A DNA stretch of 64,000 nucleotides from Psychromonas sp. psych-6C06. Lineage in GTDB: Bacteria; Pseudomonadota; Gammaproteobacteria; Enterobacterales; Psychromonadaceae. Made by a program: the position numbers and the translations under genes. Position 1 is the first letter of the stretch; each line of letters opens with the position of its first letter. Where the stretch lies: positions 62,001 through 126,000 of the forward strand of contig NZ_PIZM01000009.1 in the NCBI RefSeq assembly GCF_002835465.1, given 5' to 3'. Positions 1-64,000 of this stretch are shown one piece after another. The notes beneath the pieces are model-generated. The model made no database searches. It saw only the letters and a list, made by a program, of their open reading frames with translations, and was not told the DNA's origin.

Positions 1-121
1 TCCTGATTTAGTTGCCCCTTGCTCTGAGGTATTAGCTTTGGGGCATAATGTCCTTGATTCATTAACGATGGTGCCACAGCAGTTAACTAAACATGGCGTT
101 CTATCTCAGGGCATAGCTTAA
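1..121 (+). CDS. 3' end of an unidentified gene (partial)
   Basis: One frame is open from the left edge to a TAA at 119-121 and encodes about 39 residues, ending in TMVPQQLTKHGVLSQGIA. The body lies outside the window. I do not recognise the family from this tail. Its last 35 bases overlap the 3' end of the convergent HDOD gene, so the two genes would meet tail to tail. The open frame is short and could be chance, but nothing else explains the left edge. Confidence is low because only the C-terminus is visible. Confidence 0.35.
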   Translation, partial: PDLVAPCSEVLALGHNVLDSLTMVPQQLTKHGVLSQGIA

Positions 122-989
122 TAAAGTCTAGCCATATTTGTTTATCGATAGACATCTTTGTTAAAAGGTTATCAATAATTTTTTCGTCTAACCCCTTCTT
201 CTTCGTCAGAAGGTAGGTTTCACTTAGCAGATTACTTTTATATAAAAGTGTCGCCAGTGCTGATTCATGAATATTGTGATGTGCTTGCAGGGCATCGCAA
301 TAAAGTACTGGTAGGCCCCATTCCTGAGCAATAAAAAAAGAGATGTCTGCTGACATTTCAGACATCAACTCCTTGAAGGTGCGTGTACCCGGTGTGCTAC
401 CAGGGGGCTCGGTACGCAAGGCTTCACATAGGCAATTAAAAATAATGATTTTGCCCACATCATGAATCAATCCTAAAAAGTAGGCATCAAACTCATCTTC
501 ATTTTCAGCTTTTGCCAACTCCCGGCATAAAAAAGCACATTGCATTGAGTGTATCCAGATCTGTTTACCAAACATTTTGTAATAGATAGGGGCTACCGGG
601 CGAATTTTTTCTAATAAGATGGTGGTTGAAATACTGGCTATCGCTTTAACCCCAATTAATGAAACCGCTTTGGGCAAAGAGGTCACTTCGCCTTCACCCG
701 TGAAATAGAGTGCTGAATTGGCTACTTTCAACACTTCAATAGCAAGTGAAGGATCTTTTTCAATCACTAATGCAATATCTAAAAACTTTGCGTTGTCATT
801 TTTTAATGTATCGATAAGTTCTAATAATACTGCTGGTAATGGTGGGATTCGAGCGCTTAATTGCTCACTATCGTTAAGAATAAACCTAACATTCTCTAAT
901 GCTTTTTGCTCAACAGGGTTGATTTCAGTACTGAGTTGCTCTGGACCAAACATCGCATCATAAAAAGCACTGGAAAGTTTTCGTTGCAC
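87..989 (-). CDS. HDOD-domain signalling protein
   Basis: A protein of about 300 aa. After a 60-residue leader comes an HDOD domain, recognisable by IPPLPAVLLELIDTLKN, then KDPSLAIEVLKVANSALYF, then SLPKAVSLIGVKAI. A later GLIHDVGKI keeps an HD pair. HDOD proteins are catalytically doubtful relatives of HD-GYP phosphodiesterases and act in signalling, motility or cell-cycle control; the partner here is unknown. The frame is open to a TTG at 1028, but I prefer the GTG at 987-989 because AAGGA lies eight bases before it. A chemoreceptor gene diverges from it. A second, differently built HDOD gene lies at 46554. Confidence 0.85.
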   Translation of the reverse strand: MQRKLSSAFYDAMFGPEQLSTEINPVEQKALENVRFILNDSEQLSARIPPLPAVLLELIDTLKNDNAKFLDIALVIEKDPSLAIEVLKVANSALYFTGEGEVTSLPKAVSLIGVKAIASISTTILLEKIRPVAPIYYKMFGKQIWIHSMQCAFLCRELAKAENEDEFDAYFLGLIHDVGKIIIFNCLCEALRTEPPGSTPGTRTFKELMSEMSADISFFIAQEWGLPVLYCDALQAHHNIHESALATLLYKSNLLSETYLLTKKKGLDEKIIDNLLTKMSIDKQIWLDFIKLCPEIERHV

Positions 990-1177
990 GTAATGTATCC
1001 TTGAAAATAAATTATGAGTGTAATACAAACTCAGTGTTTTATTGTTTTTTTGATGTATATTGCTGAGAAAATGAAGTTATTTTGATTAACTGTGAGCAAT
1101 GATATTGGCAATAATATTCAAGTATCTCTATGATTTGTCGATATATAATTATCTATTTTTTATCTGTGGGGTGTGAT

Positions 1178-2815
1178 GTGTTATCAAAAATAAGTTTAAG
1201 AGCCAAAATGGCTTTGCCGGTGTCATTAGTGTCTATTTTGTTTGTCGCCATTTTAGTGAATGTTTGGTTAGCCTTTAACGATTTGGAAGATTCAGATAGA
1301 TTGCAAAATGAGCAAGTAAAACCTGTTTTATCGCAACTGAATGATGGTTATCGCGATCTTTATCAGATTATGTCCTATACCACTGCCATCGTTTTAGCAG
1401 ATGGCGATCCTAATTTAATTCGTTACTATAAAACCGAGTTCGCTGATGAATTAGAAAAAATAGGCGCTCGCTTAAATGCTCCGCAGAGATTAATCGACTC
1501 AGGGTTTATTGCCCCTCAAAACAATGCTGTCATGCAAAAGCTACGTGATGATTTGCAAGCCTCATTAAATTTGTATGAAGGTTTTTTCGAGCTATCAAAT
1601 GGCTATGAGTCTTATTACGTAAAACATCAATTACAACTTAAATCCCTTTTTGATGAAATAAGAGATGGCATTAAAACGCTTTCTGAGCGTATTGAGCAAG
1701 CGGAAAATAAGCTCCAACAAGAGAAACAAAATTACGTTAAACGAACCACGATTATTATGGAATTAGGTGGGTTGATAGCAGTTATTCTATCCGTCATATT
1801 AACATGGTTTTTATCAGGCTTAATTATTGCGCCTATTCAACGCTTGAGTCGCGCAATGAAGGATATTTCTCAAGGCGATGGCGATTTAACGGCACGTGTT
1901 CAGGTTGAAACAGAAGATGAAATCGGCAGGCTTGCTCGTGCCTTTAATGATTTCATGGAAAAAATTCATCGTACTATTTCAGAGGTTGTTGAAGCTTCAC
2001 AGCAAGTACGTAATGAGATGGATAATATTGGCAATGTAACCCAGTCTATTTCTGCTGGTGCGAGTGAGCAACAACAGGAAAGTGATGCTGTAGCGACAGC
2101 TGTCCATGAAATGAGTGCAACCAGTGATACTGTCAGTAGTCATGCTAATGAAGCCGCTAGTGCCTCACAAAGTGCAAGTGATGAAGCAAATAATGCTAAA
2201 TTGGTGTTAGGTGAAACAGTGGTTTCAATTCAATCGCTTTCAACTGAGATAGCACAGGCTGGCGATGTTATTAATACGCTTGAAAATGATGTAAAAGATA
2301 TCAGCTCGATTTTAGATGTTATTCGTGGCATTGCAGACCAAACAAACCTGTTAGCGTTAAATGCAGCTATTGAGGCTGCCCGTGCTGGTGAGCAGGGACG
2401 CGGTTTTGCTGTGGTTGCTGACGAAGTGCGCTCTCTTGCGAGTAAAACGCAAGATAGCACTGGTGAGATTCAGAGCATGATTGAGAAGTTGCAAAATGGT
2501 GCACAGCACGCTGTTAAAGTGATGACCTCTTCACAAACCAATGGCCAAGAAACAGTACAGCAAGCAGATATTGCTGGTAACTCTTTAGATGCAATTGCAG
2601 GAGCAATCAGTGTTATTAATGATATGAACATTCAGATTGCTACCGCTGCAACGCAACAGAGTCAGGTTAGTGAAGATGTTAATGTGAATGTCCAACGCAT
2701 TGCTGAAAATAGTCATCAGGTTGTTGGTATTGTTTCAGATGCAGAAAAAGCATGTAAAGCATTAGGTACACAATGTAGTAAGCTTGATAAGTTGGTTGCG
2801 CAGTTTAAAGTATAA
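1178..2815 (+). CDS. Methyl-accepting chemotaxis protein
   Basis: A transmembrane chemoreceptor of about 545 aa. It has an N-terminal membrane helix (MALPVSLVSILFVAILVNVW), a periplasmic helical sensor of about 150 residues, and a second membrane helix starting near MELGGLIAVILSVILTWFL. A HAMP linker follows (PIQRLSRAMKDISQGDGDL), then the long cytoplasmic coiled coil whose hairpin tip contains [20 protein letters not shown] and [13 protein letters not shown], near residue 385 onward. This tip binds CheA and CheW. The ligand cannot be read from the sequence. An upstream ATG at 1130 would add 16 odd hydrophobic residues; the GTG at 1178 has a GGGG-rich stretch just upstream and puts the basic LSKISLRAK before the helix, as is usual. 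A strong terminator follows. Confidence 0.93.
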   Translation: MLSKISLRAKMALPVSLVSILFVAILVNVWLAFNDLEDSDRLQNEQVKPVLSQLNDGYRDLYQIMSYTTAIVLADGDPNLIRYYKTEFADELEKIGARLNAPQRLIDSGFIAPQNNAVMQKLRDDLQASLNLYEGFFELSNGYESYYVKHQLQLKSLFDEIRDGIKTLSERIEQAENKLQQEKQNYVKRTTIIMELGGLIAVILSVILTWFLSGLIIAPIQRLSRAMKDISQGDGDLTARVQVETEDEIGRLARAFNDFMEKIHRTISEVVEASQQVRNEMDNIGNVTQSISAGASEQQQESDAVATAVHEMSATSDTVSSHANEAASASQSASDEANNAKLVLGETVVSIQSLSTEIAQAGDVINTLENDVKDISSILDVIRGIADQTNLLALNAAIEAARAGEQGRGFAVVADEVRSLASKTQDSTGEIQSMIEKLQNGAQHAVKVMTSSQTNGQETVQQADIAGNSLDAIAGAISVINDMNIQIATAATQQSQVSEDVNVNVQRIAENSHQVVGIVSDAEKACKALGTQCSKLDKLVAQFKV

Positions 2816-2839
2816 ACATCGCTGTTATGGTGAACTATT

Positions 2840-2862
2840 AAGGAGGCTTAGCCTCCTTTTTT
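2840..2862 (+). terminator. Intrinsic terminator of the chemoreceptor gene
   Basis: Seven-base stem AGGAGGC (2841-2847) with GCCTCCT (2851-2857), a TTA loop and a run of T to 2862. It lies 25 bases after the chemoreceptor stop codon. Confidence 0.85.
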
Positions 2863-2923
2863 AATAGGCTTTTGGGTGGCTCTTCCATTACCAGAACTGA
2901 GGTTAACTACTTTGTCATTGCGA

Positions 2924-3577
2924 TTACAAGCCAATACTATCGAGTATTTCTAAAAATACTTCCTCTCTTTGTTTACTAGTAAGTTTTGGATATAAGCGAC
3001 ATAGGCGAATTGCTTGTGAAAATTTATTTTTACCTAAAACGCTTAATACACGTGTAAATAACTCCTCATCTAAAAAAAAAGTTTTAACAGCATGGGTAAC
3101 CGCATCGTTTAAGCAAGGATAATGAATGCCGTCAAACTCAAACTGTTCATTGTCTAACTCAGCAATTAATTGATCGTTATTAATGACCACTGGCCAACCT
3201 TGATAGTTGATGCGTGCTTGCATCATTTTAAACATTGGCCAAGCACTGCGTTTAAAGCCTTCAAAGGCACTGCCTTCGAGCTCAGACTCGAGAAGCTCTT
3301 GCTCAGTCCAATTCGAGCCAATGCTTAATACTTTTTGGTGTTTTTTAACGAGTGCTTGTTTAATCGCATCACGGTAAGCAAAAACTGAAGTAAACGCGGT
3401 ACGTTTTACAATAGATGCACACTCTTTACAGCTCGGCAAAAAAATTGCTTTATGAGTAACGATATTGCTTTCATATTCTTTTCTCGGAAAGCAGATATTT
3501 TTATCATCAGGCTCACCACAAAACCAACAGGTGTTGCGAAAGTTAAAAGGTATTTCGATGGCTGTATAACTGTTCAT
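2924..3577 (-). CDS. Hypothetical protein with an N-terminal Cys4 motif
   Basis: A 217-aa protein. Residues 18-21 read CWFC and a second pair CKEC lies near residue 52, together suggesting a zinc-binding site like those that open HNH-type or zinc-ribbon proteins. No HNH catalytic motif is visible. The rest is mixed alpha/beta with no membrane segment and ends in a helical region with KLTSKQREEVFLEIL. I recognise it only as a conserved-looking hypothetical. It stands alone between the chemoreceptor terminator and a 540-base gap. ATG start at 3577. Confidence 0.7.
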   Translation of the reverse strand: MNSYTAIEIPFNFRNTCWFCGEPDDKNICFPRKEYESNIVTHKAIFLPSCKECASIVKRTAFTSVFAYRDAIKQALVKKHQKVLSIGSNWTEQELLESELEGSAFEGFKRSAWPMFKMMQARINYQGWPVVINNDQLIAELDNEQFEFDGIHYPCLNDAVTHAVKTFFLDEELFTRVLSVLGKNKFSQAIRLCRLYPKLTSKQREEVFLEILDSIGL

Positions 3578-4090
3578 TATATATTTGCTCTTGATGAAGG
3601 ATGCAGGGAGTTTACCCTTGTTACTTTTCTCACATCAACCGATAGTATAAATCTCCCAAATAGTATTAATTATCATTTGCATTTGGTTTTTTGTTTTGTT
3701 ACTATCTTTTTTGTTGATTGGGTGCCTTGCACAGCATCTTGTTAACTGCTTTGGTTAGCTAGAAACCTGCCTAAATCCTTCGGGCAGGTTTTTAGCCAAA
3801 GGCTATCATCGACTTGATTTTTTAGCCTATTTTAGCTTCCCACACAACACTCATCCCTTTTCTAGAAATAAATAGCAGATCTATTTCACTGGCTAAAGAA
3901 GCCGATCTCGTCGTTAAAAACTATTTAAATAGAACAAACGTTTACCTCAAATTCCGCCTTGAGTTAAGTCACTTTTCCTGGGCAAAATTGAGTTAACAGA
4001 TTTAATTAGATTGGAATTATTAGGTTTGAATATCTGAGATGGTGAATATTTTATTGATGGGTAATGAGTTGCTTGTAAAGATAAACAGAT
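3578..4090. other. Gene-poor spacer
   Basis: About 510 bases with no convincing gene. A small + strand reading frame reaching 3745 has no ribosome-binding site and a biased residue content, so I leave it out. The only clear structure is the + strand terminator at 3763-3793, which follows no + strand gene. The stretch 3840-4010 contains short AT-rich inverted segments but nothing I can name. Confidence 0.5.
3763..3793 (+). terminator. Orphan intrinsic terminator
   Basis: Nine-base stem AAACCTGCC (3763-3771) with GGCAGGTTT (3783-3791), followed by T's. It points rightward but no + strand protein gene lies directly upstream, so it may end an unannotated small RNA or an antisense transcript. Confidence 0.6.
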
Positions 4091-4113
4091 GAAGGCGAGA
4101 GCTGCTCGCCTTC
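4091..4113 (-). terminator. Hairpin after the diguanylate cyclase gene
   Basis: Perfect nine-base stem GAAGGCGAG (4091-4099) with CTCGCCTTC (4105-4113) and a five-base loop, six bases after the stop codon on the minus strand. The T tract after it is weak. Confidence 0.6.
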
Positions 4114-4119
4114 TGAAAG

Positions 4120-5439
4120 TTAATCGGCTGCTTGTACTTGGTTGCGTCCGTTAGTTTTAGCCCTATATAGTGCGTTGTCTGCGCGCTCTAAAAATGAAGC
4201 TGTAGACTCATGTCGATGTAACTCAGCTACGCCAAAGCTCGCCGTTGTATTAATGCCTGCTAATAATGGCTTTTCAGCGATTAGCTTACATAGTTTTTGA
4301 GCTAGATTGATGGCTTTATCTCGTTTAGTGTCCATACATAGAATAATAAACTCTTCGCCTCCCCAGCGGGCAAACTTATCTTTTTGACGAATATTTTCAT
4401 TAATGGTGCGCCCGAATTGAATTAGAAGATCATCTCCGACAGAGTGACCATGCTCATCATTAATACGTTTGAAAAAATCAATATCAATAAAAATAAGGCT
4501 AAATGGGATACGCTGTGCGTGTGCTTTCTCTTCACATTCAATCAGGTACTTACTTAAGCCTACTCGGTTTCTTAATCCTGTCAGAGCATCACGCTTGGCT
4601 AATTTTTCTAGCTCTTGTTTTTCTAGTTGTAATGCAGCCATCACTTCATTCTGTTTTAGTTGTTGGCTTTTAGATTGGCGGAGGCGTGAACGGAAAGATT
4701 TAAGTTGAACTAATAGTGCGATAACTGCGCTACCAAACCACATTGCAATAATTGAAAATAGAATATTTTCTTTACTAATTAGGTTGTAACGAAAGGTAAC
4801 TTCTTTTACGAGAATAGTTATCTCCCCTTCATCAACTAGCCCGCCAGAAGCAACCGTTAGTAGTGGACTATTGCTAATTTCTACACCACGTAATTCTAGC
4901 GGAATATCACGAGCCTGTAGCCACCATGAAACAACATTGAAGTCTTTGATAGGTATGAATTTTCCGTTCGGATAATCATTTGGGGAGTACTCCACTTCGT
5001 TTATTTTTAAGGAGTTTCCATCGGTGTATAGGTTGGTGTAGAGCGGGTTGTAGTTACGAATATAAAAACGTATTTGATCGTTTGCTTCACCCATTGTACT
5101 GATATTAAGAAAGACCTCTGTATATGCGGAAAGGTCCACTCCTTTTGCATAGTTGAATGCACCTTGATCTTCTCGTTCAGCTAAATGTAATTTTAACTCG
5201 CAATATGGCCACTGGTATTCCAGACTAATATTACACTTAAGCATAATACCTTCGTCAGTGTAAGTAATATCAGCAGTTGTTTGCCCGCCTTGTGATAGAT
5301 CGGTATTTAATCCCATCTGCTCTTGACGAGTAAGATCAACGCTATACGTCTTGTAAATCCCATTTTCATAGGCGAAAAGAGCTATAATTGTCGCACTAAT
5401 TAGTATCAGTAGAGAAATAGTTCTCAGGCTGGAATTCAT
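4120..5439 (-). CDS. Membrane-bound diguanylate cyclase (GGDEF)
   Basis: A 439-aa enzyme predicted to make cyclic di-GMP from two GTP. A membrane helix at residues 8-25 is followed by a periplasmic sensor of about 200 residues, a second helix near 230-250 (ILFSIIAMWFGSAVIALLVQL), a coiled coil rich in Q, E and K, and a GGDEF domain from about residue 283 (LAKRDALTGLRNR). The active-site loop reads RWGGEEFIILC. An RQKD five residues before GGEEF fits the RxxD inhibitory site, so product inhibition is likely. The sensor resembles jelly-roll sensors seen before some GGDEF domains, but I cannot name its ligand. Single gene between two hairpins. Confidence 0.93.
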   Translation of the reverse strand: MNSSLRTISLLILISATIIALFAYENGIYKTYSVDLTRQEQMGLNTDLSQGGQTTADITYTDEGIMLKCNISLEYQWPYCELKLHLAEREDQGAFNYAKGVDLSAYTEVFLNISTMGEANDQIRFYIRNYNPLYTNLYTDGNSLKINEVEYSPNDYPNGKFIPIKDFNVVSWWLQARDIPLELRGVEISNSPLLTVASGGLVDEGEITILVKEVTFRYNLISKENILFSIIAMWFGSAVIALLVQLKSFRSRLRQSKSQQLKQNEVMAALQLEKQELEKLAKRDALTGLRNRVGLSKYLIECEEKAHAQRIPFSLIFIDIDFFKRINDEHGHSVGDDLLIQFGRTINENIRQKDKFARWGGEEFIILCMDTKRDKAINLAQKLCKLIAEKPLLAGINTTASFGVAELHRHESTASFLERADNALYRAKTNGRNQVQAAD

Positions 5440-5566
5440 TTGCAGGCCTTTTATCTAGCATAAAGATCAAAATAAAGGTATAGATTAAAGTGCTAAGCAA
5501 TCAAATTCAACGCTTTGATAGCATAAGTATGAGTTAGGTAGATTTTATATTTATATTGTTTATTTT

Positions 5567-5595
5567 AGCCCCTATTTTGATACTGAATAGGGGCT
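5567..5595 (-). terminator. Hairpin 3' of glmS
   Basis: Ten-base stem AGCCCCTATT (5567-5576) with AATAGGGGCT (5586-5595), 12 bases after the glmS stop. The base after the stem on the minus strand is A-rich rather than T-rich, so it is a stable 3' hairpin but an imperfect terminator. Confidence 0.5.
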
Positions 5596-5607
5596 TTGAC
5601 AGCATGC

Positions 5608-7443
5608 CTATTCGACGGTAACTGCCTTGGCTAGGTTTCGTGGTTGGTCAACATCTGTTCCTTTGATTAATGCAACGTGATAAGAAAGTAGTTGCATTGG
5701 TATCGTGTAAAAGATTGGCGCGATAATATCGTCTACATGAGGTAGAGAGATGATTTTCATGCCATCGCAGGCCTCAAAACCAGAATTTTCATCCGCAAAT
5801 ACATACAAGAGCCCACCACGTGCGCGTACCTCCTCTACATTGGATTTGAGTTTTTCCAACAGATCATTGCTTGGCGCGATAACGACGACTGGCATATCTG
5901 CATCCACAAGTGCTAGCGGGCCATGCTTTAGTTCACCTGCTGCATAAGCTTCAGCATGAATATAAGAGATCTCTTTTAGTTTTAATGATGCTTCCATGGC
6001 AATTGGGTAATATTCACCGCGCCCAAGAAATAGAGTGTGTTGCTTATCTGCAAAATCGATGGCTAGTTGTTCAATTTCGCTATCAAAAGTCAGTGCTTTT
6101 GATATGTCAGAAGGTAAGCTGTGTAGCGCTTTAACAATATTTTCCTCCTGTTGTCTGTTTATCTTACCCTGTTCTTTACCTATTGCAGTTACCAGCATTA
6201 GCATTGCTGCTAGTTGAGTGGTGAAGGCTTTGGTAGAAGCAACACCAATTTCTGTACCTGCACGAGTCATAAAGGCGAGGTCCGATTCGCGCACTAAAGA
6301 GGAACCTGAAACATTACAAATAGTCATTGCTGACATGTAACCTTTTTGTTTGGCTAAACGTAATGCAGCTAAGGTATCCGCTGTTTCACCCGATTGCGAT
6401 AGGGTAAGCAATAAACTATTGGGGCGCACAACAAATTCTCGATAACGAAACTCTGATGCTATCTCTACGTCACAACTTACTCCCGCCAATGCTTCAAACC
6501 AATAACGAGCAGTCATGCCGGAGTTGTAAGATGTACCACAGGCGATGATTTGTATATGCTCTACTTTCGATAAAATCTCTTTCGCCCCTGTTCCAATACT
6601 CTCAACTAATACGCTGTTTTTACTGAGGCGTCCTTCCATCACATTGGTTAATGCACTTGGTTGTTCAAAAATTTCTTTTTGCATAAAGTGGCGGTATTTC
6701 CCTTTGTCACCTGCATCATGCTCAATTTGTGATTCATGAATTTCGCGGGAGACTTGATCTCCGTTAATATCGAATACTGTTACGCTATGGCGTGTTATCT
6801 CAGCCACGTCACCCTCTTCTAAAAACATAAAGCGACGAGTTACATTTAATAATGCTAACTGGTCAGAGGCAATAAAGTTTTCGCCAATTCCTAAACCAAT
6901 AACAAGCGGGCTTCCTGAGCGCGCGACGACTAAGCGACTTGGATCGCGACGATCCATTGCGACTGTACCGTAGGCGCCTTGAAGTTGTTGTGCGGTTTTT
7001 TGTAGTGCTTCCTGTAAATTTTCCGACTGACGTAACTCCCACTCCAGTAAGTGGCCAATGACTTCGGTATCGGTTTGTGATGTAAACTGATACCCACGGT
7101 TACGTAGGGTGTCGCGTAAACTTTCGTAATTTTCAATAATGCCATTATGGACAATTGCAATATCATTACCGGACATATGTGGGTGAGCGTTAATCTCAGA
7201 AGGCTCACCATGAGTTGCCCAGCGGGTATGAGCAATCCCTGTTCCACCGGCAATGGGGGCTGCTGAAAGGCCCTCTGAGAGCGCATTGACTTTCCCTAAA
7301 CGTCGTAATCGAATCAGTTCGTTATCGCTATTAACGATAGCAACGCCTGCGGAATCATAACCGCGGTACTCAAGTCGCTTTAATCCCTCAAGTAAAATAT
7401 CTGATACATCTCTTTGCGCTACAGCGCCAACAATTCCACACAT
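5608..7443 (-). CDS. glmS: Glutamine--fructose-6-phosphate aminotransferase
   Basis: Makes glucosamine 6-phosphate from fructose 6-phosphate and glutamine, the first step of amino-sugar supply for peptidoglycan and lipopolysaccharide. The 611 aa match the family length. The mature N-terminus CGIVGAV supplies the catalytic cysteine of the glutaminase domain, which also shows HTRWATHG and the NGIIENY segment. Two SIS isomerase domains follow ([35 protein letters not shown]) and the protein ends KAVTVE as is typical. glmU is not beside it here. The 225-base upstream gap shows no glmS ribozyme; enteric relatives control this gene with small RNAs, which cannot be judged from this window. Confidence 0.98.
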
Positions 7444-7680
7444 AGTAATTCTGCCTCATATAGTTAAGTGTTCAAATCAAAGATAAACCTGCATAAAAAT
7501 ATATATTAATGCAGGATAGTGCATTTTTAGGTAAATAAACACGCAAAATAAAATATTTTTTGCATGTTTTTTCTGATTTTTAGAAAATGATACTGAGATG
7601 CATGGCACATAATTTTTAAAGAGGGTCGCTAAATGAGAAATAACTGTTTAAAATAACAGTAACCTTTTGTGGAGAATTCG

Positions 7681-7935
7681 ATGTTTATTACCCAACTTAG
7701 CCAATTACTAATTTTACTGTGGAAACTATCATCGGTATTTGTGATCCCACTTATTATGATTGCGTATGTCATGTTAATGAGTCGTTATGATGCAAACTTT
7801 ACTTTTGCAGATTTAGATAAAGGAAAAAACATACATAAATGGTTGGTATTCGCTATCTACTTGGCTTACCTGCTTTTATGGAATCGAAGTAATAAATTTG
7901 TGACTGAATATCTTAAAAAGTTACAGTATTCATGA
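7681..7935 (+). CDS. Small two-helix membrane protein, coupled to rmuC
   Basis: An 84-aa protein with two hydrophobic segments (FVIPLIMIAYVMLM and WLVFAIYLAYLLLW) and a basic tail. I chose the ATG at 7681 because GGAG lies six bases upstream; an in-frame GTG at 7669 would place that sequence inside the gene. Its stop overlaps the rmuC start by four bases (ATGA), so translation is probably coupled. Family and function are not recognised. Confidence 0.7.
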   Translation: MFITQLSQLLILLWKLSSVFVIPLIMIAYVMLMSRYDANFTFADLDKGKNIHKWLVFAIYLAYLLLWNRSNKFVTEYLKKLQYS

Positions 7936-9248
7936 ACCTTACCCCCATCGAATTATCAATTTTAGCGACACTGGTCGTCTTGCTATTGCTCTCTTGTGCT
8001 TTGTACCTACGCACTAAAAGCCAGTTAACAACAACACAGTTGCTTCACCAACAAGAAAGTAACTTTCAACAATCACTACTGGAAAGTCGCTCGACAGAAT
8101 TAGAAGCATCAAAATTGTTGGTTGAAAGCTTACAATCTCAACAGAATAAATTAACAGCAAGATTGCGGGAATCGGAAGTACGTTTGCAGGCAGGAGAGCA
8201 ACGGTTGCGTGATCAATTAGCCAGTGAAGAAAAGTTGAGTGCACAATTTGAACTGCTTTCGCAACGTATTTTCAATGATAAATCGGCGCAGTTTAAGGCA
8301 CTTAATGAAGATAATTTAACGCAGTTATTAGCCCCTTTTAAAGTACAGTTAGAGGGGTTTAAGCAACAAGTGAATGCGTGTTATATGAGTGAAAGCAAAG
8401 AGCGCTATAATTTACAGGCTGAAATTAATAAATTGGCACAGCTTAATCAGATGATGCAACAGGAAACCAATAACCTAACCAATGCCTTGAAGGGAGATAA
8501 TAAACAGATGGGTAATTGGGGAGAAGTGGTCTTGCAACGTATTCTAGAAAACTCGGGACTACGTGAAGGGCACGAATATGAAACACAGGGGCATTATAAG
8601 AGCGAATCAGGGCAACGCTTTTTACCTGATGTAGTCGTTCATTTACCACAAAATAAAAATATTATCATTGATTCTAAAGTATCGCTGGTGGCCTATGAGC
8701 GTTATTTTAACAGTGATGATGTGAATGAGCAGCAAGAAGCGCTTAAGGCACATGCATTATCGGTGCGCCAGCATATCAAAGGGCTAGCCAAAAAAGATTA
8801 CCAAAATTTGATTGGTGCAAATAGCTTAGATTATGTACTGTTATTCGTTGCCGTGGAACCTGCATTTATTGTCGCCATTGAGCACGATCCCGAATTAGTG
8901 AAACTCGCATTAGATAATAACATTCTTCTTGCGAGCCCAACTAATTTAATGATTGCCCTTCGTACTATAGAAAACCTATGGCGCTTTGATTTACAGGAAA
9001 AAAATGGTCGTTTGATCTCAAATCAAGCCAGTAAGTTATACGATAAGCTACGCTTATTTAGTAATAACTTACTTGAAGTGGGTACTCAGCTGGGCAAGGC
9101 CCAGGATAGTTATGACCATGCTTTGAAGCAATTCAGTGAAGGTCGCGGTAATTTAATTGCGCAAGCAGAATCCCTGAAAACGATGGGGGTCACTGTGAAT
9201 AAACCACTCCCAGAGCAACTTGTTGAATTAGCAAAGGGAGAAAAGTGA
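7932..9248 (+). CDS. rmuC: DNA recombination protein RmuC
   Basis: A 438-aa RmuC family protein. An N-terminal membrane anchor (LSILATLVVLLLLSCALYL) is followed by a coiled coil to about residue 180 and the conserved nuclease-like core: GNWGEVVLQRILENSGLREG, then FLPDVVVHLPQNKNIIIDSK, then LLASPTNLMIALRTIENLWR. In E. coli RmuC limits inversions at short inverted repeats; the core belongs to the PD-(D/E)xK superfamily. The E, the D of LPDV and the DSK residues that would form the active site are present. Coupled to the upstream membrane protein and 13 bases from the next gene, so all three are likely one operon. Confidence 0.95.
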   Translation: MNLTPIELSILATLVVLLLLSCALYLRTKSQLTTTQLLHQQESNFQQSLLESRSTELEASKLLVESLQSQQNKLTARLRESEVRLQAGEQRLRDQLASEEKLSAQFELLSQRIFNDKSAQFKALNEDNLTQLLAPFKVQLEGFKQQVNACYMSESKERYNLQAEINKLAQLNQMMQQETNNLTNALKGDNKQMGNWGEVVLQRILENSGLREGHEYETQGHYKSESGQRFLPDVVVHLPQNKNIIIDSKVSLVAYERYFNSDDVNEQQEALKAHALSVRQHIKGLAKKDYQNLIGANSLDYVLLFVAVEPAFIVAIEHDPELVKLALDNNILLASPTNLMIALRTIENLWRFDLQEKNGRLISNQASKLYDKLRLFSNNLLEVGTQLGKAQDSYDHALKQFSEGRGNLIAQAESLKTMGVTVNKPLPEQLVELAKGEK

Positions 9249-9261
9249 TAAGAGAGGTAAT

Positions 9262-9750
9262 ATGATTCGAATCTATAAACCCGGAGAGCTTTCCAGCGGA
9301 TGGTCAGGTGTACGTGTTTCGGTTAGTGTTAATGGTAAGTCGAAACAAGCATATTTTTCATATTCAACCTATACCGACTCAAAGGCGTTACAACTTGCAC
9401 AAGATAAAGAGCGCCAGTTACTCAAACAACAACTCAAATATGCGCGTAATAATATCAAATCTAAGCGCTCCAATACCGGTTTTAAGGGGATTTCATTTAC
9501 CCATGAGGTCAAAGTGACAGAGAGCGGTAAGCGTTATAGTTACCCAGTGGTGACTTTTCAACATCGAAAAGATGGAGAGTTAACTTCAATGAAGTGGCGC
9601 ATAAATCAGAACTTAGAGATACCTAAAGCGATGTGGCAGGAGATCTGTTTGCGTGTTAAAAACAGCCGTACACTGAACGCAAAAACTTATGAGTATATGT
9701 TAGCTCATCGGCCTGATCCGAGCGCTCATTTTGGAGCTTACAAGCACTAA
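9262..9750 (+). CDS. Hypothetical protein with an AP2-like segment
   Basis: A 162-aa basic protein starting 13 bases after rmuC, with GAGAGGTAAT before the ATG. Residues 72-80 read RSNTGFKGI and are followed by strand-rich sequence with two aromatic positions (YSYPVVTFQHRK), the pattern of bacterial AP2-like DNA-binding domains (S/NTG-x-KGV...W/F). I infer possible DNA binding but cannot confirm the fold. There is no nuclease motif. The gene ends by overlapping the convergent trkH stop by four bases. Confidence 0.6.
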   Translation: MIRIYKPGELSSGWSGVRVSVSVNGKSKQAYFSYSTYTDSKALQLAQDKERQLLKQQLKYARNNIKSKRSNTGFKGISFTHEVKVTESGKRYSYPVVTFQHRKDGELTSMKWRINQNLEIPKAMWQEICLRVKNSRTLNAKTYEYMLAHRPDPSAHFGAYKH

Positions 9751-11192
9751 CGTCGCCAGAAATGGCGAGTTAACATCACCACCACTGTCAATATCTCCAA
9801 ACGGCCCATTAGCATACATAATGATAGTATCCATTTGGATAGGTCTGAAAAATGTGCAAAATTCCCAGCAGGGCCTATTTCAGAGACAAGACCCGGTCCG
9901 ACATTAGAGACTGCAGTAATCGCTGCGGTTAACGATGTCATCGCGCTTGAGCCACATAAAGTGAGCAGTAAAGAGGCCACTAAAATAGTGGCTACATATG
10001 CAAGTACAAAGGCAATTAACGAGCGCAAAATATCATCACTGACGACACGATTGTTATACTTTTGTGGAAAGATGCCATGTGGATGCATCAGCAACATAAG
10101 TTGACGCTTTAATAAGCTAAAGGCTATTTGAAAGCGGAAAATTTTAATACCGCCAGTGGTTGAGCCTGAACAAGCACCCGCAAACAGCAAACCAAAGAAG
10201 ATCATCACGCTAAAATCGCCCCAACTAATAAAGTCATCTAAACCAAAACCTGTCGTTGTGACAACAGACATGACGTTAAATAAGCTTAAGCGAATAGCAT
10301 CGAGCCAACCAAATTGACCACTATAGGTGAGGTGTAGCGTTAAACAGAATGTACAAAACACAACCAACTTTATAAAGCCTTGAATTTGAGCATCCTTTAG
10401 CAAGAGTAAAGCATTGCGTCGATTGATGGCGCGGATAAAAAGTAGAAATGGCAGGCCTCCTAAAAACATAAATAGGATGGCGTTCCAGTGTGCCCCCTGT
10501 GAAAAATTACCCATTGAGCCATCAGAGGTAGAGTATCCGCCCGTAGATATAGTGGTCATCGCATGATTTAGCGCATCGAAGCTACTCATTCCTGAGAGCA
10601 GGTAACCGATAAAGCAACAGATACTTAAAAATAGATAGACGATTAAAATATCCATCGCAACACGTCGTGTTTTAGACTCAGCTTTATCTGACCAGTCGGA
10701 AGATTCAGTTTGGAAAAGGCGCATCCCGCCGACGTTTAAGAAGGGCAAAATAGCTACCCCCATTACGATAAACCCAACACCTCCTAACCATTGTAAGATT
10801 GAGCGCCAGAGAAGAATGCTAGGGTGCATGTTATCTAACCCATGTAATACGGTACTACCAGTAGTGGTAATACCAGACATCGTCTCAAAAAAAGCATCGC
10901 TGTAACTAATATGTTCAATAAACACAAAGGGGAGTGCCGCAAATAAGCTTGCTAGTACCCACACGCCAGTGGTGAGCAAAAACATCTCTCGTACACCGAG
11001 TCTTGAGCGTTGTTTTTCACCACCGAGGAAGATAAAAATAAAAGAAGCAATATGGGTGATTGCGATTGCAGAAAGGAACTCAACTCCACCTAAGCTGTCT
11101 TGATAAAAAGCCAGTGCCATTGGGAAATACATGAACACTGCCATTTTAGATAGCACCAGACCGGTGATAAAAAAGAGCGGGCGATAAACCAT
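9747..11192 (-). CDS. trkH: Trk potassium uptake transmembrane subunit
   Basis: A 481-aa integral membrane protein, the K+-translocating subunit of the Trk system. Four pore repeats are visible, each with a helix-filter-helix pattern: SGITTTGSTVL, MTTISTGGYSTSDG, VMSVVTTTGFGLDD and AAITAVSNVGPGL. The glycine of each loop builds the selectivity filter. The first pore is preceded by SDAFFETMS, typical of TrkH. Length equals that of E. coli TrkH. It lies 13 bases downstream of trkA, its regulatory partner, and both are read leftward in one operon. Confidence 0.97.
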   Translation of the reverse strand: MVYRPLFFITGLVLSKMAVFMYFPMALAFYQDSLGGVEFLSAIAITHIASFIFIFLGGEKQRSRLGVREMFLLTTGVWVLASLFAALPFVFIEHISYSDAFFETMSGITTTGSTVLHGLDNMHPSILLWRSILQWLGGVGFIVMGVAILPFLNVGGMRLFQTESSDWSDKAESKTRRVAMDILIVYLFLSICCFIGYLLSGMSSFDALNHAMTTISTGGYSTSDGSMGNFSQGAHWNAILFMFLGGLPFLLFIRAINRRNALLLLKDAQIQGFIKLVVFCTFCLTLHLTYSGQFGWLDAIRLSLFNVMSVVTTTGFGLDDFISWGDFSVMIFFGLLFAGACSGSTTGGIKIFRFQIAFSLLKRQLMLLMHPHGIFPQKYNNRVVSDDILRSLIAFVLAYVATILVASLLLTLCGSSAMTSLTAAITAVSNVGPGLVSEIGPAGNFAHFSDLSKWILSLCMLMGRLEILTVVVMLTRHFWRR

Positions 11193-11205
11193 TTATAGCA
11201 CCAAA

Positions 11206-12582
11206 CTACAGGAAGAATGGGCTAGGCTGGAATAGCTTTTCAATATCACTAATGTATTTTTTATTAACCAAAAATAAAATCACGTGGTCATCACTTTCTA
11301 CCACCGTATCATCGTGTGCAATGAGTACTTCATTGTTACGGACAATGGCACCGATACTTGTACCGGGTGGTAATTTTAATTGATTTAGCTGTTTGCCTAC
11401 GACCTTAGATGTCATGCTGTCACCACGAGCAATGATCTCAATTGCTTCGGCTACCCCTTCACGCAATGAGTATACGTGTTTAAGGTCGGCTTTACGGACA
11501 TGGGTAAGTAGCGCTGAGATTGTTGCTTGTTGCGGTGATATAGCGATATCTAATATATTACCCTGCACTAAGTCAACGTATGCGGTGCGCTGAATAAGAA
11601 CCATCGCTTTACGTGCGCCCATACGTTTGGCTAGCATTGCAGACATAATGTTCGCTTCATCATCATTGGTGACGGTGATAAACAGATCTATTTGATCAAT
11701 ATGTTCTTCAGCTAATAGCTCTTGATCGGAGGAGCCACCACAAAAAACAATGGTATTGGACAGCGTTTCAGATAGGTATTCAGCACGTTTTAAATTCTTT
11801 TCAATCAGTTTAACGGAGTTTTCTTTTTCTAAACGCTTAGCAAGACTCTCGCCGATATAGCCTCCCCCAACAATCATAATACGCTTGTATGGGTGCTCTA
11901 ATTTCTGCATTTCACTCATTATCGCTTTAATATGCTGACTCGCGGTAATGAAGAATACCTCATCGTCGGCTTCAATAATGGTCGTGCCTTGTGGACGAAT
12001 TGCTTTGCCTCGCCTAAAAATAGCCGCTACGCGAGCTTCGATATTAGGCATATGTTCTTTCAGTGTTGAAATTGCATTACCTACTAACGAACCACCGTAA
12101 TAGGCCTTGATTGCGACCAAACCCACACGACCTTCAGCAAAGTGTGCGACTTGTAATGCACCGGGATGCTCAATTAATTGATAGATATAATCACTGACCA
12201 ATTTTTCTGGGGCAATAATATGATCGATAGGGAATGCATCAGTATTAAAAAGCTCCTCTTCAAACATCACCATGCTTTGTGAGCGGATTCGCGCAATTTT
12301 TTTAGGCACATTAAAGAGGGTAAAGGCGATTTGACAGGCAACGATGTTTATTTCATCAGAATTAGTCACTGCGATTAACATATCAGCATCAGCTGCGCCT
12401 GCTTCCCCTAATGTACGTGGACTAGACGCATTACCTTGAACGACACGTAAATCAAACCTATCTTGAAGGTCTTGTAGCTGTTCATGAGAAGAATCAACAA
12501 CGGTGATATCGTTATTTTCACCTACTAAGTTTTCAGCCAGTGATGCGCCAACTTGTCCTGCACCTAATATGATAATTTTCAT
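11206..12582 (-). CDS. trkA: Trk potassium uptake regulator (NAD-binding)
   Basis: A 458-aa cytoplasmic gating subunit of Trk. It has two RCK halves, each with an N-terminal Rossmann fold ([15 protein letters not shown] at residue 4; [17 protein letters not shown] near 234) and a C-terminal ligand-sensing lobe. NAD(H) binding and interaction with TrkH are established for the family. The length is identical to E. coli TrkA. An 86-base gap with a hairpin separates it from rsmB, which in many gammaproteobacteria is cotranscribed. Confidence 0.97.
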
Positions 12583-12605
12583 CGTTGCTTATAATCCTTG
12601 GATAG

Positions 12606-12631
12606 GGAGCACTTATTCAATAGAGTGCTCC
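12606..12631 (-). other. Intercistronic hairpin between rsmB and trkA
   Basis: Eight-base stem GGAGCACT (12606-12613) with AGTGCTCC (12624-12631). It has no T tract, so it may be an mRNA stability or processing element rather than a terminator. Confidence 0.45.
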
Positions 12632-12668
12632 ATATTGGCGCTATTTATGGGGTAAATGGCGCAGTGTT

Positions 12669-13973
12669 TTATTTCGCTTTTTGAAGTTTTGCATAATAGA
12701 AGCCATCCATTGCATCTTCATTCGGTAATAATTGGCGACCGTGTTCAACGCTATTATATTGTTCTGACAATGGAATTAATGTGGCATCACTTTGACTTTC
12801 TAAAAAGCGTTGTACTTGTTGCTCATTTTCATCGGGTAAAATGGAACAGGTTGCATACAGTAAAACACCACCCGGTTTTAGCTTCTTCCATAATGCGCTT
12901 AGAATGCTTTTTTGTAGCGCCACTAACTCGGCAATATCACTGTCACGGCGTAACCAACGAATGTCTGGATGACGACGGATAACACCTGTTGCACTGCAGG
13001 GCGCATCACATAAAATGCGATCAAACTGTTCGCCTTGCCACCAAGTATCTGGTTGTGAAGCATCGCCATGAATCACCGTTGCTTTAAGGTTTAAACGCGC
13101 TAAATTCTCTTCGACACGCGTTAAACGGTTGGCATCTGCGTCAACGGCTACCATCTGTTTGATCGCGGGTTGTAGTTCTAATGCGTGTACCGTTTTACCA
13201 CCCGGTGCTGCACAGGCATCAAGAATTAATTCATCGGCTTGTGCGCCTAAGTAATGTGCCGCTAATTGCGCTGCGCCATCTTGTACCGATACCCAACCCT
13301 CAGTAAAACCTGGTAATTTATAAACATCGGTGGCTTTCTCAAGGCGCAGTGCATTACTGTTTTCAGTATCGCTAGCGACAATACTTGGTAGTGTGGCTTC
13401 GCTTAACAATTGTTGGTATTGCTCACGATTGTGGTGTGTTTGATTTACTCGCAACCACATTGGTGCCTGTTGGTTATTTTCAGTCATAATGGTTGCGGCT
13501 TGTTGCTCACCATACGCCTGTTGTAAACGCTTAACTAACCAGCTTGGATGACAATACTTTAATGTATCTTGCTGATCCGCTTTTTCAATTAAACCTTCCT
13601 GCTCACGTAAAAAATTACGTAACACACCATTAATCATCCCTTTTAGTGCTTGCTTTTTTAATGCTTTAGCACCGTTTACGGTTTCGCCAACGGCCGCGTG
13701 ACTAGGGATGCGTGTGTAGAGTAGCTGATAAAAGCCCACTAAAATTAAAAAGTGCAACTCTCGCTGTTTGCCTTTTAATGGTTTTTGCATCAATGAGCGA
13801 CAAAAGAAATCGATCCTTGGCAGGGTGCGTAAAACACCATAACAAAGCATTTGTAAGAGTGCTTTGTCTTTTGGATTTAAGTCTTGCTGTGCACTGGGCA
13901 ATGCTTGTGAAAGAGACTGTCCTTGTTCGACCACTTGATTGAGCACTTTAGCTGCTAATGCGCGTATATTCAT
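12669..13973 (-). CDS. rsmB: 16S rRNA (cytosine(967)-C(5))-methyltransferase
   Basis: A 434-aa enzyme that methylates C967 of 16S rRNA using S-adenosylmethionine. The first 150 residues are a NusB-like RNA-binding domain ([20 protein letters not shown]). The Rossmann methyltransferase core follows, with [16 protein letters not shown] as the cofactor loop, [20 protein letters not shown], and the catalytic-cysteine motif [17 protein letters not shown]. Both cysteines of the Sun/NSUN mechanism are present. Its start overlaps the fmt stop by four bases, so the two are translationally coupled. Confidence 0.97.
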
Positions 13974-14932
13974 CCTTGCACACCTTGAGCATTTAACGCG
14001 GTTCCGGGCGCAAATAATTCTTTACGGGAGTTTAAGATATCTTGTACCGGCATCGCTTTTTTACCGGCAAGTTGTAGCACTTGCAGGTTAAGAATGCCGT
14101 TACCCGTTGCTACTTGAATGCCATTTTTATCGGCACTAATAATGGTGCCAATTGGCTGACTTGAGGTTTCTTCAATAATACTAACTTGATGAACTTTTAT
14201 TGGTTTTCCTGCTAGTTCAAAGTAACTCATTGGCCACGGGTTAAAGGCACGTACGCAACGATCAATAAACACCGCATCCTGTGACCAATCGATTAGTGCT
14301 TCTGCTTTACTGAGTTTTTTCGCATAGTTAGCCAGTGTTTCATCTTGTACTTCTGCAGTTAGCTCGTTATTTGCTAATTTTTCGATGGTCTCCACTAATA
14401 CTTGTGGTGCTTGAATCGCTAATTTTTCGTAAAGCGTGCTACTGGTTTCGTGGCTTGCAATTGGGCAAACAACTTTACTAAGCATATCACCGGTGTCTAA
14501 CCCCTCATTCATCTGCATGATGGTGACACCTGTCTCTTTATCACCCGCCCAGATAGAACGTTGAATAGGGGCGGCACCACGCCACCTTGGTAATAGTGAG
14601 CCATGTACGTTGAGGCAACCTAAACGTGGGGTGTTTAATACGTTAGTGGGTAAAATTAAACCATAAGCGACGACGATCATTAAATCTGCATTCAGTGACG
14701 CTAGTGTTGCAACACTCTCTTCAGATTTAAAGTTTTCCGGTTGATAGACCGGTAGATCGTGCTCAACGGCCAGTTGTTTTACCGCACTTGCAGTTAATTT
14801 TTTACCGCGACCTGCTGGTCGATCAGGCTGCGTGTAAACAGCAACGACGTTAAATTGAGACTCAATCAGTGCGCTTAAATGTTTTGCTGCAAAGTCAGGT
14901 GTCCCTGCAAAAACAATGTTTAATTTTTCCAC
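13970..14932 (-). CDS. fmt: Methionyl-tRNA formyltransferase
   Basis: A 320-aa enzyme that formylates initiator methionyl-tRNA with 10-formyltetrahydrofolate. The N-terminal domain opens with [19 protein letters not shown] and carries the catalytic stretch [18 protein letters not shown], with N, H and D positions of the formyltransferase fold. The C-terminal OB-like tRNA-binding domain begins near residue 206. It sits 32 bases after def and overlaps rsmB, giving the classical def-fmt-rsmB operon that couples formylation with deformylation. Confidence 0.98.
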
Positions 14933-14964
14933 TAAAATATATTACCTATCTGATTACTGCGATT

Positions 14965-15477
14965 TTATGAGAATTTAGCGTTTTGACGCTGTATCTTTTC
15001 AAGTTTCGCTTTAATACGTTTTTGCTTGAAAGGAGAAAGGTAATCGATAAACAGCTTACCCTTAAGGTGATCTAATTCGTGTTGGATACAAACCGCTAGC
15101 AAACCATCTGCTTCAATTGTTTGTGAATTCCCATCAAGATCAAGATATTGCAATGTTACAAACTCGTTTCGTTTAACATCGGCATGAGTATCAGGAACAG
15201 AAAGGCAACCTTCTTGTGATTCTTCTTCACCAGATTGTTCTATAATTTCAGGGTTAATTAGCACCATTGGTTGATTGCGTTCTTCTGATACATCAATAAC
15301 AACAATGCGCGAATGAATGTTAACCTGCGTTGCAGCAAGACCGACACCGTTTTCGTCATACATGGTTTCAATCATGTTTGACGCGATAGTTTTGATCTCT
15401 GGTGTGATCTGCTCAACAGCTTTAGCAACGGTTCTAAGACGTTGATCGGGAAAATGTAATACTTCGAGTAAAGCCAT
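14965..15477 (-). CDS. def: Peptide deformylase
   Basis: A 170-aa metalloenzyme that removes the N-formyl group from new proteins. All three signature motifs are present: [16 protein letters not shown] with the metal-binding cysteine, and QHELDHLKG with the HExxH metal site and catalytic Glu. The frame is open upstream to 15555, but the ATG at 15477 gives the standard N-terminus [15 protein letters not shown] and the standard length. First gene of the def-fmt-rsmB unit, divergent from the LysM gene across 143 bases. Confidence 0.98.
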
Positions 15478-15620
15478 GATATTATCTTGCTCTATAGTTA
15501 ATGTTAAAAGAACACTAATTCTATACCCATGGAGCTTGAACATGCAACAAAGCATCGTGAGGTTATAGGGATACTCACTCCTTATACAGATATAGTTTTA
15601 CTTACCAAACAAGGATTGTT

Positions 15621-16703
15621 ATGAAATTTAAACGAGTTACCTCATTCTTATTAGGCGCAGCGCTTTCTTTTGCAGCTTTTGCAGATACGCTGACACTAAG
15701 AGAGGATCACCCTGAAACCTATACGGTTGTGAAAGGAGATACTCTGTGGGACATTTCAGCGCACTTTTTAAATACTCCTTGGTTGTGGCCTCGTTTATGG
15801 CAAGCAAATAGCCAAGTTGAAAACCCACACTTAATCTACCCAGGCGATGTCTTAACACTTATCTGGATCGATGGAGAGCCTCAGTTAACTCGTAAGCAAT
15901 TGAAAAAATTGTCTCCAGAGCCTCGCTTAGAAGAGAAAGGGGTACCAATTCCAACAATCCCACTTTCTGCTATCTCAGCGTTTCTTTCAAAAGACCATAT
16001 TGTTGAGCCTGAATTATTAAAAGAAGCACCTCGTTTGTTAGGTGATGCAATTGGTACACCTCGTTTCTTTGAGGGGGATGTATTTTATGGTGAGGGTCAA
16101 TATGATAAAACCAAGTTATACGGTATTTACCGATTATCTGATGATTTTCATGATCCGGTTACCGACGAGTTTTTAGGTAAAGAGTTAACCTTTATTGGTC
16201 ATGCTGAAGTATCTAAAAATCCAAATGTAACTAAAACAGAGCAAGTGACACCACTTGATTTCTTGAAAAGTAAGCGAGAAGCGCGTCAGGGCGATGTTAT
16301 TTTGCCTATTCCAGAGTATGAAACGTTACCTGCATACTTTTTACCACAACCGGTTCCTGCTAGCGTAGAAGGGCATATTTTAGCCGCTCTTAATAATGCC
16401 GTTGCCATTGGTAAGTGGGATGTTGTGGTTATCGATAAAGGTAAACGCGATAAAATTCAAATAGGCTCGATGTTTTCTATTATGCGCTCAGGACCTGGTG
16501 TGATAGTGAACGATAAAAAAATCGAATATAAAGATGATGCCAGTCGTTTTGAGCAGATGGGTGAAGCGGATATTATTATTCCTGCAGAACGCTTGGGTGA
16601 ATTAATGGTCTTTAAAGTGTATGAAAAAGTAAGTATTGCTATCGTAATGCGCAGCTCTGATGCAATGGGGGCTAAATACAAAATCAAAGGGCTAGAATTT
16701 TAA
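15621..16703 (+). CDS. LysM peptidoglycan-binding protein
   Basis: A 360-aa secreted protein. The signal peptide (residues 1-21, cleavage after AAFA) is followed by a LysM domain at about 30-80: TYTVVKGDTLWDISAHFLNT, then the tryptophan-rich WLWPRLWQANSQV and PHLIYPGDVL. The remaining 280 residues are beta-rich and conserved in the LysM/DprA neighbourhood, but no enzyme domain is seen. It probably binds cell-wall glycans in the periplasm. AAGGATTG precedes the ATG. It heads the rightward unit to dprA, smg, yrdD-like and tsaC and faces def, an arrangement conserved in gammaproteobacteria. Confidence 0.93.
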   Translation: MKFKRVTSFLLGAALSFAAFADTLTLREDHPETYTVVKGDTLWDISAHFLNTPWLWPRLWQANSQVENPHLIYPGDVLTLIWIDGEPQLTRKQLKKLSPEPRLEEKGVPIPTIPLSAISAFLSKDHIVEPELLKEAPRLLGDAIGTPRFFEGDVFYGEGQYDKTKLYGIYRLSDDFHDPVTDEFLGKELTFIGHAEVSKNPNVTKTEQVTPLDFLKSKREARQGDVILPIPEYETLPAYFLPQPVPASVEGHILAALNNAVAIGKWDVVVIDKGKRDKIQIGSMFSIMRSGPGVIVNDKKIEYKDDASRFEQMGEADIIIPAERLGELMVFKVYEKVSIAIVMRSSDAMGAKYKIKGLEF

Positions 16704-16717
16704 CCATCAATTAACTC

Positions 16718-16737
16718 GCCACAGTTTTGGCTGTGGC
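16718..16737 (+). other. Hairpin at the 5' end of dprA
   Basis: Seven-base stem GCCACAG (16718-16724) with CTGTGGC (16731-16737) and a TTTTGG loop, just after the LysM gene stop. It covers the TTG and GTG codons that would otherwise be taken as dprA starts, and it has no T tract after it. Confidence 0.5.
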
Positions 16738-16750
16738 AAGGAAGGTCTCT

Positions 16751-17869
16751 ATTCAACAAAATCTTTTTGACTTAGATGACATTTTACCTACAACCACAGA
16801 GCAGATTAAACGCTGGATGGTGCTCGATGCTATTCCAGCGTTACAAAAACGTACTATTTTTAAATTACTCACCAAACACTCTCTCCACGAACTATTAACA
16901 CTGCCTGTTGCAACCTTAAAAAGTTACCGTTTGAAAGAAACGCAAATCAATGCATTATTACACCCTAATTTAATACAGATCGAAGAAAACCTATCTTGGA
17001 TCGATATCGACCAACAACGCGATATTATCTGTTTTGATGACTCGCGTTATCCAGCAAGATTAAAAGAGATCAGCAATCCTCCTTTACTTCTCTATATACA
17101 GGGCGATAGCCAGTTGTTAGCAACCCCACAAATTGCTTTAGTAGGAAGTCGTAACTGTACGCCTTATGGGCAGGAAAAAGCATATCAGTTTGCACGTGAC
17201 TTGGTGGATTCTGGTCTTACTGTCACTAGTGGCCTTGCGCTAGGGATCGATGGTTACTCTCACCAAGGTGCACTTGATGCGGGTGGAAAAACAATCGCCG
17301 TGCTAGGCACAGGGCTGAATAATATTTATCCTAAACGACATTTAAAATTAGCGGGTCAAATCATTGAACATGGTTTATTGGTGTCGGAATTTTGGCCAAA
17401 TAGTCCGGCTATACCGAGTCACTTTCCAAGGCGTAATCGTATTATTTCTGGATTATCTTTGGGCGTGCTGGTGGTTGAGGCATCACAACGAAGTGGCTCG
17501 TTAATCACAGCACGTTACGCTAGTGAGCAAAATAGAGAGATCTTTGCGCTGCCTGGTTCCATCGATAATAGCCAAGCATGCGGTTGTCATCATCTTATTC
17601 AGCAGGGGGCAAAACTGGTTGTTAATATTAGCGATATTACGGAGGAGATTTGTTATTTATCAACCGTTTCTTGTCTCGATAAAGAAAGCGCTACTAATAT
17701 CCAAGAAGAGCAACATCCTTTAATACAATTTATCGACTTTCATCTCACCACACTTGAACAGATACTTGAGCGTTCAGGTATTGACTTGATCAATGTGCAA
17801 AATCAGTTAATAGAGTTAGAGATAACTGGTAGAATCAAGGTTACCGCTGACGGTTATACTCGCTGTTAA
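16751..17869 (+). CDS. dprA: DNA-processing protein DprA (Smf)
   Basis: Loads RecA on incoming single-stranded DNA during transformation; widely conserved even without known competence. About 372 aa. The N-terminal helical region is followed by the Rossmann-like core: QIALVGSRNCTPYGQEKA, TVTSGLALGIDGYSHQGAL, TIAVLGTGLNNIYPKRH, FPRRNRIISGLS and the GSLITARYASEQ segment. A small C-terminal winged-helix-like domain ends the protein. The frame is open from a TTG at 16727, but that codon and the GTG at 16733 sit in a hairpin with no ribosome-binding site. AAGGAAGG at 16738-16745 points to the in-frame ATT at 16751, which I take as the probable start. Start choice is uncertain; function is not. Confidence 0.93.
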   Translation: MQQNLFDLDDILPTTTEQIKRWMVLDAIPALQKRTIFKLLTKHSLHELLTLPVATLKSYRLKETQINALLHPNLIQIEENLSWIDIDQQRDIICFDDSRYPARLKEISNPPLLLYIQGDSQLLATPQIALVGSRNCTPYGQEKAYQFARDLVDSGLTVTSGLALGIDGYSHQGALDAGGKTIAVLGTGLNNIYPKRHLKLAGQIIEHGLLVSEFWPNSPAIPSHFPRRNRIISGLSLGVLVVEASQRSGSLITARYASEQNREIFALPGSIDNSQACGCHHLIQQGAKLVVNISDITEEICYLSTVSCLDKESATNIQEEQHPLIQFIDFHLTTLEQILERSGIDLINVQNQLIELEITGRIKVTADGYTRC

Positions 17870-17914
17870 CTAAAATCACAGCGATATTAAGGATGATCAG
17901 GCAGATATTTAGGA

Positions 17915-17945
17915 AGCTGTTGATCTTTCAAGTTTATTTTTCCAA
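17915..17945 (+). mobile_element. Relic of the 50-kb MITE (left end)
   Basis: About 30 bases matching the left end of the MITE at 50245: both share CTGTTGATCTTTC followed by AAGTTTATTTTT. The rest is missing. It is flanked by TTAG and CTAA, which fit the YTAR-type target, and lies just before smg. Confidence 0.6.
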
Positions 17946-17968
17946 TCGAGCCTAAGGTAAAAAGAAAA

Positions 17969-18442
17969 ATGTTTGAAGTGATTATTTATCTATTTGAAAG
18001 CTATATGCAGGTTGACCAGAATGTAGAGGTCGATGCGCAGGAGATCACTGAAGAGTTATTAGAAGAGGGATTTCAGCGTACAGATATCTCGAAAGCATTA
18101 GCATGGCTTGATCATTTATCTAGCTTACATGAACAATCTCAAGATACTGTCGTACAGCAGGCTAAAGCCACATCACATCGTATCTACGGTGAGGCTGAGC
18201 AACAACGTTTAAACAGTGCCTGTCAGGGGTATATCTCCTATTTAGAGCAAGCTAAAATTTTAAATGCACACACTCGGGAAACTGTGATTGACTGTGCAAT
18301 GTTATTAGAAATGAATGAATTAGGCTTACATGATCTGAAATGGTTAATATTAATGGTGCTATTTAACGATCCAAGCAGTGAAGATGAGTTTATGCAGTTA
18401 GAGTCCATGCTAATGGACCTAGAAGATGGGTTAATTCACTAA
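17969..18442 (+). CDS. smg: Smg family protein (DUF494)
   Basis: A 157-aa all-helical, acidic protein of the Smg/DUF494 family, the same length as the E. coli protein. It opens MFEVIIYLFESYMQ and ends in a helix ending EFMQLESMLMDLEDGLIH, both typical. Its molecular role is unestablished; it is nearly always beside dprA. It stops one base before the zinc-finger gene. The gap in front carries a MITE relic, so transcription from the dprA side passes through it. Confidence 0.93.
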   Translation: MFEVIIYLFESYMQVDQNVEVDAQEITEELLEEGFQRTDISKALAWLDHLSSLHEQSQDTVVQQAKATSHRIYGEAEQQRLNSACQGYISYLEQAKILNAHTRETVIDCAMLLEMNELGLHDLKWLILMVLFNDPSSEDEFMQLESMLMDLEDGLIH

Positions 18443-18443
18443 T

Positions 18444-19001
18444 ATGAGTAAAGATGACTTAGTAACATCACATTCAAAAATTGTAGATCTTTGTCCTGAT
18501 TGTGGGGCTGAATTACATATTCGTAACGGTAAGAAAGGCGCTTTTCTTGGTTGTACGCGTTATCCTGAGTGTGGTTACTTACGTCCATTACATGAAAAAA
18601 GTGAGATAAAAAAAGTATTAGTGGGCACTAGTTGTCCACTTTGTAGCGCTGAATTGGTATTAAAGCAGGGGCGTTACGGTTTATTCATTGGTTGTAGTGA
18701 TTACCCTACCTGTGAACACACTGCACAGCTTTCAGACTCCAATGAAAAAGAAGAGATCTCAGAGAAGGTTACATGCCCTTCTTGTAAAAAAGGGCATCTT
18801 ATTCAGCGCCAATCTCGTTTTGGAAAAACCTTTTACGCCTGTGATAATTACCCCGCCTGTAAATATGCTGTTAACGATAAACCGGTGAATGAGTTTTGCC
18901 CAGACTGCCATTGGCCTATCTTAGTGGAACGAAAAACAGCAGCGACTTTTCGCATAATATGTCCAAAAAAAGGGTGTGGTTACCGAAGCAAGCCGATATA
19001 A
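18444..19001 (+). CDS. Topoisomerase-type C4 zinc-finger protein (YrdD-like)
   Basis: A 185-aa protein made almost entirely of C4 zinc fingers like those at the C-terminus of topoisomerase I. The first three units share the pattern CPxCG/K...G..GxFxGCxxYPxC (for example FLGCTRYPECGYLR, FIGCSDYPTCEH, FYACDNYPACKYA); a fourth shorter Cys unit (FCPDCHWPIL...ICPKKGCGY) ends it. There is no catalytic topoisomerase domain, so it is a stand-alone single-stranded DNA-binding type protein. Conserved between smg and tsaC in gammaproteobacteria. Confidence 0.92.
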   Translation: MSKDDLVTSHSKIVDLCPDCGAELHIRNGKKGAFLGCTRYPECGYLRPLHEKSEIKKVLVGTSCPLCSAELVLKQGRYGLFIGCSDYPTCEHTAQLSDSNEKEEISEKVTCPSCKKGHLIQRQSRFGKTFYACDNYPACKYAVNDKPVNEFCPDCHWPILVERKTAATFRIICPKKGCGYRSKPI

Positions 19002-19069
19002 TTCTGTTACGTTTAGGCTTGTGTTTGGATTAATCCGATGTCGTGAGCCTTGAAAGCAACCAATTTGTA

Positions 19070-19648
19070 ATGGAACACTTTATTTTGGCTAAACTTGATC
19101 TCTCAACTGCCCTTGCTGCCCTGCGTTCAGAAGCTGTTATCGCTTATCCCACAGAATCCGTTTTTGGATTAGGCTGTGATCCTGATTGTGATAGTGCTAT
19201 TCAAAGTATTCTCGATCTGAAACAGCGACCGGCTCATAAAGGGCTGATTTTGATTGCTGCTAATATTGAGCAATTACAAAACTATGCAGACTTTTCCTCG
19301 CTGACCGCACTGCAACTAGAAAAAATCGAAAACACATGGCCAGGCCCTTTCACATGGGTGGTGCCTGTTCAAAAAACATTATCTAAGTTAGTTAGTGGTG
19401 ATTTTGACAGTGTTGCAGTAAGAGTGAGTGATCACCCCGTTGTGCAACAACTATGCACAGAATTTGCAAAACCGATTATTTCAACCAGTGCCAACCTGTC
19501 GGGTTTAGAAGCCTGTACCGATGCCGAGCAGGTAAAGGCGATGTTTGTGGATAACCCATTATTAGCGCATACCGTCGAAGCTGCGGTATCTGGCCTTGAT
19601 AACCCTTCACAAATTCACCATGCGATCACTGGTGAAAGGTTACGCTAA
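19070..19648 (+). CDS. tsaC: Threonylcarbamoyl-AMP synthase
   Basis: Forms threonylcarbamoyl-AMP from threonine, bicarbonate and ATP, the first step of t6A37 modification of tRNAs reading ANN codons. The 192-aa YrdC domain shows IAYPTESVFGLGCDPD, KQRPAHKGLILIA, the lid WPGPFTWVVP, and ISTSANLSG near the end, the known ATP and threonine site. A GTG at 19043 would add nine residues. I prefer the ATG at 19070 because it places 23 residues before IAYPTE, exactly as in E. coli TsaC. Last gene of the lysM-dprA-smg unit. Confidence 0.95.
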   Translation: MEHFILAKLDLSTALAALRSEAVIAYPTESVFGLGCDPDCDSAIQSILDLKQRPAHKGLILIAANIEQLQNYADFSSLTALQLEKIENTWPGPFTWVVPVQKTLSKLVSGDFDSVAVRVSDHPVVQQLCTEFAKPIISTSANLSGLEACTDAEQVKAMFVDNPLLAHTVEAAVSGLDNPSQIHHAITGERLR

Positions 19649-19672
19649 GGCCTGTGGGTATTGATAATAAGA

Positions 19673-20296
19673 CTATGCAGCTAAACCAACGCTTGTTGGC
19701 TGCATGGCAATGAAGCCGGGTAACGCCTCAATACGTGTTAACCAATTTTGAATGTTTTTGTATTGTGCTAAAGAAATATCGCCTTCTGGTGCATGTTTGA
19801 TATAGGTATAATTGGCGATATCTGCAATGCTTGCCTGTTGACCGACTAACCAATCCTTTCCTGCTAAATGATTATCTAACTCGCCTAACAGTGCATGTGA
19901 GATCGTTATCGCTATTTCATGGTTTAAAGGTGCGCCAAATACATTTACTAAGCGTGCGCTTGCAGGACCAGACACTAATCTTCCTGCCGACAGCGATAAA
20001 AAACGTTGCACCTGTGCTTGTTGTAAATCATCGCTTGGTAACCATTGTTCGCGGTGATCATATTTTTTAGCGAGATAAACTAAAATCGCATTAGAATCCG
20101 CCAGAGAGTTATCAGCATCTTCGATCACAGGGACTTGTCCTGCGCTATTTTTAGCTAAAAATGCAGGTTGTTTATGCTCACCATTTTTAAGATCAACCTC
20201 AATCAGCTGTGCTTCTAACCCTAATAAAGAGATAAATAGTTCAACACGATGAGAGTGGCCTGAAAGTGGATGGCGGTATAATTTAATGTTTGGCAT
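19673..20296 (-). CDS. Glutathione S-transferase family protein
   Basis: A 207-aa cytosolic GST. The thioredoxin-like N-terminal domain has LYRHPLSGHSHRVELFISLL (candidate Ser active site) and the glutathione-binding cis-proline segment GQVPVIEDADNSLADSNAIL. The helical C-terminal domain contains the N-capping box pattern ASIADIANYTYIKHAPEG. The physiological substrate is unknown. It diverges from a LysR regulator across 125 bases, the usual sign that the regulator controls it. Confidence 0.93.
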   Translation of the reverse strand: MPNIKLYRHPLSGHSHRVELFISLLGLEAQLIEVDLKNGEHKQPAFLAKNSAGQVPVIEDADNSLADSNAILVYLAKKYDHREQWLPSDDLQQAQVQRFLSLSAGRLVSGPASARLVNVFGAPLNHEIAITISHALLGELDNHLAGKDWLVGQQASIADIANYTYIKHAPEGDISLAQYKNIQNWLTRIEALPGFIAMQPTSVGLAA

Positions 20297-20361
20297 AGTG
20301 AAGCTCCTTACTGATTAATTGTTTGTTAGTTGATGAAAATAGTATCGGCTTTATTGCTATA

Positions 20362-20395
20362 TTGATAAATAGGGGTAATGTGGAATTATTATCAA
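20362..20395. promoter_or_regulatory. Candidate LysR operator
   Basis: Inverted repeat TTGATAA (20362-20368) and TTATCAA (20389-20395) in the shared promoter region of the GST gene and its LysR gene. Position and symmetry fit a LysR-type site, but the spacing is wider than the usual T-N11-A motif. Confidence 0.4.
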
Positions 20396-20421
20396 CATAT
20401 TATTGACAATGGAGTGGTGAG

Positions 20422-21345
20422 ATGGACACATTAGATGGATTTAAAACCGTGATTGCGGTGGTCGAAACAGGATCATTTACCGCTGCTGCGATACGTTTAG
20501 ATATGTCTAAAGCGTTAGTTAGTAAATATGTTGGAGAGGTGGAAAAACAACTTGGTATACGCCTTTTTAATCGTTCGACACGCAAATTATCATTAACAGA
20601 AGCGGGCCAAAGTTATTATCAAGGTGCGTTATCGCTGACTAGCAAATATGAGCAACTGGTTGATACCGTCACAGGAGAGCAAACAAATCCTCGCGGTTTA
20701 CTCCGTATCAGTACATCGGTGACCTTTGGTGACACCCTGTTATCGCCTAAGCTACCTCTTTTTTTAAAACAATATCCTGATTTAAAAGCAGAAGTGTTAT
20801 TGACAGATCGTAAAATTGATATGTTAGAAGAAGGAGTTGATGTGTTGATTCGCATTGGCGGTGTGGATGATTCGACGCTTATTGCACGACAAATTAATCA
20901 CTTTCCACTGCTCTTATGCGCCTCTCCCGAATTCATTAAAACACACGGCAAGCCACAGCGTGTTGCTGATCTACTAACGCTTAATTGTATTGTTGATAGT
21001 AATTTTGCTATCGCCAAACAGTGGCCCTTTACTGATAAAAATGGTCATACCGAGACCATTACAATCAATTCTAATGTCTCTGTTAATAGTCCTCGCTCTG
21101 TACGTGCGTTAGCGATTGCTGGCGCAGGTGTTGCCTTAGTGCCTCAATTTATTGTGCAACAGTCGCTAAATAACGGCGAATTAGTGCAAGTATTGCCTGA
21201 ATACAAGACGCTTAGCTTTGGCATGTTTGCTATTTACCCACATCGTCGTTACCTACCTAAAAAAGTCAGCTGTTTTGTCGAATTCTTGTTTGAGCAGTTT
21301 TCTGCAGATATGACAACGTTGTTTACTAATAGCAATAAAACTTAA
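20422..21345 (+). CDS. LysR-family transcriptional regulator (GST-linked)
   Basis: A 307-aa regulator. The winged HTH occupies residues 1-60 (FKTVIAVVETGSFTAAAIRL, then LGIRLFNRSTRKLSLTEAG). The substrate-binding-like effector domain follows from about residue 90, with the CrgA/DsdC-type pattern LRISTSVTFGDTLLSP and VLLTDRKIDMLEEGVDVLIRIG. GGAGTGGTGAG precedes the ATG. It is divergent from the GST gene and probably controls it and itself. Inducer unknown. Confidence 0.92.
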   Translation: MDTLDGFKTVIAVVETGSFTAAAIRLDMSKALVSKYVGEVEKQLGIRLFNRSTRKLSLTEAGQSYYQGALSLTSKYEQLVDTVTGEQTNPRGLLRISTSVTFGDTLLSPKLPLFLKQYPDLKAEVLLTDRKIDMLEEGVDVLIRIGGVDDSTLIARQINHFPLLLCASPEFIKTHGKPQRVADLLTLNCIVDSNFAIAKQWPFTDKNGHTETITINSNVSVNSPRSVRALAIAGAGVALVPQFIVQQSLNNGELVQVLPEYKTLSFGMFAIYPHRRYLPKKVSCFVEFLFEQFSADMTTLFTNSNKT

Positions 21346-21499
21346 TAGTAAGGTGCAGGGGGCTTAAAGATTGTTGTGCGAATATCGCCATTGAGACTTC
21401 AAGAAATCGTACTCATGAGAGCATGTTTTTAAGCTTATAAATTTCAATGGTTATAGTTAAGTGATTGTAAAGTAATGAATAATACATTTTTGTTACTTA

Positions 21500-21517
21500 G
21501 GCTGAGATATCTTTACA
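21500..21517. promoter_or_regulatory. Candidate response-regulator (UvrY/GacA-like) site
   Basis: GGCTGAGATATCTTTACA resembles the 18-bp UvrY/GacA box that activates csrB in relatives (TGTAAG-N6-CTTACA). The centre AGATATCT is palindromic, but only the right half-site is well kept. It lies about 70 bases before the GGA-rich RNA. Confidence 0.3.
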
Positions 21518-21567
21518 CAAAAAAATATTTTCTTAGGTTGTTTTGCCGTTATTATTTTTTACGTAGC

Positions 21568-21895
21568 AACGAGATAGCTTTACAGGATGTAAGGTGATCA
21601 AGTTAACTACTTGAACAGGAAGTTATAAGGTAAATAAGGATTGTTTGCCTGGTCAGGATGACTAAATGGATAAACTACAGGATGTAGTTAAAGGACACCT
21701 CCTAAGGATTGGGGGAAGATGGATAACCAGGATGGTTTATCTAACACGGAAGTAAAATGGAAGATCCCAACGGATGTGGGAAATGGAAGCCTTGGAATAA
21801 GGCATGGTCAACAGGATGTAAGCAGGGAGCATCAACTATCAAGGATTGGATAGCGTGACTACTCAGAAAGGGCAACTTCGGTTGCCCTTTTTTTT
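21568..21895 (+). ncRNA. csrB: CsrB-family CsrA-sequestering regulatory RNA
   Basis: A 730-base gap without a gene holds a segment with about twenty GGA triplets between 21581 and 21866, many as AGGAUG, AAGGA or UGGAAG and many in the loops of short hairpins (for example AACTACAGGATGTAGTT, and AACCAGGATGGTT). It ends in a strong terminator with a UUCG loop. This architecture is that of CsrB/CsrC RNAs, which bind many copies of CsrA and relieve its control of carbon metabolism, motility and biofilm genes. Length about 330 nt is between E. coli CsrC and CsrB. The 5' end is estimated; no consensus promoter was certain. Confidence 0.92.
21867..21895 (+). terminator. Terminator of the CsrB RNA
   Basis: Ten-base stem AAAGGGCAAC (21867-21876) with GTTGCCCTTT (21881-21890), a TTCG tetraloop and eight T's to 21895. 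Confidence 0.95.
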
Positions 21896-21983
21896 GTGCA
21901 AAATTTTTATTCTCCATACACATAATGCTGCTCAGTTGTAATTAATTTGTTAATTAATTGATTTTAGAAAGCCTATTAACTTG

Positions 21984-22017
21984 TATAATCGCCACTCATA
22001 CCAATCGAATTAGTATG
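21984..22017 (+). promoter_or_regulatory. Promoter and palindrome before trhO
   Basis: A consensus -10 box TATAAT lies at 21984-21989. An imperfect palindrome, CATACCAAT (21997-22005) and ATTAGTATG (22009-22017), overlaps the likely transcription start. The palindrome may be an operator or a leader hairpin. Confidence 0.5.
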
Positions 22018-22075
22018 TGCTTTAAATTTATGACAGCGCTGGATTTACGTTTCAGTTAGCTAAGAGGAAAACACT

Positions 22076-23056
22076 ATGTCTACAACAGTTGTGTGCGCGT
22101 TATACCGCTTTGTCGCACTTGAAAATTACAAAGAGATTCAACAACCTTTACTCGACATTATGAATAATAATGAAGTAAAAGGAACGTTATTACTGGCGAG
22201 TGAAGGTATTAATGGCACTATCGCGGGTAGCCGAGAAGGGATTGATAACGTTATTAGTTGGCTAAAGCTAGACCCACGCTTTATGGGGTTGACCACCAAA
22301 GAGTCCTTTGATGAAACTAACCCTTTCTATCGCACCAAAGTAAAATTAAAAAAAGAGATTGTTACCATGGGCGTTGAGGGGATTGATCCCAATCGTACTG
22401 TTGGTAGCTATGTCAAACCTAAGGATTGGAATGCACTGATTAGCGATCCTGAGGTGTTATTGGTTGATACTCGTAATGATTACGAAATTAGCATTGGTAC
22501 CTTTGAAAATGCGGTTGATCCTAACACCACTAACTTTCGTGAATTCCCACAATATGTGAAAGAAAATCTTGATCCAGAAAAGCATAAAAAAGTTGCGATG
22601 TTTTGTACGGGTGGTATCCGTTGTGAAAAATCTACAGCTTACTTAAAAGAGCAGGGTTTCGATGAGGTTTATCACTTAGAAGGTGGTGTATTGAAATACC
22701 TTGAAGAGGTACCTGAAGAAGAGACCATGTGGAAGGGGGAGTGTTTTGTTTTCGACAATCGCGTATCGGTTAACCACCAGCTAGAAAAAGGTCAATACGA
22801 TCAATGTCATGGTTGTCGTTTACCGATAACAGAAGAAGATAAAAAATCGCCGAAATATATGCAAGGTATTAGCTGTCACCACTGTTTTGATAATATCACC
22901 GAAGAGCAGAAGCAGCGTTTTAGTGAGCGAGAAAAGCAGATCCGTTTAGCCAAAGAGCGTGGACAAGCCCATATTGGTTCTGATGCGTTAACGCAGCTTG
23001 AGCAAAATCGTGAGCAGAAAAAAGCGTTCAAAGAACAACAGCGAATGGCTAAGTAA
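22076..23056 (+). CDS. trhO: tRNA uridine(34) hydroxylase (rhodanese-like)
   Basis: A 326-aa protein of the YceA/TrhO family, which hydroxylates U34 in certain tRNAs with oxygen on the way to cmo5U-type wobble bases. An N-terminal acylphosphatase-like domain ([21 protein letters not shown]) is followed by a rhodanese domain near 120-220, with the active-site loop [19 protein letters not shown] and the conserved [16 protein letters not shown] and [13 protein letters not shown] Cys-rich C-terminal part ([13 protein letters not shown]) is typical. AGAGGAAA precedes the ATG. Monocistronic, with its own promoter and terminator. Confidence 0.96.
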
Positions 23057-23066
23057 CGTCCTACAG

Positions 23067-23099
23067 AATGCCTTTCTTGGTTTAAAAGAAGGGCATTTT
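23067..23099 (+). terminator. Terminator between trhO and the acetyltransferase gene
   Basis: Twelve-base stem AATGCCTTTCTT paired with AAGAAGGGCATT (one G-U pair), followed by five T's. It ends trhO just before the convergent gene's stop codon. Confidence 0.8.
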
Positions 23100-23606
23100 T
23101 CATGCATTAACAGCATAGATTCCAACTTCAATCCGACCGTCATAGCGCATTACTTTTTCTAGCTTAAAACCATTTTTTTCAGCAACTCGCAGCGATGCAA
23201 GATTATCTTTTTCGATTATAGAAATTAAGCGGGTTAATCTCATTTCAGAAAAAGCGTAGTTTTTCATGGCTGTTGCCGCTTCTGTCGCAAGTCCTTTTCC
23301 CCATTCGCTCTTTATTAATCGGTAACCGAGCTCTAGTTCGTCATTACCTTGAATCGTTTGCGCAAAGAAACCACAAGAACCAATAAGTTGTCGATTTTTT
23401 TTATCGATTACCGCTAGTAAGCTTGCTTGGTTTTGCTGTGATTTTTCAATGCATTGATTCATCAAAGCGTATGTTTTTTCTTCGCTATAGGGACCGTTGA
23501 GTGAAAATCGCATCACTTCAGGGCAGCTAAAGAGCCGATGCAGTGCCGATAAATCATCTTGCTGAAAAGGGCGTAAAATAAGTCGTTGAGTAGTAATTTT
23601 AATCAT
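23100..23606 (-). CDS. GNAT acetyltransferase (RimJ/RimL type)
   Basis: A 168-aa N-acetyltransferase. It opens TQRLILRPFQQDDLSALHRL, typical of the RimJ/RimL branch, and has the acetyl-CoA loop region ELGYRLIKSEWGKGLATEAA followed by a conserved SLRVAEKNGFKLEKV. Substrate unknown: ribosomal proteins, antibiotics and small amines are all seen in this branch. It stands alone, convergent with trhO and upstream of the terminator of the GGGtGRT operon. Confidence 0.9.
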   Translation of the reverse strand: MIKITTQRLILRPFQQDDLSALHRLFSCPEVMRFSLNGPYSEEKTYALMNQCIEKSQQNQASLLAVIDKKNRQLIGSCGFFAQTIQGNDELELGYRLIKSEWGKGLATEAATAMKNYAFSEMRLTRLISIIEKDNLASLRVAEKNGFKLEKVMRYDGRIEVGIYAVNA

Positions 23607-23648
23607 AGTTTGGTGTTTATATTAGAAAAATATTCAGTAGTTTAACAA

Positions 23649-23677
23649 GGGGTTGATGGGGAAGCTATTGCAACCCC
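23649..23677 (-). terminator. Probable terminator of the GGGtGRT operon
   Basis: Stem GGGGTTG (23649-23655) with CAACCCC (23671-23677), 13 bases after the stop codon on the minus strand and followed by TTGTT. Moderate quality. Confidence 0.5.
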
Positions 23678-23690
23678 GCCACACTTATTT

Positions 23691-24662
23691 TTAGTTTAAA
23701 TGTTGATCAACCTCTATTGCTAGTGCGACAGTTGCACCTACCATAGGGTTATTTCCCATGCCGATAAAGCCCATCATAGCTACATGTGCAGGTACAGAAG
23801 AGCTACCTGCAAATTGCGCATCGGCATGCATGCGACCCATTGTGTCTGTCATACCATAAGAAGCGGGGCCTGCTGCTACGTTATCTGGGTGTAACGTACG
23901 GCCTGTACCACCGCCGGATGCAACTGAAAAGTATGCTTTGCCTTCGCGGTGACACTCGGCTTTATAAATGCCGGCCACAGGATGTTGAAAACGTGTGGGA
24001 TTGGTTGAGTTACCGGTAATGCTGACATCGACTTTTTCACGTTGCATAATCGCGACACCTTCTCGGACATCATCTGCGCCATAACATAATATTTCTCCAC
24101 GAAGTCCTTTTGAAAAACGGCGTCTTTCGACCTCATGTAGCTCTCCCGTTTCGTAATCGAATTGCGTTCTTACGTAAGTAAAACCATTAATGCGTGAAAT
24201 GAGGTAAGCTGCATCTTTACCTAAACCATTTAAAATTACTTTGAGTGGCGTTTGACGAGATTTATTGACGTTAAGTGCAATTTTGATTGCGCCTTCAGCT
24301 GCCGCGAATGATTCGTGTCCGGCAAGAAATGCAAAACATTGGCTTTTTTCATTGAGTAAACGTGCAGCGAGTGCACCGTGTCCAAGACCAACTTGACGTG
24401 CATATGCAACGCTACCCGGTTTAGTAAAAGCTTGTAACCCTTCGCCAATTATATTGGCTGCTTCTTCGGCATTATGTGCATTTCGGAATAATGCTAATGC
24501 AGTGCCTAATGTGTAAGCTTCTCCGGCGTTTTCGAAAGCAATCGTTTGTGTTTCGTTCACCAGCGCTTTTGAGTCGATGCCATTTTGTAAACAATATTGG
24601 TAAGCGGCTTCTAAGGTATCAAGGTTCATTTCATTTAATACTGATTGGATTGAGTTATTCAT
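23691..24662 (-). CDS. GGGtGRT family protein
   Basis: A 323-aa protein of the GGGtGRT family, named from the motif seen here as ASGGGTGRTLHPDN. Conserved runs GLGHGALAARLLNEKSQCFAFLAGHESFAAAEGAIK and AHVAMMGFIGMGNNPMVGA are present in pieces across its length. There is no signal peptide or membrane segment, so it is cytoplasmic. The biochemical role is not established; the family is regularly encoded beside a NifU/IscU-like protein, as here, 16 bases upstream. I chose the ATG at 24662 because AGAGGA precedes it and it clears the upstream gene. The operon is under a fluoride riboswitch. Confidence 0.92.
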   Translation of the reverse strand: MNNSIQSVLNEMNLDTLEAAYQYCLQNGIDSKALVNETQTIAFENAGEAYTLGTALALFRNAHNAEEAANIIGEGLQAFTKPGSVAYARQVGLGHGALAARLLNEKSQCFAFLAGHESFAAAEGAIKIALNVNKSRQTPLKVILNGLGKDAAYLISRINGFTYVRTQFDYETGELHEVERRRFSKGLRGEILCYGADDVREGVAIMQREKVDVSITGNSTNPTRFQHPVAGIYKAECHREGKAYFSVASGGGTGRTLHPDNVAAGPASYGMTDTMGRMHADAQFAGSSSVPAHVAMMGFIGMGNNPMVGATVALAIEVDQHLN

Positions 24663-24678
24663 TGTTTTGTCCTCTTGC

Positions 24679-25371
24679 TTACGCTTCACGTGGGTTAACG
24701 ATATGTTCTGCTTCTTCATAACGACCATAAGTGCCTGTGGCTTCTTTTAGGGCGATATCAGCGGCGATGCCTTGATTGATGCTCTTCATCATTTTGCCAA
24801 GATTGACATATTGATAACCAATGACTTCACGATGATCATCTAGCGCAAGCTGAGTGACATAACCTTCTGCAATCTCTAAGTAACGCACACCTTTAGCACT
24901 GGTGGAATAACTGGTGCCTACTTGGCTTCGTTGTGTTTGCCCAAGATCATCCATTGCAGCGCCCACTTCTAATCCCCCTTCTGAAAAAGCAGATTGTGTA
25001 CGGCCGTAAGCAAATTGCAGAAATAATTCACGCATCGCGACATTAATCGCATCACAAACTAAATCAGTATTCATCGCTTCTAAAATTGTTTTACCGGTGA
25101 GGATTTCAGCCGCCATTGCTGCTGATTGTGTCATGCCAGAGCAACCAATGGTTTCGATAAGCGCTTCTTCGATGATGCCCTGTTTTACATTAAGAGTGAG
25201 TTTAGCCGCGCCTTGCTGAGGTGCACAGGTACCAACGCCATGGCTTAAACCAGAGATAGCGATGACATCTTTTGGATTGATCATGCTTCCTTCGATAGGA
25301 ATAGGTGAAGAGGGATGTAAATCGCCACGTTGAATAGGGCACATTGAGTTGATTGCTGAAGAGTATTGCAT
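24679..25371 (-). CDS. NifU/IscU-like iron-sulfur scaffold protein
   Basis: A 230-aa protein related to the N-terminal scaffold domain of NifU/IscU. Key features are LSHGVGTCAPQQGAAKL, ALIETIGCSGMTQSAAMAAEILTGKTILEA and CDAINVAMRELFLQFAYGRTQSAFSE. Candidate ligand cysteines lie in TCAP, GCSGM and VCDAI, but the canonical third IscU cysteine near the C-terminus is not seen, so true Fe-S scaffold activity is uncertain. It is the first gene behind the fluoride riboswitch, and its ribosome-binding site can fold into a hairpin. Its partner GGGtGRT gene follows in the same operon. Confidence 0.88.
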   Translation of the reverse strand: MQYSSAINSMCPIQRGDLHPSSPIPIEGSMINPKDVIAISGLSHGVGTCAPQQGAAKLTLNVKQGIIEEALIETIGCSGMTQSAAMAAEILTGKTILEAMNTDLVCDAINVAMRELFLQFAYGRTQSAFSEGGLEVGAAMDDLGQTQRSQVGTSYSTSAKGVRYLEIAEGYVTQLALDDHREVIGYQYVNLGKMMKSINQGIAADIALKEATGTYGRYEEAEHIVNPREA

Positions 25372-25377
25372 GGTGTC

Positions 25378-25481
25378 TTCCTTCTATATTAAGGAAAACA
25401 GGTTTTCTGGCGTAATATTTCCTACAGAACGCGATGATGCTAATAATGCATCAGTGAACAGAGATACCTGTCTTCAATTCT
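25378..25481 (-). promoter_or_regulatory. Expression platform of the fluoride riboswitch
   Basis: Read on the minus strand, three pairings are possible. The aptamer's 3' end CCTACAGAA can pair with TTCTGTAGG (bases 25478-25486 with 25421-25429). ACAGGT can pair with ACCTGT (25466-25471 with 25398-25403). TTCCTT can pair with AAGGAA (25391-25396 with 25378-25383), which hides the ribosome-binding site of the scaffold gene eight bases before its ATG. This nested set fits control of translation by fluoride. Confidence 0.65.
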
Positions 25482-25534
25482 GTAGGAGTCATCAGCCGTA
25501 GATTGGCGGTTAAATCGGTGGAACCCCATCACCG
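25482..25534 (-). ncRNA. Fluoride riboswitch (crcB RNA motif)
   Basis: Read on the minus strand, the RNA begins with the hairpin CGGUG-AUGGGGUUC-CACCG, continues AUUUAACCGCC and ends GGCUGAUGACUCCUAC. These three blocks match the fluoride aptamer: the P1 hairpin with AUGGnGUUC, the AACCGCC/GGC stem, and the 3' CUGAUGnCUCCUAC strand that forms the pseudoknot with the GGGG loop. Fluoride binding through Mg ions is established for the motif. It starts six bases after a good promoter and controls the scaffold/GGGtGRT operon 110 bases downstream. Confidence 0.93.
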
Positions 25535-25541
25535 TGAATAC

Positions 25542-25571
25542 ATCATAGTCCTCAAATAGGGTGATAATCAA
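25542..25571 (-). promoter_or_regulatory. Promoter of the fluoride-riboswitch operon
   Basis: On the minus strand, TTGATT (25566-25571) and TATGAT (25542-25547) are 18 bases apart. Transcription would start near 25536, right at the aptamer. Confidence 0.65.
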
Positions 25572-25588
25572 ACACTTTATTAGAGTAA

Positions 25589-25620
25589 TTAGCCATATTA
25601 AAGGAGTTTATTATGGCTAA
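25589..25620 (-). terminator. Hairpin after the SDR gene
   Basis: Eight-base inverted repeat TTAGCCAT (25589-25596) and ATGGCTAA (25613-25620) with a 16-base loop, 20 bases after the SDR stop codon. No T tract, so termination is uncertain. Confidence 0.4.
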
Positions 25621-25639
25621 TTTGCATAAGCATTAAGCA

Positions 25640-26326
25640 CTACCAGTTTAATTCTTGTCCATCCCATTGCCAAAATCGGCCTGACTGTTTGAGTGTTAAG
25701 GCGTTAATCAATGTAACTAATCCTGTCGCGCTTTCATCAACACTGATATCTGCTTCTGAGCCACCCATATCTGTTCTCACCCAGCCGGGGTGAACCGGGC
25801 AGACAGTAATATTATCGGCTTGATACTCTAAGGCCATTACTTGCATTACTTTGTTTAATGCAGCCTTTGAGCTACGGTAAGCATAGCTACCTTGACCTTT
25901 TCCTGTGAGACTTGCCATTAAGCTGGAAATACTAATAATTCTAGGGTTATCTGAAGCAATTAAATTGCCTTTCAATAGGTTTGATAAGCGCAAAGGTGCA
26001 AGCGTATTGACACTAAAAGTATTTAACCACGCGTCATAATCCATATCATCGCTACTTTGCTGTTCGCTACCCATAATACCGGCATTATTAATTAGGATAT
26101 CAATAGGCTGGTTACCGAGTGTATTTTTGAATCTCTGTAGCGAAACTTCGTCTGTTACTTCAAGCGCGAATATCGATAAATTAGCGTTGCTGCTGAGTGC
26201 ACGTAACTGTGTTGCTTTATCAACATCGCGACAGGTGGCGATCACTTGCATTCCCTGTGCTAAAAATTGCGTTGCTAGTGTTAGGCCAATACCTCTGTTA
26301 GCCCCAGTGATGATAACTGTTTCCAT
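25640..26326 (-). CDS. Short-chain dehydrogenase/reductase
   Basis: A 228-aa NAD(P)-dependent oxidoreductase. The cofactor loop TGANRGIG is at residues 7-14, NNAG near 80, and the catalytic Ser and YRSSK (YxxxK) near 125-150. Substrate unknown. An ATG at 26365 would overlap the upstream gene; I chose 26326 because AGGGA lies about ten bases before it. Last gene of a leftward trio with a hydrolase and a Nudix protein, suggesting a small detoxification or repair operon, but no pathway can be read. Confidence 0.93.
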   Translation of the reverse strand: METVIITGANRGIGLTLATQFLAQGMQVIATCRDVDKATQLRALSSNANLSIFALEVTDEVSLQRFKNTLGNQPIDILINNAGIMGSEQQSSDDMDYDAWLNTFSVNTLAPLRLSNLLKGNLIASDNPRIISISSLMASLTGKGQGSYAYRSSKAALNKVMQVMALEYQADNITVCPVHPGWVRTDMGGSEADISVDESATGLVTLINALTLKQSGRFWQWDGQELNW

Positions 26327-26357
26327 ATAATCTATTCCCTTAAATTGTTTGCTGTTG

Positions 26358-26918
26358 TTATTCATTTTTGGCTAACGTTTTTTGCAAAATATGGCAATAT
26401 TTTTTATAGCCTTGTAGATTAAAGTTATTTGACAGCTGATTCATGAAGCCATGTTGATAAACGCTTTTTTCTAGTGTTACCAAGTTGGTTTTGGCTAACC
26501 TTTTTGCCATTTCATCGATATCAAAGTGCTTCTCACAGATAGGTAATACAAGTGTCATCGCCACTTGCGGTTGAATCGTTAAATGGTGCCTTATCTGTGA
26601 TGGATAAAAGCAGACAACTTGGTTTACTTGTGACTGTTTAAGTTGTTCTGCATTGAGCCACAGTGCAGCACCACCGACACTAAATGCGATAATATTAATT
26701 GGTTGCTTAATTTTCGCTAATTGCGTTTTTACCTGTTGTGCATAATCATCGAGACCGATCTGTTTAGTGAAATAGTGATAGGCTTCTTGCTCATTTGCAA
26801 ATGTTATCGATTGCCCTGAATAGGGGGCAATAATAATAAACTCATCAGAGATGGCTTGCGCGAGACTTTTCAGTGCCTCGCTTTGACCAAATATATCGCT
26901 AATAAAAACAGTGAGCAT
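26358..26918 (-). CDS. Alpha/beta hydrolase, dienelactone hydrolase-like
   Basis: A 186-aa alpha/beta hydrolase. The nucleophile elbow reads AFSVGG with the serine near residue 80. YQHGFMN near residue 160 supplies the catalytic histidine, and an acidic residue in EKHFDIDEMA is the likely third member. The strand order and PICEKHF segment resemble dienelactone hydrolases, where PxxxxD precedes the histidine. Substrate unknown. It is 19 bases after the Nudix gene and 31 bases before the SDR gene. Confidence 0.82.
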   Translation of the reverse strand: MLTVFISDIFGQSEALKSLAQAISDEFIIIAPYSGQSITFANEQEAYHYFTKQIGLDDYAQQVKTQLAKIKQPINIIAFSVGGAALWLNAEQLKQSQVNQVVCFYPSQIRHHLTIQPQVAMTLVLPICEKHFDIDEMAKRLAKTNLVTLEKSVYQHGFMNQLSNNFNLQGYKKYCHILQKTLAKNE

Positions 26919-26937
26919 AAGGGGTCCTATTTGAACG

Positions 26938-27687
26938 CTAGGTTAAATGCTTGCGTATATCGCCGGCAAAATAGACTTCATGTTTTTTGTAGGGGCTATT
27001 GTTCTCTGGTAGTTCAACTAACTCGAACCCTTGTTGATGCTGAAGTGTTTTAACGATTTCGCTAACAAACACACTGGTATATTGGTCGTTGACAAACTCG
27101 CTCACATCACACCATTTGGCTTCGGCAATTTCATCAATATCTTGTATATTTATCTGCTCGCTTAACGCATTTAAACGGCACAGAAAGTAGATGTTAGATT
27201 TTCCAAAGCGAAAGGATTTTTTGGAGCCGAACCCTTGTAATCCGACAAATTCACTGTGTACCCCAGTCTCTTCAAACACTTCTCGCACAATCGCTTCTGA
27301 TATTTTTTCACCTAACTCAATATGCCCTCCGGGTAATTTAAAACCTGGGTTGCTTGCCAGCTTTTCACGAATCACTAATATCTGCTGTTGCTGATTAAAA
27401 ATCAAAGCACCCGCACCAATACTATGTGTTGGCACAAAAGGCGCGTAGGCTTCTTTTTGAATACGTAAAATCAAGGTAATTTCATCTTCTAAGCAGTTGT
27501 GAAATACAAAACCCGCCTGCGTAGCGAGATGAATAAATGCAGCCTGTTTAATCGATAAAGTAAACCAAACTAGCTGTTTTCCTTGTGCTTTTACGTCACT
27601 TAGCATGTCGTTGAACTGCACGACAAACTCGGTTTCTGAATCGGGTAGGGCCTGTTTCTCGATTACTACGCCGTTATAATCATCCAT
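26938..27687 (-). CDS. Nudix hydrolase with pre-Nudix domain
   Basis: A protein of about 249 aa that should hydrolyse a nucleoside diphosphate linked to another group. The first 90 residues form a pre-Nudix domain like that of eukaryotic NUDT6/plant NUDX proteins (YNGVVIEK...WFTLSIKQAAFIHLATQAGF...FHNC). The Nudix box is complete: GGHIELGEKISEAIVREV followed by FEETGV. Starts at 27687 (ATG), at a TTG at 27702 with AAGGAAAT upstream, or at a GTG at 27732 are all possible; I give the one that begins the recognisable domain. First gene of the Nudix-hydrolase-SDR unit. Confidence 0.9.
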   Translation of the reverse strand: MDDYNGVVIEKQALPDSETEFVVQFNDMLSDVKAQGKQLVWFTLSIKQAAFIHLATQAGFVFHNCLEDEITLILRIQKEAYAPFVPTHSIGAGALIFNQQQQILVIREKLASNPGFKLPGGHIELGEKISEAIVREVFEETGVHSEFVGLQGFGSKKSFRFGKSNIYFLCRLNALSEQINIQDIDEIAEAKWCDVSEFVNDQYTSVFVSEIVKTLQHQQGFELVELPENNSPYKKHEVYFAGDIRKHLT

Positions 27688-27893
27688 TGAATAGGTAAGC
27701 AAAATTATTTCCTTGTAAAATAAGGGGGTCACTATTCACACCTTAACTTATATGCTCACTATATAAAACAGCGCTACCGATTATGCTTAATGCTCTTGTC
27801 TTTATCGCTATTTTTTAAAAATAGCACTTTTAATCAGATCTCGTTTTTTTATCGCTCTATTGTTGAAGTTGGTTTTTAACAAGGAGATAAAAA

Positions 27894-29024
27894 ATGAATA
27901 GGATCAGTGCACTAGATGGAATACGAGGATTGTTGTTAATTCTCATGACCATCAATCATCTTATCTGGATGAGTGGCGGGCAAACCGCTTTACAGTTATT
28001 TACCCTACAGCCTTTCGGTCAATTTGGCGCTGCAGAGGGGTTTATTTTTATATCGGGATTGCTCGCTGGTTTGGTGTATAGCAGTGATAAATACAGTTAC
28101 CCACAACTCAAAGAAAAAGCGTTTGCGCGCGCCTTCGAAATCTATCAATATCATGCAATTAGCTTAGTCGCGGTGATCGCCATTGTGCTGACATTTATGC
28201 ACTTCATTCCCGAAACTGAGCCGTTATGGCGCATCAATATGCCGAATTTGCTTAACGATTCGGTCAACGCCTATTTTTTATCGCTATTGCTGATTAATCG
28301 CCCAACCTACTTTGATATCTTGCCACTCTATTTTGTGATGATGTTATGCCTTCCCTTTGTTATCGCACAGCTCCACCAAGGGCGACTATGGTTAGTGGGG
28401 CTCATTAGCATCAGTCTATGGTTGCTAAGCTCTTTTGTAGAACAACAGATGTTAACCCGGCCTTTAACTGCGTTAACGCCATCATTAACTGTGAACTTGG
28501 GCTATTTTGATATTTTTGCATGGCAACTCCTGTTCACCGTGGGTGTCATCATTGGTTATTTTCAGCGTGTTCAGCCGATAAATTGGTTTGCTAATAAGAA
28601 ATTGGCTTGGTGGGCTGGGTTATTGCTTTTGGTGTTATTTAGTCTTCACCAAGGAATCATTTCGACAGCGGGTTTTCATCTTTATCAATACGCGGATAAG
28701 CCAAATTTAGGCTGGCTGCGTGTAGTGAATTTAGGGGTATTTATTTACCTGCTCGCTTTTATCATCAAAAAATTCCCTAACAGTTTTAACATTATTAGCC
28801 TGCAGTTTATCGGTAAGCATTCATTGCAAGTCTTTGCTTGGCATAGCGTGTTAGTTTATCTCGCTGGTCCCTTTCTTTTTCAACTGAGAAATAGTGAAAG
28901 CTATGTAGCAGTCATTTTATTACTGACCTGCACCTTAGTGTTCCCCGCTATTTTACACCACCGTTTGCATCACCGAGCTAAAACAACGAATCAGCCGGTG
29001 CTATTAAAGGAGAATCATCAATGA
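27894..29024 (+). CDS. OpgC-like membrane acyltransferase
   Basis: A 376-aa protein with about ten membrane helices. It opens MNRISALDGIRGLLLILMTINHL, the pattern of the OpgC/acyltransferase-3 group, and has HSLQVFAWHSVLVYLAGPFLF near the end. OpgC in E. coli adds succinyl groups to periplasmic glucans, but several close relatives have no known substrate and opgGH is not nearby, so I do not name it opgC. AAGGAGAT precedes the ATG. It overlaps the next gene by four bases. Confidence 0.85.
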   Translation: MNRISALDGIRGLLLILMTINHLIWMSGGQTALQLFTLQPFGQFGAAEGFIFISGLLAGLVYSSDKYSYPQLKEKAFARAFEIYQYHAISLVAVIAIVLTFMHFIPETEPLWRINMPNLLNDSVNAYFLSLLLINRPTYFDILPLYFVMMLCLPFVIAQLHQGRLWLVGLISISLWLLSSFVEQQMLTRPLTALTPSLTVNLGYFDIFAWQLLFTVGVIIGYFQRVQPINWFANKKLAWWAGLLLLVLFSLHQGIISTAGFHLYQYADKPNLGWLRVVNLGVFIYLLAFIIKKFPNSFNIISLQFIGKHSLQVFAWHSVLVYLAGPFLFQLRNSESYVAVILLLTCTLVFPAILHHRLHHRAKTTNQPVLLKENHQ

Positions 29025-29467
29025 AAATATTATCAATAGTGTTGCTTTTAGGGCTTATTTTGAGCCTATCGTTAACCGCTAAACCGCCCGTGAATGAGGT
29101 GTTAGTGAATGATGGTAAATTGCATCAATTAACCGTCGAGCTTCATCAAGTAAACAGCGAATATAAAAGTGTTTATTTATATGTTTACGATGAAGCAGAG
29201 GAGCGTGTATTTAGTAAAACAATTTCGCCAGCTCAGGCCATGCAACCGATTATCTTTGAAGGGGTGGAGAGTGGGAGTTATGCGATTTATGCACATCAAA
29301 ATAAAGACGATGATCCCACGCTTAACACTAGCCCAGCAGGTGTTCCACTAGAGCCCTTAGGCTTCGCGAATAACCCTGTGTTAATGGGACCACCTGCGTT
29401 TCAAGATATCAGCGTGGGTATTAGCGAAGATACTAAAGTGAGCATTAATTTAATGACCTACGGCTAA
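29021..29467 (+). CDS. DUF2141 family secreted protein
   Basis: A 148-aa protein with a signal peptide (ILSIVLLLGLILSLSLTA). The body is a DUF2141 beta-sandwich: SGSYAIYAHQNKDDDPTLNT followed by GVPLEPLGFANNPVLMGPPAF. Function unknown; the D-rich stretch may bind metal. Its ATG overlaps the stop of the OpgC-like gene (ATGA), so the two are coupled and may act together in the periplasm. Confidence 0.88.
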   Translation: MKILSIVLLLGLILSLSLTAKPPVNEVLVNDGKLHQLTVELHQVNSEYKSVYLYVYDEAEERVFSKTISPAQAMQPIIFEGVESGSYAIYAHQNKDDDPTLNTSPAGVPLEPLGFANNPVLMGPPAFQDISVGISEDTKVSINLMTYG

Positions 29468-29473
29468 TCCTTT

Positions 29474-29505
29474 AATCGCTGCGTATCTGCCATGCGCAGC
29501 GATTT
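29474..29505 (+). terminator. Hairpin ending the OpgC/DUF2141 pair
   Basis: Ten-base stem AATCGCTGCG (29474-29483) with CGCAGCGATT (29495-29504), followed by a T/C-rich stretch, seven bases after the stop. Confidence 0.6.
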
Positions 29506-29593
29506 CTCTTCCATTCTCATTTTATTCTCTTCTCCTTCTTTAATTGCATATACATTTAAAAGTTGTTTTTTTGATTATTTAATATAAACTAAG

Positions 29594-29613
29594 TGTATTA
29601 GTGAATTAATACA
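29594..29613 (+). promoter_or_regulatory. Operator of the YtrA-type GntR operon
   Basis: Perfect inverted repeat TGTATTA (29594-29600) and TAATACA (29607-29613), eleven bases before the gntR ATG. It overlaps a possible -10 box 17 bases from TTGATT (29571-29576), so bound repressor would block the promoter. Confidence 0.65.
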
Positions 29614-29623
29614 GTGTTTTTAT

Positions 29624-29995
29624 ATGATACATCGACTGCACATTAAACCCAATTCAGGTGAGCCTATCTATCTGCAACTTACCGAACAGATCTCGCGTTT
29701 AATTGCCGCGGGGGAGTTAATCGCGGGTGATGAATTACCTTCAGTTCGGGATGTTGCTAAAAGTCTTGCGGTTAATCCGATGACGGTTTCAAAGAGTTAT
29801 CAGGCATTGCTTGCTAAAGAGTTAGTGGTGCGCCCAAGAGGGCAAAAAATGCGTGTTGCAGAGATCCAGCAAAGTGCCTTAGAAGATAAGCTCTGCATGT
29901 TGCTCCCTCTTACCGAGCAATTAGTCGAGCAGGCCAAAGAGTTAAAAATAGATTTAGAAAAGTTACAAGCGTTGATCCAGCAGTCTTGGAAATAA
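29624..29995 (+). CDS. GntR-family regulator, YtrA subfamily
   Basis: A 123-aa repressor. The winged HTH fills residues 10-75 (GEPIYLQLTEQISRLIAAGE, then ELPSVRDVAKSLAVNPMTVS and LVVRPRGQKMRV), with only a short helical tail, as in YtrA proteins that control ABC-transporter operons. There is no ribosome-binding site before the ATG and the predicted transcription start is close, so the mRNA may be nearly leaderless. It is followed after six bases by the ABC ATPase gene. Confidence 0.92.
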   Translation: MIHRLHIKPNSGEPIYLQLTEQISRLIAAGELIAGDELPSVRDVAKSLAVNPMTVSKSYQALLAKELVVRPRGQKMRVAEIQQSALEDKLCMLLPLTEQLVEQAKELKIDLEKLQALIQQSWK

Positions 29996-30001
29996 GGAAA
30001 T

Positions 30002-30865
30002 ATGATGAGCATGATTGAGTGTACCAATTTAAGTAATAATAGTTTAAAAAGTCTGGATTTCTTTCTCGAAGAGGGGCGTGTTTTAGGTTTGTTAGGTAAG
30101 AATGGAGCCGGTAAAACGACACTACTTTCTGTATTGATGGGAGTATTAGAGAAGAGCCCCTATGCAGATGTAAAAGTATTAGGGCATGAACCGGGCTGTT
30201 GGCCTGAGCCTCTTAAAAGCCAGATCGGATATGTACCGCAACGTTTTTGGGGATTTGATGCCTTGTCTATTCGAGAGTCGATTAATACCATCAAACCTTT
30301 TTATCAGCACTGGGATGATGCATTAGCGACTGAACTCATTAATGAATTTGATTTGCCTGAGCATCAGCAAATAAAAACCCTTTCTGAGGGGCAGAAGCAG
30401 CTCACTAGCATTGTATTAGCGATGTCTTTTCGGCCTAAATTACTGGTGTTAGATGAACCTGTTGCCAGTTTAGATCCATTATCACGCCGTCAATTTTTGG
30501 AAAAACTCATTGAAAACCATTGTGATCACGGAACCAGCGTTATTTTTTCAACTCATATCACATCAGATCTCGAGCGTATTGCATCGGATGTTCTGATTTT
30601 AAAAGACGGCAAAGCATTGATAACAGGTGATATTGAGAGCGTACGTGAGTCAGTGGTACGGGTTAAATTTAACTTTCCTGAGAATAAAAAACTCACCTTT
30701 GATGGATTAAGCGTGTTATCTAGCGGTCATCATAGAGAGCAATATCAGCTATTGGTAGATCAGGGCGGGCAAAATATTAAGCAACTTTTAGCCGATAAAG
30801 GAGCCACTAATATACAGATTGAACATATCAATCTTGATGATCTTTTTTTGGAGTTGCATTCATGA
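30002..30865 (+). CDS. ABC transporter ATP-binding protein
   Basis: A 287-aa ATPase. Walker A GLLGKNGAGKTTL is near residue 30, the Q-loop in QIGYVPQR, the signature reads LSEGQKQL, and Walker B is KLLVLDEPVASLDP with the H-loop in STHITSDLE. The C-terminal 70 residues form the small extra domain seen in YtrB-like ATPases. GGAAAT lies before the ATG; in-frame ATGs at 30005 and 30011 are alternatives. It overlaps the permease gene by four bases. The GntR-ATPase-permease order is the YtrA-type envelope-stress arrangement. Confidence 0.93.
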   Translation: MMSMIECTNLSNNSLKSLDFFLEEGRVLGLLGKNGAGKTTLLSVLMGVLEKSPYADVKVLGHEPGCWPEPLKSQIGYVPQRFWGFDALSIRESINTIKPFYQHWDDALATELINEFDLPEHQQIKTLSEGQKQLTSIVLAMSFRPKLLVLDEPVASLDPLSRRQFLEKLIENHCDHGTSVIFSTHITSDLERIASDVLILKDGKALITGDIESVRESVVRVKFNFPENKKLTFDGLSVLSSGHHREQYQLLVDQGGQNIKQLLADKGATNIQIEHINLDDLFLELHS

Positions 30866-32082
30866 ACCGATATTTTGCGATATTAACGCCGACTTCGCGA
30901 ACATTAGCTTTTTTATGGCTCTCACTTGCGATGTTGGTGATTTATCTAGTATTACCGTTTTACCCCAATTATTCAGTTAATGGCTTATCGTTGTTATATC
31001 TTTTTATGCAACTTAGTGTCACTGGCGGGTTGTTATTTCCTTTGTTAATACGCTGGCGTTACTGCCAGGTCTTAGCGCTGATGCCTGATTATAATAAGAC
31101 AGTAAAAATGAGCGTCATTGGCTTATTTTTTGTGTTTTATCTATTCCCTGCATTGATTGCCTGGGGTAATAGTATTGATATTTGGCTTGCACAACTGTTT
31201 AGCCTAATACTATGGAATATTGGTAGTTATATTGCTTTAAGGCGTTTATCGCAACATGCGCCATCAGAGAAGCAAGAAAAGACCTTTGTAGCGATATTGA
31301 CGCCTTTCTATTATATCTTCCCCTTTTTATATTTAAATGCCGACATTAATTGGATAAATAGTTATATTTCAACATTATGGCAATGGGCTATGGTCATTTT
31401 ATCGATGCTTATCTGGCTTGTTCCGAAGAAAAAATATCACCCAACAACAGCGAATCAATGCGTTTCATTAAACCTGCTTTTCATGGTGCCTAGGCAGGCT
31501 AAATTGGTCTTTTCTACCTTATCTTCTTATAGTTTTTCTCAGGCTGTGTTGCTACAAATATTTGTCGTGTTGCTGTTATCAGTGTTGGCTTATTATGGAG
31601 AAACGGAGATGTTATATATGTCTGGGTTGTTCTTTGTTACACAGCTACCTGAGTGGTTAAAACAGAAAGAGAAATTTACCGCATTGATGTTTGTTTTAAA
31701 TGGTCAACAACGTCAATTCGAAAAAGTTGCCTATCGTGGTATGTTCCATTGTGTGTGGTATTTTTCACTACTTGCGTCGTTATTGATTGTTATTAGTGGC
31801 TATTTTATTGATGTGGATATTTCGCTCTCTGCATTGATCATGATGGTGCTACTGAGTACGGCGCTTTTGTATTGTTTGTTGCGTCTTCCGCCGGTGATGA
31901 ATGTGCTGATGAGCATTTCGTTATATGCACTGAGTTTTATTATGTTAAGCAAAAGTGCTGAGTCATTGTTATGGGTGAATATGGCGTTGTTCGTTTTTGC
32001 AATCTGGAGCTATTGCTACCCAGCGACCAATTGGTTTCGGGATGAGTATGGTTATATTCAAATGCAATCGCCCAGCGATTAA
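30862..32082 (+). CDS. ABC transporter membrane protein
   Basis: A 406-aa protein with roughly ten to twelve predicted membrane helices (for example SLAMLVIYLVLPFY and VLLQIFVVLLLSVLAYYG) and no soluble domain. It lacks features of a named permease family that I can see. Position right after the ATPase, with a four-base overlap, makes it the membrane partner. Substrate unknown; YtrA-type operons often respond to cell-wall stress or antibiotics. Its end overlaps the convergent AraC gene by four bases. Confidence 0.85.
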   Translation: MNRYFAILTPTSRTLAFLWLSLAMLVIYLVLPFYPNYSVNGLSLLYLFMQLSVTGGLLFPLLIRWRYCQVLALMPDYNKTVKMSVIGLFFVFYLFPALIAWGNSIDIWLAQLFSLILWNIGSYIALRRLSQHAPSEKQEKTFVAILTPFYYIFPFLYLNADINWINSYISTLWQWAMVILSMLIWLVPKKKYHPTTANQCVSLNLLFMVPRQAKLVFSTLSSYSFSQAVLLQIFVVLLLSVLAYYGETEMLYMSGLFFVTQLPEWLKQKEKFTALMFVLNGQQRQFEKVAYRGMFHCVWYFSLLASLLIVISGYFIDVDISLSALIMMVLLSTALLYCLLRLPPVMNVLMSISLYALSFIMLSKSAESLLWVNMALFVFAIWSYCYPATNWFRDEYGYIQMQSPSD

Positions 32083-33422
32083 CGCTTTTTAACGGGTAAT
32101 AAATAGCGCACTTGATAGGTTGAGCTATTAAGGCGCTTAACATGGGGGATAATTTCGTAGCCATGTACCGGGTAAAAAGGCAGTTCCGGCATCATCCAAT
32201 ACTTTATATGCTCTATCGCTTCTGCTATTTCACTCAGTGTGCCGACTAAGCTGGCATCAAGGTAACTCGCTTTGCTTAAGCTGAAACTTGTAGATTGATC
32301 GCTAATGCTGAGCAGGGCGCTATGAAAATCAAACTCGGGGGTAAAGGGCTTGTTTAAATCGTCCCCGAGTAATAATAGTGTACCCTGGTTATTTGCCTCT
32401 AAATTGAGTGTCGGTAGCTGTTCCTGCCAATACTCAAAAAGATATTCGAGACGTTGCACTGTTTGGTGCTGGGTATGCGGAATCGCTTGATGCTCACTGG
32501 TACCTTGAATTGTAGGCAGTTGAAATAACGTCGAGTGTAATTTTTGTAAAGCCTTAGGTGTTGTGCCTTCTTGCCATTGTGCGAGGCTGATATAGCAATG
32601 TAATTCACTATTGTTGACCAACTCCCAAAGTATCGGCATTCGATTAACGTGCAGGTTGTTGTCTGGCAGATAAGCCGAGTAGAGATAGGTTAAAAACTCG
32701 GTGGCATCTTCGCTACTCGGTAGGGCGAAGCAGACCATATCACGCGCGCTTAAATCTAATGACACTAATTCAGGGTGTGGGTTTACCTCTCCTGTACTCA
32801 TCGCCATCATGGTGAATTCACCATTTTCAAAAGAACAAGCGTTTCGCCCCTCTACGGTAAAGTAGCGTCGCTCCTGCGTTGGCCAATCTGCGCTTATCTG
32901 TTCAAATCTATTCCACATATCGAGAATTGAGTGAGTAAACTGTGTTTTAGTTTCAAGTTGATAGGCTTTATAACGCTGTGGTAGACCATTTAAATGAAGC
33001 GCTTCCATGGTTACTTTTTGTGGAACCACTTTTTGTATTTCGGGGAATCGCTGCAAATATTTCAATGTTAGTGGCAGTGTGGAAAGGTAATTCGCCAAAG
33101 CTGGGTGCTTTTTTAAATTTTTAGGGGTAATACCAAACAGTTTGCGAAAAGCGCGCCCAAAAGCTTCCTGTGATTCAAAGTCATAATCCATTGCCACATC
33201 AATAATACGCTTGTCAGTTGTAGCTATCTCAATGGCTGCCCGACTTAGGCGACGATTACGGATGTAGTGACCAATAGACAAGCCCGTTGCCATTTTAAAC
33301 TGACGTTGCATATGTGCTTTGGAAATATTGATATACGTAGACAGTTGATCCATTGAACAGATGCTTGGTAGTGTCTCCTCAATAAAGTCAGCGAGTTTTT
33401 TTACCCATTCAATCCGTTGCAT
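32079..33422 (-). CDS. AraC-family regulator with GyrI-like domain
   Basis: A 447-aa regulator, longer than usual AraC members. Unlike most, the two HTH motifs are at the N-terminus (residues 5-105: CSMDQLSTYINISKAHMQRQ and YDFESQEAFGRAFRKLFGITP), as in Rob and SoxS-like fusions. A GyrI-like effector domain starts near residue 150 (VTMEALHLNGLPQRYKAYQ) and a second similar stretch ends the protein (YPVHGYEIIPHVKRLNSSTY). Probably senses a small molecule. Convergent with the ABC operon; its target is not clear. Confidence 0.88.
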   Translation of the reverse strand: MQRIEWVKKLADFIEETLPSICSMDQLSTYINISKAHMQRQFKMATGLSIGHYIRNRRLSRAAIEIATTDKRIIDVAMDYDFESQEAFGRAFRKLFGITPKNLKKHPALANYLSTLPLTLKYLQRFPEIQKVVPQKVTMEALHLNGLPQRYKAYQLETKTQFTHSILDMWNRFEQISADWPTQERRYFTVEGRNACSFENGEFTMMAMSTGEVNPHPELVSLDLSARDMVCFALPSSEDATEFLTYLYSAYLPDNNLHVNRMPILWELVNNSELHCYISLAQWQEGTTPKALQKLHSTLFQLPTIQGTSEHQAIPHTQHQTVQRLEYLFEYWQEQLPTLNLEANNQGTLLLLGDDLNKPFTPEFDFHSALLSISDQSTSFSLSKASYLDASLVGTLSEIAEAIEHIKYWMMPELPFYPVHGYEIIPHVKRLNSSTYQVRYLLPVKKR

Positions 33423-33503
33423 AAATATCTATAAAATTTATAAAAAATAGAGTTTAGCAAATATTTTAAGTTTGAAATGTGTTGAGTATTTAATTTGTAA
33501 GTG

Positions 33504-33530
33504 AAAGCAGTAGCGTTAAACTACTGCTTT
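33504..33530 (-). terminator. Terminator of the ion channel gene
   Basis: Perfect ten-base stem AAAGCAGTAG (33504-33513) with CTACTGCTTT (33521-33530), eight bases after the channel stop codon. Confidence 0.65.
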
Positions 33531-33538
33531 AGTTGGAA

Positions 33539-34384
33539 TTATTTTTGTTGTTGCTGAAGCATTGCTTTTATCTCTGCAAGCTCTTGCTTTAAGTCTTGCA
33601 TGGTTGGCTCTTCAGAGACCTGATTTTTTAGGTCGGCTTCAATTTGTCGCTCTTGCTCTAACACGTTAACGACAATACCAATCACCATGTTTAAGAATGC
33701 GAAGGCGGTGAAGAAAATAAAAGTTAGATAATAGGTCCATGACAATGGGTACACGGTCATGCTTTCGTACATCACATCGGTCCAATCCTCAAAGGTCATC
33801 ACCCTAAATAGGGTTAATAAACTAATTGAGATATCACCCCATAGTTCCGGATTGATAGAAGCAAAAAAGGTGGTGCCCACGGCTGCGTAAATATAAAAGA
33901 TGATAAACATCAGTAACATAACGTAACCAAGCTGAGGCAGGGCTTTGACTAATGAGTTGATTAATATGCGCAGCTCAGGAATGATACTCACCATGCGTAA
34001 TACACGGAATATACGTACTAAACGGCCTAGAATTGCCATTTCGCCATCTTCTATAGGGATAAGGCTGACGACGACGATGAAGGTATCGAAGATATTCCAG
34101 AAATTATGAAAGAAGCGCTTTTTATTTGGTTCGCCAATAAAACGGATAACAATTTCGATCAGAAAAATGATAGTTATCATCACGTCCAATATGGACAAGA
34201 CTTGCATCGTCGTTGGCGATATTTCGTAGCTGTTTGCACCGATCATCAGTGCAGAAAAAATAATTATCGAGATAACAAAAAACTCGAAAATTTTATTGTT
34301 TCTTATCTCATAAAAACGACGTTGTAACTTATTGTGGCCTGTGCTGACCAGTTTTTTATCGATGGATTTATTGAACTCTGTCAT
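33539..34384 (-). CDS. Voltage-gated-type cation channel
   Basis: A 281-aa single-domain six-helix channel of the bacterial NaV/ion_trans type. S4 shows arginines every third residue (RLVRIFRVLRMVSI). The pore loop reads FRVMTFEDWTDVMYE, where the E of the filter corresponds to TLESW in NaChBac, so Na+ is the likely ion. S6 ends in MVIGIVVNVLEQER and a coiled-coil tail (QDLKQELAEIKAMLQQQQ) that should form a four-helix bundle. Such channels serve pH homeostasis or motility in marine bacteria. A hairpin covers its leader. Confidence 0.93.
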   Translation of the reverse strand: MTEFNKSIDKKLVSTGHNKLQRRFYEIRNNKIFEFFVISIIIFSALMIGANSYEISPTTMQVLSILDVMITIIFLIEIVIRFIGEPNKKRFFHNFWNIFDTFIVVVSLIPIEDGEMAILGRLVRIFRVLRMVSIIPELRILINSLVKALPQLGYVMLLMFIIFYIYAAVGTTFFASINPELWGDISISLLTLFRVMTFEDWTDVMYESMTVYPLSWTYYLTFIFFTAFAFLNMVIGIVVNVLEQERQIEADLKNQVSEEPTMQDLKQELAEIKAMLQQQQK

Positions 34385-34390
34385 GGTTTC

Positions 34391-34421
34391 CCTACGCGTA
34401 ACAATTGTTAATATGCGTAGG
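34391..34421 (-). promoter_or_regulatory. Leader hairpin of the channel gene
   Basis: CCTACGC (34391-34397) pairs with GCGTAGG (34415-34421), enclosing the perfect palindrome TAACAATTGTTA (34399-34410). On the minus strand the right arm contains part of the AGGG ribosome-binding site seven bases before the ATG. It could be an operator or a translation-blocking hairpin. Confidence 0.5.
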
Positions 34422-34468
34422 ATAAAATGATTTTGGTGGGCTGTCTAGACATTATATGTCTGTGGTGT

Positions 34469-35167
34469 TTAAGGGGTATATACTTGGCCGTTTAGGTAGT
34501 AAGCGACACCATTGCTGTTATATAGCAATTCAAGGGTGTTATTCTCTTTACCTTCGATCATCACGCTACCAACTAAACTGTTTGTATTTTCATCCCAAAT
34601 AAGTGTTGGGTTTGTGTAAACAATAAATTCGCCTGCAATTTGATCCTGTGTAGACACAAAGTCAAAACGATAATCGACTTCATATCTGTCTTTGCTGCCA
34701 GAAATATCAATATTCATCTCCATCATAGTTGCAAATTCATTGATACGCTCTTCAAGCTTGCCTTTTGTGGTGATTGAAAGAGAGCTTAAATCCTCTTCAA
34801 AATCACTTACCGTAGTATAGGTGCCGTTAATTGAATGGCCGATAATATAACTGCAGTTATCGTAGCTAAAAGTGCTAATTGATGAATTACTATCTGATTG
34901 TGTATCAATGTTGATATTACCGGAGATAATACATTCGCTAGTGGTATTTGATGCTGTGCGTGGCTGTTCATTATATGAAAGTGTTGCTGGCAGTTGAGTA
35001 TAAGCGTCGAGATCTTTTAACAGAGTAATAATTTTTTTAGCATTGTCACTATCGATAACAATGCCGTTATCAACAAGTTTTGTTTTTGTTTCTACATCAG
35101 CTAAATCTTCAGAGTTACAGCCAAATAGTGCAGTTGTGCATAATGCGGTGACTAAAAACTTGTTCAT
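34469..35167 (-). CDS. Putative lipoprotein of unknown function
   Basis: A 232-aa protein. The N-terminus MNKFLVTALCTTALFGCNSE is a lipoprotein signal peptide with LFGC as the lipobox. The residue after the lipidated Cys is Asn, so outer-membrane sorting is likely. The rest is rich in Ser, Thr, Asn and Asp and predicted mostly beta. No family is recognised. Monocistronic between the channel and DUF3820 genes. Confidence 0.8.
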   Translation of the reverse strand: MNKFLVTALCTTALFGCNSEDLADVETKTKLVDNGIVIDSDNAKKIITLLKDLDAYTQLPATLSYNEQPRTASNTTSECIISGNINIDTQSDSNSSISTFSYDNCSYIIGHSINGTYTTVSDFEEDLSSLSITTKGKLEERINEFATMMEMNIDISGSKDRYEVDYRFDFVSTQDQIAGEFIVYTNPTLIWDENTNSLVGSVMIEGKENNTLELLYNSNGVAYYLNGQVYTP

Positions 35168-35262
35168 ATTATCCTGCCTATATTTATACTTGATTTACTT
35201 TATACAAGTAACTTCTCTTGCTTTCAAGGTGAAAGCGCGCGACTTGTTACTTAGCACATATT

Positions 35263-35478
35263 TTAAGTAACTAATGGGGCTAGCATTTTCTCTAAACCAT
35301 TTAATTTAACTTCGTACATCAGTGCAAGTTGTTTGCCCAGTTTACCTTCAGGAAAGCCATTACTGTGAAACCAAACTAAATAAGGCTCAGGAAGATGTAT
35401 TAATTTTCGTCCTGCGTATTTGCCAAAAGGCATCACCTGATTAATTGCTTCGCTCAATGCCTTTGGATCATCTAACAA
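35263..35478 (-). CDS. DUF3820 family protein
   Basis: A 71-aa protein with the DUF3820 signature MPFGKYAGRKLIHLPEPYLV and WFHSNGFPEGKLGKQLALM. The family is described as quorum-sensing regulated in Vibrio; biochemical role unknown. The frame has no ATG, so the TTG at 35478 is the likely start; no clear ribosome-binding site precedes it. It diverges from an acetyltransferase gene across 58 bases. Confidence 0.85.
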   Translation of the reverse strand: MLDDPKALSEAINQVMPFGKYAGRKLIHLPEPYLVWFHSNGFPEGKLGKQLALMYEVKLNGLEKMLAPLVT

Positions 35479-35536
35479 TGGTTATATCGCTTCAGTTATA
35501 ATATAAAGAATAATATTAGCAAAAGAATGAGTAACT

Positions 35537-36058
35537 ATGACAATAAATATTAAAAGATGCACCGTTTCGCAATTAAACCTGTTACGTGAAGTATCTATTG
35601 AAACTTATCGTGATACTTTTGCAGAGAGTAATAGCGAGCAATTTATGCAACAGTATTTAAGTGATGCCTTAAATGAAAAAAAGTTATCTGCTGAATTAAA
35701 TAACATAAACAGTGAGTTTTATTTTATTCACTTCGAAGATCAAGTCGCTGGTTTTCTAAAAGTGAATGTCGGTGAAGGGCAAACGGATGACGTTGAACCA
35801 AATAGTTTAGAGGTGGAGCGCTTCTATATTAGGCAGGCATTTTTGCGTAAAGGATTAGGTAAGGTATTAATGCAGTTTGCCTGTGAGTTGACTAAACAGC
35901 ATGATAAAAACTCGCTTTGGTTAGGTGTATGGGAAGGGAACTACTCAGCACTAGCCTTTTATAAGGCGCAGGGTTTTTATCAAATAGGAGAGCATCCCTT
36001 TGATATGGGAGGAGACATACAAACTGATCTGCTATTTAAAAAGGACTTATTGGATTAA
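35537..36058 (+). CDS. GNAT family N-acetyltransferase
   Basis: A 173-aa acetyltransferase. The acetyl-CoA motif is VERFYIRQAFLRKGLGKVLM (RKGLGK matching Q/RxxGxG/A), followed by SLWLGVWEGNYSALAFYKAQGF. This pattern resembles PaiA-type polyamine acetyltransferases, but the substrate is not determined. The shared 58-base region with DUF3820 must hold both promoters. The next gene, TetR, starts after 76 bases holding twin palindromes. Confidence 0.9.
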   Translation: MTINIKRCTVSQLNLLREVSIETYRDTFAESNSEQFMQQYLSDALNEKKLSAELNNINSEFYFIHFEDQVAGFLKVNVGEGQTDDVEPNSLEVERFYIRQAFLRKGLGKVLMQFACELTKQHDKNSLWLGVWEGNYSALAFYKAQGFYQIGEHPFDMGGDIQTDLLFKKDLLD

Positions 36059-36060
36059 TT

Positions 36061-36104
36061 CTACAATGTAGCTTTATTTTTGATGAAACTATTCTACGCT
36101 GTAG
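36061..36104 (+). promoter_or_regulatory. Twin palindromes before the TetR gene
   Basis: CTACAATGTAG (36061-36071) and CTACGCTGTAG (36094-36104) share the palindrome CTAC-N3-GTAG and are 33 bases apart centre to centre, about three helical turns. This is a strong candidate for TetR autoregulation. The right copy is 31 bases before the start codon. Confidence 0.6.
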
Positions 36105-36134
36105 ATTATGTGTTCAGGCTAAGGAAAAAGCGCT

Positions 36135-36683
36135 ATGCAGGTACAGAAAAAGCGAGGCAGGCCAAATAGTCGTGATCGTCAACTTAATGAAGAACTGATT
36201 ATTTACGTGGCTAAAACTCTAATGCGTGAACAGGGAAAAGTACCCAGTATACGAGCCTTAGCGCGTGCCCTAGATGTTGATGCTATGGCAATTTATCACT
36301 ATTTTGATAATAAAAATAGTTTATTAAAGGCGATCATTTCATCATTAATGGGCAGTATCTATTTCCCCAAACGTGACCAAGATTGGCAAACTTCATTGCA
36401 ATTAATTTGTGAAAGTTATTTGGCTCTATTAAATAATTATTCGGGGCTATTGGAAACTTTAATTAATATGCCTTCTGATGGACCAATTTCGGTTTTTTAT
36501 GAACGTTTCAATAAAGTTATCTCTCCTCTTAATTTTCCAACGCAAAAACAGCAACAAGCTTTCTTGCTGTTATTAAATTTCCTTCATGGCCAGGCTTTAT
36601 TATCTAAAGATTCTGAAAGCTATAATGAAGATGACTTAAAGGGCGCATTGGCATTTTATTTCGGTGCACTTGAAGTTATCTAG
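36135..36683 (+). CDS. TetR-family transcriptional regulator
   Basis: A 182-aa regulator. The DNA-binding domain occupies residues 5-65, with KRGRPNSRDRQLNEELI, then VPSIRALARALDVDAMAIYHYFDNKNSLLKA. The effector domain is short and ends FYFGALEVI. The stop codon TAG is part of the CTAG at the left end of a deleted MITE, so the original C-terminus may have been changed by insertion. It precedes the YHS/ATP-grasp/MFS operon and is the most likely regulator of it. Confidence 0.9.
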   Translation: MQVQKKRGRPNSRDRQLNEELIIYVAKTLMREQGKVPSIRALARALDVDAMAIYHYFDNKNSLLKAIISSLMGSIYFPKRDQDWQTSLQLICESYLALLNNYSGLLETLINMPSDGPISVFYERFNKVISPLNFPTQKQQQAFLLLLNFLHGQALLSKDSESYNEDDLKGALAFYFGALEVI

Positions 36684-36777
36684 AATTCGTTGGTCTTTCG
36701 TGTGCAAAAAAGCATGCTTTGCTCTTGCTCAAAATGCGCTGTGTAAAGAAAATTTAAACGGCAAAGATCAACAGCCC
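36684..36777 (+). mobile_element. Internally deleted MITE, same family as the 50-kb copy
   Basis: The right half (about 36719-36777) matches the right end of the 261-bp MITE: both share TTGCTCAAAA, AAAATTTAAACGGC and AAAGATCAACAG. The left end, GTTGGTCTTTC, is a one-mismatch copy of GTTGATCTTTC. The flanks are CTAG (36680-36683) and TTAG (36778-36781), near-identical YTAR target sites. About 94 bases remain. Confidence 0.7.
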
Positions 36778-36826
36778 TTAGGGTTATTTAAAATTAAATG
36801 AAATATTTTTAGTGTTACCGAGGTCT

Positions 36827-36849
36827 AATGTTAAACAATTGTTAACATT
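36827..36849 (+). promoter_or_regulatory. Palindrome before the YHS operon
   Basis: Perfect inverted repeat AATGTTAA (36827-36834) and TTAACATT (36842-36849) with ACAATTG between, 27 bases before the YHS start. Candidate operator or leader hairpin; it differs from the CTAC-N3-GTAG motif before the TetR gene. Confidence 0.5.
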
Positions 36850-36876
36850 ATTTTCTATTAAAGAGTGGTAAATGCT

Positions 36877-37341
36877 ATGAACATGATAAAGTTAAATATT
36901 AAACGTCTATATACCCTAGTGGTTGTATTGGCCTTTTTTAGTGCATCTGCACAGGCAACAGAACACATTTATACTGGATATTTCAATAATAAAGCCGTCT
37001 CGGGCTATGATGTCACCGCTTATTTTGATCAGCAGGAAGCGGTCGAGGGATCTTCAAAATATAAGTTAGCTTACAAGGGCGCTGATTGGTATTTTGCATC
37101 GCAAAGCAACCTCGATAAATTTACCGCTAATCCTGAAAAGTATGCTCCTCAATATGGTGGGTACTGTGCTTGGGCGATGTCTAATAATAAAACTGCACCG
37201 GGTAACGCGCCTTTCTGGACTATTTATAATGACAAGCTATACCTAAATTACGATCAAAAAGTACTAGATACTTGGCGTGCAGATAAAGAACAGTTTATTA
37301 AGAAAGCCGATGCCAATTGGGCAAATATGGAAAAGGAATAA
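36877..37341 (+). CDS. Secreted YHS-domain protein
   Basis: A 154-aa protein with a signal peptide (LYTLVVVLAFFSASAQA) and a YHS domain: VSGYDVTAYFDQQEAVEGSS, then YKGADWYFASQSNLDKFTANPEKY and YGGYCAWAMS. The Cys and aromatic residues resemble metal-associated YHS domains, but metal binding is not proven. It acts in the periplasm. I chose the ATG at 36877, with AAGAGTGG upstream, over a GTG at 36865. First gene of a five-gene unit; the next starts two bases after its stop. Confidence 0.9.
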   Translation: MNMIKLNIKRLYTLVVVLAFFSASAQATEHIYTGYFNNKAVSGYDVTAYFDQQEAVEGSSKYKLAYKGADWYFASQSNLDKFTANPEKYAPQYGGYCAWAMSNNKTAPGNAPFWTIYNDKLYLNYDQKVLDTWRADKEQFIKKADANWANMEKE

Positions 37342-37343
37342 TT

Positions 37344-37844
37344 ATGAAGCTAAGTAAAACATCGATAGTTAGTTGGGTAGTTGTTTTATGGATATGCAAA
37401 GTGTTCCTATTTTCATTGCCTTATAAATTTACTTTACACCCTGATACGCAGCATATTTTTGGCACCATTGGTCAATGGATGAAAGACTATATTGGTGATA
37501 GCGGTGGTGCATTATTCATGAACTATGGCTCCTACGCTGTGGGTGGTGTGGAGTTACTGACATCATTAATTTTACTTTCACCAGCACTGTTTTTAGCCAT
37601 GAAGAAATTAGGGTTACTAGCTAACTCGCCAAGTAGTCATGCACTTCATGCATTAGGCTTTGCACTCGCTGCAGTAGTGATGTCTGGAGCGGTCTTTTTT
37701 CATCTATTTACCCCATTAGGTGTTGAAGTAATTCATGAGGGACAGGGGGATGGTGGTTCACTGTTTTATGCTGCTACCTCTATTCTTATTTTAGGCACTC
37801 TGATGGCCGTGGTGAATTATATGACCTTTAAAAGGGAAGCTTAG
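37344..37844 (+). CDS. DoxX-like membrane protein
   Basis: A 166-aa protein with four hydrophobic segments (SIVSWVVVLWICKVFLFSL; YAVGGVELLTSLILLSPALFL; ALHALGFALAAVVMSGAVFF; LFYAATSILILGTLMAVV). The layout and GGVELLTS segment fit DoxX-like proteins, a loose family linked to thiosulfate or redox membrane functions. AAGGAAT precedes the ATG. It is pressed between the YHS gene (two-base gap) and the first ATP-grasp gene (no gap). Confidence 0.75.
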   Translation: MKLSKTSIVSWVVVLWICKVFLFSLPYKFTLHPDTQHIFGTIGQWMKDYIGDSGGALFMNYGSYAVGGVELLTSLILLSPALFLAMKKLGLLANSPSSHALHALGFALAAVVMSGAVFFHLFTPLGVEVIHEGQGDGGSLFYAATSILILGTLMAVVNYMTFKREA

Positions 37845-38675
37845 ATGCTGACTCGGTTATCATTAATTTTTACTTATATTTTTTATTGTATTCGCTTGGG
37901 CGTTGCGCCTTGGCGTTACTTCCAGCTTAATGCGCCCTATTTTAATGAACAACGAAACTTGTTTTCTAAACTCGATATGGATACACGCATTCCGAAACAG
38001 TGGTTGCTAGAGCAGTTTATGGATCTCGAATCGCGCGATCCAAATGCCTATCCTGTATTTGTAAAACCAGAATGGGGGCAGAACTCTCAGGGTGTGGTGA
38101 AAGTTGATAATTTGTTACAGCTCAATACATTGCGCAAGCAACGCACGGCAAGGCATCCCTTTTATCTTATTCAGCAAGCAGCGCCGGAAAAAAGAGAGTT
38201 TGAAGTGTTCATGATTCCTAATCAGGATGACTTGCAACAATATGCCATTTTATCTATTACAGAAACTTGTAATCGAAGTGATGAGTTATTTCCAGTAAAT
38301 GGAATTTATAACAAAGATAGTTATTACCAAGACTGCGCTCCACGATTAACGAAGCCACAATTAGATAAAATTTGGGGGCATTTAAAGCAACTAGGAGACT
38401 ATCGTATTGCACGATACGGTTTACGCGCTGATAGCTTAGAAGATTTGATTGCCGGAAAGTTTCATATTGTTGAAGTTAACTTATATGTACCGATGCCCTT
38501 ATTGTTATTAGTGAAAGAGCTCTCTGTTGTTAAAAAACTAAACTTTATTCGAAGCGCTATGAAGCAATTGGTTTTAGTAACAAAAAGTATTCCGGATACA
38601 CAACCCAGTAAATCTGTCTTCTTCAAAAAGTTACAGGTTTCAAAGCGCTTGAAATCAATTAATAAAACCACCTAG
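37845..38675 (+). CDS. ATP-grasp-like protein 1
   Basis: A 276-aa protein with an ATP-grasp pattern. YPVFVKPEWGQNSQGVVKV near residue 69 is the ATP lysine and glycine loop, YLIQQAAPEKREFEVFMI is the hinge region, and FHIVEVNLYVPMPL carries the Glu/Asn metal site. Such enzymes join a carboxylate to an amine, thiol or hydroxyl at the cost of ATP. The first 25 residues are hydrophobic, suggesting membrane association. Substrate unknown. Starts directly after the DoxX-like stop. Confidence 0.75.
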   Translation: MLTRLSLIFTYIFYCIRLGVAPWRYFQLNAPYFNEQRNLFSKLDMDTRIPKQWLLEQFMDLESRDPNAYPVFVKPEWGQNSQGVVKVDNLLQLNTLRKQRTARHPFYLIQQAAPEKREFEVFMIPNQDDLQQYAILSITETCNRSDELFPVNGIYNKDSYYQDCAPRLTKPQLDKIWGHLKQLGDYRIARYGLRADSLEDLIAGKFHIVEVNLYVPMPLLLLVKELSVVKKLNFIRSAMKQLVLVTKSIPDTQPSKSVFFKKLQVSKRLKSINKTT

Positions 38676-38708
38676 GTAATCTTTTTTTACCGCCCAAAAG
38701 TGACCCAC

Positions 38709-39614
38709 ATGAAACTAAAAAAAATAATATACGCATGGATTAGCAAAACCTTTATGGATGGTTGTAGTAACTACAATAGCTTGCAGGTGCGTAAAAGCTG
38801 TCGCAGCAAAAAGCAAGCGCGTGATAAATTCAAGCAGGGTGGTATCGCTCATGCACAAGGGATGATTTTTTTCAATCCATTTAAGGCGGTTAAATTTGCC
38901 AAAAAGTACGGTTTTCCTCTGGTCATCAAGCCTAATGTGAGTGGATTTTCTCGTGGTAGCCACTTTCCAATTAATAACTACCAACAGCTGTGGAAAGCGA
39001 TGTTCTTTGCGAAGTGCTGGTGGCCATTTACAGTGGTAGAGCAATATTTACAGGGGCATAACTACCGTGTAGTTGTCGCAAATGGGCAGATCATGTCGGT
39101 GCTTGAACGTTATGCGCCTTTTGTAATCGGTGATGGTCAGTCCACGATTGAACAGCTTATTGATGTTGAAAACAACACTCGTGAAAAAATGGGTTTATAT
39201 CCCTGTATGTCGCCATTACAAAAAGGCAAACAAACAACCTACTTTTTAAAAAAATCAGGTTATACACTAACCAGTATTCCTGCTGTCGATGAAAATGTAA
39301 CACTGTTTTATCGTATTTCATTAGCACCGGGTGGGGTGGTTGAAGTGATTGAGAAAACGACGTTACCCGAAGCGAATCAAAAGTTGTTTAAACAAGTATT
39401 GGCTTTGTTTGATGCTAATATTTTGGGTATCGATGTTATTATGGAGAACGGTATTAACCAAGATCATCGCGACCAAAAAGTGATATTTTTAGAGGTTAAT
39501 TCACGTCCCTATTTGAAAATGCATAACTACCCTCGTTATGGAAAAGCTGAAGATTTATCCGCTCATTTTGATGCTTTAGATAAGTTAGAAATTAGTCAGT
39601 CGGATATCTATTAA
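38709..39614 (+). CDS. ATP-grasp protein 2, cyanophycin-synthetase-like
   Basis: A 301-aa ATP-grasp ligase. FPLVIKPNVSGFSRGSHF is the ATP loop, TVVEQYLQGHNYRVVVANG the hinge, and KVIFLEVNSRPYLKMHNYP the metal site. The wording of the hinge and the FVIGDGQSTIEQLID segment resemble the ATP-grasp half of cyanophycin synthetase and GshAB, which extend peptides. I use the ATG at 38709; a GTG at 38700 is possible. It follows ATP-grasp 1 after 33 bases and precedes the MFS permease by 17. Confidence 0.85.
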   Translation: MKLKKIIYAWISKTFMDGCSNYNSLQVRKSCRSKKQARDKFKQGGIAHAQGMIFFNPFKAVKFAKKYGFPLVIKPNVSGFSRGSHFPINNYQQLWKAMFFAKCWWPFTVVEQYLQGHNYRVVVANGQIMSVLERYAPFVIGDGQSTIEQLIDVENNTREKMGLYPCMSPLQKGKQTTYFLKKSGYTLTSIPAVDENVTLFYRISLAPGGVVEVIEKTTLPEANQKLFKQVLALFDANILGIDVIMENGINQDHRDQKVIFLEVNSRPYLKMHNYPRYGKAEDLSAHFDALDKLEISQSDIY

Positions 39615-39631
39615 CGAGATTCATTTATACT

Positions 39632-40828
39632 ATGTCGCTATTAATGCCTGTAAAAATGCCTGTTATTAACAAAACATTTTACTTTTTCTCTGCTATTCAT
39701 TCGTTTTTACTTGGCCTTTTGCCGATTTTTATTCCAGTTATTTTATGGGATAAAGGGCTTAATATTAATGACATTGCCTGGTTTGTTGCATTAAGTGCTG
39801 TGGGATTTCTAATCGCACTCACTATTTGGGACCGACTGCGTGCACGACGGGCTTGGTCAGCCATTATCGGACTGTCATTCTTATTACAAATGATGTTGGT
39901 GGGCTTGCTCATTTGGGATACACAATGGTTAATTCTTTCGTTTGGCGCTTTAATTAATGGGGCTGCGGGATGCTTTTATTGGTCAACACAGCGACTTTTT
40001 TTTCAAGCGATCACGACAAGTAAAAATAGCGGTAACACGTTTGGTAACTTTCAAATATTGGTCGTTATATCGCTTAAGTTAGGTATCTTAATTGGTAGCT
40101 TCTTATTAGATAGTGATTATATTAGTGGCTTAATTCTCCTCTCATTTAGTGGCTCTATATTTGGCTTTTATCTACTGCAGAAGCTTCTAAATCAAGTTGA
40201 TAATCTAGGCTCTATTGTTCAACCTCGAGCATTTTCTTTTGCACAAATAGTGACCTTTAAAGACACACACCATTCAAAAAGCATTTTTGTCGTAGATGGT
40301 TTATTTTTGTTTATTGAAAGTTATTTTTGGGTGTTAACGCTATATATGTTGACGCAGCAGAGCTTAACTACTTTAGGCTTATTAATTGTGCTGTTAAGTA
40401 TTATGCTGGCAATTATCTTTTTTGCACTTAAGAAGACTATAGACAGTATCAATGCCCAGCGTATTTTCATTATTTCAATTTTTGGCTATGCCTTGTCTTG
40501 GTGGTTGCGCGCTCAACTAGACTTACAAAGTGAAGCGATCATGCTTTACAGCAGCATGTTACTGATCGCTTTTTTAAGTAGTTTTTTCCGCCTTGCTTTT
40601 AACAAACGCTTTTATGATATCGCTAGTGCTGATCAACCTATCTACTACATCTTATGTAAAAGTTATTATTCACAAGCGATAATCGCTGTATTTTTTGGCA
40701 TGATTGGTTTGTGGGGCTTTTCAAGTGATGCGCCTTTAGAACAGCTTCAGTCTGTTTATTATTGTGTTATCCCCTTGGTGCTTACCTATTTGTTGTATGG
40801 CAAGAGTAGACGCTCGAAATCATCTTAA
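39632..40828 (+). CDS. MFS transporter
   Basis: A 398-aa membrane protein with twelve predicted helices. Residues 67-73 contain the loop WDRLRARRAW, the position of the MFS loop-2 motif. There is no signature of a named subfamily. Last gene of the YHS-DoxX-ATP-grasp-ATP-grasp-MFS unit, it is a plausible exporter for whatever the two ligases make. No good ribosome-binding site precedes the ATG at 39632; an ATG at 39647 or 39656 could be used instead. Confidence 0.85.
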   Translation: MSLLMPVKMPVINKTFYFFSAIHSFLLGLLPIFIPVILWDKGLNINDIAWFVALSAVGFLIALTIWDRLRARRAWSAIIGLSFLLQMMLVGLLIWDTQWLILSFGALINGAAGCFYWSTQRLFFQAITTSKNSGNTFGNFQILVVISLKLGILIGSFLLDSDYISGLILLSFSGSIFGFYLLQKLLNQVDNLGSIVQPRAFSFAQIVTFKDTHHSKSIFVVDGLFLFIESYFWVLTLYMLTQQSLTTLGLLIVLLSIMLAIIFFALKKTIDSINAQRIFIISIFGYALSWWLRAQLDLQSEAIMLYSSMLLIAFLSSFFRLAFNKRFYDIASADQPIYYILCKSYYSQAIIAVFFGMIGLWGFSSDAPLEQLQSVYYCVIPLVLTYLLYGKSRRSKSS

Positions 40829-40925
40829 CGTTAGATCATTGTGCATTAATGAAAATCAGTCCCTATTCTGAGTAACTGTCCTATTCTGTATAAGCAAGTC
40901 ATTGTTATATTTATAAGGAATAGCT

Positions 40926-42545
40926 ATGCCCATCAAATATCGACTGATATTAAGTCACTCAACTATCCTCGTCTTTATGTTAATCATACTGTTATTAACC
41001 GGGCTACGTTTTAACAGCATGGCGACACAAGTGCGCCATATTGTAGAAGGGGATGTATTACGCGCCGAATTAGCGGGAGAAATTAATATTCAAGCTGAGA
41101 GTGTTGCTGGTCGTCTGTTATTACTCTTTATACTACAAGATCAGCAACAGCGTACTGCGATTTATAAAGAGATAGATGCAAAAAATAAACAGATCGATGA
41201 TGCCTTAGAAAATATAGATAGGTTGTTAATATCTTCGCAGGATAAAGCGTCGCTACAAACATTAATAATGCATAGAAAAGCTTACCATGATCAATTTTTT
41301 GCTACTGTTGATGAAATAGAGTTTGGCGATCCAGAGCAGGCTCGACAGTTAATGGCTGGCAAAACACGCGATGCCTTAGATGCGTTACTTGCTGAGGTGG
41401 CTATTTTTAAACAACGTCAGCAACAATCGATGCGCGATCGCCAAGCAGAAATATTAGCTATGACTGAAAGCGCTTTGTTCATTATGTTGATATTGGGCGG
41501 GCTTGCGTTACTTATTGGTTTGATAATGACCTATAAAATTATTAGTAGTATTACACTGCCACTGAATCAATCTGTTAGCACTGTTAATGCCATTGCTAAT
41601 GGCGATCTTTCATTAGATATCCCCAAGGGAAGTAATAATGAACTAGGCCGTTTATTATCCGGTATGTTGCATATGCGCGACCAATTAAAAGCGATGATCA
41701 GTGAAATTGATGATGATGCTAAATCAGTACACAGTGGCGCAACAGGTATTCTTGCTCAAGCCGATGAGATGAAGCTTAACTTGGCAGAGCAGTTAAATAA
41801 GTCTGATGCTATCAATAGCAGCATAGCTTCTTTATCTCAGGGAATTCGTCAAACCTCGGAAGATGTAAAACAGATTGAATCACAAGCGGTAAAAACACAG
41901 TCTTTATCTGAGCAGGGAGTTGAGGCAATTACACAGGCGACGCAATCAATCAAAGAGATTGCTGTATCTGTGAACGACTCAGCGACTTCGGTTGCTCGTT
42001 TAAGTGAAAGCTCAGTGCAAGTGACCGCTGCCATCAACCATATTCGAGAAATTGCAGATCAAACTAATTTATTGGCGTTAAACGCTTCAATAGAAGCCGC
42101 GCGTGCGGGTGAAAGTGGTAGAGGGTTTGCTGTCGTCGCTGATGAAGTTAGAACGCTAGCTGGCCGTACAGCGGAAGTGACCATGAATATCGATGAAGTG
42201 ATCGGCACAATGAAAAAGCAAACCAATCAAGTTGAAGTAGAAATTAGTGAAAGTGAAAAAAGTATAGAGCGAGGGGTTTTATTAATTGAAGAACTTATTG
42301 CACCATTACAAAGCATGCAACAGGAGGCGATGGAATCACGACAGAGTTTGCAGTCGTTAGCAACACTGACGATTCAACAAGCTCAAGAAAGTGATATGGT
42401 GGCAAATAATGCAACTGAAATAATGGGCATTGCCGAAGTGAATCAACGTGCTAGTGACAGTTTAAAAATAAAGAGTGATGAGTTACTCGTAACTGCGCAA
42501 CGGGTTGACGATGCTTTGGCTATATTTCAGCTTGAGGCGAAATAA
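40926..42545 (+). CDS. Methyl-accepting chemotaxis protein
   Basis: A 539-aa chemoreceptor. An N-terminal helix ([18 protein letters not shown]), a four-helix-bundle periplasmic sensor of about 150 residues, a second helix near 187-208 ([18 protein letters not shown]), a HAMP domain ([20 protein letters not shown]) and the signalling hairpin with [20 protein letters not shown] and [13 protein letters not shown] near residue 376. TAAGGAATA precedes the ATG. Ligand unknown. Two CCTATTCTG direct repeats 18 bases apart (40862-40870 and 40880-40888) lie in its upstream region. No CheW-tail pentapeptide is seen. Confidence 0.95.
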
Positions 42546-42551
42546 TGTGTT

Positions 42552-42585
42552 ACCACTGGTACTAATTAGGCTTAGTGCCAGTGGT
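42552..42585. terminator. Bidirectional terminator between chemoreceptor and dapB
   Basis: Fourteen-base stem ACCACTGGTACTAA (42552-42565) with TTAGTGCCAGTGGT (42572-42585), one G-U pair, six-base loop. It separates two convergent genes. Confidence 0.75.
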
Positions 42586-42592
42586 TAGATAT

Positions 42593-43324
42593 TTAATCCA
42601 TCAAGTACTCTAAACCGTAAACTAACTCGTTACGCTTAACGACCTCTTTACAGGCAAGACAGATACCTGGCATGAATGATTCACGATGCTGAGAGTTATG
42701 CTCAATTTTAAGCGTTTCACTTAATCCACCAAAGAACACGGTTTGCTGTGCAACAACACCCGGTAAACGAATTGAGTGTAATTTAACACCATTAAGTTCA
42801 GCGCCACGTGCGCCTTCAATTAACTCTTTATCGCTACATTCAACTGGCGTTTTAGTACGTGCTGCAGAGATAAGCTCTGCAGTACGGATACCTGTACCAG
42901 AAGGGCTTTCCTCTTTTTGTGGGCTATGTGCTTCAATGACCTCTGCATCTGGCAGGTATTTCGCTGCTTCTGCAGAGAATTTCATCATCAATACCGCACC
43001 GATAGAAAAGTTAGGCGCAATCAGTCCACCTAACTGCTTCTCGCTTGCGAGTGCTTGTAACTCTTTTACTTGTTCAACTTGAAAGCCACTTGTGCCAATC
43101 ACCGGACAAGCACCTGCATTTAAGATAAGTTGTGTGTTTGAAAAGCCCGCAGAAGCGGCTGTTAAATCAACAACCACTTGCGCGCCAGTGCTTTTAATTA
43201 AAGCGCTTAAGTCATCACCAAAATCACACTCTGCCACTAACTCTAGTGCGCTATCATTATTAATTGCGTTAACTGCTTCGCTACCCATACGCCCTTTAGC
43301 GCCATTTACAATTACCTTAACCAT
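42593..43324 (-). CDS. dapB: 4-hydroxy-tetrahydrodipicolinate reductase
   Basis: Reduces hydroxytetrahydrodipicolinate in lysine and diaminopimelate synthesis. At 243 aa it is shorter than E. coli DapB (273). The cofactor loop NGAKGRMG is at residue 7, the GTSGF and APNFSIGAVLMM segments are present, and PSGTG follows the active site. The catalytic motif reads EAHSPQKEESPSGT, so the first histidine and the lysine of HHxxK are kept but the second histidine is Ser. Monocistronic or with DUF2956 upstream (11-base gap). Confidence 0.93.
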   Translation of the reverse strand: MVKVIVNGAKGRMGSEAVNAINNDSALELVAECDFGDDLSALIKSTGAQVVVDLTAASAGFSNTQLILNAGACPVIGTSGFQVEQVKELQALASEKQLGGLIAPNFSIGAVLMMKFSAEAAKYLPDAEVIEAHSPQKEESPSGTGIRTAELISAARTKTPVECSDKELIEGARGAELNGVKLHSIRLPGVVAQQTVFFGGLSETLKIEHNSQHRESFMPGICLACKEVVKRNELVYGLEYLMD

Positions 43325-43335
43325 GTTAATTCCTG

Positions 43336-43674
43336 TTATCTAGTGAAGAAAAAATAGAGTGCAAAAATACCCCAGCTTGCTACCAATAAAACCCACGGGA
43401 GTTTGGCTGGCTTCGCTTCTTGCGATACATTAATCGTTGTGGGTTGTGACGTGTCTGCTGTCTGTTTTTGTTTTTGCAGTTTCTTTTGAGCTTTATCAGC
43501 TTGGCGTTGCTTGGCTTTTACTGATTTTTTATACTCAGCAATGCCTTTTTGTATCCCTTGCGCGATTAAGCGTGTTTGCTCTTTGCTTTGACCCGATTTT
43601 TGAGTCTTTTTAGCAATAGCTAACGCTTCTTCAACGGTTTCATTAGAGATATTAGTCGCGTTATGTTTTGCCAT
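43336..43674 (-). CDS. DUF2956 family protein
   Basis: A 112-aa protein, highly charged and helical (KKTQKSGQSKEQTRLIAQGI, KAKQRQADKAQKKLQKQKQ), ending in a single membrane helix LPWVLLVASWGIFALYFFF. This is the DUF2956 layout: a cytoplasmic coiled region anchored at the C-terminus. Function unknown. I took the ATG at 43674, one base after the DUF1289 stop region, rather than extending into that gene. Between DUF1289 and dapB. Confidence 0.88.
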   Translation of the reverse strand: MAKHNATNISNETVEEALAIAKKTQKSGQSKEQTRLIAQGIQKGIAEYKKSVKAKQRQADKAQKKLQKQKQTADTSQPTTINVSQEAKPAKLPWVLLVASWGIFALYFFFTR

Positions 43675-43675
43675 C

Positions 43676-43891
43676 TTATTTATCTTGTAAAATGATGTTG
43701 GCACGTTTGAGTGCTTTTTCACTTATTAAGCTTAAAAAGCGCTCAGGATCATCGTAATTGTGATCTACAAGGTGGCCAACCAATTTTGCGACCAATGCTT
43801 GTGTCTCTTTAATTTCAATATGAGTACGTCCACATCCTTGGCAGAAAGTGCCGTCACTTGTACATTGACTTGTACACGGGCTAAATTTCAT
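43676..43891 (-). CDS. DUF1289 family protein
   Basis: A 71-aa protein with the DUF1289 motif SPCTSQCTSDGTFCQGCGRTHIEI, four cysteines likely binding zinc or an iron-sulfur cluster. Role unknown. ATG start at 43891. It abuts the DUF2956 start and diverges from the cti gene across 63 bases. Confidence 0.9.
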   Translation of the reverse strand: MKFSPCTSQCTSDGTFCQGCGRTHIEIKETQALVAKLVGHLVDHNYDDPERFLSLISEKALKRANIILQDK

Positions 43892-43954
43892 GGTTGAATC
43901 CTTACATTGACGTTATAATTTTGCAGTAGTTTAACAATTTTAGAGAAGGGATTC

Positions 43955-46297
43955 ATGAATTTTAAAATTCTTTTATGCGCTATTTTTAGCACCCTATTAT
44001 TTGCTTGCTCTGACGCTTCCGAACAACTTAATGCAGATTACGGTTCAGCACAATCGCGTGATCGTCTGTTACCTGCAGAGCATCCCTTAGCAACGACGTT
44101 CCGTGATGAAGTCTTTCCAATTATTGAGCAACGCTGTGTGGTTTGCCATGGTTGTTATGATGCGCCGTGCCAATTAAAACTCTCTTCTCCCGAAGGGATT
44201 GACCGAGGTGCATCACCCGCCAAGGTTTATCATGGTACGCGTATTTTAGCGGCTGATCCCACGCGTTTATTTTTGGATGCTAAAACCACTGAAGAGTGGC
44301 GTAAAAAAGGCTTCTCGGCGGTATTAAATGAACGTGATCAAACGGCAGATGCAAATCTAGATGGTAGCCTTTTGTATCAGCTTCTTGAGCAAAAACAGAA
44401 TAATCCATTGCCTCAAGCAGGGCGCTTACCTGAACAGTTTGACTTTAAACTCAATCGAGAAACACAATGTGTAAATGAAAATACGCTCGCAGATTATCAA
44501 CAGGAGTATCCTCTATTTGGTATGCCCTATGGGTTGCCACCATTAACTGCCGATGAGTTTATTAGTATTAAGAATTGGGTTGCTCAAGGTGCACCAATGT
44601 CAAAACCCGAGCCATTATCTACAACACTTGCAGATTTATTGATACATTGGGAAACAAAATTTAATCAGACATCGGTCAAAGCGCAATTAATAAATCGTTA
44701 TTTATACGAGCATCTTTTTTTAGCTCATTTGTACTTTTCTGACGTTACCACTCCTGCATCACAGCCAACACGTTTTTTTAGACTTGTGCGCTCCACCACG
44801 CCACCAGGACAACCTATCGATGAAATTGCAACTCGTCGTCCCTATGAAGATCCCAAAGGTCCTTTCTTTTATCGCTTAAGGCTAGTGAGTAGTACTATCC
44901 TAGAAAAAACACACATGCCTTATGCGCTCAATGAAAAAAGAGAGAAACGCTGGAATGCGTTATTTTTTGAACAGTATTTCAATGTTGATACGTTGCCTGA
45001 TTACAGCAGTTCAAATCCATTTATTGTTTATGAAGCTATCCCTTCTCACCTGCGTTACCAATTTCTATTAGATGAAGCATTTTTCACTATTAGCGGTTTT
45101 ATTAAAGGTCCAGTATGTCGTGGTAGCATCGCATTAAATGTAATTAATGATAAGTTTTGGGTGTTTTTTGCCAAACCTGGGTTTACCAACTCAGCCGTCG
45201 CAGAGCAGTTCTTACGCCGGCAGGCACTTAACTTAAGCCTGCCCTCTGAAGCATCTAGCCAAAGCTTTTCAGTCACGGATTGGTTAGGTTATGCAAAACG
45301 AAACACAAAGTATGTACAAGCTAAAAGTCAGCTTGTGGACCGCTATATGGATTATCAAAAAGGTCTTAATCTTGATGAAGTATGGTCTGGTAATGAAAAT
45401 GCTGCACTTACCGTCTTTCGTCATTTCGATAGTGCAACGGTCTTAAAGGGATCGTTAGGTAAGCAACCTAAAACAGCATGGATTATTGATTATCCCGTAT
45501 TAGAACGTATCCATTATTTGCTAGTGGCAGGGTTTGATGTGTTTGGTAATATTGGCCATCAAGTGACCACACGCCTATATATGGACTTTTTGCGTATTGA
45601 AAGTGAGATGAATTTTGTCTCGCTATTACCGAATGAAGATCGTAAACCAGTGATGGCAAGTTGGTACTTAGACTCAACCCAAGAGCTTAGTAGCTACTTA
45701 AACGACCATAGCTTGTTATATGCACGGCCGACCGGTATTAAGTATCAAACAGCGTTTGCAAAAACGGAATTGATGTCTATTTTAAAACGACATGCTTACT
45801 CGTCTGAGCAACAAAATCGTAGTACGTTAAGATATAACATTCCACCGAAAGACTTGCCTCTAAAGCGCTTAAACTCATTGGAAAATAGTATCGTACAACA
45901 GTTGCCGGAGATCAGTTATCTACTCATAGAATCAGAAAAACAGGGCGATCGGGTATATAGTCTGTTACGTAATAATGCCCATAAAAATATCGCTAGCCTA
46001 CTAAACGAAGGAGAGCAACGCCTCCCTCACCTTGATACGGCCGAAATTTACCCTGGCATTATTGGTAGCTATCCTAGCTTGATTTTTAGAGTTGCAGAAA
46101 GGGATAAGCGCGATTTTATCAATCGCTTTTTACGTGCGACGAATAGTGATAAATTCGATCAATTGATTGCGCGTTATGTGGTTCGTAGAAGTAACCCTCA
46201 GTTTTGGTTTGTGAGTGATAAATTACATCAAATACACCGTCAAAATACCGGTGTTGATTACGGTTTATTGGATTATAACCGTTTACAAAACAGGTAA
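43955..46297 (+). CDS. cti: Fatty acid cis/trans isomerase (haem c lipoprotein)
   Basis: Converts cis to trans unsaturated fatty acids in membrane phospholipids, a fast response to solvents, heat or other membrane stress. The 780-aa protein has a lipoprotein signal (STLLFACSD, lipobox Cys18), then a single c-type haem site CVVCH at residues 61-65 in the periplasm and a long family-specific body (FKLNRETQCVNE, LLIHWETKFNQTS, MASWYLDSTQ). Monocistronic. AGAAGGGATTC precedes the ATG. In relatives the activity is mostly controlled by membrane fluidity, not transcription. Confidence 0.95.
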   Translation: MNFKILLCAIFSTLLFACSDASEQLNADYGSAQSRDRLLPAEHPLATTFRDEVFPIIEQRCVVCHGCYDAPCQLKLSSPEGIDRGASPAKVYHGTRILAADPTRLFLDAKTTEEWRKKGFSAVLNERDQTADANLDGSLLYQLLEQKQNNPLPQAGRLPEQFDFKLNRETQCVNENTLADYQQEYPLFGMPYGLPPLTADEFISIKNWVAQGAPMSKPEPLSTTLADLLIHWETKFNQTSVKAQLINRYLYEHLFLAHLYFSDVTTPASQPTRFFRLVRSTTPPGQPIDEIATRRPYEDPKGPFFYRLRLVSSTILEKTHMPYALNEKREKRWNALFFEQYFNVDTLPDYSSSNPFIVYEAIPSHLRYQFLLDEAFFTISGFIKGPVCRGSIALNVINDKFWVFFAKPGFTNSAVAEQFLRRQALNLSLPSEASSQSFSVTDWLGYAKRNTKYVQAKSQLVDRYMDYQKGLNLDEVWSGNENAALTVFRHFDSATVLKGSLGKQPKTAWIIDYPVLERIHYLLVAGFDVFGNIGHQVTTRLYMDFLRIESEMNFVSLLPNEDRKPVMASWYLDSTQELSSYLNDHSLLYARPTGIKYQTAFAKTELMSILKRHAYSSEQQNRSTLRYNIPPKDLPLKRLNSLENSIVQQLPEISYLLIESEKQGDRVYSLLRNNAHKNIASLLNEGEQRLPHLDTAEIYPGIIGSYPSLIFRVAERDKRDFINRFLRATNSDKFDQLIARYVVRRSNPQFWFVSDKLHQIHRQNTGVDYGLLDYNRLQNR

Positions 46298-46553
46298 TTC
46301 ATCGTTTGACTTTTTTTCATCGTGTCGCCTACTGATTGTGTTTAAAAGAAACGCGAATATTGTGGAGGGACATTATTTTTCATATCAACATGATGTGGAA
46401 AATTTAAGCAAAACTAAAACAATTTTGTCAGGAAAAAAGCATTAATAGTGTTGAATTTGCGTTACTTCAATAAAGCACCCTGCAAGCATTGATTTTATGC
46501 CCAATCAGGCTTAATTTAATGAAGGTTAATTAAAGAATAAAAAAGGAATGTGA

Positions 46554-47384
46554 ATGCTTGAACTTTCACAGCTGTTTAAAGATGTAAAACAACTGCCCGT
46601 ATTACCTATTCTATTACTAGAGCTGATGGAAAGTTTTGGTGATGAGGATGCTCGTGTTGAAGATATCGCTAAAAAAATTGGTATGGATCAGTCGATTAGC
46701 GCCAAAGTGATCCGCATGGCAAACTCAGTTGCTTACCGACGTGGTAAAGAAGTAGAGTCTATCTCACAAGCAGTTATTCGCCTTGGTTTCAATCAAGTGC
46801 GTAGTATTGTAGTTGCTGCTACCTTATCTAATGTGTTTCCAGATACCCCAAGTTTTGATAAGGATAAATTCTGGCAAGATACCTTTGCCACCGCCAGTAT
46901 CGCCAAAGCATTAGCGAAACACACCAATGTTAATGAAGAAACCGCCTTTACCTGTGCGATGATGCATAATATTGGTGAGTTACTATTGCAGATATTAAAA
47001 CCCGATGAATGCTCATTAGTGGCGATGGCGATAGAGACCGGAGAGCCTCGGTTATCAGCACAACGTGAAGTGTTCGGATTTGACTATAGCCAAGTAGGCG
47101 CTGAACTCGCTAAACATTGGGACTTCTCTACTATTTTCTGTGATGCGATTGAACAACAGTTAGATCCTCTTTCCTACGAAAATCCATCGCAAGCGGCTGT
47201 TTTAATTCGCTTATCTGTTTTTGCTAGTTTTGCATGGAATGCAAACCTTCCACCAGAAATGATCGTCAATCGTTTTCCTGCTGCCCTTATTGAACATGTG
47301 AATTTGCATAAAGAGGGGCTTGTTGAAGAATTTGAAGGCATGATAGAAGCTGGTAAAGAGTTAGGCAAATTGATGTCTGCTTAA
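46554..47384 (+). CDS. HDOD-domain protein
   Basis: A 276-aa stand-alone HDOD protein. LPVLPILLLELMESFGDE, then IGMDQSISAKVIRMANSVAY and SISQAVIRLGFNQVRSIV are the HDOD core; the HD position reads MMHNIGE, so the metal site is degenerate. Probably a signalling adaptor of the type seen with cyclic di-GMP and chemotaxis networks. AAAAAGGAA precedes the ATG. Monocistronic with its own terminator. Confidence 0.88.
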   Translation: MLELSQLFKDVKQLPVLPILLLELMESFGDEDARVEDIAKKIGMDQSISAKVIRMANSVAYRRGKEVESISQAVIRLGFNQVRSIVVAATLSNVFPDTPSFDKDKFWQDTFATASIAKALAKHTNVNEETAFTCAMMHNIGELLLQILKPDECSLVAMAIETGEPRLSAQREVFGFDYSQVGAELAKHWDFSTIFCDAIEQQLDPLSYENPSQAAVLIRLSVFASFAWNANLPPEMIVNRFPAALIEHVNLHKEGLVEEFEGMIEAGKELGKLMSA

Positions 47385-47407
47385 ATTTATCTTTAATCGA
47401 AATTAAT

Positions 47408-47440
47408 AAAATGGCGATTCACTTTTAAATCGTCATTTTT
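47408..47440 (+). terminator. Terminator of the second HDOD gene
   Basis: Stem AAATGGCGATT with AATCGTCATTT (one G-U pair, seven-base loop), followed by T's to 47440. It lies 24 bases after the stop codon. Confidence 0.75.
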
Positions 47441-47681
47441 CGCTTCTTGCTTTTAAAGGCAAAGTGCACTTGTGCATAAATAGAATGCCAATCATTTATC
47501 GCCATTATTACCAATTCCTCTTCTCGCACACATTTATAACCAATTGGTTAATAAGGAAAGTTTTTCTTTCGCTGACTAAGCACCTAATAAATAGATGTCG
47601 CTATTTTTTTCTATCATTCCACTCTATCAATGCGTTCAATGATATACTCTGCGCGTAAATAATAAAAATTGAGGAGATGTT

Positions 47682-48545
47682 ATGATTTACAGTATGACTG
47701 CATTTGCACGTAAGCAGATAAAAGGCGATTGGGGTACCGCTGTTTGGGAGATTCGCTCCGTTAATCAGCGTTATTTAGAGACCTATTTCCGTTTACCTGA
47801 ACAATTTCGTGGCTTAGAAGTAAAACTTAAAGACTCCTTTAAAAAGCGTCTACAACGCGGGAAAATTGAATGTGGACTTCGTTTTGAAGGAGCAGACAGT
47901 AGTAAAGAAGGTTTAGAGATGAACCAAGTACTGGCTAGTCAGCTCATTAAAAATGCACAGTGGGTTGCAGAACAAGCGGGTAACGCCTCGATCAACCCTG
48001 TTGATATTCTGAAATGGCCTGGCGTGATGCAAGCACCAGAGCAAGACGTTGATGCGATTACGATTGAATTATTAGCAGGGTTTGAAGAAACCTTAACCGA
48101 ATTTATTGAAGTGCGTAGTGCAGAAGGTGCGAATCTTTCAGCTTTGATAGAGCAACGTTTAACCGCGATTAGCCATCAAGTAAATTTAGTACGTGGATTT
48201 ATGCCCGAGGTTCAAGCATGGCAAAAAGCACGTATTTTAAAGAAATTTGAAGACGCAAAAGTCGATTTAGACAGCACACGCGTTGAGCAAGAGTTAGTGC
48301 TACTCGCACAAAAATCCGACGTCGCTGAAGAGTTAGATCGTTTGGAATCACACGTTGGTGAAGCACAAAATGTCTTGAAAAAAGGTGGTGCTGTAGGTCG
48401 CCGTTTAGATTTTATGATGCAAGAGTTTAACCGTGAAGCTAATACGTTAGGTTCCAAAGTGATTAACACTGATATCACTGCAGTAGCTGTGGAATGTAAA
48501 GTATTAATCGAACAGATGCGTGAGCAGGTGCAGAATATAGAGTAG
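47682..48545 (+). CDS. yicC: YicC/YloC family endoribonuclease
   Basis: A 287-aa protein of the YicC family, shown in E. coli to affect small-RNA turnover and act as an endoribonuclease. It opens MIYSMTAFARKQIKGDWGTA and has the conserved EIRSVNQRYLETYFRLPEQF; the C-terminal DUF1732 part reads GRRLDFMMQEFNREANTLGSK. The rph and gmk genes that often flank it are not here. GAGGAGAT precedes the ATG. A perfect palindromic terminator follows. Confidence 0.95.
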   Translation: MIYSMTAFARKQIKGDWGTAVWEIRSVNQRYLETYFRLPEQFRGLEVKLKDSFKKRLQRGKIECGLRFEGADSSKEGLEMNQVLASQLIKNAQWVAEQAGNASINPVDILKWPGVMQAPEQDVDAITIELLAGFEETLTEFIEVRSAEGANLSALIEQRLTAISHQVNLVRGFMPEVQAWQKARILKKFEDAKVDLDSTRVEQELVLLAQKSDVAEELDRLESHVGEAQNVLKKGGAVGRRLDFMMQEFNREANTLGSKVINTDITAVAVECKVLIEQMREQVQNIE

Positions 48546-48563
48546 CGCCATTAATGTGTTTCT

Positions 48564-48601
48564 ACTAAAAGGCCCGATTAAATTTAATCGGGCCTTTTAG
48601 T
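48564..48601. terminator. Perfect palindromic bidirectional terminator
   Basis: A 38-base perfect palindrome whose arms are ACTAAAAGGCCCGATTAAA and its complement, with T-rich flanks on both sides. It lies between the yicC stop and the convergent SPFH gene. Confidence 0.9.
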
Positions 48602-48638
48602 TTCTGCTAAATAGCTTTAGCGTGTTACTAGGTAACTA

Positions 48639-50021
48639 TTACTTGCTCATTTCACGGTTGTAATTTAAGCGTTTAGCTGCATCTAGCGTTAGCATCTGCA
48701 TAAAGGCTTTGACCTCTGCGTCACTGCCCACTGGAGTGGATGAGCTACCACCGCCACCAAATACTGTGGTTGGCACTTTACGAACAGCAAAGGCTTCTGC
48801 CCATATTTTCTGAATTTGGATTTCAGCGTCTAGTTTTTGCGCTAGGGCATTATCCGCCTGTAAAATAACTTTTTTCTTGTAGGCTTCAGCATCCGATAAA
48901 GTACGAATCGTTTCTGATTCAATTTTTGCTTTTTCTAAGTTAATCGCCGCTGTATCTTTAGAAATAGCAGCTTCTGCTTTCAACTTTTCAGCTTTAGTAA
49001 TCGCAAGTTGTTTATCCGTTTCTGCTTCAGTTGTTTTCTGGATTTGGTCAACTTTTGCTTTAGCTTGACGCTGTGCAACTTCTCGCTCACCACGTGCGAT
49101 TGCTAATAAACGTTGTTCTTCCTCTTGGACGCGCTGCTCTCGAGCAATAGCGCGATCTGCAGAAGCTTGTTGTTTGAGTTGCATACGTTTAATAAACTTT
49201 GTATTAGGCTTCATATCGGTAATTAAGGCCGATACCACCGTGATACCAAATTCTAAGAACCGTTGGTTTTTGATTCTTGGTAGCCCATCTTTATCTAATA
49301 CTTTTCGTACAACAAAAATTGTTTTTTCATTTTCGCCATATTCTTCTTGTTCTTGGCCTAAAGAAGCATTTGCAGAAGCTTTTGATCTTTTATTCGATTT
49401 AACACTTATTTCTTCACGTTTTACTAAAAAAATACCCTGGTTCATTTGTTTCTCAAATTCAGAGTTGAACTCTGTACGTCCTCCAGCGTAGTACTCTTCT
49501 GCGCTCATTAATGATGCATTAGCTTGTAAAGTTTCTTTAAATGAAGGCATTAAAGCGGTTCGTAACAGGTTTTCCGGGGAACGATATTCATGCGCTAACT
49601 TTAAAAATGATTCTTTGTCTGTTGGAATAGAAAAGCGCACGGTAGCTTCCGCATGTGCATCAACTTGATCCAGAAACATAATGCTCATAGGAGGTAAGGT
49701 TGCGGCCGCTTCGTTGGCATCTTTTTCTGCATTAATGCTATTGACTGTTGCGCCATTGATAGACTGAACTGTCATTGCTCGCTTCCAAGCATTGTAGCGC
49801 CCAAATGGATAAAACTTGTAGCCGACTTCTGAGACTACTTCTTCGCTACCTGTGACGGTACGAACATGGTAAATATAACCGGGTTCAGCATAGAAAAATG
49901 ATTTAGATAAGACAAACCCTAATATAAGAAGGGGAATGGCAATAATCGCTGATTTTATTGCAATTCGTTTTGAGTTGTCGCTAGTAATAGCACTGCGGAT
50001 TTCTGTTGAAGGAGTGGTCAT
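48639..50021 (-). CDS. SPFH/Band 7 membrane protein
   Basis: A 460-aa prohibitin/flotillin-like protein. A membrane helix near 24-42 (AIIAIPLLILGFVLSKSFF) is followed by an SPFH domain to about residue 280 and a very charged coiled coil (RAIAREQRVQEEEQRLLAIARG, and the AKVDQIQKTTEAETDKQLA region), then a glycine-serine tail. Such proteins build ring or raft-like scaffolds in the membrane and stabilise proteases or transport systems. No NfeD partner lies nearby. Upstream lies the 599-base gap with the MITE. Confidence 0.88.
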   Translation of the reverse strand: MTTPSTEIRSAITSDNSKRIAIKSAIIAIPLLILGFVLSKSFFYAEPGYIYHVRTVTGSEEVVSEVGYKFYPFGRYNAWKRAMTVQSINGATVNSINAEKDANEAAATLPPMSIMFLDQVDAHAEATVRFSIPTDKESFLKLAHEYRSPENLLRTALMPSFKETLQANASLMSAEEYYAGGRTEFNSEFEKQMNQGIFLVKREEISVKSNKRSKASANASLGQEQEEYGENEKTIFVVRKVLDKDGLPRIKNQRFLEFGITVVSALITDMKPNTKFIKRMQLKQQASADRAIAREQRVQEEEQRLLAIARGEREVAQRQAKAKVDQIQKTTEAETDKQLAITKAEKLKAEAAISKDTAAINLEKAKIESETIRTLSDAEAYKKKVILQADNALAQKLDAEIQIQKIWAEAFAVRKVPTTVFGGGGSSSTPVGSDAEVKAFMQMLTLDAAKRLNYNREMSK

Positions 50022-50620
50022 TGTCGTTTTCCATTGTTGTAAAAAATATGATAAATAATTAACAAAGGAAATGTGGCGTTATGGTGTGAGTGACAAGTCT
50101 CCGACACTTAGGTAATGCGCTATATCAGATCCTTTGACATTACGGATAAGTATAATGACATTGGTTTTATTAAACAATGATATTTGCGTGCCATCGGTTT
50201 TGTTGGAGGGGAATTTTCTCACTCATATTGCAGGTATGGCCTAGGGTCTGTTGATCTTTCAAGTTTATTTTTGCAACAATTTGTTGGCTATTTATACAAG
50301 GCTGAGCCTATGCCGTGTGGTTATTCCACATCAATAGGCGAAAACGCAGTAAAAATGGTCAACAAATGTTGCCCTTCGGGTTCAACACAACACGCTTTGC
50401 CCTGTGTTAGACGAAATTCGCTTAGAATGACTAAGCCACATCCCGTCTGCCTTGCTCAAAACGCGTTGTGTTGAACAAAATTTAAACGGCAAAGATCAAC
50501 AGACCCTAGGGTAATTTTACAATCCGCATAAGCATCTGCTCGATCTTGTTGATTAACTATCATTTTCTTCAACAAGCCTTGATAATCAATATTATGCGGT
50601 ATTGTTTACTCTCAGATAGG
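50022..50620. other. Gap holding the intact MITE
   Basis: About 600 bases between the SPFH gene and the LysR gene. The MITE fills 50241-50509. The rest has promoter-like AT-rich stretches for the SPFH gene and no gene. A 96-residue frame inside the MITE is not a real gene. Confidence 0.6.
50245..50505. mobile_element. Intact 261-bp MITE with CTAG target duplication
   Basis: Perfect 15-bp terminal inverted repeats GGTCTGTTGATCTTT (50245-50259) and its complement (50491-50505), flanked on both sides by CTAG (50241-50244, 50506-50509). CTAG fits the YTAR target duplication of IS5-type transposases. The inner part has a second inverted repeat TTCAACACAAC and no transposase gene, so it depends on an IS elsewhere. 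Two degraded copies occur in this window, at 17915 and 36684. Confidence 0.9.
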
Positions 50621-51541
50621 TCAATGCGACGCTACCCTTTGGGGAAATTGCTCATGTAAAAAGTCTAAAAAGAGTCGAATTCGTTTAGGTTGATATTTCT
50701 TACTGATATATACGACATTTAAATTAGTGCTCGATGTTGAGGCATTAAAATTTTTCATGTAATCATCGAGGAGGGTGACTAAACGGTTGTTATTGATATC
50801 TGCTTGCACATCTAATATCGATTTTAATGCAATTCCAGCTCCTTCCAATGCCCAGTGTCTAATAACTTCACCATCATCAGAAAAACGTTTTGGAGTGATT
50901 GATATTGTGGCCTTTTTATCTTTTCCTTGAAAATACCAAGTTTTCAACTCTTCATGGTGGCGTAGCATTGCTAAACAATTATGATGCATTAAATCTTCTG
51001 GCGTTAATGGTGTACCATTTTCAACTAGATAAGCAGGAGAAGCGCATAAAACTCGTTGGCTATGGGATAAGCGACGTGAAATCAAACTACTATCAGTTAG
51101 TTCCCCATATCGAATGACTATATCCATGCCTGATTCGGCAATGTTGCTAGTGCGGTCATTTAAGTATAAGTAGGGAACAACATTGGGATAGTCTTTGCAG
51201 AAATCCGATAAAATAGGAAGAATATATTGTTTGCCGATATCATTAGGGGCAGAAATTTTGAGTGATCCTTTGACCTCTTTAATGCCACTACGAAGTAGGT
51301 TTTCGGTTTCATTAACATTATCTAAAATTTCTAAGCAAGCTTTGTGATAAAGCTCGCCTGCATCGGTTAAAGAGACATGTCTTGTACTCCGATTAAGTAA
51401 TTTTACACCATACCTCGCTTCTAGCGACTGAAGCCTTGCGGTAACCGTAGCAGGTGATAGTCCAAGTTCACGGCCAGCAATCGCTAGCCCCCGATATTTT
51501 ACAATAGCGATAAACATCGCCATATCTGAAAATTTATCCAT
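50621..51541 (-). CDS. LysR-family regulator (Old Yellow Enzyme-linked)
   Basis: A 306-aa regulator. The HTH at residues 1-60 reads FIAIVKYRGLAIAGRELGLS, then LLNRSTRHVSLTDAG; the effector domain has LKISAPNDIGKQYILPILSD and IAESGMDIVIRYGELTDSSL, as in the CrgA/AaeR-like branch. I took the ATG at 51541; a GTG two codons earlier is possible. It diverges from the Old Yellow Enzyme gene by 112 bases and probably controls it in response to electrophiles. Confidence 0.9.
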   Translation of the reverse strand: MDKFSDMAMFIAIVKYRGLAIAGRELGLSPATVTARLQSLEARYGVKLLNRSTRHVSLTDAGELYHKACLEILDNVNETENLLRSGIKEVKGSLKISAPNDIGKQYILPILSDFCKDYPNVVPYLYLNDRTSNIAESGMDIVIRYGELTDSSLISRRLSHSQRVLCASPAYLVENGTPLTPEDLMHHNCLAMLRHHEELKTWYFQGKDKKATISITPKRFSDDGEVIRHWALEGAGIALKSILDVQADINNNRLVTLLDDYMKNFNASTSSTNLNVVYISKKYQPKRIRLFLDFLHEQFPQRVASH

Positions 51542-51653
51542 ACACACCTATTGTTCAGCTCAGCCAAATAATGATTTTATATTTTAGTCAATTATCAAAA
51601 GTAAATCGAATGCATATAATTATCTCCATCATAAAGGTGGGGAGGTAAAAAAG

Positions 51654-52754
51654 ATGAGTAGATTATTTGAACCAAGTACATTAAAAGAGATGTCCTTGCA
51701 AAATCGCATTGTGATGGCGCCAATGACTCGAGCGCGGTCAAGCCAACCGGGAAATATTCCCAATAAAATGATGGCAACCTATTATAAGCAACGTGCAACA
51801 GCGGGGTTGATTATCTCAGAAGCAACACAAATCTCAGATGATTCACAAGGCTATTCTTTCACTCCTGGTGTGTATACCGATGAACAGGTAGCTGGTTGGA
51901 AACAGGTAACCAGCGCAGTACAAGAGCAAGGCTCAATTATGTTTTGCCAGCTCTGGCATGTGGGAAGAGTATCTCATCCTATTTTCCAGAAAGGTGAACT
52001 GCCAATTGCGCCTTCTGCTTTAGCTCCAGTTGAGACGAAGGTATGGATTGCTGATGCACAAGGTCATGGCAATATGGTTGAGTGTGTTCAGCCACGTGCG
52101 ATGACACAACAAGATATTGACCGTGTAGTGGCAGATTTTGCGAATGCCGCGAAGCGTGCAGTCGAATCGGGCTTTAATGGTGTAGAAATACATGGTGGTA
52201 ACGGTTATTTAATCGATCAATTTTTGCGCACTAATGCTAATCAGCGTATGGATAATTACGGTGGCTCTCGCACCAATCGTATTCGTTTTTTACTGCAGGT
52301 CGTCGATGCGGTTATTGAGGCGATAGGTGCAGATAAAGTTGGTGTACGCCTCGCGCCTTTCATTACGTTTAAGGATATGGATTGCCCCGATATTGTGCCT
52401 ACTATTCTTGAAGCTGCACAGGAATTACAGGTACGTGATATCGCTTACCTACATTTATCAGAAGCTGATTGGGAAGATGCGCCTATTATTCCTGAGAGTT
52501 TTCGCATTCAACTACGAGATCTGTTTAGTAATACCATCATTGTGGCTGGCAGTTATACACAAGAACGCGCACAGGCGATGTTAAGTAAAGGTTATGCCGA
52601 CTTAATCGCCTTTGGGCGACCATTTATTGCTAATCCTGATTTGGTGTCTAGGTTGGCGAATCAAAATGTGCTTGCCGACCTAGATGGGGCTACTTTATTT
52701 GGTGGTCACGAGAAAGGATATATTGATTACCCTGCAATAACTTCAGTGGCTTAG
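51654..52754 (+). CDS. Old Yellow Enzyme family alkene reductase
   Basis: A 366-aa FMN enzyme that uses NADPH to reduce activated double bonds or nitro groups (NemA/YqjM group). The FMN barrel begins LQNRIVMAPMTRARSSQPGN, and active-site features FCQLWHVGRVSHP, GVEIHGGNGYLIDQFL, NYGGSRTNRIRFLLQVVDAV and FGRPFIANPD are present. Short AGTGGC/GCCACT hairpin overlaps the stop. Divergent LysR regulator upstream. Substrate in the cell unknown; electrophile or xenobiotic clearance is likely. Confidence 0.95.
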   Translation: MSRLFEPSTLKEMSLQNRIVMAPMTRARSSQPGNIPNKMMATYYKQRATAGLIISEATQISDDSQGYSFTPGVYTDEQVAGWKQVTSAVQEQGSIMFCQLWHVGRVSHPIFQKGELPIAPSALAPVETKVWIADAQGHGNMVECVQPRAMTQQDIDRVVADFANAAKRAVESGFNGVEIHGGNGYLIDQFLRTNANQRMDNYGGSRTNRIRFLLQVVDAVIEAIGADKVGVRLAPFITFKDMDCPDIVPTILEAAQELQVRDIAYLHLSEADWEDAPIIPESFRIQLRDLFSNTIIVAGSYTQERAQAMLSKGYADLIAFGRPFIANPDLVSRLANQNVLADLDGATLFGGHEKGYIDYPAITSVA

Positions 52755-52835
52755 ATAGCCACTTATCGGATGAAAGAAAGAACGGATTCCTAGATTGTTA
52801 ATTGTGTAAATATTAAATAATTTTGGAGAAAGAAC

Positions 52836-53339
52836 ATGAATCATAAAATCAAAATTTTACTTCCAGTAATCGCAATTTTTTTAGCGGCACCTGTATTTGC
52901 TGACGACTCTAATGCCGCTTTAGGTGCATCCTATCAGTTTGCAAATGTCAAGGTTGGCGGGCACCATGTGAACGTTGATGGTCTTGAATTTCAAGGTGCT
53001 GGTCACTACAAATGGGGATCAATTGTTAGTACGGCTTCTACATTAACTGGAGAGGGTGCTGATTATGATAACTATAGTTTGGCTTATGGAAAAAACTTTC
53101 CGATCATGCAATCAGACTTCTTTATTACACCAGATATTGGAGTTAAATACATGAAATATGACGATGGGAAAATAAAAGAGTCGGGTTTTGGACCCATGGC
53201 AGGAGCGACTTTAGGGTATAACATTAATAAAAACTTCCAAGTGGTTACACACTATAACTACGCGATGGGATTCAAAGGAGGCGAACGTCGCATTAATGAG
53301 AACAGCGTTAGTCTTGGTGTTAATTACCGCTTTAATTAA
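52836..53339 (+). CDS. Small outer-membrane beta-barrel-type protein
   Basis: A 167-aa protein with a signal peptide (ILLPVIAIFLAAPVFA) cleaved before DDSN. The body alternates polar and aromatic/hydrophobic residues (NYSLAYGKNFPI, DIGVKYMKYDD, GATLGYNINKNFQVVTHYNY) and ends in SLGVNYRFN, with a terminal Phe-Asn typical of outer-membrane barrels. It is about the size of eight-strand OmpX/W-like barrels. Function unknown. TTGGAGAAAG precedes the ATG. Confidence 0.82.
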   Translation: MNHKIKILLPVIAIFLAAPVFADDSNAALGASYQFANVKVGGHHVNVDGLEFQGAGHYKWGSIVSTASTLTGEGADYDNYSLAYGKNFPIMQSDFFITPDIGVKYMKYDDGKIKESGFGPMAGATLGYNINKNFQVVTHYNYAMGFKGGERRINENSVSLGVNYRFN

Positions 53340-53349
53340 TGTTGAATGA

Positions 53350-53388
53350 ACAGCACTACTTGATTCTACATCGTTAGGTAGTGCTGTA
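53350..53388. terminator. Hairpin between convergent genes
   Basis: Ten-base stem ACAGCACTAC (53350-53359) with GTAGTGCTGT (53379-53388), between the barrel gene and the YdjM-type gene. No strong T tract. Confidence 0.55.
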
Positions 53389-53397
53389 TTAGATAGG

Positions 53398-54102
53398 CTA
53401 TGATGGCATTAAAGTGAGTTGTGACCAGTCACTTAATTTATTAATCACATGCTGACTTGGTGGCGCATAATAAACCAAAGCAACAATGGCGATAATACTG
53501 AAAAAGGTTATTGTTTTATTATTAAAATCAGCTATTTTTAGCGCGCTACCAAAAGAGCGTTTGATGCTGATATTACTTAAATCTACACTGTATAATTCAT
53601 CTAATAAAAGATGAATTATACCTCCCAGTAAAACAAAACCACCAGAAAGCCACGCGATTATCGATACTTGTACTGATATAGACGGGGCTACTCGCCAAAT
53701 TAGTTGTGTGATTAGTAACGCCATCAGCAATAAAAATATTAATGAATGACAGCTTCCACGATGCACGGTAATTTTTTCGAAGATTGGCCTTACCAAGTAC
53801 CTCATTGCCCCATACACCAGCAATGGAATCATAATTAATTCCATTAAGCTCGTATTTTGCGAGACTTCGGAGCTCATATAACGAATAACGATGAGCACCG
53901 CGCTGAACGCAAACAGATTGAAAATAGTGTCAAGCGATGTCGAGTTGTCTGAATCAATGTCGGGTAATAGTCCACCTATAGTGCCTAAAAACCATAACCA
54001 AAGAGCGGTATTTAGGTCTATCTGTTGCGCGGATAATAAAGTCGCAGCGCTTAACCCGGTGGTAATTGTGGCTACATTAAGGTGAGTATTAAAGTTTGCC
54101 AT
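53398..54102 (-). CDS. YdjM-family inner-membrane metal-dependent hydrolase
   Basis: A 234-aa protein with five membrane segments, of the LexA-regulated YdjM/YfhO-like family. Metal-binding candidates are the opening NFNTHLNVA histidine, the LLPDIDSDNS acid cluster, VHRGSCHSLIF and IHLLLDELYSVD, which together match the family's H and D pattern. The enzymatic reaction is unknown; relatives are SOS-induced, but no clear LexA box is seen upstream here. Convergent with the barrel gene. Confidence 0.85.
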   Translation of the reverse strand: MANFNTHLNVATITTGLSAATLLSAQQIDLNTALWLWFLGTIGGLLPDIDSDNSTSLDTIFNLFAFSAVLIVIRYMSSEVSQNTSLMELIMIPLLVYGAMRYLVRPIFEKITVHRGSCHSLIFLLLMALLITQLIWRVAPSISVQVSIIAWLSGGFVLLGGIIHLLLDELYSVDLSNISIKRSFGSALKIADFNNKTITFFSIIAIVALVYYAPPSQHVINKLSDWSQLTLMPS

Positions 54103-54631
54103 GTGCTCTCTTGTCTTAGGTTTGGAGAAAGCATTCTAACAATTATAGCAAATAGGTTAAATATCCAGATTGAGCGCACTGTGTTTTCTAAAAGGAGGGG
54201 GAGCACGTTACCTTGGCAATAGTCACGAGTATCAAGGAAAATTAAAAAATGTTCACAGACACGCTGTACGAGTTAATCCTGCAATCATATATTGAGGTAC
54301 CGCATTATTTAACCATAAACGTACTGACTTAAGTGAGATATCTAAGAGAGTCTTTTATAGCTTTTGTGCTGAATATAGCATTTTTGTTGCGCTAAATAGC
54401 GATAATGGTTGCTTAGTTAAGTCGAAATTTGATGTCACTATCGAGAGACTAACTTCGTTAATCTTCTACCGAACATTAACGTGCTTTAATGGTTGTTCCG
54501 TTAACGAAACTTTCAACGAAGAGATAAGTTACTTTAAGCAGTAAAATAGATCAGCTATCTATTTGGTTTGCCGTAACGCTTCTTATCGTTTTGCAACAAC
54601 AATCCACCAATACATTAAATGGAATTCGCCG
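54103..54631. other. Leader region of the fdhD operon
   Basis: About 530 bases without a convincing gene. The only structures are the overlapping inverted repeats listed at 54454-54508. I searched for the known molybdenum-cofactor riboswitch core and did not find it. Confidence 0.45.
54454..54508 (+). other. Two mutually exclusive hairpins in the fdhD leader
   Basis: TTCGTTAA (54454-54461) can pair with TTAACGAA (54501-54508), or its CGTTAAT (54456-54462) can pair with ATTAACG (54475-54481). Only one can form at once. Function, if any, is unknown. Confidence 0.35.
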
Positions 54632-55582
54632 ATGAGCATGCAGACAGTAGAGAGGGCTAGTTCCATTATTAACCTTGCCTCTGATGAAAAGCGCCTAGCT
54701 ACCATATCACCCACTTCCGATAGCGTTGGGGTGGTGAGTTGCAGTCGTCAGCAGGTACAAAATAACAAAGTTTCACTGAGCATCGATTCGGTGATTGTTG
54801 AAGAGCCACTACAGATTCGCTTACTTTATACTGATATTCATGGGCAAGAGCAGGATCGTATTTTTCTCGTTACCATGCGTACACCCGGAGAAGATGTGAG
54901 TTTAGTGACAGGGTTGTTATTGGCGGAGGGGGTCATTGAGCATGCGCAACAGATTGTCGCTATCAATGAGCACATAGAGGATATTGAAATTAATACTAAT
55001 GAGATTCATGTCAGCCTCTCCTCTGATTTGCATCTGGATTGGGATCGCATCAAGCGTGACACGACCTCTTTTTCAAGTTGTGGCGTGTGTGGTAAATCTT
55101 CAATGCAGTCTTTAGAACTGCGCAATATTGCCGAGCTCGATACTCAGCCACATTGGTTAGCCATGCCTATTATTGATACTTTGAGTGAGCGGCTGTATCA
55201 ATCGCAAAACCTCTTTCATCAAACGGGAGGCGTGCATGGTTGTGCTTTATTTGATAATCAAGGCAAGCTATTACTTAGTGCGGAAGATGTTGGGCGCCAT
55301 AATGCCCTTGATAAGCTACTGGGAAAATTAGCCTGTGACTCAACAATGGTGGCGCAGCAGAAAATTGTATTTCTAAGTGGGCGCATTAGTTTCGAGTTAG
55401 TACAAAAAATATTGGTTGCCGGTATTACGGTATTAGCCGCCGTTGGAGCTCCTTCGAATCTTGCCATTAATATGGCTAAACGTTTTAACTTAACACTGAT
55501 CGGTTTTAGTCGTGATGGTCGTTTTAATATTTACCATGGCGCTTTTCGTTTAAACCTCACTGCATTAGATAATAGAGAGTAG
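54632..55582 (+). CDS. fdhD: Formate dehydrogenase accessory sulfurtransferase FdhD
   Basis: Transfers sulfur from IscS to the molybdenum cofactor so that formate-dehydrogenase-type enzymes are active. About 316 aa. The family's conserved segments are QDRIFLVTMRTPGEDVSLVTGL, SSCGVCGKSSM with the two catalytic cysteines, GGVHGCALFDNQGKLLLSAE and DVGRHNALDKLLG. The frame is open from a TTG at 54563; I use the ATG at 54632, preceded by GGAATT. The YdeP-like enzyme, its likely client, starts two bases after the stop. Confidence 0.95.
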   Translation: MSMQTVERASSIINLASDEKRLATISPTSDSVGVVSCSRQQVQNNKVSLSIDSVIVEEPLQIRLLYTDIHGQEQDRIFLVTMRTPGEDVSLVTGLLLAEGVIEHAQQIVAINEHIEDIEINTNEIHVSLSSDLHLDWDRIKRDTTSFSSCGVCGKSSMQSLELRNIAELDTQPHWLAMPIIDTLSERLYQSQNLFHQTGGVHGCALFDNQGKLLLSAEDVGRHNALDKLLGKLACDSTMVAQQKIVFLSGRISFELVQKILVAGITVLAAVGAPSNLAINMAKRFNLTLIGFSRDGRFNIYHGAFRLNLTALDNRE

Positions 55583-55584
55583 AT

Positions 55585-57900
55585 ATGACAATCAAAAAAT
55601 ATGATGGATCAGCCGGTGGCTGGGGCGCACTGCTCAGTACGACTAAACATTTGGTGAAAAGTGAAAATGTCACACGTAATATTCGTAACCTATTAAAAAC
55701 GAATCAAGATAAAGGTTTTGATTGCCCCGGATGTGCATGGGGAGAGACGGAAGAGAAGAGTCGTTTTCGCTTTTGTGAAAATGGGGCTAAAGCGGTGAAC
55801 TGGGAAGCAACTAGTCGACGTGTCACACCTGAGTTTTTTCAACAACATCCTGTGAGTTGGTTAAAAGAGCAAAGTGATTATTATCTCGAATACCAGGGGC
55901 GACTTAGCCATCCGATGCAATATGATCCTGAAACAGATTGTTATCAAGCGGTAACTTGGGAGCAAGCCTTTGATCTGATTGCAGAGCATTTAAATGCCCT
56001 TGATAACCCGAATCAAGCGGAGTTTTATACCTCTGGGCGTGCCAGTAATGAAGCAGCCTTTCTCTACCAGCTGTTTGTGCGTAAGTTTGGTAGTAATAAC
56101 TTTCCCGATTGCTCTAACATGTGCCATGAAGCAAGTGGCATCGCTTTAAAGCAAGCGATTGGTGTGGGTAAAGGTACGGTAAAAATGTCGGATTTTGAAC
56201 ATGCCGATGCAATTTTCCTGTTTGGACAAAACCCCGGGACTAATCATCCGCGCATGTTAGATACATTGCGTGAAGCTTCTCGGCGTGGCGCTGCGATTGT
56301 CAGCTTTAATAATTTAAAGGAGCGTGGACTGGAGCGTTTTACCAACCCGCAATCTCCTAAAGAGATGTTGACCGATGGTGCAACACAAATAAGCCAATGT
56401 TATTTCACGCCTAAACTAGGTGGCGACATGGCTGCGGTACGTGGCATCGTGAAAACACTCTCTGTTTTTGATCAGGAAGAGGTTAGCGCTGGCCGTGCTT
56501 CTATCTTTGACCATGATTTTATTGAGCAACATACCCAAGGATTACAGGAATACTTAGCTGCCGTTGAAGCGACACCATGGGCTGAAATATTTGAACAGTC
56601 GGGGTTATCACAGGCTGAAATAGAACAGGCTGCAAGCATTTATCGTCAATCGAAGCGCGTCATTGTTACTTGGGCAATGGGGATCACGCAACATAAACAC
56701 TCAGTCGATACGATTCAAGAGATCACCAATCTACAGTTACTGTTTGGTCAGCTAGGTAAAAAAGGAGCGGGTTTATGCCCCGTGCGAGGTCATAGTAATG
56801 TGCAGGGCGATCGCACCATGGGAATTGATGAAAAGCCTCATGCTAACTTAATTGAAAAAATAACACAGGTCTTTGATTTTGAAGCCCCTACCGCACATGG
56901 TCATAATACCGTAGAGGCGATTAAAGCGATGTTGGCGGGTGACAGTAAGGTATTTATCGGGTTAGGTGGAAATTTTGCAGCAGCAACCCCCGATAGTGCA
57001 TTAACAGAGCAAGCATTAGCGAGTTGTGATTTAACGGTCAATATCGCCACTAAGCTTAATCGTAGTCATTTGATCACCGGTAAAAACGCATTGATATTGC
57101 CCTGTTTGGGACGTACTGATGTTGATATTCAAGCTAATGGCCCGCAATCGATCACCGTGGAAGACTCATTTAGCATGGTGCATGCTTCCTCTGGTGTGGT
57201 TGAAAGTGATACCGCTGAGATGCGTTCAGAGCCGGCTATTATTGCAGGTATCGCACAGGCGACTTTGGGTAAACAACCGATTGATTGGCATTGGGTCGTT
57301 GAAGATTACGATCGGATCAGGGAGTTAATTGCAAAAACGATTCCTGGCTTTAGCGATATGAATGAAAAGATAAAGCAACCGGGGGGCTTTTATTTAGGCA
57401 ATAGCGCTGCTCAATATCAATGGCAAACAACCTCGAAGAAAGCACAGTTTGTCACTTATCCATTACCGACGCATTTATTGCCTGCTAATTTACGCGCCTT
57501 GAGCAAAGATCCCGTTTTTGTATTGCAAACGATGCGTTCGCATGATCAATACAATACCACTGTGTATGGCTTTGATGATCGTTACCGAGGTGTTTTTGGT
57601 GAGCGTAAGGTTTTGTTTATTAATAAAAATGATATTGAAGCATTAGGTATGCAAGCCAATCAGTTAGTGGATATTGAAGCGCTGTGGCCAGATGGTATCA
57701 AACGTAAAGTATTTGCTTTTAAGCTGGTGGAATATGAGATCCCTGAGGGTAATATTGGTGCTTATTTCCCTGAAACGAATCCCTTGGTCTCGATCGATGG
57801 AAAAGGGGATTTAAGTGATACCCCAATCTCGAAGGCGATTCCGGTGATACTCTCAGTGGCAGCGCCAAAGACAAATGCCTTGGATATCAAACATACTTGA
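55585..57900 (+). CDS. FdhF/YdeP-type molybdopterin oxidoreductase
   Basis: A 771-aa member of the YdeP branch of molybdopterin oxidoreductases. A Cys-pair region opens it (FDCPGCAW). The molybdenum ligand position reads DCSNMCHEASGIAL, so Cys rather than selenocysteine. Cofactor-binding stretches FGQNPGTNHPRMLDTLREAS, GLCPVRGHSNVQGDRTMG and TMRSHDQYNTTVYGFDDRY are typical. YdeP in E. coli is linked to acid resistance; its physiological reaction is unsettled. No electron-transfer subunit is encoded nearby. Ends at a good terminator. Confidence 0.93.
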   Translation: MTIKKYDGSAGGWGALLSTTKHLVKSENVTRNIRNLLKTNQDKGFDCPGCAWGETEEKSRFRFCENGAKAVNWEATSRRVTPEFFQQHPVSWLKEQSDYYLEYQGRLSHPMQYDPETDCYQAVTWEQAFDLIAEHLNALDNPNQAEFYTSGRASNEAAFLYQLFVRKFGSNNFPDCSNMCHEASGIALKQAIGVGKGTVKMSDFEHADAIFLFGQNPGTNHPRMLDTLREASRRGAAIVSFNNLKERGLERFTNPQSPKEMLTDGATQISQCYFTPKLGGDMAAVRGIVKTLSVFDQEEVSAGRASIFDHDFIEQHTQGLQEYLAAVEATPWAEIFEQSGLSQAEIEQAASIYRQSKRVIVTWAMGITQHKHSVDTIQEITNLQLLFGQLGKKGAGLCPVRGHSNVQGDRTMGIDEKPHANLIEKITQVFDFEAPTAHGHNTVEAIKAMLAGDSKVFIGLGGNFAAATPDSALTEQALASCDLTVNIATKLNRSHLITGKNALILPCLGRTDVDIQANGPQSITVEDSFSMVHASSGVVESDTAEMRSEPAIIAGIAQATLGKQPIDWHWVVEDYDRIRELIAKTIPGFSDMNEKIKQPGGFYLGNSAAQYQWQTTSKKAQFVTYPLPTHLLPANLRALSKDPVFVLQTMRSHDQYNTTVYGFDDRYRGVFGERKVLFINKNDIEALGMQANQLVDIEALWPDGIKRKVFAFKLVEYEIPEGNIGAYFPETNPLVSIDGKGDLSDTPISKAIPVILSVAAPKTNALDIKHT

Positions 57901-57907
57901 GTTCGCA

Positions 57908-57933
57908 ATCGCCCCACTCAATAGTGGGGCGAT
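57908..57933. terminator. Terminator after the YdeP-type gene
   Basis: Eleven-base stem ATCGCCCCACT (57908-57918) with AGTGGGGCGAT (57923-57933), four-base loop, then TAATTTA. It lies between convergent genes and may serve both. Confidence 0.8.
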
Positions 57934-57937
57934 TAAT

Positions 57938-59311
57938 TTAATCGTACATCAGCTTCTGAGCTTTTTCCTGATCAAACTCTTTCAATGACTTTCTTGCAAG
58001 CTGCCTAAAGGGTAACGCTTTTACAATCTCCTCAAAGGGCTGTATTGCAAATGCCCAGAACACCGAACCGTCTAAACCTATAATAATCAGAGCGCATAAA
58101 GGAATGGAGATGAGCCATTGCCCAGTGAAATTTATTTTAAACACGGCGGTGGTCTTACCCAATGCCCGTAATATATTGCCGTGTACGGTATTGTAACCTC
58201 GCACTAGTGGTAAAAAGATATACAAAGGCGCAATGATGGCTAATGCTTGGTAGGTTTGCTCATCTAGCTCCGGATAAATATCAGCAATCACTACGCTGAT
58301 GCCGGCAAATATCACAGCGACAATTAGAGAGATGCCGACCGCAATATCAATACTGGTATCGACGTTTTTGCTCAGGTCATCTATTTTGCGAGAGCCGATC
58401 GCTTGGCTTATCGTGATTGCAGAAGAGTGAGACCAAGCTGCGATGAATTGCGTGCCAGCACGTATCCAAGGCATCATTAATGTAATCGCTACATAGGCGT
58501 GTAGTGCTAGTTGTGCGTACAGCAGTTGATAGATAGTTGCCCCAATGAGCAAGATGGTAACGTTGGCGGCCACTGGAAATATTTCAATAAAATGTTGCTG
58601 AATATTACGTAACATCATGCCATCAAACTTGGGCTTGGGTAGCTGTATTTCACGGTTTAGTTTCATGATCAATGCGAGGTAGCAGAGGCGTAGAATGATG
58701 GCGATAATACTGCCCACTGCTGCACCTTGCACGCCCATCCCAGCATAAGAAAGAGACGCGCTAAATTCAACACCATGAATCAGTAGATAAGAGACTACAG
58801 CATTAATAGGCAGTTCTATTAGGTAACCTTTAAAGGGAATTTGAGTTTTACCTAAGCTATTAAACAGTGCAATCATCACCTGTGTGAGCGCCGTGTAAAG
58901 CACGATATATTTACAAATTCCGAGGTAATCTTTGACCTCTTGATGTAGTAAAACGTTATCGGTGAGTGCATTAATAAGGGGGCGATCAAAAAGTGTTAAC
59001 AAAACCCAGAACAGCAGTGCTGCTGAGCAGTTAATCAGTAAACCAGACCAAAATGCTTTGGTTAATGAGAGGTTATTTCCCGCGCCTACCGCACGACTTA
59101 ATACCAGTTGTGTTCCATTGGCGAGCGCCATTTGAATACCGAGAATAGCCGCGATAATAGTGGTTGCGATACCCATGGACGCTAAAGGTATTTCTCCTAA
59201 CGGCGAAACAACGAAGGTATCGATCATCAACATCGATTGCATTAACAGGCCATTTAATGCCAATGGCCATGCCAGTGAGAAATTCTTTTTTACGTAGGAT
59301 TGAGTAGACAC
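57938..59311 (-). CDS. MATE family efflux transporter
   Basis: A 457-aa multidrug and toxin extrusion protein with twelve membrane helices. The opening SLAWPLALNGLLMQSMLMIDTFVV and the ALANGTQLVLSRAVGAGN loop are typical, as is the second-half equivalent AWSHSSAITISQAIGSRK. It should use a sodium or proton gradient to expel cationic compounds. GTG start at 59311 with AAGG upstream. Monocistronic, substrate unknown. Confidence 0.93.
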   Translation of the reverse strand: MSTQSYVKKNFSLAWPLALNGLLMQSMLMIDTFVVSPLGEIPLASMGIATTIIAAILGIQMALANGTQLVLSRAVGAGNNLSLTKAFWSGLLINCSAALLFWVLLTLFDRPLINALTDNVLLHQEVKDYLGICKYIVLYTALTQVMIALFNSLGKTQIPFKGYLIELPINAVVSYLLIHGVEFSASLSYAGMGVQGAAVGSIIAIILRLCYLALIMKLNREIQLPKPKFDGMMLRNIQQHFIEIFPVAANVTILLIGATIYQLLYAQLALHAYVAITLMMPWIRAGTQFIAAWSHSSAITISQAIGSRKIDDLSKNVDTSIDIAVGISLIVAVIFAGISVVIADIYPELDEQTYQALAIIAPLYIFLPLVRGYNTVHGNILRALGKTTAVFKINFTGQWLISIPLCALIIIGLDGSVFWAFAIQPFEEIVKALPFRQLARKSLKEFDQEKAQKLMYD

Positions 59312-59397
59312 CAGAAAACCTTAAGCAGGATAAAACACAAAAGTATTATAATATGTTTTATATGGTTAAGGTTGTTAATTATCAAGATTTAGTCGTT

Positions 59398-59682
59398 TTA
59401 CTCTGATTCAAAACAAATTTGCTGTTTCGGTTTTTTTAATTGGATGGACAGCGAATTGAGCCGGTTAACAATCATTTGCAAAAGTTGTCCCTGTTGCGCT
59501 TCATTGTCTGCACTTTGTTGGTCTTTAAACATGCAGGTTATACGTAAAGATTGAGGGAAATTATTATAGTTAACTGTATGACTAATCCATTGATAACCCT
59601 CGCAATGATCAAGTGCAAACTCACACACTTCAGTTAATGTTTGACGCAGTGCGTTGTCTAATTTTTTATCGTTTTTACGCAT
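59398..59682 (-). CDS. Conserved hypothetical protein, 94 aa
   Basis: A small acidic/basic soluble protein: MRKNDKKLDNALRQTLTEVC, then YQWISHTVNYNNFPQSLRIT and ICFESE at the end. Similar proteins in marine gammaproteobacteria are, as I recall, sometimes labelled Fis-family, but no HTH is visible here, so I do not assign a function. It stands alone, 86 bases upstream of the MATE gene. Confidence 0.7.
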   Translation of the reverse strand: MRKNDKKLDNALRQTLTEVCEFALDHCEGYQWISHTVNYNNFPQSLRITCMFKDQQSADNEAQQGQLLQMIVNRLNSLSIQLKKPKQQICFESE

Positions 59683-59851
59683 CTTAATATCAGCCTTTTA
59701 ATAAGTAAGATTATGATTTTACATGGATAAAGTGATATATACAGAATTATTAAAAGTGCAAGTAACATCAAGTTAGCAATAATAAATCTGTTCTGTAATA
59801 TAAATTTTGTTATAACAAACATTCAATACATAAATGCTAAGGATGCAACCG

Positions 59852-60466
59852 ATGCAGCTAGACTTTTCTGACTATACCGAAAACCAACGTTATCATTTGA
59901 TGACGCAAACAATTATTCCAAGACCGATAGCGTGGGCACTGACCGATTCATCTAATGGTAGTTATAACCTTGCACCATTTTCTTACTTTACCGCCGTTTC
60001 CAGTAAACCTGCGCTATTGATGTTATCGGTTGGTAAAAAGGCGAATGGTGGCAATAAAGATACCTTGACCAACATTTTGAACACTAAACAGATGGTTATC
60101 CATATCGCTTCCACAGAGCAAGCTGAGTTAGTCACGCAAACAGCGAAAACACTAGACCATGGTGATTCAGAGTTACAGGATGCGGGTTTAACAACAACGC
60201 CCTTTGAAAACTTCCCTCTACCGCGACTCACCGATTGTGATATCGCCTTTGCCTGTGAATTGTATGAAACTAAGCAGTTGGGAGATGCACAGCAGACGCT
60301 TATTTTTGTCGAAGTGAAGCACTTATATATGAGTGATCATATTGTTAGTAAAACAGCGAAGGATCGTTTAACCATAGATGCAACTAAAATTGCGCCGTTG
60401 GCTAGACTTGGCGGTGGTGAATACGCTGCGATTGCCGAACCTTTTTCATTACAGCGACCGGATTAA
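59852..60466 (+). CDS. Flavin reductase-like domain protein
   Basis: A 204-aa FMN-binding protein of the flavin reductase-like group. TQTIIPRPIAWALTDSSNGS and YNLAPFSYFTAVSSKPALLMLSVG are the FMN site; KDTLTNILNTKQMVIHIAS follows. Substrate not determined; may reduce flavin or be an oxidoreductase on its own. The frame has an ATG at 59834, but AAGGA at 59839-59843 points to the ATG at 59852. Monocistronic. Confidence 0.92.
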   Translation: MQLDFSDYTENQRYHLMTQTIIPRPIAWALTDSSNGSYNLAPFSYFTAVSSKPALLMLSVGKKANGGNKDTLTNILNTKQMVIHIASTEQAELVTQTAKTLDHGDSELQDAGLTTTPFENFPLPRLTDCDIAFACELYETKQLGDAQQTLIFVEVKHLYMSDHIVSKTAKDRLTIDATKIAPLARLGGGEYAAIAEPFSLQRPD

Positions 60467-60623
60467 AAACACATAATGATAATTGATGGCTTATAACAAT
60501 AAAACAAGGCAGTCGTAGTTATACCAAACGCAGTAAATAGCGGACCTATTTTACGGATGAAAATAACTTATCTCTTATTAAAAGATACATATACGTATCG
60601 AATATCAATTAGTTGGAAAATAT

Positions 60624-62123
60624 ATGGACATATTAACGATTAACAAACTAGCACCAAAAAAGTTGCTATCTACTACTCTATTTTCAAGCGCAGTAATGTT
60701 CTCATCGCTAGTAATGGCTGGCGGTGAGTATTATACCACTGGACCGCAGTCTACCTATGGATCAGTGACTTATAATCAAGGCAACTATATCAATGTCATT
60801 AACCCTGCTTCAGCCGCTTTTCATCGTCAGCATATGGACCCAGATGATCTCATTATTGGCAGTGCTTCTTTAGGGGCTGGACTTGAATATGGTGGTGTTG
60901 ATGATCTCTTTAAACGCATCGATGAATTGAGTGAAAACTTCAAACCTTCAGATGATAGTAACGATGGAGGGGGAGATGCGGGTGCTGAAAGTGAGCCTGG
61001 TTTTGAACTTGGTGATATTATTGACCTAGAAAACCCTGAGCTACAAGCTTTGATAAAAAAAGCGAAGAAAAAAGCTGCTGTGGTCGGCGGGGCTTTAGTG
61101 TTTGTGACAACAGAAGGCTATGCACAAACCTATGTTGATTCTAATATTAATTTTTTAATCAATAAAGAGATTGCTGGGGGCACGTTAGCTTTTAATTTAC
61201 AGAGCTCCCTCTCTACTGGTTTTGTAGGGATTGCCGACAATATTGACTTTGATGAGCAACAGGCGCTGGCAGAGTTAAAAGCATTGTACGAGTCGGATCT
61301 GCAGCCTGGCGATCAAATTGCTGAATATGATTTATCAGGTGGCTTATCATTAACCGTTGATCCGAATACTGGTAAGGTGCGAGCCAATTTTCAAAATGAC
61401 AGTGTCTTAATCAGTAAAGCCGCCAAAATAGTTGAATTTGGCATGACTTATAGTCGTTCAATTGAAAAAAATGATTCTGGAGAGCTGTTTTTGGGTGTTA
61501 AGCCTAAAATGAACTGGATTGGTTTAACACAGGTTGCGGTTCGAATGGGCGACTTAACGGATTCAAAAGCGTTATTTCAAGATGTCGATGATTTAGCATT
61601 TAATTACGACAGTAAGTTCGGGCTGGATCTTGGTGTGTATTGGAACGCTGATAATTATGCGCTTGGTAGCACCTTGGTAAATACCACAGAGCCGACTTTC
61701 GATTATCCTGAGCTCAATACTAGCCGTTACCAAAATAGTGCTATTGCGCGCCAAATACAACAGGAAAGTCATTATAAGTTAGATCGTCAGTTGAAAGTTG
61801 AAGCGTCGCTTTTTACGCATGATTATCGTTGGTTTACTGGTTTATCCGCTGATATTAATGAAACACAAGACCCTTTGCATCAACGTTTTCAGTGGCTTGC
61901 ATGGAGTGCTGGCTATCAACCGCCGTTATGGTGGTTTTCAAATGTGCGTACTGGGGCGAAGCATAACCTTGCGGGCTCTGAGTTAACTTATTTAAATTTG
62001 GGAGCAACTTTCTTAAAGTTCATTAATTTAGATATCTCCTCGACTTTATTGGTAACCAGCATTAATGATATTGATTTGCCACGAGGAGTGAGAGCGGATT
62101 TAGGATTGAACTTCGCTTTTTAA
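60624..62123 (+). CDS. TraF_2-family outer-membrane protein
   Basis: A 499-aa protein with a signal peptide (STTLFSSAVMFSSLVMAGG). Its domain resembles the plasmid TraF-like family (TraF_2), FadL-like barrels that are common on chromosomes: YINVINPASAAFHRQ, LGAGLEYGGVDDLFKRID, VSTLVNTTEPTF-like repeats, and a C-terminal GVRADLGLNFAF with terminal Phe. An acidic linker (DDSNDGGGDAGAESEP) lies near residue 110. No conjugation genes are near, so it is likely a barrel of unknown ligand, not a transfer protein. Confidence 0.85.
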   Translation: MDILTINKLAPKKLLSTTLFSSAVMFSSLVMAGGEYYTTGPQSTYGSVTYNQGNYINVINPASAAFHRQHMDPDDLIIGSASLGAGLEYGGVDDLFKRIDELSENFKPSDDSNDGGGDAGAESEPGFELGDIIDLENPELQALIKKAKKKAAVVGGALVFVTTEGYAQTYVDSNINFLINKEIAGGTLAFNLQSSLSTGFVGIADNIDFDEQQALAELKALYESDLQPGDQIAEYDLSGGLSLTVDPNTGKVRANFQNDSVLISKAAKIVEFGMTYSRSIEKNDSGELFLGVKPKMNWIGLTQVAVRMGDLTDSKALFQDVDDLAFNYDSKFGLDLGVYWNADNYALGSTLVNTTEPTFDYPELNTSRYQNSAIARQIQQESHYKLDRQLKVEASLFTHDYRWFTGLSADINETQDPLHQRFQWLAWSAGYQPPLWWFSNVRTGAKHNLAGSELTYLNLGATFLKFINLDISSTLLVTSINDIDLPRGVRADLGLNFAF

Positions 62124-62305
62124 TAATACTGATAGCTTCGCTTAAGGACTATTGTACTGTCGAGTTTCTTTTTGTATAAAATGCTCTCTTGTGGGGTCAG
62201 CATAACCCACTTTACCTTTGCTCTATTTAGCTTCGCCAAACAGCCCCCAATAGAGAGTATTGGTAACGTTTAGGTCTTTCTGCTATTTCTGCTACTGTTT
62301 TTAAT

Positions 62306-62329
62306 CGCACCAGTTTATCGTCTGGTGCG
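62306..62329. other. Hairpin after the methyltransferase gene
   Basis: Eight-base stem CGCACCAG (62306-62313) with CTGGTGCG (62322-62329), in the gap between the TraF_2 gene and the convergent methyltransferase. No T tract on either side. Confidence 0.4.
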
Positions 62330-62381
62330 CAATCGGTTTAAACTTATAAGTAGGCATTAAGTGAGTTATTAGCCAGCGAAA

Positions 62382-63566
62382 TTAATTTTTTAATAACGTT
62401 TCTAAACATTGCTCTTTAATACCGTAAAATGCTTTTATCGATGCAATTTGTGCAAGGATCGCACTGTTATCACGAGGCTGTTTACGTTTTTGCGCTAAAA
62501 TCATTTTATTCTTACTGGTGTGCTCTAAAGAGATAAATTCAAATACCTGTGTATCGTAGCCATTAGCTTCAAGTAATAGAGCGCGTAATCCATCGGTAAC
62601 CATTTCAGCTTCTTGTCCCATATGAATACCATGTTGTAATAAAGGTGCAAGCATTTCTGGGCTTTTCATCTGTGGGCGAATTTGTTTATGGCAACAAGGT
62701 GAACACATAATAATTTCTGCACCAGTACGTATTCCCATGTGTAGGGCATAATCGGTCGCGATATCACAAGCATGTAAGGCAATCATGATATTAATACCTT
62801 GTGCCTTGAAATGTTGCACATCCCCCTGTTCAAACTTAATGCCTTGCAAAGCTAGTTTCTGTGCTGTGTTATTGCATAAGTCGACCAAATTTTGACGTAA
62901 CTCGACACCAGTTACTGCTGTTTCAACATTCAGTTTATCAACAAAGTAATCGTGTACTGCAAAGGTTAAATAAGCTTTACCTGAACCAAAATCAGCAATG
63001 TGTACTTTATTGTTATTAGCAAGGCCGGTGTTATCGATCGCACGTGATAATACCTCAATAAATTTATTAATTTGTTTCCACTTACGAGACATAGCGGGAA
63101 TGATGTTGCCACGGTTATCCGTCACACCGAGCTCTTTTAGATAGGGGCGGTCTTGTTCGACAAAACGATTTTTGTTGCGATCGTGGTGATTACTTTCCTG
63201 ACTGGTTTTATTTTTATTGGCATATTTTTTAGCCAACACTTTACCCTTTTTACTAACACTCAATTGCATCTCCCACTCATTTGATAATAAGTGTGCGTTG
63301 AAAAAGTGCGTACCTAATTCTGTGCTAAAAAAATCTGTTGCTTCACTAAGCGTTAAATTTTTAGTGACGTGGTTGGTTTTATACTCATATAAGAAGGACA
63401 GAAGTTGTTGCTCTTTTAACACCACTGGGCGAATTGTAATACGTTTTAGCTCAATTTCATCACCTTTGTATTTTGATAGTACGATACGGTGAAGTTGTTG
63501 ATGACTAAAAGCGTTATTGCAGGTTTGCAAAAACAGGTCAAATTCAGCGGTATTGATGATTGGCAT
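62382..63566 (-). CDS. SAM-dependent methyltransferase (Methyltransf_32-like)
   Basis: A 394-aa protein. The N-terminal 150 residues are family-specific. The methyltransferase core reads VHIADFGSGKAYLTFAVHDYF, then VTGVELRQNLVDLCN and GINIMIALHACDIATDYALH; IMCSPCCHKQIRP follows, and this LHACD...PCCHK pattern marks the Methyltransf_32 group. Relatives include eukaryotic GSTCD-like proteins; bacterial substrates, possibly RNA, are not established. Monocistronic. Confidence 0.88.
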   Translation of the reverse strand: MPIINTAEFDLFLQTCNNAFSHQQLHRIVLSKYKGDEIELKRITIRPVVLKEQQLLSFLYEYKTNHVTKNLTLSEATDFFSTELGTHFFNAHLLSNEWEMQLSVSKKGKVLAKKYANKNKTSQESNHHDRNKNRFVEQDRPYLKELGVTDNRGNIIPAMSRKWKQINKFIEVLSRAIDNTGLANNNKVHIADFGSGKAYLTFAVHDYFVDKLNVETAVTGVELRQNLVDLCNNTAQKLALQGIKFEQGDVQHFKAQGINIMIALHACDIATDYALHMGIRTGAEIIMCSPCCHKQIRPQMKSPEMLAPLLQHGIHMGQEAEMVTDGLRALLLEANGYDTQVFEFISLEHTSKNKMILAQKRKQPRDNSAILAQIASIKAFYGIKEQCLETLLKN

Positions 63567-63743
63567 AACAGTCTCTTTTGGTATTTTAAGCGCAGGTTAG
63601 CCACTATTCTACAGACAAATGTTTTGCAGATCCTTATTCATCTATGATTAATAAAAATGCTACGTAGGTAACTGAATAGAGGTTGATAAATAAGCAACTC
63701 TATCAAATCGCCCCTATACTTAAACAAAAAAGAGGGGATAGAT

Positions 63744-64000
63744 ATGCCAGAAGAGGAAACACTAGCAAAGGCTAATCGATCTTTTCGTTTTGCAGGGCTT
63801 ATTGTAAGTGCGATTAAAAAGCTTAGTCGCTCTGCAGTTTCCGTTGAAGGTACAGAAAAGTTGCGTGCCAATCCGACGTTATTTGTGGTGAACCACTTTA
63901 CCCGTTTTGAAACGGGTCTTCTGTTACATATTCTTTATAAACATAATGGCCAAATGGCGCATTCCTTAGCAGACAGTAATTTATTCAAGGGAAAATTAGG
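63744..64000 (+). CDS. Acyltransferase, PlsC-like (partial, 5' end)
   Basis: Runs off the right edge; about 85 residues are visible. It begins MPEEETLAKANRSFRFAGLI after AGAGGGGATAGAT. The segment TLFVVNHFTRFETGLLLHIL carries the HxxxxE/D active-site pattern of glycerolipid acyltransferases, with Glu in the acidic position. The remaining motifs lie outside the window, so the exact family (1-acylglycerol-3-phosphate or a larger fusion) is open. Confidence 0.75.
   Translation, partial: MPEEETLAKANRSFRFAGLIVSAIKKLSRSAVSVEGTEKLRANPTLFVVNHFTRFETGLLLHILYKHNGQMAHSLADSNLFKGKL

Follow-up and report, generated by a model that had tools for sequence, protein, structure and literature searches.

A fluoride riboswitch was found on the minus strand ahead of two genes, encoding a NifU-like protein and a GGGtGRT protein, in the window, by which the whole stretch of 64,000 nucleotides analyzed here is meant. 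The operon is quite probably fluoride responsive, with products that form an accessory, non-exporter module of the fluoride response and act by the conjectural steps described below. Very probably, the pair serves the fluoride response as an accessory module related to iron, and its place in that response is well supported on comparative-genomic grounds.

The aptamer (positions 25476 to 25542, minus strand) was matched by the Rfam model RF01734 in cmscan with 55.7 bits against a gathering score of 34 and an E value of 1e-12. The match covered the full length of the model (positions 1 to 64; 25542 to 25476 in the window), with no non-standard pair marked. The initial annotation had read a minus-strand crcB aptamer at 25482 to 25534 and had proposed a covariance-model search; that segment proved to be the core of the match. 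This was the sole Rfam match at gathering scores within the 64-kb window and the sole RF01734 match found across the 3.72-Mb genome. A chance hit was rejected because the score lies 21.7 bits above the gathering score and the linkage recurs elsewhere. The aptamer is 5' to the first gene, on the same strand, with 104 bases between it and the ATG at 25371. It had also been placed directly after a promoter, and a consensus scan did find a sigma-70-like match, TTGATT-18-TATGAT (25542 to 25571, minus strand), that ends where the aptamer match begins. The promoter match is weak when taken alone, with 2 promoter-type matches in the 361-base stretch against 1.3 expected from shuffles. Upstream of the aptamer, a AAAGTGTGA..AGATCT-like motif recurs in the relatives L140 to L142, L153, L155, L163, L165, and L019, and a weaker form is present in the window at 25559 to 25578 (minus strand). 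The motif resembles a CRP-type half site, and the aptamer-led operon may on that resemblance also answer to a CRP-family regulator.

The leader was examined for an expression platform, and five minus-strand segments were defined. Segment A, the 3' tail of the aptamer (TCCTACAGAAT, 25477 to 25487), has segment B, the anti-aptamer (GTTCTGTAGGA, 25420 to 25430), as its best downstream complement; the A:B helix surpassed those of all 200 shuffled leaders, a predicted structural coupling of the aptamer tail to the expression platform. Segment C (GAAGACAGGT, 25466 to 25475) lies directly 3' of the aptamer and can pair, by the helix search, with segment D (ACCTGTTTTCCTT, 25391 to 25403) once A:B is open. 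The other partner of D in the fold is segment E (AAGGAAGACA, 25374 to 25383), the ribosome-binding region just 5' of the ATG. Both pairings of D were kept through sequence changes in many lineages in the helix search. In the unliganded fold of the window leader, computed as secondary structure without the aptamer pseudoknot or ligand energy, A:B had a pair probability of 0.992 over its 10-bp core, D:E one of 0.97, and C:D one of 0.0. With the aptamer tail held, A:B fell to approximately 0 and D:E to 0.565, C:D rose to 0.452, and the mean accessibility of the ribosome site increased from 0.02 to 0.29. C:D is excluded while A:B is formed because C sits inside A:B.

The same features were followed in a set of 32 leaders, which excludes the L164 leader and in which many Vibrio-type members are near-identical. 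The A:B helix reached a shuffle p of ≤0.05 in 26 of the 32 (exceptions L019, L150, L156, L157, L162, and L166), with shuffles that resample neighboring-base steps and keep dinucleotides only approximately. When leaders were swapped among ten distinct tails, the mean score was 18.7 with a tail's own partner versus 12.8 with the swapped leaders, but in just 4 of the 10 did the own partner score highest in its row, a result due in part to the similarity of several tails. With the aptamer tail held, ribosome-site accessibility went up in 25/32 leaders, by at least 0.1 in 15 and by less in ten more; it was unchanged in four and dropped slightly in three. A search of the leader for a terminator-like hairpin found none, so a transcription terminator was set aside as the platform and a translational switch was preferred. 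With the exclusive helices and the accessibility gains also considered, the leader looks, on this folding model, like a translational ON switch. When fluoride is absent, the aptamer tail would pair with the anti-aptamer and D would cover the ribosome-binding region, leaving translation off. Mg-bound fluoride would stabilize the aptamer, allowing A:B to open, C to capture D, and both proteins to be made.

The assignment of the two genes to an Fe-S-scaffold-like protein and a GGGtGRT protein was upheld. The first gene (24679 to 25371, minus strand) encodes a 230-residue NifU_N/IscU-fold protein that passes PF01592 narrowly, at 24.9 bits against a cut-off of 22. In its structure model, the IscU fold, shared with the N-terminal scaffold family PF01592, extends over approximately the first 100 residues (Foldseek match to an IscU chain, E value of 5.1e-5), and a profile match to IscU chains in the PDB was obtained as well. 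Three cysteines, C49, C77, and C106, are each conserved in 99% of 90 aligned sequences. The cluster ligands of IscU are Cys37, Asp39, Cys63, His105, and Cys106. C77 is firmly aligned to the central cysteine of IscU; the first cysteine is out of register, and the C-terminal ligand positions fall outside the alignment, so that the other ligand positions found no match in it. Unlike IscU/NifU scaffolds, the protein carries an extra C-terminal domain and stays far below the NCBIfam equivalog cut-offs (iscU, 24.3 of 192.4 bits; NifU_clost, 30.2 of 187.9 bits). The model also gave weak matches to lipoate-protein ligase chains (3r07_C, E value of 0.011), perhaps through the C-terminal part.

The second gene (23691 to 24662, minus strand) encodes the GGGtGRT protein, with 323 residues and a PF14057 score of 555.8 bits against a cut-off of 27. 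Its cysteines C24, C109, and C193 are present in 97 to 100% of 90 sequences. Position 80 is Cys in 90% of the 90 sequences and Thr (T80) in the window protein and several gammaproteobacterial proteins. The structure model has a mean pLDDT of 82.5, and its second half consists of alternating strands and helices. No Foldseek match fell below an E value of 0.001, the weak matches including dinucleotide-binding enzymes among others; one PDB profile match was obtained at an E value of 1.2, and the Pfam search added no second family that was informative. Naming the protein by fold or distant sequence was rejected for want of a confident relative.

Neither product had been taken for a known exporter, and this reading held. 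Both proteins lack the family match and the membrane segments that characterize CrcB/Fluc and CLC exporters: no Pfam exporter family was matched by either, and hydrophobic 19-residue windows scoring ≥1.6 were absent from both (controls: CrcB, 18; CLC, 47). A hidden exporter in the pair was rejected on these two grounds. Elsewhere in the genome, one CrcB and two CLC matches were found on other contigs, and the stretches fetched around these three genes contained no fluoride riboswitch at the gathering score. CrcB was present in 28 of the 29 genomes carrying the riboswitch-pair arrangement, the exception being G732, where none was found; hence, export does not depend on the pair. The gene order in G732 is riboswitch, NifU-like, GGGtGRT, CLC. 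In two same-genus genomes with no GGGtGRT hits (G162 and G408), the riboswitch sits on a CLC gene; Aliivibrio sifiae has one on the pair and another on a CLC gene.

The initial annotation had suggested looking for the same riboswitch before this gene pair in other genomes, and the arrangement was recovered repeatedly. PF14057 was above its cut-off in 10 of 398 genomes drawn from the phylum, and RF01734 lay upstream in eight of the nine besides the window genome; in the exception, L006, a degraded riboswitch was sought and none was found. Within the order, PF14057 was above cut-off in 56 of 394 genomes. The riboswitch lay upstream on the same strand at 28 of 55 full-length GGGtGRT loci and was lacking at the other 27, in counts that leave out GGGtGRT fragments in G403 and a subthreshold hit in G078. 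The G078 hit was discounted as a weak PF14057 match (E value of 2.9e-4) in a reading frame that looks like threonine synthase. G403, a same-genus genome, holds just two short GGGtGRT fragments (L016 and L017), like a decaying copy. Addition of G163, a proteobacterium from another class, brought the count to 29 of 56 loci, with the riboswitch 787 to 961 bases before the GGGtGRT domain. Distribution followed family: the riboswitch was present at every locus in f5 (18/18), f88 (6/6), f7 (2/2), f94 (1/1), and the window's own f1 (1/1) and at none in f89 (0/20), f9 (0/6), and f99 (0/1). The linkage spans six families. The genomes G584 and G509 belong to Shewanella gelidimarina and Motilimonas pumila, respectively.

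The pair was the commonest riboswitch target found in the sampled order. RF01734 gave 60 matches above cut-off in the 394 genomes, in scans whose stricter filters, also used for the G163 pair linkage, can lose weak matches; 28 lay before the pair and 32 before other genes. The first gene after these 32 encoded CrcB in 17 cases, CLC in 6, a DHH/DHHA2 protein of the pyrophosphatase type in 4, a Na+/H+ exchanger in 3, and a universal stress protein in 2, the last two both followed by an enolase-like frame. At L194, the first long frame 3' of the aptamer is not the gene, and the second frame, CrcB, was scored. Every other riboswitch target thus belonged to a type with a known link to fluoride. These data bear on an alternative with a real chance of being correct, if somewhat short of an even one, which takes the pair for an ordinary enzyme, anaerobic or iron-dependent, that fluoride inhibits and of which the switch just makes more, with no by-pass or repair; it overlaps the fluoride-response part of the preferred reading. 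The same logic, a switch restoring a fluoride-inhibited enzyme, is described for enolase and suggested for phosphatases in the accessible text of a 2024 review (PMC11139923), whereas the prominence of the pair among riboswitch targets argues the other way, though 18 of the 28 cases come from one genus and so are not 28 independent events.

A NifU-like frame lay within 0.5 kb upstream of GGGtGRT on the same strand in 80/80 named relatives, the best 80 of at least 584, two of the frames being short. Model R1, built from 21 aptamers, was run against each of the 80 loci and found a riboswitch beside the pair in six of these best 80 of at least 584. All six are Gammaproteobacteria: Vibrio fluminensis, Aliivibrio sifiae, two Shewanella, Photobacterium aquae, and Motilimonas pumila. 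A whole-genome RF01734 search of 38 of these best 80 of at least 584 returned the same six beside the pair. R1 found none in the remaining 74 of the best 80 of at least 584, four of which hold <250 bases upstream of the NifU-like gene; these are mainly gut anaerobes and include two gammaproteobacterial metagenome-assembled genomes (Succinivibrio and Aeromonadales). Since most relatives examined have no switch, the pair may originally have served something other than fluoride, and the prevalence of such anaerobes among these best 80 of at least 584 also favors an ordinary enzyme that fluoride inhibits. A recurrent neighbor was sought among the best 80 of at least 584, and the commonest family appeared in just 4 loci, with none naming a reaction, although the same comparison first drew attention to enolase and crcB near the pair. 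One gut Bacteroidales locus (L061, 5235 to 5327, minus strand) contains stop-broken crcB-like fragments near the pair, as if crcB had been lost and the pair kept.

A tree of 119 GGGtGRT sequences required three changes of riboswitch state under parsimony. One clade of 24 members held 17 of the 18 riboswitch-marked sequences, and L005 (from G163) stood apart, so a single event largely accounts for the gammaproteobacterial cases. In G163, RF01734 precedes both the pair and crcB, the two leaders being alike by eye; in its class, GGGtGRT occurred in 10 of 385 genomes, and R1 detected a switch at G163 only. Riboswitch control was thus attached to the pair, or kept with it, at least twice, with the crcB-linked clusters of Bacteroidota as a further link. 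The small number of state changes is what might be expected if the linkage were a hitch-hiking relic with no functional meaning. Such a relic can hardly be credited, as the leaders have diverged yet have mostly kept their pairing partners, and the link is seen again in G163 and, by way of crcB, in Bacteroidota.

Of 140 genomes from the Bacteroidota family to which the Draconibacterium genome G441 belongs, 45 carried GGGtGRT. Loci were fetched for 37 of them, the other eight being partial genes or at contig ends, and at least 1,500 bases upstream were present in 33 of the 37. Upstream of the pair on the same strand were crcB (25/37 loci) and DUF190 (26/37), and downstream were a putative redox protein, C_GCAxxG_C_C (22/37), and enolase (13/37), with the neighbor family names Pfam-checked on L268 and L251 only. 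All 37 loci were searched with R1, and RF01734 was found directly before crcB in seven, the positives being the only loci rechecked with Rfam. In five of the 25 crcB-bearing loci, crcB lay >1.8 kb from the pair; in L268, the sole one of the five listed gene by gene, an opposite-strand frame intervenes, so a shared transcript with the pair is not required there. L276, L277, and L280 have extra short GGGtGRT fragments near the full gene, suggesting repeated partial duplication. The retention of the pair near crcB and DUF190 in this family argues against an ordinary fluoride-inhibited enzyme. The suggestion in the initial annotation of an uncharacterised fluoride-tolerance module is well supported as regards a fluoride response, tolerance itself being putative, by these comparisons, namely, the six-family linkage, the Bacteroidota association with crcB, DUF190, and often enolase, and the CLC gene of G732.

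The enolase neighborhood suggests, with low confidence, lower glycolysis as the field in which the pair acts. A special case of the preferred reading would have the pair replace or by-pass enolase under fluoride as an Fe-S-type dehydratase, taking phosphoglycerate to PEP or pyruvate. Besides the 13 Bacteroidota loci with enolase downstream, enolase is near the pair in a Clostridium locus (L054, opposite strand) and an Akkermansia locus (L074), and, within the order, some riboswitch-led pyrophosphatase and Usp genes are followed by enolase-like frames. Against this, neither sequence nor fold matched any dehydratase, and in 13/13 enolase-bearing Bacteroidota loci a gap of 0.9 to 1.9 kb, occupied by the C_GCAxxG_C_C gene, separates the pair from enolase. 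Because enolase is present in the same loci, it is not simply replaced by the pair, and the special case is unlikely. The C_GCAxxG_C_C neighbor, together with CrcB neighbors that could export released fluoride, would also fit a module whose substrate is not environmental fluoride but organofluorine compounds or the fluoride set free from these. With no dehalogenase family match in the pair and with neighbors typical of general fluoride stress, that assignment is very improbable.

Published expression data connect the pair to iron. Expression of BT0173-74 was down 11- to 12.8-fold in iron-depleted Bacteroides thetaiotaomicron, and the accessible text reports these genes as iron-responsive only (PMC10434189). 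In early-phase Clostridium pasteurianum, GGGtGRT was 7.1-fold higher with iron, according to the accessible text (PMC5395762). This iron dependence leads us to infer an iron-dependent two-protein system; it also suits an ordinary iron-dependent enzyme inhibited by fluoride. The initial annotation had offered as its other reading that fluoride damages or blocks a metal or Fe-S process that the pair protects. An Fe-S or metal role is only indirectly supported, by the IscU-type fold and the iron-dependent expression published for two anaerobes, and a protective role is putative.

The preferred reading, an accessory module of the fluoride response, may be carried further in a conditional way. The IscU-fold protein and its partner, with a Rossmann-like part, might act jointly as an iron-dependent enzyme or repair system and might sustain or by-pass a central metabolic or metal-dependent step blocked by fluoride, the leading candidate being enolase; ion export would be left to the separate CrcB, which in the window genome has no riboswitch. 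Stated in full, and only tentatively, the pair could be a previously unassigned arm of bacterial fluoride tolerance that works apart from export. As a two-protein, iron-dependent enzyme, it would let lower glycolysis or a metal-dependent step continue during the block of enolase by fluoride, and fluoride control would have been attached to it more than once, by riboswitch in Proteobacteria and via crcB-linked clusters in Bacteroidota. Fluoride control in marine bacteria would give GGGtGRT, which is highly conserved and occurs in many gut and environmental anaerobes, a first physiological handle and a simple inducer for its study. A non-exporter, iron-related component would also be added to fluoride biology, in which the riboswitch targets named in the accessible literature are mainly exporters, antiporters, and fluoride-inhibited enzymes.

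Known fluoride systems provide the comparison. The accessible text of the 2010 paper on the crcB motif mentions mutS as well as genes for K+ or Cl- transport and for formate hydrogen lyase (PMC2864571). That of the 2024 review lists genes for exporters, Na+/H+ antiporters, pyrophosphatase, HAD-type proteins, enolase, and formate hydrogen lyase and uses neither the word iron nor the term Fe-S (PMC11139923). No description of a fluoride switch linked to a NifU-like/GGGtGRT pair was found in the accessible parts of the literature searched, a listing in Baker et al. (2012) being possible. The gene pair is the same as that of other members of the PF14057 family, such as BT0173-74 of B. thetaiotaomicron; unlike the window, the gut relatives examined among the best 80 of at least 584 show no riboswitch. 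According to the accessible text, the fluoride operon of Enterobacter cloacae FRM is ppaC-uspA-eno-gpmA-crcB-orf5249 (PMC5533749). It is similar in placing riboswitch-controlled accessory genes beside an exporter, and pyrophosphatase-type, usp, and eno frames like its own also follow riboswitches in the window's order; it differs in that no NifU-like or GGGtGRT gene is among its six named genes, orf5249 itself being unnamed (PMC5533749). With RF01734 riboswitches elsewhere, the window shares aptamer sequence and structure, 5' leader position, and strand. It departs from them in a leader that looks translational, with no terminator-like hairpin, and in its target, which is normally an exporter, pyrophosphatase, enolase, or antiporter and here is the NifU-like/GGGtGRT pair. 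The riboswitch is a further member of the known RF01734 class, and the module that it regulates appears, from comparison of genomes, to be a new variant of fluoride defense whose link to fluoride is well supported.
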